From Candidatus Odyssella thessalonicensis (GTDB lineage Bacteria; Pseudomonadota; Alphaproteobacteria; Bin65), in NCBI GenBank assembly GCA_005240015.1, contig SBBV01000009.1, positions 1 to 13,511 of the forward strand: DNA of 13,511 nt, read 5' to 3'. The notes beneath the pieces were generated by a model that saw only the letters and a list, made by a program, of their open reading frames with translations, searched no databases and had not been told where the DNA came from. Shown piece by piece: positions 1-13,511 of this stretch (its first letter is position 1; each line of letters opens with the position of its first letter). The position numbers and the translations under genes were made by a program.

Positions 1-662
1 ATTATCTGGTGAAGGGCGAGATCGACGCCGACAAGCTCGGCGCCGCGATCGTCAACGCGGTCGAGAAGGTGTCGGCGCGCCGGCGCGCCGCGCTCGAGCG
101 GCGCGAGCTGGAGCGCATGGCGCTGTTCGATCCTTTGACCGGCCTCGGCAACCGCAATCTCTTCCACGCGCGGCTCGAGCACGCGGTGGCGCTGGTGCGC
201 CGGCGCAACGACAGCGCCTGCCTCCACATCATGGACCTCGACGGGTTCAAGAGGATCAACGACACGCTGGGGCACCACATCGGCGACGAGACGCTGCGCA
301 TCATCGGCCAGCGCCTCGCCAGCATCGGCCGCAACGCCGATACCATCGTGCGCCTCGGCGGCGACGAGTTCGCCTACCTCATGGAAACCGGCGCCACCCG
401 CGACGGCGCGCTCGTGGTTGCCAACAAGGTGATCCAGCTGGTGCGCCAGCCGATCGTCACGCGCGCCTCGGTGTTCTGCATCGGCATCAGCATCGGCATC
501 GCGATGTTCGCCGGCGCCAACTCCGAGGTGGACACGATCGTGCGCCAGGCCGATGCCGCCATGTATCAGGCCAAGCGCGCGGGCGGCGGCGTCGTGATCT
601 ACGAGCCCGCACCGACCCAGGCCGCGGTGGTCGAATTCGGCAAGGCCAAGCGCCGCGCCTGA
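1..662 (+). CDS. Receiver-GGDEF response regulator, probable diguanylate cyclase (5' end outside window)
   Basis: The reading frame is open from base 3 and runs in from outside the window. The first visible residues (YLVKGEIDADKL) are the end of a CheY-like receiver domain, of the DYLVKG type that often precedes GGDEF domains. The GTG at 9 is therefore not the start. Counting from that codon as residue 1, a GGDEF domain follows: DPLTGLGNR at 41-49, DLDGFKRIND at 76-85, an intact GGDEF at 117-121 and an RNAD inhibitory I-site (RxxD) at 108-111, five residues before it. Catalytic and product-inhibition residues are all present, so active synthesis of cyclic di-GMP with feedback control is likely. 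No EAL domain is seen; the protein ends about 95 residues after GGDEF. It probably acts in the cytoplasm downstream of a histidine kinase encoded upstream. The domain call is very sure; the N-terminal architecture is inferred from only a few residues. Confidence 0.93.
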   Translation, partial: YLVKGEIDADKLGAAIVNAVEKVSARRRAALERRELERMALFDPLTGLGNRNLFHARLEHAVALVRRRNDSACLHIMDLDGFKRINDTLGHHIGDETLRIIGQRLASIGRNADTIVRLGGDEFAYLMETGATRDGALVVANKVIQLVRQPIVTRASVFCIGISIGIAMFAGANSEVDTIVRQADAAMYQAKRAGGGVVIYEPAPTQAAVVEFGKAKRRA

Positions 663-684
663 GCGGCGACGCCGTCAGCACACG

Positions 685-720
685 AAACCGCGGCGCGCCG
701 ACCGGCACGCCGCGGTTTTT
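685..720. terminator. Bidirectional intrinsic terminator
   Basis: A perfect 11-bp stem (AAACCGCGGCG at 685-695 with CGCCGCGGTTT at 708-718) encloses a 12-nt loop and is followed by T residues to 720. The left arm begins with A residues, so the reverse strand also ends in a T-run. It lies exactly between the convergent GGDEF gene (stop at 662) and the minus-strand gene ending at 738, and probably serves both. Confidence 0.85.
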
Positions 721-737
721 CGTTCGGGATCGCTCCG

Positions 738-1331
738 CTACTGCTCGAGCTCGATCACTTCGCTCCAGCGGTCGGCGTCGACCCGCTCCATCAGCACGTA
801 TTGCTGGTCGGGCCGCATCTGCACGGCGACCTGACGGCGGCTGCCGTCCGGGTAGACCGTCTCGTAGATGCGCCAGGCGCCGCCCGGCTGCAGCGTCACG
901 ACGCGGCCGGTATCCGTGACCGTGAGATTGGGCACGGTCGATTGATAGTGCGTGACGATCAGGCGGCGGACGACCAGCGGGTCGCCCTGCCAGGTCAGCG
1001 TGCCGCCCGGCGGCAGCGGCGCCTCGGGCGCCGAACGCGGCGCGCCGGGCGCGGTATCGAGCGGCCGCTCCTGGATCTGCGTGCGGCGGAACTCGGTCGG
1101 ATAGTCGTCGGGCTGGCCGCGGTAGAGCGTCACGTCGTCGGCGCGCAATGCACGGCATTCGCCGCCGCGCGCCTGCACCCAGGTGATGAATTGCGTGTTG
1201 GGACGCTCGGTGTCGTAGACGGGCCCGATCGGCTGGCCGGATGCCGTGAAGCAATGGCCGGGCGCCGCCGCGGCGGGCGCTGCGAGCGCGAGCGTGCAGC
1301 CGCCGGCGAGCAGAAGCAATTTGGCTTTCAT
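738..1331 (-). CDS. Secreted protein of unknown function, paralogue of 11560-12162
   Basis: 197 residues. A Sec signal peptide occupies about residues 1-23 (MKAK, then a Leu/Ala core ending in AAA), so the protein should be periplasmic or secreted. The start at 1331 is supported by AGGAGA seven to eight bases upstream. The mature part has two cysteines (C27 and C59). Conserved blocks shared with the other copy in this window are GHCF, IGP.YDT, WV.ARGG.CR and YP.E. near the N terminus, and DTGRVV, WRIY, RRQVAV.MRP and W at the C terminus, joined by a Pro/Ala-rich linker at about 90-110. The two copies share this layout and the same 32-residue spacing between cysteines. I do not recognise a characterised family and assign no function. 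It appears monocistronic and is separated from the convergent GGDEF gene by a strong terminator. Confidence 0.85.
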   Translation of the reverse strand: MKAKLLLLAGGCTLALAAPAAAAPGHCFTASGQPIGPVYDTERPNTQFITWVQARGGECRALRADDVTLYRGQPDDYPTEFRRTQIQERPLDTAPGAPRSAPEAPLPPGGTLTWQGDPLVVRRLIVTHYQSTVPNLTVTDTGRVVTLQPGGAWRIYETVYPDGSRRQVAVQMRPDQQYVLMERVDADRWSEVIELEQ

Positions 1332-1510
1332 CGCGTCTCTCCTCTCTCGTCAAAGCGCAGCATCGTGCGGCCGGTCCCGCGAGGCCGGCCCAATATCGCT
1401 GGGTGAACGCCATGGCGTGACGAGGGGTTTCCGCGACGCATGCGCGCACGGCACTGGAAAATCACGGCGCCGAGAGTGAGGAACGCGCTCCTGGCCGGCG
1501 CGTTTACGGA

Positions 1511-1846
1511 ATGGATGGGCGCCGGCGCGGCCGTGCGTCCGCAGCATGCCACGCCCATGGTGAACCTCTGAACATCCACCGCGCCCCAAGACCGGCCGGC
1601 TGCGAACCCGAAGCCGAGTGGCCGGTTCGCGGCAAACCGCGCCGCATCACGTCGAGCGACATCGAGCGCGCCGCACGCGAGCTCGTCGCTGCCTACGGCC
1701 CGGCCGCGATCGCGCTCATGCAGAAGCGCACGCGCGCCGTGCGCCGGCGCGGCGACGCCGAGAGCGCCACGCTTTGGTTCGCCGTGGCCAAAGCGATCGA
1801 GCAGCAATTGAGCGCCCGCGGCGGCACAGGCGACAGCGCGGACTAA
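1511..1846 (+). CDS. Small hypothetical protein, start uncertain
   Basis: Up to 111 residues. The C-terminal half (about residues 46-103) looks like a real, compact helical domain with balanced charge: DIERAARELVAAYG, then ALMQKRTRAVRRRGDAESA, then LWFAVAKAIEQQL. Small alphaproteobacterial proteins with this kind of layout (a helix starting DI.RAA, then AxxRA, then a Trp-containing helix) are common and lack known function. No signal peptide or membrane segment is seen. The only ATG in frame is at 1511, with no good ribosome binding site, and the first 45 residues are Arg/Ala-rich and of low quality. The true start may be the CTG at 1568 or another non-ATG codon. The opposite-strand frame is also open, as is common here. 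I think the gene is more likely real than not, but I would not defend its N terminus. Confidence 0.55.
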   Translation: MDGRRRGRASAACHAHGEPLNIHRAPRPAGCEPEAEWPVRGKPRRITSSDIERAARELVAAYGPAAIALMQKRTRAVRRRGDAESATLWFAVAKAIEQQLSARGGTGDSAD

Positions 1847-1857
1847 TCCTGTACCTG

Positions 1858-1932
1858 CACGGACGAACACGGACGTGCGCGACGAGGCGCGGACGGGCAC
1901 GGCGCTTCGCCGAGGATCCGTGTTCGTCCGTG
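1858..1932. repeat. Long inverted repeat with 10-bp periodic units
   Basis: A perfect 16-bp inverted repeat has CACGGACGAACACGGA at 1858-1873 and its reverse complement at 1917-1932, around a 43-nt middle. The right side continues as three TCCGTGT units each followed by three other bases (from 1917 to about 1943). The left side shows degenerate 10-bp units (CACGGACGAA, CACGGACGTG, CGCGGACGGG). It starts 12 bases after the stop at 1846, so it may act as a terminator or processing element. Similar CCGTGTTC-type intergenic palindromes occur in many genomes, which suggests a dispersed REP-like repeat. Confidence 0.6.
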
Positions 1933-1961
1933 TCAGTCCGTGTGCGCCGCGCGCTGCTCTA

Positions 1962-1987
1962 TGACCGTCGTCACATGACCGCTGTCA
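1962..1987. promoter_or_regulatory. Two adjacent palindromic operator-like sites
   Basis: Two copies of TGAC-N4-GTCA lie side by side: TGACCGTCGTCA at 1962-1973 and TGACCGCTGTCA at 1976-1987, centre to centre 14 bp. They sit about 90 bp upstream of the small secreted peptide gene at 2076. Tandem dyads of this kind usually bind a dimeric repressor or activator. No regulator gene next to them explains them, and I cannot name the protein. Confidence 0.45.
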
Positions 1988-2004
1988 CTGCGGCATTCAG
2001 CCCT

Positions 2005-2068
2005 CCGTGAGATAGTTCACGGCAGATCTGGGCCGCTCTCTCGCGGCTCGCGCTATCTCAGGAAAGGC
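2005..2068 (+). promoter_or_regulatory. Candidate structured leader of the small peptide gene
   Basis: Two pairings compete in the leader before the ATG at 2076. One is a local hairpin, CCGTGA (2005-2010) with TCACGG (2017-2022). The other is a longer-range stem, TGAGATAG (2008-2015) with CTATCTCA (2053-2060), enclosing a GCCGC/GCGGC hairpin (2032-2036 with 2043-2047). Both use bases 2008-2010, so only one can form. The second ends directly at the AGGAAAGG ribosome binding site (2060-2067). This is what a translational switch would look like, but no transcript start has been shown. Confidence 0.4.
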
Positions 2069-2075
2069 TTGCACC

Positions 2076-2267
2076 ATGAAGAAGCTCGTCCTTGCCGCGG
2101 CGATTGCGGCTCTGTCGTTCAGCGCGGCGCTGGCCCAGCCCAGCGTCGTCGAAGCGAAGCGCGGCTGGAACAACCACGGCCCCGGCGGCGACTATTACAT
2201 GCAGCAGTATTGGGGCCCCAACTGCTACCCGTATCCGCACCCGGCTTATGGTTGGATCTGCTACTAA
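2076..2267 (+). CDS. Tiny secreted Tyr/Trp-rich peptide
   Basis: 63 residues. The start is well supported by AGGAAAGG eight bases before the ATG. MKK followed by an Ala/Leu core ends at AALA, giving a classic Sec signal peptide with cleavage expected near residues 20/21. The mature peptide of about 43 residues carries seven Tyr, three Trp, several Pro and Gly, two His (34, 55) and two Cys (50, 62), with the pattern GPNCYPYPHP near the end and a terminal WICY. The two cysteines could form a disulphide, or with the histidines bind a metal; that is inference. It stands alone between an unusually structured upstream region and a hairpin downstream. I do not recognise the family. Small aromatic-rich exported peptides of this type are seen in alphaproteobacteria, usually without known role. 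Confidence 0.8.
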   Translation: MKKLVLAAAIAALSFSAALAQPSVVEAKRGWNNHGPGGDYYMQQYWGPNCYPYPHPAYGWICY

Positions 2268-2293
2268 CGGCCTGATTCACGGCTGAACGGCGG

Positions 2294-2318
2294 GCGGCCC
2301 GCCTCCAAGGCGGGCCGC
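2294..2318. terminator. GC-rich hairpin between convergent genes
   Basis: A perfect 10-bp stem, GCGGCCCGCC (2294-2303) with GGCGGGCCGC (2309-2318), encloses the 5-nt loop TCCAA. There is no T-run, so it would be a weak intrinsic terminator. It lies 27 bases after the stop at 2267 and before the stop of the opposing gene at 2345, the expected place for a shared terminator. Confidence 0.6.
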
Positions 2319-2344
2319 GTCGCTTGCGTGCGGTGCCAGACGGA

Positions 2345-2959
2345 TCAGCGCCGATGCTTGCCCGGCGCCCAGCCGAACGGCGCCAGGAATTTCTCGCCCA
2401 CGGCGAGCGGCTCGGACTCGAGCGGCGTGCCCAGCGTGTCGTTCCAGCGGTTGAGGAATCCGAACAGCGCGATAACGCCGATGATCTCGACGATCTGCTC
2501 CTCGCTCCAGAACCTGCGCAAGGTCGCATACATGTCGTCGCTGACGCTGTTCGGCACGGAGGCGGCCGCCAGCGCGAAATCGAGCGCGGCGCGCTCGCCC
2601 TCGGAATAGAGCGGGCTCGTCGCGTACTCCCAGATCGCCGCGACCTTGGCGGCGTCGACGCCGAAGTGCAGCGCTCCGCCGGCGGTGTGCGCCATGCAGT
2701 AGCGGCAGCCCGCGGCTCGGCTCGCGACATGGGCGATGAGGCGCTTGAATCCGCGATCGACCCGGCTCTCGGGGTCCCAGACGGCGGCGACCATCTGCAC
2801 GAACGCCTTCACCAGCTTCGGCTTGCGCTGCATGATGAGCACGCTGTTCGGGACGAATCCGAGGTTCCTTCGGATGGCTTCGAACTCACCCTGGAGCTCC
2901 GGCGACGTCTCCTGCGGAAGCGGCTCCACCCGCGGGGTTGTTGCGGCTACTCGATCCAT
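2345..2959 (-). CDS. AhpD-like / carboxymuconolactone decarboxylase family protein (peroxidase-related)
   Basis: 204 residues from the ATG at 2959, chosen because GGAGG lies five bases upstream; the frame stays open to 3034 but that extension has no such signal. The hallmark is CRYC at 85-88 followed by His91 (CxxC-x2-H) in the helix ending the conserved HVASRAAGCRYCMAHT block. This is the redox centre of AhpD-type alkylhydroperoxidases and the larger peroxidase-related CMD group. The RRNLGFVPNSV block near 31 and the FLNRWNDTLGTPLE block near 169-182 are typical of the longer, about 200-residue members. No signal peptide is seen, so it should be cytoplasmic. It is the third gene of a probable leftward operon after the bufferin and DoxX genes, 100 bases downstream of the latter, suggesting a thiol/peroxide protective role during metal stress (inference). 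The exact substrate is unknown. Confidence 0.85.
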   Translation of the reverse strand: MDRVAATTPRVEPLPQETSPELQGEFEAIRRNLGFVPNSVLIMQRKPKLVKAFVQMVAAVWDPESRVDRGFKRLIAHVASRAAGCRYCMAHTAGGALHFGVDAAKVAAIWEYATSPLYSEGERAALDFALAAASVPNSVSDDMYATLRRFWSEEQIVEIIGVIALFGFLNRWNDTLGTPLESEPLAVGEKFLAPFGWAPGKHRR

Positions 2960-3059
2960 CGACTCCTCCGGCACAGGAACGGGCGCGAACCTCTCTCGGC
3001 GGCGAGTATCCTCCGCCTCGGCCCCCGACGCCATCCCGGGCTTGTGCTCGCCGCAGCGC

Positions 3060-3578
3060 CTACGCCGCCGCGCGACGCCGCCAGCGTGCGATCAGGCCGT
3101 CGACGGAGATAGGGCCGCCGCCGCGGATCAGCAAATAGCCGAAGGCCAGCATCCAGACATAGTGATACGGCGCCAGATAGTCCTCGTTGGCGTAACCGAC
3201 CGCGAAATGGATGACCGCGGTCATCACGAGAAGGCCCAGCGCGGGCAGGCGCGTGAACAGGCCAATGAAAAGGAGCACGGGAAGCACGATTTCGCAGGTG
3301 GTGGTGACGATCGCCCACAGCTTGGGATCGAACAGGCCGAGCTTGTACTCCTGCCCGAACAGGAACTCCTGGCTCTTCCAGTTCGTGACCCGCGCCAAGC
3401 CGGAGTCGAGAAAGATCTTCCCCATCCAGATGCGCGCCGCGAGGTTGAAGACCGGCTCGAGGTGGGCGGCGAGCAAATGCCCGAGGCGGTCGTGGGCGTC
3501 GAGCAGGCGGAACAGGAGCGAACGGGCACCCCTCTGCGCCGCGAGCGTGGCACCCGACGGCTTCGTGAGGATGGCCAT
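3060..3578 (-). CDS. DoxX family inner-membrane protein, possible BufD-like partner of the bufferin
   Basis: 172 residues from the ATG at 3578, which has GGAGA nearby; upstream in-frame sequence to 3755 is low-quality Arg/Gly-rich and overlaps the bufferin gene. Four membrane segments fit DoxX: about 44-58, 89-107, 111-129 and 136-153. Family-like features are RIWMGKIFLDSGLARVTNW near 49-67 and the charged Glu97 in TTTCEIVLPVLLFIGLFTR. DoxX proteins commonly sit in bufferin operons (called BufD there) and may handle electrons or thiols at the membrane, but their biochemical role is not settled. Here the gene follows the DUF2282 bufferin gene with a 110-bp spacer holding two hairpins, and precedes the AhpD-like gene. 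The usual BufB and BufC genes that would lie between bufA and doxX are missing. Family assignment is confident; function is not. Confidence 0.85.
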   Translation of the reverse strand: MAILTKPSGATLAAQRGARSLLFRLLDAHDRLGHLLAAHLEPVFNLAARIWMGKIFLDSGLARVTNWKSQEFLFGQEYKLGLFDPKLWAIVTTTCEIVLPVLLFIGLFTRLPALGLLVMTAVIHFAVGYANEDYLAPYHYVWMLAFGYLLIRGGGPISVDGLIARWRRRAAA

Positions 3579-3605
3579 GGAAGGTCTCCGGCCGGTCTGC
3601 GAAAT

Positions 3606-3670
3606 CCTCGGCGCGCCGAGGCGAGGCCCGTCCCTGCCGAAGCCGGGATGGCGGGCGCTTCGCCCCGGCT
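3606..3670 (-). promoter_or_regulatory. Intercistronic hairpins between bufferin and doxX genes
   Basis: In the gap between the bufferin stop (3689) and the DoxX start (3578), two stem-loops can form on the leftward transcript. The first pairs AGCCGG (3641-3646) with CCGGCT (3665-3670) and contains an inner GGCG/CGCC stem. The second is the palindrome CCTCGGCGCGCCGAGG (3606-3621), followed on the minus strand by ATTTCG. They could act as a partial terminator or as 3'-end protection, giving more bufferin than DoxX transcript. This is inference from position and pairing. Confidence 0.45.
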
Positions 3671-3688
3671 GCGCCTGCGCGTGAGGGC

Positions 3689-3982
3689 CTAGGACTTCGG
3701 CGCTTTCGGATTGACGCCCTTGCCGGCCTTGTCCGAGCCGCCCAGCTTCGTGCACTCGGCGGCATCCTTGACCGCCTTCCAGTCGGCGAGGTCATAATTG
3801 ACCTTCGACTGGCCCGCGCAGTCATGCGTCTTGGCGGCGTTGGCGCAGTCGTTCTGGCCGGCCTTGGCGACGCCCCAGCACTTGAAGCCTTGCGCGCCCT
3901 TGGTCTGGGCGGTGGCGGTGCCGGCGAGCGCGAGCGCACCGGCCACGGCCGAGGCGATGGCTATGGCGGAAAGCTTGGTCAT
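3689..3982 (-). CDS. bufA1: BufA1-type (DUF2282) bufferin metallophore precursor
   Basis: 97 residues. A Sec signal peptide covers residues 1 to about 26, and a strong AGGAGGAG ribosome binding site lies six bases before the ATG. The mature part shows the DUF2282 pattern: KCWGVAKAGQNDCAN at 34-48, then HDCAGQSKVNYD at 53-64, Trp68 and a last Cys, giving four cysteines (35, 46, 55, 77). Bufferins of this family are ribosomally made, exported copper-binding peptides whose cysteines are modified (5-thiooxazole groups are reported) by the DUF692/MNIO enzyme BufB with BufC. They are described as periplasmic copper buffers. Here DoxX follows, but neither BufB nor BufC is present in this window. The gene stands first in its operon behind a sigma-F-like promoter and diverges from the sigma factor gene. 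The last 16 residues are Gly/Lys/Pro-rich and variable. Family call is strong; modification is unproven. Confidence 0.88.
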   Translation of the reverse strand: MTKLSAIAIASAVAGALALAGTATAQTKGAQGFKCWGVAKAGQNDCANAAKTHDCAGQSKVNYDLADWKAVKDAAECTKLGGSDKAGKGVNPKAPKS

Positions 3983-4030
3983 TGCACACTCCTCCTGTTG
4001 CGAGGTCCCCGATCAGGGCCTCCGGGAAGG

Positions 4031-4056
4031 TTCGGCGGTGCCGCCCCTAAGGTTAC
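4031..4056 (-). promoter_or_regulatory. SigF-type ECF promoter of the bufferin operon (GTAACC-N16-CGAA)
   Basis: On the minus strand, GTAACC (complement of GGTTAC at 4051-4056) is followed after exactly 16 bases by CGAA (complement of TTCG at 4031-4034). As I recall it, this is the consensus reported for Caulobacter SigF promoters. The -10 element lies about 50 bases before the bufferin ATG at 3982, leaving a short leader containing the ribosome binding site. I found no second copy with correct spacing in the window, and none facing the sigma gene, so autoregulation from this element is not indicated. Confidence 0.75.
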
Positions 4057-4142
4057 GCGCTGCCACCTGCTCACACTCTCTTGACCGGGAGCCGGCCGAA
4101 GACCGCGTGAGGGCACCCGGGCTTCGCGGCTAAAGTCGAGCC

Positions 4143-4793
4143 ATGTCCGCTCGCGCACGTCATTCGCCGAGGCAAGATGCGCCGGCCGCCACTCCGGCCG
4201 CGGACGAACGCAGGCGCAGGGAGCCCGGGCCGTCGTCGGGCGGGGATGCCGATTGGTCGCGGCTCATGGCCCGCGCTCAGGACGGTGATGCCGCCGCCTA
4301 TCGCCGCCTTCTCGAGGAGATCGTCCCCTATCTCCGGGCGCTTGCGGCGCGGCATCACCGCGATGAATGCGATATCGAGGACACCGTCCAGGACGTCCTC
4401 CTCACCCTCCACGCGACGCGGCACGCCTACGACCCCGCCCGGCCGTTCGCCCCCTGGCTGGTTGCGATCGCCCGCCGACGCGCGATCGATCGCCTGCGAC
4501 AGCAGCGTCGCGCGGGCCGGACGGATGCGGCGCTGCGGGCGGAACATGAAACCTTTGCCCCGGCTCAAGCGAACCTTGAGCGCGCGGAGTTGGAACAGAA
4601 CGCGGTGCGCGATGCGGTCGAGCGGCTGCCGCCCGGCCAGCGCAAGGCCGTGACGCTGCTCAAACTGCGAGAGATGCCGCTCAAGCAGGCGGCCGAGGCG
4701 AGCGGCATGTCGATCGCGGCCCTCAAGGTCGCGATGCACCGCGCGTTGAGGAACTTGCGGAAGATGCTGGGCCGGGAGAGCGGAACGACGTGA
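4143..4793 (+). CDS. sigF: ECF RNA polymerase sigma factor, SigF-like
   Basis: 216 residues. Region sigma-2 spans about 38-122 (DWSRLMARAQDGDAAAYRRLL, then DIEDTVQDVLLTLH at 77-90, then RPFAPWLVAIARRRAIDRLRQ). Region sigma-4 spans about 153-207 (RDAVERLPPGQRKAV, then LKLREMPLKQAAEASGMSIAALKVAMHRALRNLRK, a helix-turn-helix). There is no sigma-1.1 or sigma-3 region, as expected for ECF factors. About 37 charged, low-complexity residues precede sigma-2. The ATG at 4143 has a weak ribosome binding site, so a different start is possible. The gene overlaps the NrsF gene and diverges from the bufferin operon, whose promoter matches the SigF consensus. It most likely activates that operon on metal stress when released by NrsF. 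The symbol is by analogy with Caulobacter SigF; orthology is not proven here. Confidence 0.88.
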   Translation: MSARARHSPRQDAPAATPAADERRRREPGPSSGGDADWSRLMARAQDGDAAAYRRLLEEIVPYLRALAARHHRDECDIEDTVQDVLLTLHATRHAYDPARPFAPWLVAIARRRAIDRLRQQRRAGRTDAALRAEHETFAPAQANLERAELEQNAVRDAVERLPPGQRKAVTLLKLREMPLKQAAEASGMSIAALKVAMHRALRNLRKMLGRESGTT

Positions 4794-5461
4794 TAACGAC
4801 GCCGGAGCTCATCAGATCGCTGACGGCCGACGCGGCGCCGGTACGGCGCCTGCGCCCGCCGCTGGTGCGCGCGATGCTCTGGCTTCTCGTGGCTGCGCTG
4901 GTGCTGGCACTCATCGGCGCCAGCCACGGCGTGCGGCCCGATCTCGCCGCCAAGGCGCGCGAGCCGGCCTTCGTCGTCGCCACGGCGGCTTCGCTCCTCA
5001 CCGGAGTCTTGGCCGCGATCGCCGCGTTCATGGCCAGTCTTCCCGACCGCTCGCGCCTCTGGCTGCTGCTTCCGCTACCGGCGCTGATCGCCTGGATTGC
5101 CACCATCGGCTACGGCTGCGTCGCCGCCTGGGTCGGCCTCGGGCCCGGTGGCGTTCGTTTGGCGGACGTCGCGGAATGCTTCGCCAACCTCGTCCTGATC
5201 AGCGCACCGCTTTGGCTGGCGCTGCTGTTCATGCTCCGGCACGCGGCGCGGCTCCGGCCGGCGGCGGCGACCATGATGGGGAGCCTCGCGGTGGCCGCGA
5301 TCACCGCGGCCGGGCTGCTGCTGCTCCATCCGCTCGACGCCTCGATCATGATCCTGGTCTGGAACCTCGGTGCGGCGGCCGTGGTTTTCGCGCTGGGCAG
5401 CGCTTTCGGCGGAAAGACATTGTCCTGGTTTGCACTGCGCCCGGTTCAGCCGCACGGCTGA
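4790..5461 (+). CDS. nrsF: NrsF (DUF1109) membrane anti-sigma factor
   Basis: 223 residues, six membrane segments at about 26-45, 61-83, 88-110, 127-149, 160-179 and 186-206. The start is GTG at 4790, overlapping the sigma stop (GTGA), so the two are translationally coupled. DUF1109/NrsF proteins hold their partner ECF sigma at the membrane and release it on exposure to metals such as chromate and cadmium. Visible signature residues are GYGCVAAWVGLGPGGVRLAD at 107-126, ECF with Cys130, and LILVW.LG-type sequence near 187-194. The Cys pair reported as important in Caulobacter NrsF is 50 residues apart (131 and 181, from memory). The equivalent of the second position here reads His180-Pro181 rather than Cys, so only one of the two may be kept; an additional Cys110 is present. 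A DUF3179 gene follows 21 bases downstream, probably in the same operon. Confidence 0.88.
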   Translation: MITTPELIRSLTADAAPVRRLRPPLVRAMLWLLVAALVLALIGASHGVRPDLAAKAREPAFVVATAASLLTGVLAAIAAFMASLPDRSRLWLLLPLPALIAWIATIGYGCVAAWVGLGPGGVRLADVAECFANLVLISAPLWLALLFMLRHAARLRPAAATMMGSLAVAAITAAGLLLLHPLDASIMILVWNLGAAAVVFALGSAFGGKTLSWFALRPVQPHG

Positions 5462-5482
5462 CCCGGCGGAAGGAGGCAGCCC

Positions 5483-6496
5483 ATGCTTGGTACTGCAACT
5501 GTTCGCTACCGCACGCGGGCCGTCGCAACGGTCATGGCCTTTGTGCTCGCCCTTGCCGCGCCCGAGCTTGCGGCCGGAGATGCCCCGAGCGACTGGAAAC
5601 GCGAATGGCCGCGCACGGATTTCTCGCGGGCGACCGTGCCGTTGTCCGAGATCCGCTCGGTCATCCCCAAGGACCGAATCCCCGCGATCGACCAGCCGAG
5701 GTTCGCATCGCTGGCGGCGGCCGCCTCGCTGGGGCTCGGCGAGCACGAACCTGTCATCTCGCTCGCGCTCGGGAACGAGGCCCGCGCCTATCCCCTGCGC
5801 ATCCTGACCTGGCACGAGATCGTCAACGACACGATCGGCGGCATCCCGGTGGCGGTGACCTACTGTCCGCTGTGCAATTCCGCCATCGTGTTCGACCGCC
5901 GGCTCGAAGGGCGCGTTCTTTCGTTCGGCACAACCGGCAAGCTGCGCCACTCCGATCTGGTCATGTACGATCGGGAGACCGAAAGCTGGTGGCAGCAATA
6001 CCTGGGCGAAGGCCTGGTCGGGACGCTCTCGGGCCGCAAGCTGACCATGCTGCCGATGCGCGTCGAGAGCATCGCGCGGTTCAGGCAGCGGTTCCCGGAC
6101 GGCAAGGTTCTCGTTCCCAACGATCCGGCCGCCCGAGACTATGGCCGCAATCCCTACGCGCGCTACGATTCGAGCGCGAAGCCCTTCCTCTACGACGGAC
6201 CGCTGCCCGAGGGCGTGCCGCCGCTCGAGCGGGTGGTCGTCGTCGACGGCAGCGCGTGGACATTCGCGCTGCTCAAGAAGCGCGGCCGGATCGAGCATGG
6301 GGATCTCGTTCTCACCTGGGAGACGGGGCAGAACTCCGTGCTCGACACCGCAATCATCAAGGACGGCCGCGACGTGGGCAACGTGATCGTGCAGCGGCGC
6401 GGAAAGGACGGCGCGCTTAGCGACGCCGTACACGACGTGAGTTTTGCCTTCGCCTTCCGCGCTTTCCACCCGAACGGGCGCATCCACCACGAATGA
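5483..6496 (+). CDS. Secreted DUF3179 protein with CPLC motif
   Basis: 337 residues, preceded by an ideal AAGGAGG six bases before the ATG. An N-terminal hydrophobic stretch (about 13-32, ending in AAPELAAG) looks like a signal peptide or anchor, so the protein should be exported. The DUF3179 domain fills the rest. Conserved blocks are RAYPLRILTWHEIVNDTIGG (102-120), VTYCPLCNSAIVFDR (125-139), GTTGKLRHSDLVMYDRETESWW (149-170) and DVSFAFAFRAFHP (318-330). Cys128 and Cys131 with nearby His111 and His156 could form a redox or metal site; this is inference, as the family is biochemically uncharacterised to my knowledge. It is the third gene after sigF and nrsF with only a 21-base gap, which links it to the same metal/redox stress response. 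Its C terminus is His-rich (RIHHE). Confidence 0.88.
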   Translation: MLGTATVRYRTRAVATVMAFVLALAAPELAAGDAPSDWKREWPRTDFSRATVPLSEIRSVIPKDRIPAIDQPRFASLAAAASLGLGEHEPVISLALGNEARAYPLRILTWHEIVNDTIGGIPVAVTYCPLCNSAIVFDRRLEGRVLSFGTTGKLRHSDLVMYDRETESWWQQYLGEGLVGTLSGRKLTMLPMRVESIARFRQRFPDGKVLVPNDPAARDYGRNPYARYDSSAKPFLYDGPLPEGVPPLERVVVVDGSAWTFALLKKRGRIEHGDLVLTWETGQNSVLDTAIIKDGRDVGNVIVQRRGKDGALSDAVHDVSFAFAFRAFHPNGRIHHE

Positions 6497-6514
6497 GCCG
6501 ATCGACGTCCGGCG

Positions 6515-6553
6515 CGCGGTGTTCCTCGCCCGCGCTGGACGCCGAGCACCGCG
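6515..6553. terminator. Possible hairpin between convergent genes
   Basis: CGCGGTGTTC (6515-6524) pairs with GAGCACCGCG (6544-6553), ten pairs with one G-T, around a 19-nt loop. No T-run follows on either strand. It lies just after the DUF3179 stop at 6496 and before the end of the opposing kinase gene at 6629, so a weak termination role is plausible. The rest of this 132-base gap shows nothing. Confidence 0.35.
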
Positions 6554-6628
6554 GCGACCGCGTGCATCGGCAGCGGATCGGGAACCGGCTTGGCGCGAAT
6601 CTCGGCCGGCGCCAGCGCCTGCTTCTCC

Positions 6629-8314
6629 CTAATCGGCGTTGTGCGCCGGGCCGCTCGGAGGTTGCGGCGGCCGCCGCGGGAGGGCGATCGTGACTTCGGT
6701 GCCCGCAGCGCCGCTGTTGATGCGCAGCTCGCCGTTGAGCGACTGCGTCAGGCGCTGCACCAGCACCATCCCGAGCGACTTCGACCGGCCGGCATCGAAG
6801 CCTTCCGGCATGCCCTTGCCGTTGTCGCTCACGACAAGTTCGCTGCTCCCCTCGGGGCCCGCCTTGAAGGCGACGCGGATGCGGCCCGGCGCGCCGGGCG
6901 CGAAGGCGTGCTTGATCGCGTTGGTGATGAGCTCGTGCGCCATCAGCGCCAGCGAAAGGGCCTGCTCGAGCGGCACCTCCAGCTTGTCGGCCGCGATCTC
7001 GAGGCGCGGCGAGCTTTCGCCGAGATAGGCGCGCGCGGTGTCCTGGCAGAACGCCTCGAGGAACGCGCCGAACTCGACCGTGCTGGCGAGATCGGCGCGG
7101 TAAAGATGGCGGAAGATCGTGCTCATCGAGATGATGCGTTGGCGTGCGAGAGCCAGCTGCTCGCGCGTCGCCGGATCGGCGCTGCGTGCCTGCAGGTGCA
7201 GGAAGCTCGCCAGGAGCTGCAGGCTGTTCATCACGCGATGCTGCAGCTCGCGCATCAGGATCTCGCGCTGGGCGAGGAGCTGCGCTTCGGCGTCGGCCAT
7301 GCGGTTGAGCGCGCGCGAGAGCGCGTCGAGCTCGGTCCCGGACTTGAGTTCGGGAAAGCGCACCTGACGCTCGCCCGCATGGTGGCGCTGTGCCGCTTCC
7401 ACCATGCGCGTCACCGGCCGGCGCACCAGCCGCTCGCCGGCGAACCACGCCGCGGTGATCGCGAGCAGCATCACGAACGCCATCAGCAGCATGTTGCGCC
7501 AGGTCGTCTGGTTGATCTGCGCCAGCGCGGCCGCCGAGTCGTAGCCGACCGAGATCAACAGGCCGGCCTCGGTCTTGGCGTAGCCGATGATGGCGGGACG
7601 CCCGAAGACGTCGCTGGCCTCGAAACTGCCGGCGCTGCCGGTCGCACGCGCCAGCGCGGCGGGCGGGACCTTGCGGCCGACGGCTTCCGTACCCGGCACG
7701 CGAATGATGATGGCGCCATCGCGGTCCAGGATGCTGAGATAGCGGTTGGTCCAGTCGTACCGATCGCGGAAACTGCGCCCTAGAAGGTCGAGATCGAGAC
7801 CAAGCCCGACGATGCCGGCCGGTTCGAGCTCCGAATCCGGCGTCATATACCGACGGGCCATGGGCAGAGCGCTGGCGCCCGTGACGCGTCCGCGCGCGAC
7901 CATCTTTCCGACCACCATCTCGGACTGCCGCAAGGCGTCGCTGACATAGTCGCGGTCGCCGAGGTTCACCCCCTCGGCTCTCGGCCAGCTGCACGTGACC
8001 CGCCCGGCGCGGTCGGTCACGAAGGCGGCGCGATAAAGCGGCAGATCGTTGACGATCGCGCGCATCAGCGAGGCGCAGCGCTCGGGTTCGGCGCGGAGGA
8101 TGCGCGCCTGCTGGCTGAGCGCCCAACTGAGCCGCCCGGCGCCTTGGACGATCGCCTCGAGCTGGCCGGCGATGAGCTGGGCCTGGTTCTGCGCCTGGAC
8201 GTGCAGCGCTTGGCGCTCGCGATCGCGCGTCTCGATGGTGTCGTAGGTGAGCAGGCCGATCGGCGGCACCAGCACCAGGCCCACGAGGATGCTCAAGCGA
8301 TTGCGCAGGCTCAC
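6629..8314 (-). CDS. Membrane sensor histidine kinase, Cache-HAMP-HisKA_2-HATPase
   Basis: 561 residues from the GTG at 8314; the frame remains open to a GTG at 8476. I prefer 8314 because the protein then begins SLRNRLSILVGLVLVPPIG, the usual start of this kinase type, though its ribosome binding site is weak. A first membrane segment lies at about 8-24. A periplasmic Cache-like sensor covers 25-265 (CSWPRAEGVNLGDRDYVSDAL at 108-128 and the later SILDRDGAIIIR block). A second membrane segment is at 273-292, then HAMP to about 345. HisKA_2 has LQHRVMNSLQLLASFLHLQ with phospho-His359. HATPase_c has HELITNAIKHA with Asn465, DNGKGMP at 497-503 and GMVLVQRL at 515-522. It autophosphorylates in response to an extracellular ligand, probably a small organic acid or amino acid by Cache analogy. 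No response regulator gene is adjacent, so its partner is unknown. Confidence 0.9.
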   Translation of the reverse strand: MSLRNRLSILVGLVLVPPIGLLTYDTIETRDRERQALHVQAQNQAQLIAGQLEAIVQGAGRLSWALSQQARILRAEPERCASLMRAIVNDLPLYRAAFVTDRAGRVTCSWPRAEGVNLGDRDYVSDALRQSEMVVGKMVARGRVTGASALPMARRYMTPDSELEPAGIVGLGLDLDLLGRSFRDRYDWTNRYLSILDRDGAIIIRVPGTEAVGRKVPPAALARATGSAGSFEASDVFGRPAIIGYAKTEAGLLISVGYDSAAALAQINQTTWRNMLLMAFVMLLAITAAWFAGERLVRRPVTRMVEAAQRHHAGERQVRFPELKSGTELDALSRALNRMADAEAQLLAQREILMRELQHRVMNSLQLLASFLHLQARSADPATREQLALARQRIISMSTIFRHLYRADLASTVEFGAFLEAFCQDTARAYLGESSPRLEIAADKLEVPLEQALSLALMAHELITNAIKHAFAPGAPGRIRVAFKAGPEGSSELVVSDNGKGMPEGFDAGRSKSLGMVLVQRLTQSLNGELRINSGAAGTEVTIALPRRPPQPPSGPAHNAD

Positions 8315-8583
8315 GGCCGCGCGCGCTCCAAGCCGGCCGGCCGCCGGTGGCCGGCTCGTGGATCGTTCCGAGGCGTGCGCATTCCCTTGCCGCCTGCGTG
8401 CATCCCGGGCGATTCTAGTACAGCGCCGACCCTCGGCACCACAGGCTTGGCTTACGCAGCGGACGCAAGCCGCCACAATCCTGCTGGACGAGAGCCGGGA
8501 CTTGCGTGTTTATTGAGGGCGTCCGGTTGCTTTCGGGGGGTCGAACGGCCGGGCGAGACACTCGAAGAGAAGGGGACTCGATC

Positions 8584-9030
8584 ATGCGCATTCTCGCTTT
8601 TGCCGGACTCGCCGCACTGGCGCTCGGCGCCTCCGCCTGCACCACGATGCAGAAGCCCGCCACGCCGCCGGCTCCGATGGCACCCAAGGCCGATCTGGTC
8701 GTCGTCGACCAGGCGGTGGTGCGCGGCACCGTCACGATCGATTCGGTCACGATGGAGCAGGATGGCTTCGTCGTGATTCACGAGACCACCGCCGACGGCA
8801 AGCCGGTGGCGCCGGGCTCGATCGGCCACGTCGCGGTCAAGAAGGGCACGGCCAACGAGGTGCCGATCCGGCTCACCAAGCGCGTGCGGAAGGGGGCCAA
8901 GCTCGTCGCCATGCTGCACGTCGACACCGGCCGGATGGGCCGCTACGAGTTCGGGCCGCGCAGCCAGGCGGAGGACAAGCCGCTGATGGTCGGCAACGCG
9001 CCGGTCATCAAGGCGTTCACGATCCAGTAA
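8584..9030 (+). CDS. DUF7282-domain lipoprotein
   Basis: 148 residues. The start at 8584 is backed by AAGGGG about ten bases upstream; an upstream in-frame ATG at 8506 would put 26 polar residues before the signal peptide and is rejected. The N terminus has a lipoprotein-type signal with LGASAC ending at Cys19, a slightly imperfect lipobox, followed by a Pro/Ala/Lys-rich tether (20-36). The rest matches the DUF7282 layout: VVVDQAVVRGTVTIDSVTM (39-57), QDGFVVIHE, PVAPGSIGHVAVKKG, VRKGAKLVAMLHVDTG (101-116), YEFGP and a closing VIKAFTI strand. It is all beta and probably a membrane-tethered periplasmic domain; the role of DUF7282 is not known. It diverges from the histidine kinase gene across a 269-base gap and is followed by a strong hairpin, so it is probably transcribed alone. 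Confidence 0.85.
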   Translation: MRILAFAGLAALALGASACTTMQKPATPPAPMAPKADLVVVDQAVVRGTVTIDSVTMEQDGFVVIHETTADGKPVAPGSIGHVAVKKGTANEVPIRLTKRVRKGAKLVAMLHVDTGRMGRYEFGPRSQAEDKPLMVGNAPVIKAFTIQ

Positions 9031-9037
9031 ACGGCAA

Positions 9038-9076
9038 GGCGGCGCGTCGCGGCATCGCCGCGATGCGCCGCCCTTT
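9038..9076. terminator. Strong hairpin terminator between convergent genes
   Basis: A 15-bp stem with a single G-T pair (left arm 9038-9052, right arm 9058-9072) closes a 5-nt loop CATCG and is followed by CTTT. It begins seven bases after the lipoprotein stop at 9030 and precedes the stop of the opposing gene at 9088. Confidence 0.75.
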
Positions 9077-9087
9077 CCGGCGCGGCC

Positions 9088-11322
9088 TCAGGGCGTGCGG
9101 TTGAGGCGCTCGATCACCTCGGGCGGAATGCGCAGCGCGTTGCGTCCGCCGACATCGACGAGGGTGCACGTACAGCCCTGCGCGCCGCGCTCGCGGCAGG
9201 CGGCGAGTGCCCGTGTTTGCGCGGCAGATTCGCTCTCGGGCGTCGCGTGCATGGCGAATGGCCCAAGCGGCACGCTGTCGGCGCGCACTTTGCTCCAGTC
9301 GATGCAATAGGCGAGCGCCTTGTGTCCGGTGGCTGCACGATAGCGGCCACCCTGCTGGCCGAGTTGGGCCATGATCCGATCATAAATGTCGGCGCGCAGT
9401 CCCGGCTCGGTATATCGCGGCCGCGCCTCGCGTTTCGCCTTGTCGAGGTCGGCGCGCACGGCCTTCACCGCCGGCGCGTCGCGGTCGAGCTTCTCGGCCT
9501 CGGAGACCGCGCGTTCGGCGGCGGCGAGGTCCTTGCGCTGGAGCGCGGCGCGCGCATCGGCGACGAGCTTCTGGATGCGCTCGGCCTTGTCGCGATCGGA
9601 GGCCGCGTCGCGCTTCGCCTTCTCGAGATCGGCGCGCACGGCTTTGACCGAGGCCGCATCGCGGTCGAGCCTTTCCGCTTCGACCACGGCGCGCTCGGCG
9701 GCGGCCAAGTCCTGGCGCTGAAGCGCGGCGCGGGCGTCGGCGACGAGGTTCTGGATGCGCTCGGCCTTGGCGCGGTCGCCCTGCTCGGCGCGCTTCGCCT
9801 GCTCGAGCCGGCGCTGCAAGCCGGCCCAGCCCGGATGGCGCGGATGGCGGCGCATCGCGTCGGCGAGAAGGCGCTCGGCCACCTCGAATCGGCTGCGCGT
9901 CAACGCCGCTTCGATCGCGGCGGTGAGCTGGCGGATCTCGTCGGCGCGCCACTCGGCGCCGATGCGCTCGCGGGCGAGGTCGGCACGGGCCTCGCGGATC
10001 TCGGGCAGGCCGGGCGCCAGGTCCTCGGCCTCGTCGAGCTGGCGCTCGGCCTGGCCGTAATCGCCGCGATCCATCGCCTGGTGCGCGGCGGCGACGTGCT
10101 CGCGTGCGCGCCGCAGCCGCCGCTGCCACTCCGCCTGGGCGCGGATCTGCTGCAGGCGGGTGCGGTAGTTGCGGAAGGCCGCGTCATTGGCGAAGCGGCG
10201 CTCGGCCTCGCTGATGAGGTACTCGGCTTCCCAGAGGCGATACGCGGCGAGCGCCTGCTCGATCGCCGCCACGTATTCCCCGCGCTCGCGGAACCGCCGC
10301 TCGCGCTCGGCCCTAAGCCGCGCCAGCTCGGCGCGCGCCTGCGTCAACTCCGCCAGGTTCGGCACGAGGCGCGCCGCCTGCTGCAGCAGCGTGTCGGCGG
10401 CGGCGAAGTCGCCGGCATTGGCGTAGCGCCGCGCCTCGGTGACGAGACGCCGCGCCTGGTCGAGGCGCAGCCGCGCCTCGCGCTCGCTCCTCAACTGCGC
10501 GAGCCGCTGCGCGAGCTGGTCCCATTGCCTCTGGCCCGGAAACCGGGCGCGGCCTTCGCTCAACAGCCGCTCGGCTTCGGCGAAATTGCCGCGCCGCAAC
10601 GCATCTTCGATCGCGGCGGCAAGCGCGTGCTGGTCGAGCGCGCCCGGGTCGGCGGGAAATTCCGGATAGACGAGGCTCGTGCGCTCGCAGTCGAGCCGAT
10701 CCGCCTCCGCGTCGGGCTGCGCGCAGCTCAGCACCGCTCCATCCTGCTCGCGCAGCCAGACGCGGTCGCGTCCCTCGAAGCGCGCCGCGCCGAGCAGCGT
10801 GAGGTCGTAGCGGTTGTCGCGCGTGAGCGGATGCTCGGAGCAGCCGCTGTCCGCGCACCAGAGCAGGCGTGTGCGCGTGGGATCGGTGTCGTGGCGCGCG
10901 AGGATCGCGGTCTTGCCGACCAGCCGGTCGCGCTGCTTCACCGAGAAGGTTCCGACGAGGACGAATTCGCCCGCGTCGAGCTCGAACTTGGCGCAGCCAT
11001 CCGCGGTGCAGCGGAAGACGTGCGGGCGGCCGTCCTGGTAACGCGGGTGCTGGAACGCGAGATAGAACGCGCGATCCGCAAAGCCGAGCGAGGCGATCGC
11101 CGCCGCCGGCAGGTCGTCGTCGGCAATCCGCTCGAAGCGGAGCCTGGCGCAGCGGCCATCCTGCACGCAGAGCCACGGCACGCCCTCGGCGCGGAATGCC
11201 CAATGATTGGCATGCGGGTTGAACAGCAGCGGCGTATAGGGCGCCGGGCGCGCCTGCTGCGCGAATGCCGAAGAGCCTGCGGCGGTCAGCGCGAGGGCCG
11301 CCGAGAACAAGATCGAGCGCAT
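9088..11322 (-). CDS. Large secreted protein with four Cys-pair motifs, seven TPR-like repeats and a Cys-containing tail
   Basis: 744 residues. Residues 1-22 form a Sec signal peptide (ending SSAFAQQ); GGGGG lies shortly before the ATG at 11322. Three parts follow. Residues about 30-220 are beta-rich with four regularly spaced Cys pairs: C52/C58, C105/C110, C156/C161 and C200/C212. Residues about 230-635 hold seven helical-hairpin repeats of about 45-60 residues, each with an A-L-x-R-x-x-x-x-x-A-E-R core (such as RGNFAEAERLL, GDYGQAERQLDEAE, QDLAAAERAVVEAE), resembling TPRs. The last two repeats (516-575 and 576-635) are nearly identical 60-residue units. Residues 640-744 form a tail with C673, C709, C717 and C719 (AYCIDWSKV, ACRERGAQGCTCTLVDV). 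The layout suggests a periplasmic scaffold or binding protein. I recognise no named family for the end domains. Confidence 0.85.
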   Translation of the reverse strand: MRSILFSAALALTAAGSSAFAQQARPAPYTPLLFNPHANHWAFRAEGVPWLCVQDGRCARLRFERIADDDLPAAAIASLGFADRAFYLAFQHPRYQDGRPHVFRCTADGCAKFELDAGEFVLVGTFSVKQRDRLVGKTAILARHDTDPTRTRLLWCADSGCSEHPLTRDNRYDLTLLGAARFEGRDRVWLREQDGAVLSCAQPDAEADRLDCERTSLVYPEFPADPGALDQHALAAAIEDALRRGNFAEAERLLSEGRARFPGQRQWDQLAQRLAQLRSEREARLRLDQARRLVTEARRYANAGDFAAADTLLQQAARLVPNLAELTQARAELARLRAERERRFRERGEYVAAIEQALAAYRLWEAEYLISEAERRFANDAAFRNYRTRLQQIRAQAEWQRRLRRAREHVAAAHQAMDRGDYGQAERQLDEAEDLAPGLPEIREARADLARERIGAEWRADEIRQLTAAIEAALTRSRFEVAERLLADAMRRHPRHPGWAGLQRRLEQAKRAEQGDRAKAERIQNLVADARAALQRQDLAAAERAVVEAERLDRDAASVKAVRADLEKAKRDAASDRDKAERIQKLVADARAALQRKDLAAAERAVSEAEKLDRDAPAVKAVRADLDKAKREARPRYTEPGLRADIYDRIMAQLGQQGGRYRAATGHKALAYCIDWSKVRADSVPLGPFAMHATPESESAAQTRALAACRERGAQGCTCTLVDVGGRNALRIPPEVIERLNRTP
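9418..9777 (-). repeat. Tandem 180-bp in-frame coding duplication
   Basis: Two adjacent 180-bp units (9598-9777 encoding residues 516-575, and 9418-9597 encoding 576-635) give proteins alike at nearly every position. Both read DR.KAERIQ.LVADARAALQR, then DLAAAERAV.EAE.LDRDA and VKAVRADL.KAKR. The DNA differs mostly at third codon positions, so the duplication is not brand new but is under protein-level constraint. The five earlier helical repeats of the same gene are far more diverged. Confidence 0.85.
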
Positions 11323-11385
11323 CGCACCCCCCGATGGTAAGGGCCCGGCGCAGGGCGAACTGCGCGGCGTGCCGGCAGGCTTAAC

Positions 11386-11413
11386 CTTATACAGAGGCGC
11401 GCAGGTGCGCCAA
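11386..11413 (-). promoter_or_regulatory. Candidate sigma-70 promoter for the 744-residue protein gene
   Basis: On the minus strand TTGGCG (complement of 11408-11413) is followed after 16 bases by TATAAG (complement of 11386-11391). It lies about 65 bases before the ATG at 11322. The -10 matches five of six consensus positions. The spacer contains a GCGC-rich dyad (GGCGC with GCGCC at 11397-11412). Confidence 0.5.
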
Positions 11414-11511
11414 TCCTGCCGCGCCGCGCGGGCGAGGAGGCGGGCCAGGTCTGCCCGAAACCGAATCAGAGGCGGCGGGTGCCCACGCCGGTGGCGGGGC
11501 GCCCGCGCCTC

Positions 11512-11570
11512 CTATCGGCCGATAGAGGCTCGCATCGGCCGAAATCCGTACCTGGACCGCTAGCGGCCGA
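11512..11570. repeat. Cluster of GGCCGAT palindromic repeats
   Basis: CTATCGGCCGATAG (11512-11525) is a perfect 14-bp palindrome. A second copy of its core, CATCGGCCGA, lies at 11533-11542, and a third, AGCGGCCGA, at 11562-11570, overlaps the last codons of the secreted paralogue gene. They could be operator sites or part of a transcript-end structure. No T-run follows. Confidence 0.4.
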
Positions 11571-12162
11571 TGAAGACCGCAGTGCTCCAGTTCTCGCCGT
11601 CATCGGCCTCGATCGCGAAGTATTCGCGCGTCGGCCGCATGTGAACGGCGACTTGGCGGCGGAAGCCGTCGCGCCAGGTCACGTCGTAGATGCGCCACAC
11701 GCCATCGGCCCGGTAGATCACGCGGCCCGTATCCGAGACCATCGTGACCGGCCGCCCGCGATTGGCATAGGCGAAGGTGATGAGCTCGGCCGCGCGCGCC
11801 GTATCGCCGAGCCACACCGACGTCGCAGTCGACGGCGGCTGCGACGAGAGAACCGGCGGGGCCGTGGGCGTCACGACCACGGGCGGCGCCGCCGGGGCGA
11901 TCGTCAGCAGATACTCCGACGGATAGCCGAGCGGACGCTGGCTGTGGAACACGACTTCATCCGGCTGCAAGGTCCGGCATGTCCCACCGCGCGCGTGCAC
12001 CCACAAGATCCAATGGTTATTGGGCGCGGCCGTGTCGTAGGTCGGCCCGATCGCCGCCCCGAACATGTCGAAACAATGCGCAGGCACGGCCCCGGCAGAC
12101 GCAAGCGGAGCCGCGACGCCAAGCGCGAGCGCGCTGGCGAACACAAGCTGTTTTGTGCGCAT
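11560..12162 (-). CDS. Secreted protein of unknown function, paralogue of 738-1331
   Basis: 200 residues. The start at 12162 is fixed by AGGAGG six bases upstream; the frame stays open for another 1.3 kb upstream, but that is a shadow of the transporter gene. A Sec signal peptide covers about 1-26 (SAGA). The mature protein has two cysteines (C30 and C62), exactly 32 apart as in the paralogue. Shared blocks are AHCF, IGPTYDT, WVHARGGTCR, YPSEY, DTGRVI, WRIYDV, FRRQVAVHMRP and NW near the end. The middle (88-113) is a Pro/Thr/Val-rich linker that differs between the copies. The conserved N-terminal Cys pair, the variable linker and the conserved C-terminal block suggest two small exported domains. 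Function unknown. It lies downstream of the EamA transporter gene with a 212-base gap, so it probably has its own promoter. Confidence 0.85.
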   Translation of the reverse strand: MRTKQLVFASALALGVAAPLASAGAVPAHCFDMFGAAIGPTYDTAAPNNHWILWVHARGGTCRTLQPDEVVFHSQRPLGYPSEYLLTIAPAAPPVVVTPTAPPVLSSQPPSTATSVWLGDTARAAELITFAYANRGRPVTMVSDTGRVIYRADGVWRIYDVTWRDGFRRQVAVHMRPTREYFAIEADDGENWSTAVFIGR

Positions 12163-12270
12163 GGCAATCCTCCTCTCGGACTCGCATTCCGTTGCCCGGT
12201 GCGGAAAGAAGAACACGCACTGGGCCAGCATGTTAACGCCGCCCCAAGCGGTCCGGTTCCCAGTTTTCCG

Positions 12271-12324
12271 GCGCGCGCGCAGCCGTACGTGCTGCACCGT
12301 TATGTGAACGGCGCGCGCGCTTTT
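12271..12324. repeat. GCGCGCGCGC-flanked three-way hairpin
   Basis: Two identical, self-complementary GCGCGCGCGC runs (12271-12280 and 12311-12320) enclose two small perfect hairpins, GCAGC/GCTGC (12279-12283 with 12291-12295) and CCGTT/AACGG (12297-12301 with 12307-12311). A TTTT follows on the plus strand. It lies in the non-coding gap between the EamA stop at 12375 and the secreted paralogue start at 12162. It may be a structured 3' end of the transporter transcript or simply low-complexity DNA. Confidence 0.4.
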
Positions 12325-12374
12325 CGCGGGCCGGAGGCTAACGTAGGGGAGATCGCTGCGTTCCCGCCGGCTTT

Positions 12375-13307
12375 TCAGGCGATTGACTGCCGACTTGCGC
12401 GGGAAGGGGATGCGCCGGCGGGAGGCTGTGCGGCCGTGCCGAGGCGCGAATCGGTGGTGGCGACCGCAATGCCCGCGAACACGGCCACGACCCCGAGCAC
12501 GAGATTGATGCCGAAGGGCTCGCCGAGCAGCAGCCCCGCGAGCACGCCCGCCGCGACCGGATTGACCGTCATCGTCGCGGTCACGCGCGTCGGCGTGGCG
12601 CGCTGCAGCGCCCAGATCCACAGCCAGAACGCGGCGGCGCCTCCGAACATGCCGAGATAGAGGAGCGCGCCCCATTGCGCGAGCGTGAAATCGAGGACCG
12701 GCGCGAAGCTGCCGCGAAGAGCCGCCACCGTGGTCACCGCGGCCGCGCCCACGCCCATCCCGGCGACGAGGAAGCCGATGGCGCTCGAGCGCGCCACGAG
12801 CGGCTTCGACCAGATGCTGTAGAGCGCCATGCACAAGGTGGCGCCGGCCATGATGAGGTCGCCGCGCCAGGCGCCGGCGGGCGCGGTCGCGAGGCCGGCG
12901 CCGAGCGCCACGGCGACGCCGGCGATGGCGAGCAGCACGCCCGCGGTCTTGCGCGGCGTGAGCCGCTCGACGCCGAGCAGAGCGGCGAGCGCCATCGTGA
13001 CCAGCGGCAACACCGATAGGGCCAGCGCGCCGCGCGCGGCCGTGGTGTGGGCGAGCGCGAGGTTGTAGAGCACGAAGAAGACGGCGAAGAAGAGCAGGCC
13101 GAGCAAGCACACGCCGATCCAGTCGCGCCCCTGCGGCCAGCGCGCCTCCAGCGCCAGCGGCAGCAGAAGCAGGAAGCCGAGGCCGAAGCGGAACGACGCC
13201 AGCGCCGCCGGATCGAGGTCGAGCGCGACATAGCGCGTCGCCACCGCCGCCGCACCGCCGAAAGTGCAGGAAAGCACGCCGGCCAAGACGCCGATCCGCT
13301 CGCTCAT
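12375..13307 (-). CDS. EamA/DMT-superfamily transporter
   Basis: 310 residues with ten predicted membrane segments (about 5-27, 35-54, 63-81, 90-112, 122-140, 150-168, 176-197, 211-231, 241-261 and 266-284), the two five-helix EamA repeats. Typical features are ATRYVALDLDPAALASFRF near 23-41, ALLGVERLTPRK closing the fourth helix, and in the second repeat TVNPVAAGVLAGLLLGEPF near 247-265. GAGG lies seven bases before the ATG at 13307. Members export amino acids, nucleotides or other small metabolites from the cytoplasm; the substrate cannot be read from sequence. The C terminus (about 286-310) is a Pro/Ser/Arg-rich cytoplasmic tail. No regulator gene is adjacent within the window; the 200 bases upstream carry no gene. 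Confidence 0.9.
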   Translation of the reverse strand: MSERIGVLAGVLSCTFGGAAAVATRYVALDLDPAALASFRFGLGFLLLLPLALEARWPQGRDWIGVCLLGLLFFAVFFVLYNLALAHTTAARGALALSVLPLVTMALAALLGVERLTPRKTAGVLLAIAGVAVALGAGLATAPAGAWRGDLIMAGATLCMALYSIWSKPLVARSSAIGFLVAGMGVGAAAVTTVAALRGSFAPVLDFTLAQWGALLYLGMFGGAAAFWLWIWALQRATPTRVTATMTVNPVAAGVLAGLLLGEPFGINLVLGVVAVFAGIAVATTDSRLGTAAQPPAGASPSRASRQSIA

Positions 13308-13454
13308 CGCCGAACCTCATGCGCGAGCGCGCAGGTTCGCCGGCGCGGATAATCGAAGCAATTCCGCGGCGGGGAATGAAGGCGCGCGGCCTCAGATTCG
13401 GCGCCGCTCTGGCGCATGTTCGCATGACGCGGAGTCGGTGAGCGCTTTTAGAAA

Positions 13455-13490
13455 CCCCTTTTCCCGGGGGAGACGGGGCAGGGGATGAGG
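13455..13490. repeat. C/G-rich hairpin element of a type often dispersed in proteobacterial genomes
   Basis: CCCC-TTTT-CCC followed by GGGGGAGACGGGG can fold back (CCCC at 13455-13458 with GGGG at 13474-13477; TCCC with GGGGA inside), and continues as CAGGGGATGAGG. Sequences of the form GGGGAGAGGGGCAGGGG-TGAGG recur between genes in many proteobacteria, so this is probably a REP-like dispersed element. The rest of 13308-13511 shows no gene or promoter I can support. Confidence 0.4.
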
Positions 13491-13511
13491 GGGCCGACGT
13501 GCGTCTCACAC

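Follow-up and report, generated by a model that had tools for sequence, protein, structure and literature searches.

We propose that the window analyzed here, a 13.5-kb stretch of DNA, encodes a SigF-inducible satellite bufferin, an extra copy of a bufA-doxX pair whose canonical version lies on contig C304 of the same genome, and that its precursor is probably modified in trans by the BufB and BufC proteins encoded on C304. An extra copy that borrows its enzymes is the most likely explanation for a bufferin gene lacking its own maturation genes because the same genome has bufBC beside a closely similar copy of bufA. The C304 locus is a complete canonical bufA-bufB-bufC-doxX operon that was invisible to an earlier, sequence-only reading of the window; of the three options which that reading offered for the missing enzymes, action in trans is the one that the genome supports, through the DUF692 and bufC genes on C304.

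Gene content of the locus

Three genes run leftward in the window, encoding the four-Cys DUF2282 peptide BufA1, DoxX and an AhpD-like CMD protein, and diverge from three rightward genes for an ECF sigma factor, NrsF and a DUF3179 protein. All six genes stand where the sequence-only reading had placed them and score above their Pfam cut-offs.

2345–3034, (−): CMD / AhpD-like peroxidase-related protein; PF02627, 45 bits versus a cut-off of 23; CxxC motif (CRYCMAH)
3060–3578, (−): doxX; Pfam PF07681, 57 versus 23.6
3579–3688, (−): 110-bp bufA-doxX intergenic gap, without a bufB/bufC remnant (local alignment versus shuffles)
3689–3982, (−): bufA1, DUF2282 precursor of 97 aa; PF10048, 58.4 bits versus 22.4
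4031–4056, (−): predicted SigF-type promoter GTAACC-N16-CGAA; exact motif match, 48 bp before the bufA start
4143–4793, (+): ECF sigma factor, SigF type; regions 2 and 4, Pfam PF04542/PF08281
4790–5461, (+): nrsF, anti-sigma factor; PF06532, 98 bits versus 26.8; 4-bp overlap with sigF
5483–6496, (+): DUF3179 protein; PF11376, 284 versus 27; signal-peptide-like start and CxxC motif (CPLC)

The sequence-only reading had named a mismatch with the DUF2282 profile as a refutation; the peptide matches that profile. The four Cys of window BufA1, at positions 35, 46, 55 and 77, are those expected in the mature part of a Buf1 precursor, a class characterized by thiooxazoles on the central Cys and by copper binding, and its N-terminus (MTKLSAIAIASAVAGALALAGTATAQ) is signal-peptide-like as judged by eye. 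The CMD protein also exceeds the cut-off of the NCBIfam peroxidase-related enzyme family TIGR01926 (84.6 versus 81.8), and on visual inspection its true start may lie at an internal ATG near 2959. Window DoxX scored 43.2 bits against the HvfX family Cu-binding RiPP maturation protein model (NF050144), under the 80-bit score for that family. From the 21-bp gap that separates them, the DUF3179 gene is probably co-transcribed with sigF-nrsF.

Maturation genes on another contig

A complete bufferin gene cluster consists of bufABC, often with doxX, with the DUF692 and DUF2063 genes beside bufA. Neither a DUF692 nor a DUF2063 gene adjoins the window bufA, so the locus does not qualify as a complete cluster; both were found on C304. 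Searches of the 13.5-kb window with bufB and bufC profiles returned zero matches, and the 110-bp gap aligned with the bufBC regions of C304 (score 24; mean of 200 shuffles, 24.4) and of G010, a 92%-complete draft of the same genus with one DUF2282 match (score 23; shuffles, 25.8), at the level of shuffled sequence, where a 110-nt piece used as a positive control scored 122. The earlier claim that the locus retains neither bufB and bufC nor a remnant of them was thus borne out. The single DUF692 match in the window's own genome is on C304, together with bufC, bufA and doxX; additional MNIO genes may be missing from the data because the genome is a draft, 74% complete in 624 contigs (listed contamination 0.08%). 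Scanning the genome contig set with window BufA gave two loci, L036, where bufB, bufC and doxX are present, and L037, where bufB runs to the contig end.

Paralogy with the C304 operon

The BufA proteins of the window and C304 have Cys at identical positions, and they differ at 2 of 34 residues in the three-Cys region (positions 27–60) against 13 of 36 in positions 61–96 (Fisher p = 0.003). The corresponding DoxX proteins share 70.8% amino acid identity over 168 aa (tblastn). In trees, the window, C304 and G010 sequences group together (support 100/100 for BufA and 100/99 for DoxX), and the window DoxX predates the split between G000 and G010 (98/92). The window bufA-doxX pair is most simply read as a partial copy of the C304 operon. 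By the dN/dS values of the window pair relative to C304 (0.37 for bufA and 0.39 for doxX), it is still under constraint; a counterpart of window bufA1-doxX was not found in G010.

Predicted control by SigF

The motif GTAACC-N16-CGAA, as printed for Caulobacter (PMC3511200), stands in exact form before window bufA, as expected for the SigF regulon. The genome contains four exact copies. Two lie in the divergent regions next to the two sigF-nrsF pairs, the second of which is on C416; the other two, on C126 and C247, were regarded as chance occurrences after inspection of the surrounding frames. No SigF motif precedes the C304 operon, so the BufA1 precursor and BufBC would not be co-induced by SigF, a point against modification of an extra copy in trans.

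We surveyed 153 bufA upstream regions, for which a reversed-pattern control gave 1/153. A few of these regions belong to Buf2-like frames, since two genes first taken for bufA, the one next to bufBC in L156 and the second one of L163, proved to be such frames, weakly matched by the bufA profile. A looser form of the motif was found in 20 of the 22 upstream regions with nrsF in the locus (19/21 leaving out the window) versus 13 of 107 from loci lacking both nrsF and a sigma-factor match (Fisher p = 7 × 10−13), and the strict form in 6/22 versus 4/107. The looser motif was found at none of 11 canonical loci of the family, and NrsF was found in one of 11 family genomes, the window's own. NrsF anti-sigma factors are characterized by two conserved Cys. 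In an alignment of 20 NrsF sequences, with no Caulobacter sequence among them, the column that is Cys in 20/20 is kept in the window protein; at the column with Cys in 12/20 the window protein has His, and it carries a Cys at another column (Cys in 8/20).

From what is read directly in the sequence, namely the genes, their paralogy, the presence of bufBC in the genome, the promoter motif and the constraint, we infer the following mechanism and history. Metal (or thiol) stress would free SigF by acting on NrsF, its anti-sigma factor in the membrane, and SigF would transcribe bufA1-doxX, and probably the CMD gene as well, from the GTAACC-N16-CGAA promoter. BufB-BufC from the C304 operon would then modify the two central Cys of the extra BufA1 precursor, and the modified peptide would be exported and would bind copper in the periplasm. 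The locus would have originated as a partial copy of the C304 operon in which bufA and doxX were kept and bufBC was lost or never copied, and which later came under SigF.

bufA loci without bufB in other genomes

In favor of modification in trans, genomes with a bufB-less bufA locus mostly carry DUF692 elsewhere (17/19); in G623, a single contig of 100% completeness, the one DUF692 gene adjoins one bufA gene, while bufA-doxX occurs as a separate pair ~1.5 Mb away. G210 (92% complete) and G378 (77% complete) have bufA with no DUF692 found, so unmodified bufferins may exist, which weighs against modification in trans. In a published survey, 21 of the 4,072 genomes that have DUF2282 lack MNIO (PMC12452194), which again fits modification in trans.

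Among other Pseudomonadota, bufA is followed directly by doxX in L066 (G061), L110 (G623), L156 (G554), L160 (G676), L162 (G654), L163 (G726) and L176 (G571), and in L156 and L160 the pair diverges from sigF-nrsF like that of the window. L156, L160, L162, L163 and L176 have bufBC within the same locus, whereas the bufBC genes of the window's genome are on another contig. The precursor that accompanies bufBC is a second DUF2282 bufA in L160 and a 6-Cys peptide in L156, L162, L163 and L176, which we call Buf2-like from its Cys count and resemblance rather than from a Buf2 profile. Several bufA-doxX genomes are therefore no proof of action in trans on BufA1, the nearby bufBC having its own Buf2-like precursor; G571, which has one DUF692 match, was dropped as such a proof for this reason. 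On recurrence of the layout, which the sequence-only reading had proposed to compare, bufA-doxX units without intervening bufBC occur in other genomes, but of the 146 annotated loci the window alone showed the complete layout, in which CMD and DUF3179 are both present.

Peroxidase-type neighbors and alternative explanations

It is possible, though unlikely, that BufA1 acts unmodified, its thiols or disulfides forming with CMD, DoxX and DUF3179 a periplasmic redox or peroxide-detoxifying module that does without BufBC. A CMD or AhpC/TSA gene is present anywhere in the locus, on either strand, in 5/20 bufB-less loci versus 3/123 loci with bufB (p = 0.0014), or in 4/19 versus 3/123 leaving out the window (p = 0.006). 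Counted on the strand of bufA within 2.5 kb, a distance rule biased against loci with bufBC in between, the figures are 5/20 versus 1/123 (p = 0.0002). The redoxins of L060, L065 and L068 are Pfam calls. The main text of PMC12452194 contains none of the terms "AhpC", "redoxin" and "peroxi". Gene orders such as CMD-YHS-bufA-doxX in G061 and bufA-AhpC/TSA-[DoxX-DoxX-NDH2 fusion] in G376 point the same way, as do the selenoproteins with CxxU and UxxC motifs reported within the AhpD-like and DUF3179 families (PMC9312934). Against this explanation, the five positive loci represent three lineages, namely the window, G061 and a single genus with three genomes, and the association profiles were seeded partly from them; moreover, the three-Cys region of BufA1 is nearly unchanged from that of a paralogue sitting with BufBC, and BufBC is present in the genome.

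The earlier suggestion that the AhpD-like and DUF3179 proteins replace BufBC was not borne out. The DUF3179 gene matches DNA of every family relative but G005 (9 of 10), and nrsF and bufA were not found in the 5.4 kb around the G010 gene (L200), which included ~0.7 kb upstream; the recurring link between bufB-less bufA and peroxidase-type genes means that the idea of CxxC proteins as alternative partners is not empty. A G010 CMD gene (L199), a 54.9% homologue in a different context, was rejected as an orthologue from the window locus. Still less likely, bufB-less bufA-doxX with a peroxidase partner (CMD in the window and G061; AhpC/TSA plus the DoxX-DoxX-NDH2 fusion in G376) could constitute a second kind of bufferin, in which the peptide would be fed electrons from the quinone or NADH pool through DoxX and would serve as a periplasmic thiol-redox or peroxide-protection module, with or without thiooxazoles.

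It is improbable that bufA1-doxX is a decaying duplicate, the now functionless remnant of an operon copy that lost bufBC. Its partial nature and the lack of a counterpart found in same-genus G010 would fit such decay, but dN/dS values of 0.37–0.39, intact frames, retention of all four Cys, an exact promoter motif and a DoxX copy older than the G000/G010 split argue against it. Least credible is a binning error that joined the window contig, C74, and C304 from different organisms, which the 624-contig draft and the failure to find NrsF in the other family genomes (11 in all) might suggest, but C74 carries lineage-typical genes, its positions 8568–9650 (DUF7282 and the next frame) match G010 at 78% DNA identity, its DUF7282 and DUF3179 proteins are 72.9% and 74.7% identical to those of G010, window BufA groups with C304 and G010 (100/100), and the same genome has the second sigF-nrsF pair on C416 and a listed contamination of 0.08%.

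Relation to known bufferin systems

The nearest described arrangement is Caulobacter CC3252–CC3257, where a DoxX-containing Buf1 operon adjoins sigF-nrsF (PMC3511200). It has in common with the window a DUF2282 precursor and DoxX, a SigF-type promoter sequence of the form GTAACC-N16-CGAA, and sigF-nrsF as neighbors; it differs in having DUF692 and DUF2063 genes (CC3255 and CC3256) between DUF2282 and DoxX, which the window lacks, and the window adds CMD and DUF3179.

Stand-alone Buf1 precursors unlinked to MNIO genes have already been published (PMC12452194), and to call the locus the strongest candidate for an unusual system, as the sequence-only reading did, was too strong. The window resembles these precursors in having DUF2282 without adjacent DUF692 and DUF692 elsewhere in the genome, but its bufA retains doxX, a putative SigF promoter of its own and a peroxidase-type neighbor; no such split was noticed in that study. 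The window and C304 BufA proteins thereby offer a concrete pair for the question, posed by that study, of whether MNIO-less precursors are modified from elsewhere or act unmodified. Our preferred explanation, modification of an extra BufA1 in trans, suggests that the supply of precursor can be controlled separately from that of the enzymes, and the associations with peroxidase genes and DoxX-NDH2 provide a lead on the role of DoxX in bufferin operons.

The bufferin locus and a canonical operon in the same genome

Pfam bore out every gene that the sequence-only reading had named, each at its coordinates in the window:

2345-3034, minus strand, CMD
3060-3578, minus strand, DoxX
3689-3982, minus strand, DUF2282 (bufA)
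4143-4793, plus strand, ECF sigma factor (sigF)
4790-5461, plus strand, NrsF
5483-6496, plus strand, DUF3179

The CMD protein also scored above threshold for TIGR01926, a peroxidase-related model. With a 4-bp overlap between sigF and nrsF and only 21 bp before the DUF3179 gene, these three genes are probably one transcript. Profiles built for bufB and bufC had no match in the window, and a search of the 110-bp gap between bufA and doxX yielded no trace of either gene, so the claim that BufB and BufC are missing here without remnants stands. Elsewhere in the window, a 63-aa ORF at 2076-2267 (+) has a signal-peptide-like start, an aromatic, proline- and cysteine-containing tail and no Pfam match. 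At opposite window ends, the product of 738-1331 (-), also without a Pfam match, and part of the ORF at 11560-13509 (-) look secreted and resemble each other by eye.

The source genome is a 3.52-Mb draft in 624 contigs, 74% complete, in which the window is contig C74. The full-genome DUF692 search proposed in the earlier reading located the enzyme at another locus, with a single match on contig C304 (E 3.7e-102) that lies within a bufA-bufB-bufC-doxX operon, where Pfam identifies BufB as DUF692, BufC as DUF2063 and the final gene as DoxX. DUF2282 had two matches in the genome, one on C304 and one in the window. The window and C304 copies share 85.7% identity over 91 aa for BufA (83.3% over 96) and 70.8% over 168 aa for DoxX. 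The same-genus relative G010 carries a single canonical operon, and DUF2282 matched there once.

In phylogenetic trees, the copies from the window, C304 and G010 form one group, with support of 100/100 for BufA and 100/99 for DoxX. The duplication looks older than the split between the source genome and G010, because within the DoxX group the C304 and G010 copies are sisters and the window copy falls outside them (98/92). On these alignments the two trees disagree about which copy pairs with C304, since the BufA tree weakly joins it to the window (84/49). Between the window and C304, dN/dS was 0.37 for bufA and 0.39 for doxX. In BufA, the stretch containing three of the four Cys (positions 27-60) changed at 2/34 residues, versus 13/36 at 61-96 (p 0.003, with a split point picked after the alignment was seen).

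Proposed control by SigF

The Caulobacter SigF-binding sequence, GTAACC-N16-CGAA (PMC3511200, Figure 2 legend), occurs with zero mismatches at window 4031-4056(-), 48 bp upstream of bufA. Allowing up to two mismatches gave seven matches in the window against 5.2 expected, which is not above chance; the weight of the motif rests on its exactness and position, not on the number of loose matches. Genome-wide there were four exact copies, compared with seven of a backward-read control pattern, and two of the four fall between a sigF-nrsF pair and its divergent neighbour, one for each of the two such pairs in the genome (C74 and C416). The C416 pair (locus L040) lies within 6078-7801(-), and its exact motif, at 7641-7666(+), precedes a divergent gene, truncated at the contig end, for a secreted-looking protein with no Pfam match.

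We surveyed a looser motif (GTAAC-N16..18-CG[AT], within 250 bp upstream) across 153 bufA upstream regions from 146 annotated loci. It was present in 20/22 regions with nrsF in the locus (19/21 with the window left out), 12/24 with a sigma-factor match only and 13/107 with neither (nrsF versus neither, Fisher 7e-13), and a reversed-pattern control matched 1/153. Corresponding counts for the strict motif were 6/22, 7/24 and 4/107. Among 11 family genomes, NrsF was found in the source genome alone, and the looser motif occurred in none of the 11 canonical family loci, C304 included. On sequence, then, the window bufA belongs with its neighbouring SigF, and the C304 operon does not.

Distribution of bufA without bufB

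In a class sample of 385 genomes, DUF2282 was found in 135 and DUF692 in 149. With up to 150 places listed for each family, a listed DUF692 match lay within 5 kb of 114/150 listed DUF2282 places; the remaining 36 were the window plus 35 places spread over 34 loci. In 17 of these 34, tblastn found bufB; L054, L055 and L064, where the contig ends just downstream of bufA, were set aside, and 14 loci (15 places) were without bufB. Among the class matches listed, 16/147 decidable places, window included, are bufB-less, although a divergent bufBC is possible at five loci because they have little flanking sequence (upstream of bufA, <30 bp at L050 and L058, 1.2 kb at L060 and L068, and 2.8 kb at L051; L060 has 2.0 kb downstream only). 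In a phylum sample of 397 genomes, DUF2282 was found in 125; of 100 loci examined, with 15 further listed places left out, 95 had bufB within ~4.5 kb and five did not, and one more listed place beyond the 100 (L204) was canonical.

DUF692 was present elsewhere in 12/14 class and 5/5 phylum genomes with bufB-less loci. The exceptions, G378 (L051, 77% complete) and G210 (L058, 92% complete), both of family f91, have DUF2282 and gave no DUF692 match, making them candidates for bufferins without any MNIO.

The bufA gene is followed at once by doxX in 8/146 annotated loci (the window, L066, L110, L156, L160, L162, L163 and L176). In L156 and L160, doxX-bufA is divergent from sigF-nrsF, as in the window, with bufBC in the same locus. 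L156, L162, L163 and L176 do not prove modification of BufA1 from another transcript, because in each of them a separate Buf2-like 6-Cys precursor accompanies the adjacent bufBC. L160 has two DUF2282 precursors and one common DUF692, all on one strand. In the single-contig genome G623, the bufA-doxX pair (L110) lies ~1.5 Mb from the only DUF692, which adjoins another DUF2282 bufA (L134). In L162 (G654), L163 (G726) and L176 (G571), of genus g300, bufA1-doxX-sigF stands back to back with an operon of a Buf2-like 6-Cys precursor, bufB and bufC; each of these genomes gave a single DUF692 match, so the same enzyme may act on both precursor families in this genus.

Peroxidase-type and DUF3179 neighbours

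A same-strand CMD or AhpC/TSA gene lay within 2.5 kb of bufA in 5/20 bufB-less loci (the window, L060, L065, L066 and L068) versus 1/123 loci with bufB (L114) (p 0.0002), a rule that disfavours loci having bufBC in between; in L169 and L151, both with bufB, such a gene is farther away or on the opposite strand. Over whole available loci and either strand, the counts were 5/20 versus 3/123 (p 0.0014), or 4/19 bufB-less loci without the window (p 0.006). L066 reads CMD-YHS-bufA-doxX on one strand, its YHS match being under the Pfam cut-off, and L065 reads bufA-AhpC/TSA followed by a single fused gene; L110 has bufA-doxX and no CMD or AhpC/TSA gene. Because L060, L065 and L068 are one genus, which reduces the positives to three lineages, and some of the positives served to build the profiles, we treat the apparent association as a lead, not a result. 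The fused gene of L065 (G376, 3026-5608), downstream of AhpC/TSA and a bufB-less bufA, encodes DoxX-DoxX-NADH dehydrogenase type II and may hint at the role of DoxX.

DUF3179 occurred near bufA in 3/20 bufB-less loci (the window, L047 and L048, the last two from one genus and L047 a seed of the profile) versus 1/95 phylum-set loci with bufB. In L047 (G370) and L048 (G084), an ECF sigma factor gene comes after the bufB-less bufA, and DUF3179 lies on that strand ~3 kb downstream.

Proposed mechanism and relation to known systems

We propose that metal or thiol stress would relieve NrsF, that SigF would then transcribe bufA1-doxX, and that BufBC from C304 would modify the extra BufA1 precursor ahead of export. 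According to the text of PMC3511200, substituting C131 and C181 of Caulobacter NrsF raises SigF-dependent expression, and the SigF response is to chromium and cadmium and is not triggered by agents making reactive oxygen. Of the widely kept Cys columns, one is Cys and another His in the window NrsF, because of which the stress-sensing detail may differ from that in Caulobacter. In bufferins, as the texts of PMC12452194 and PMC13097082 describe them, central Cys become thiooxazoles, with a 305-nm band, and outer Cys are joined by a disulphide.

Stand-alone Buf1 precursors are already described in PMC12452194, whose text raises the question of whether an enzyme encoded at a different locus modifies them or they stay unmodified. 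Open-licence paper texts, figures apart, yielded no report of a SigF-controlled bufA-doxX unit split from bufBC, or of a peroxidase association of bufA.
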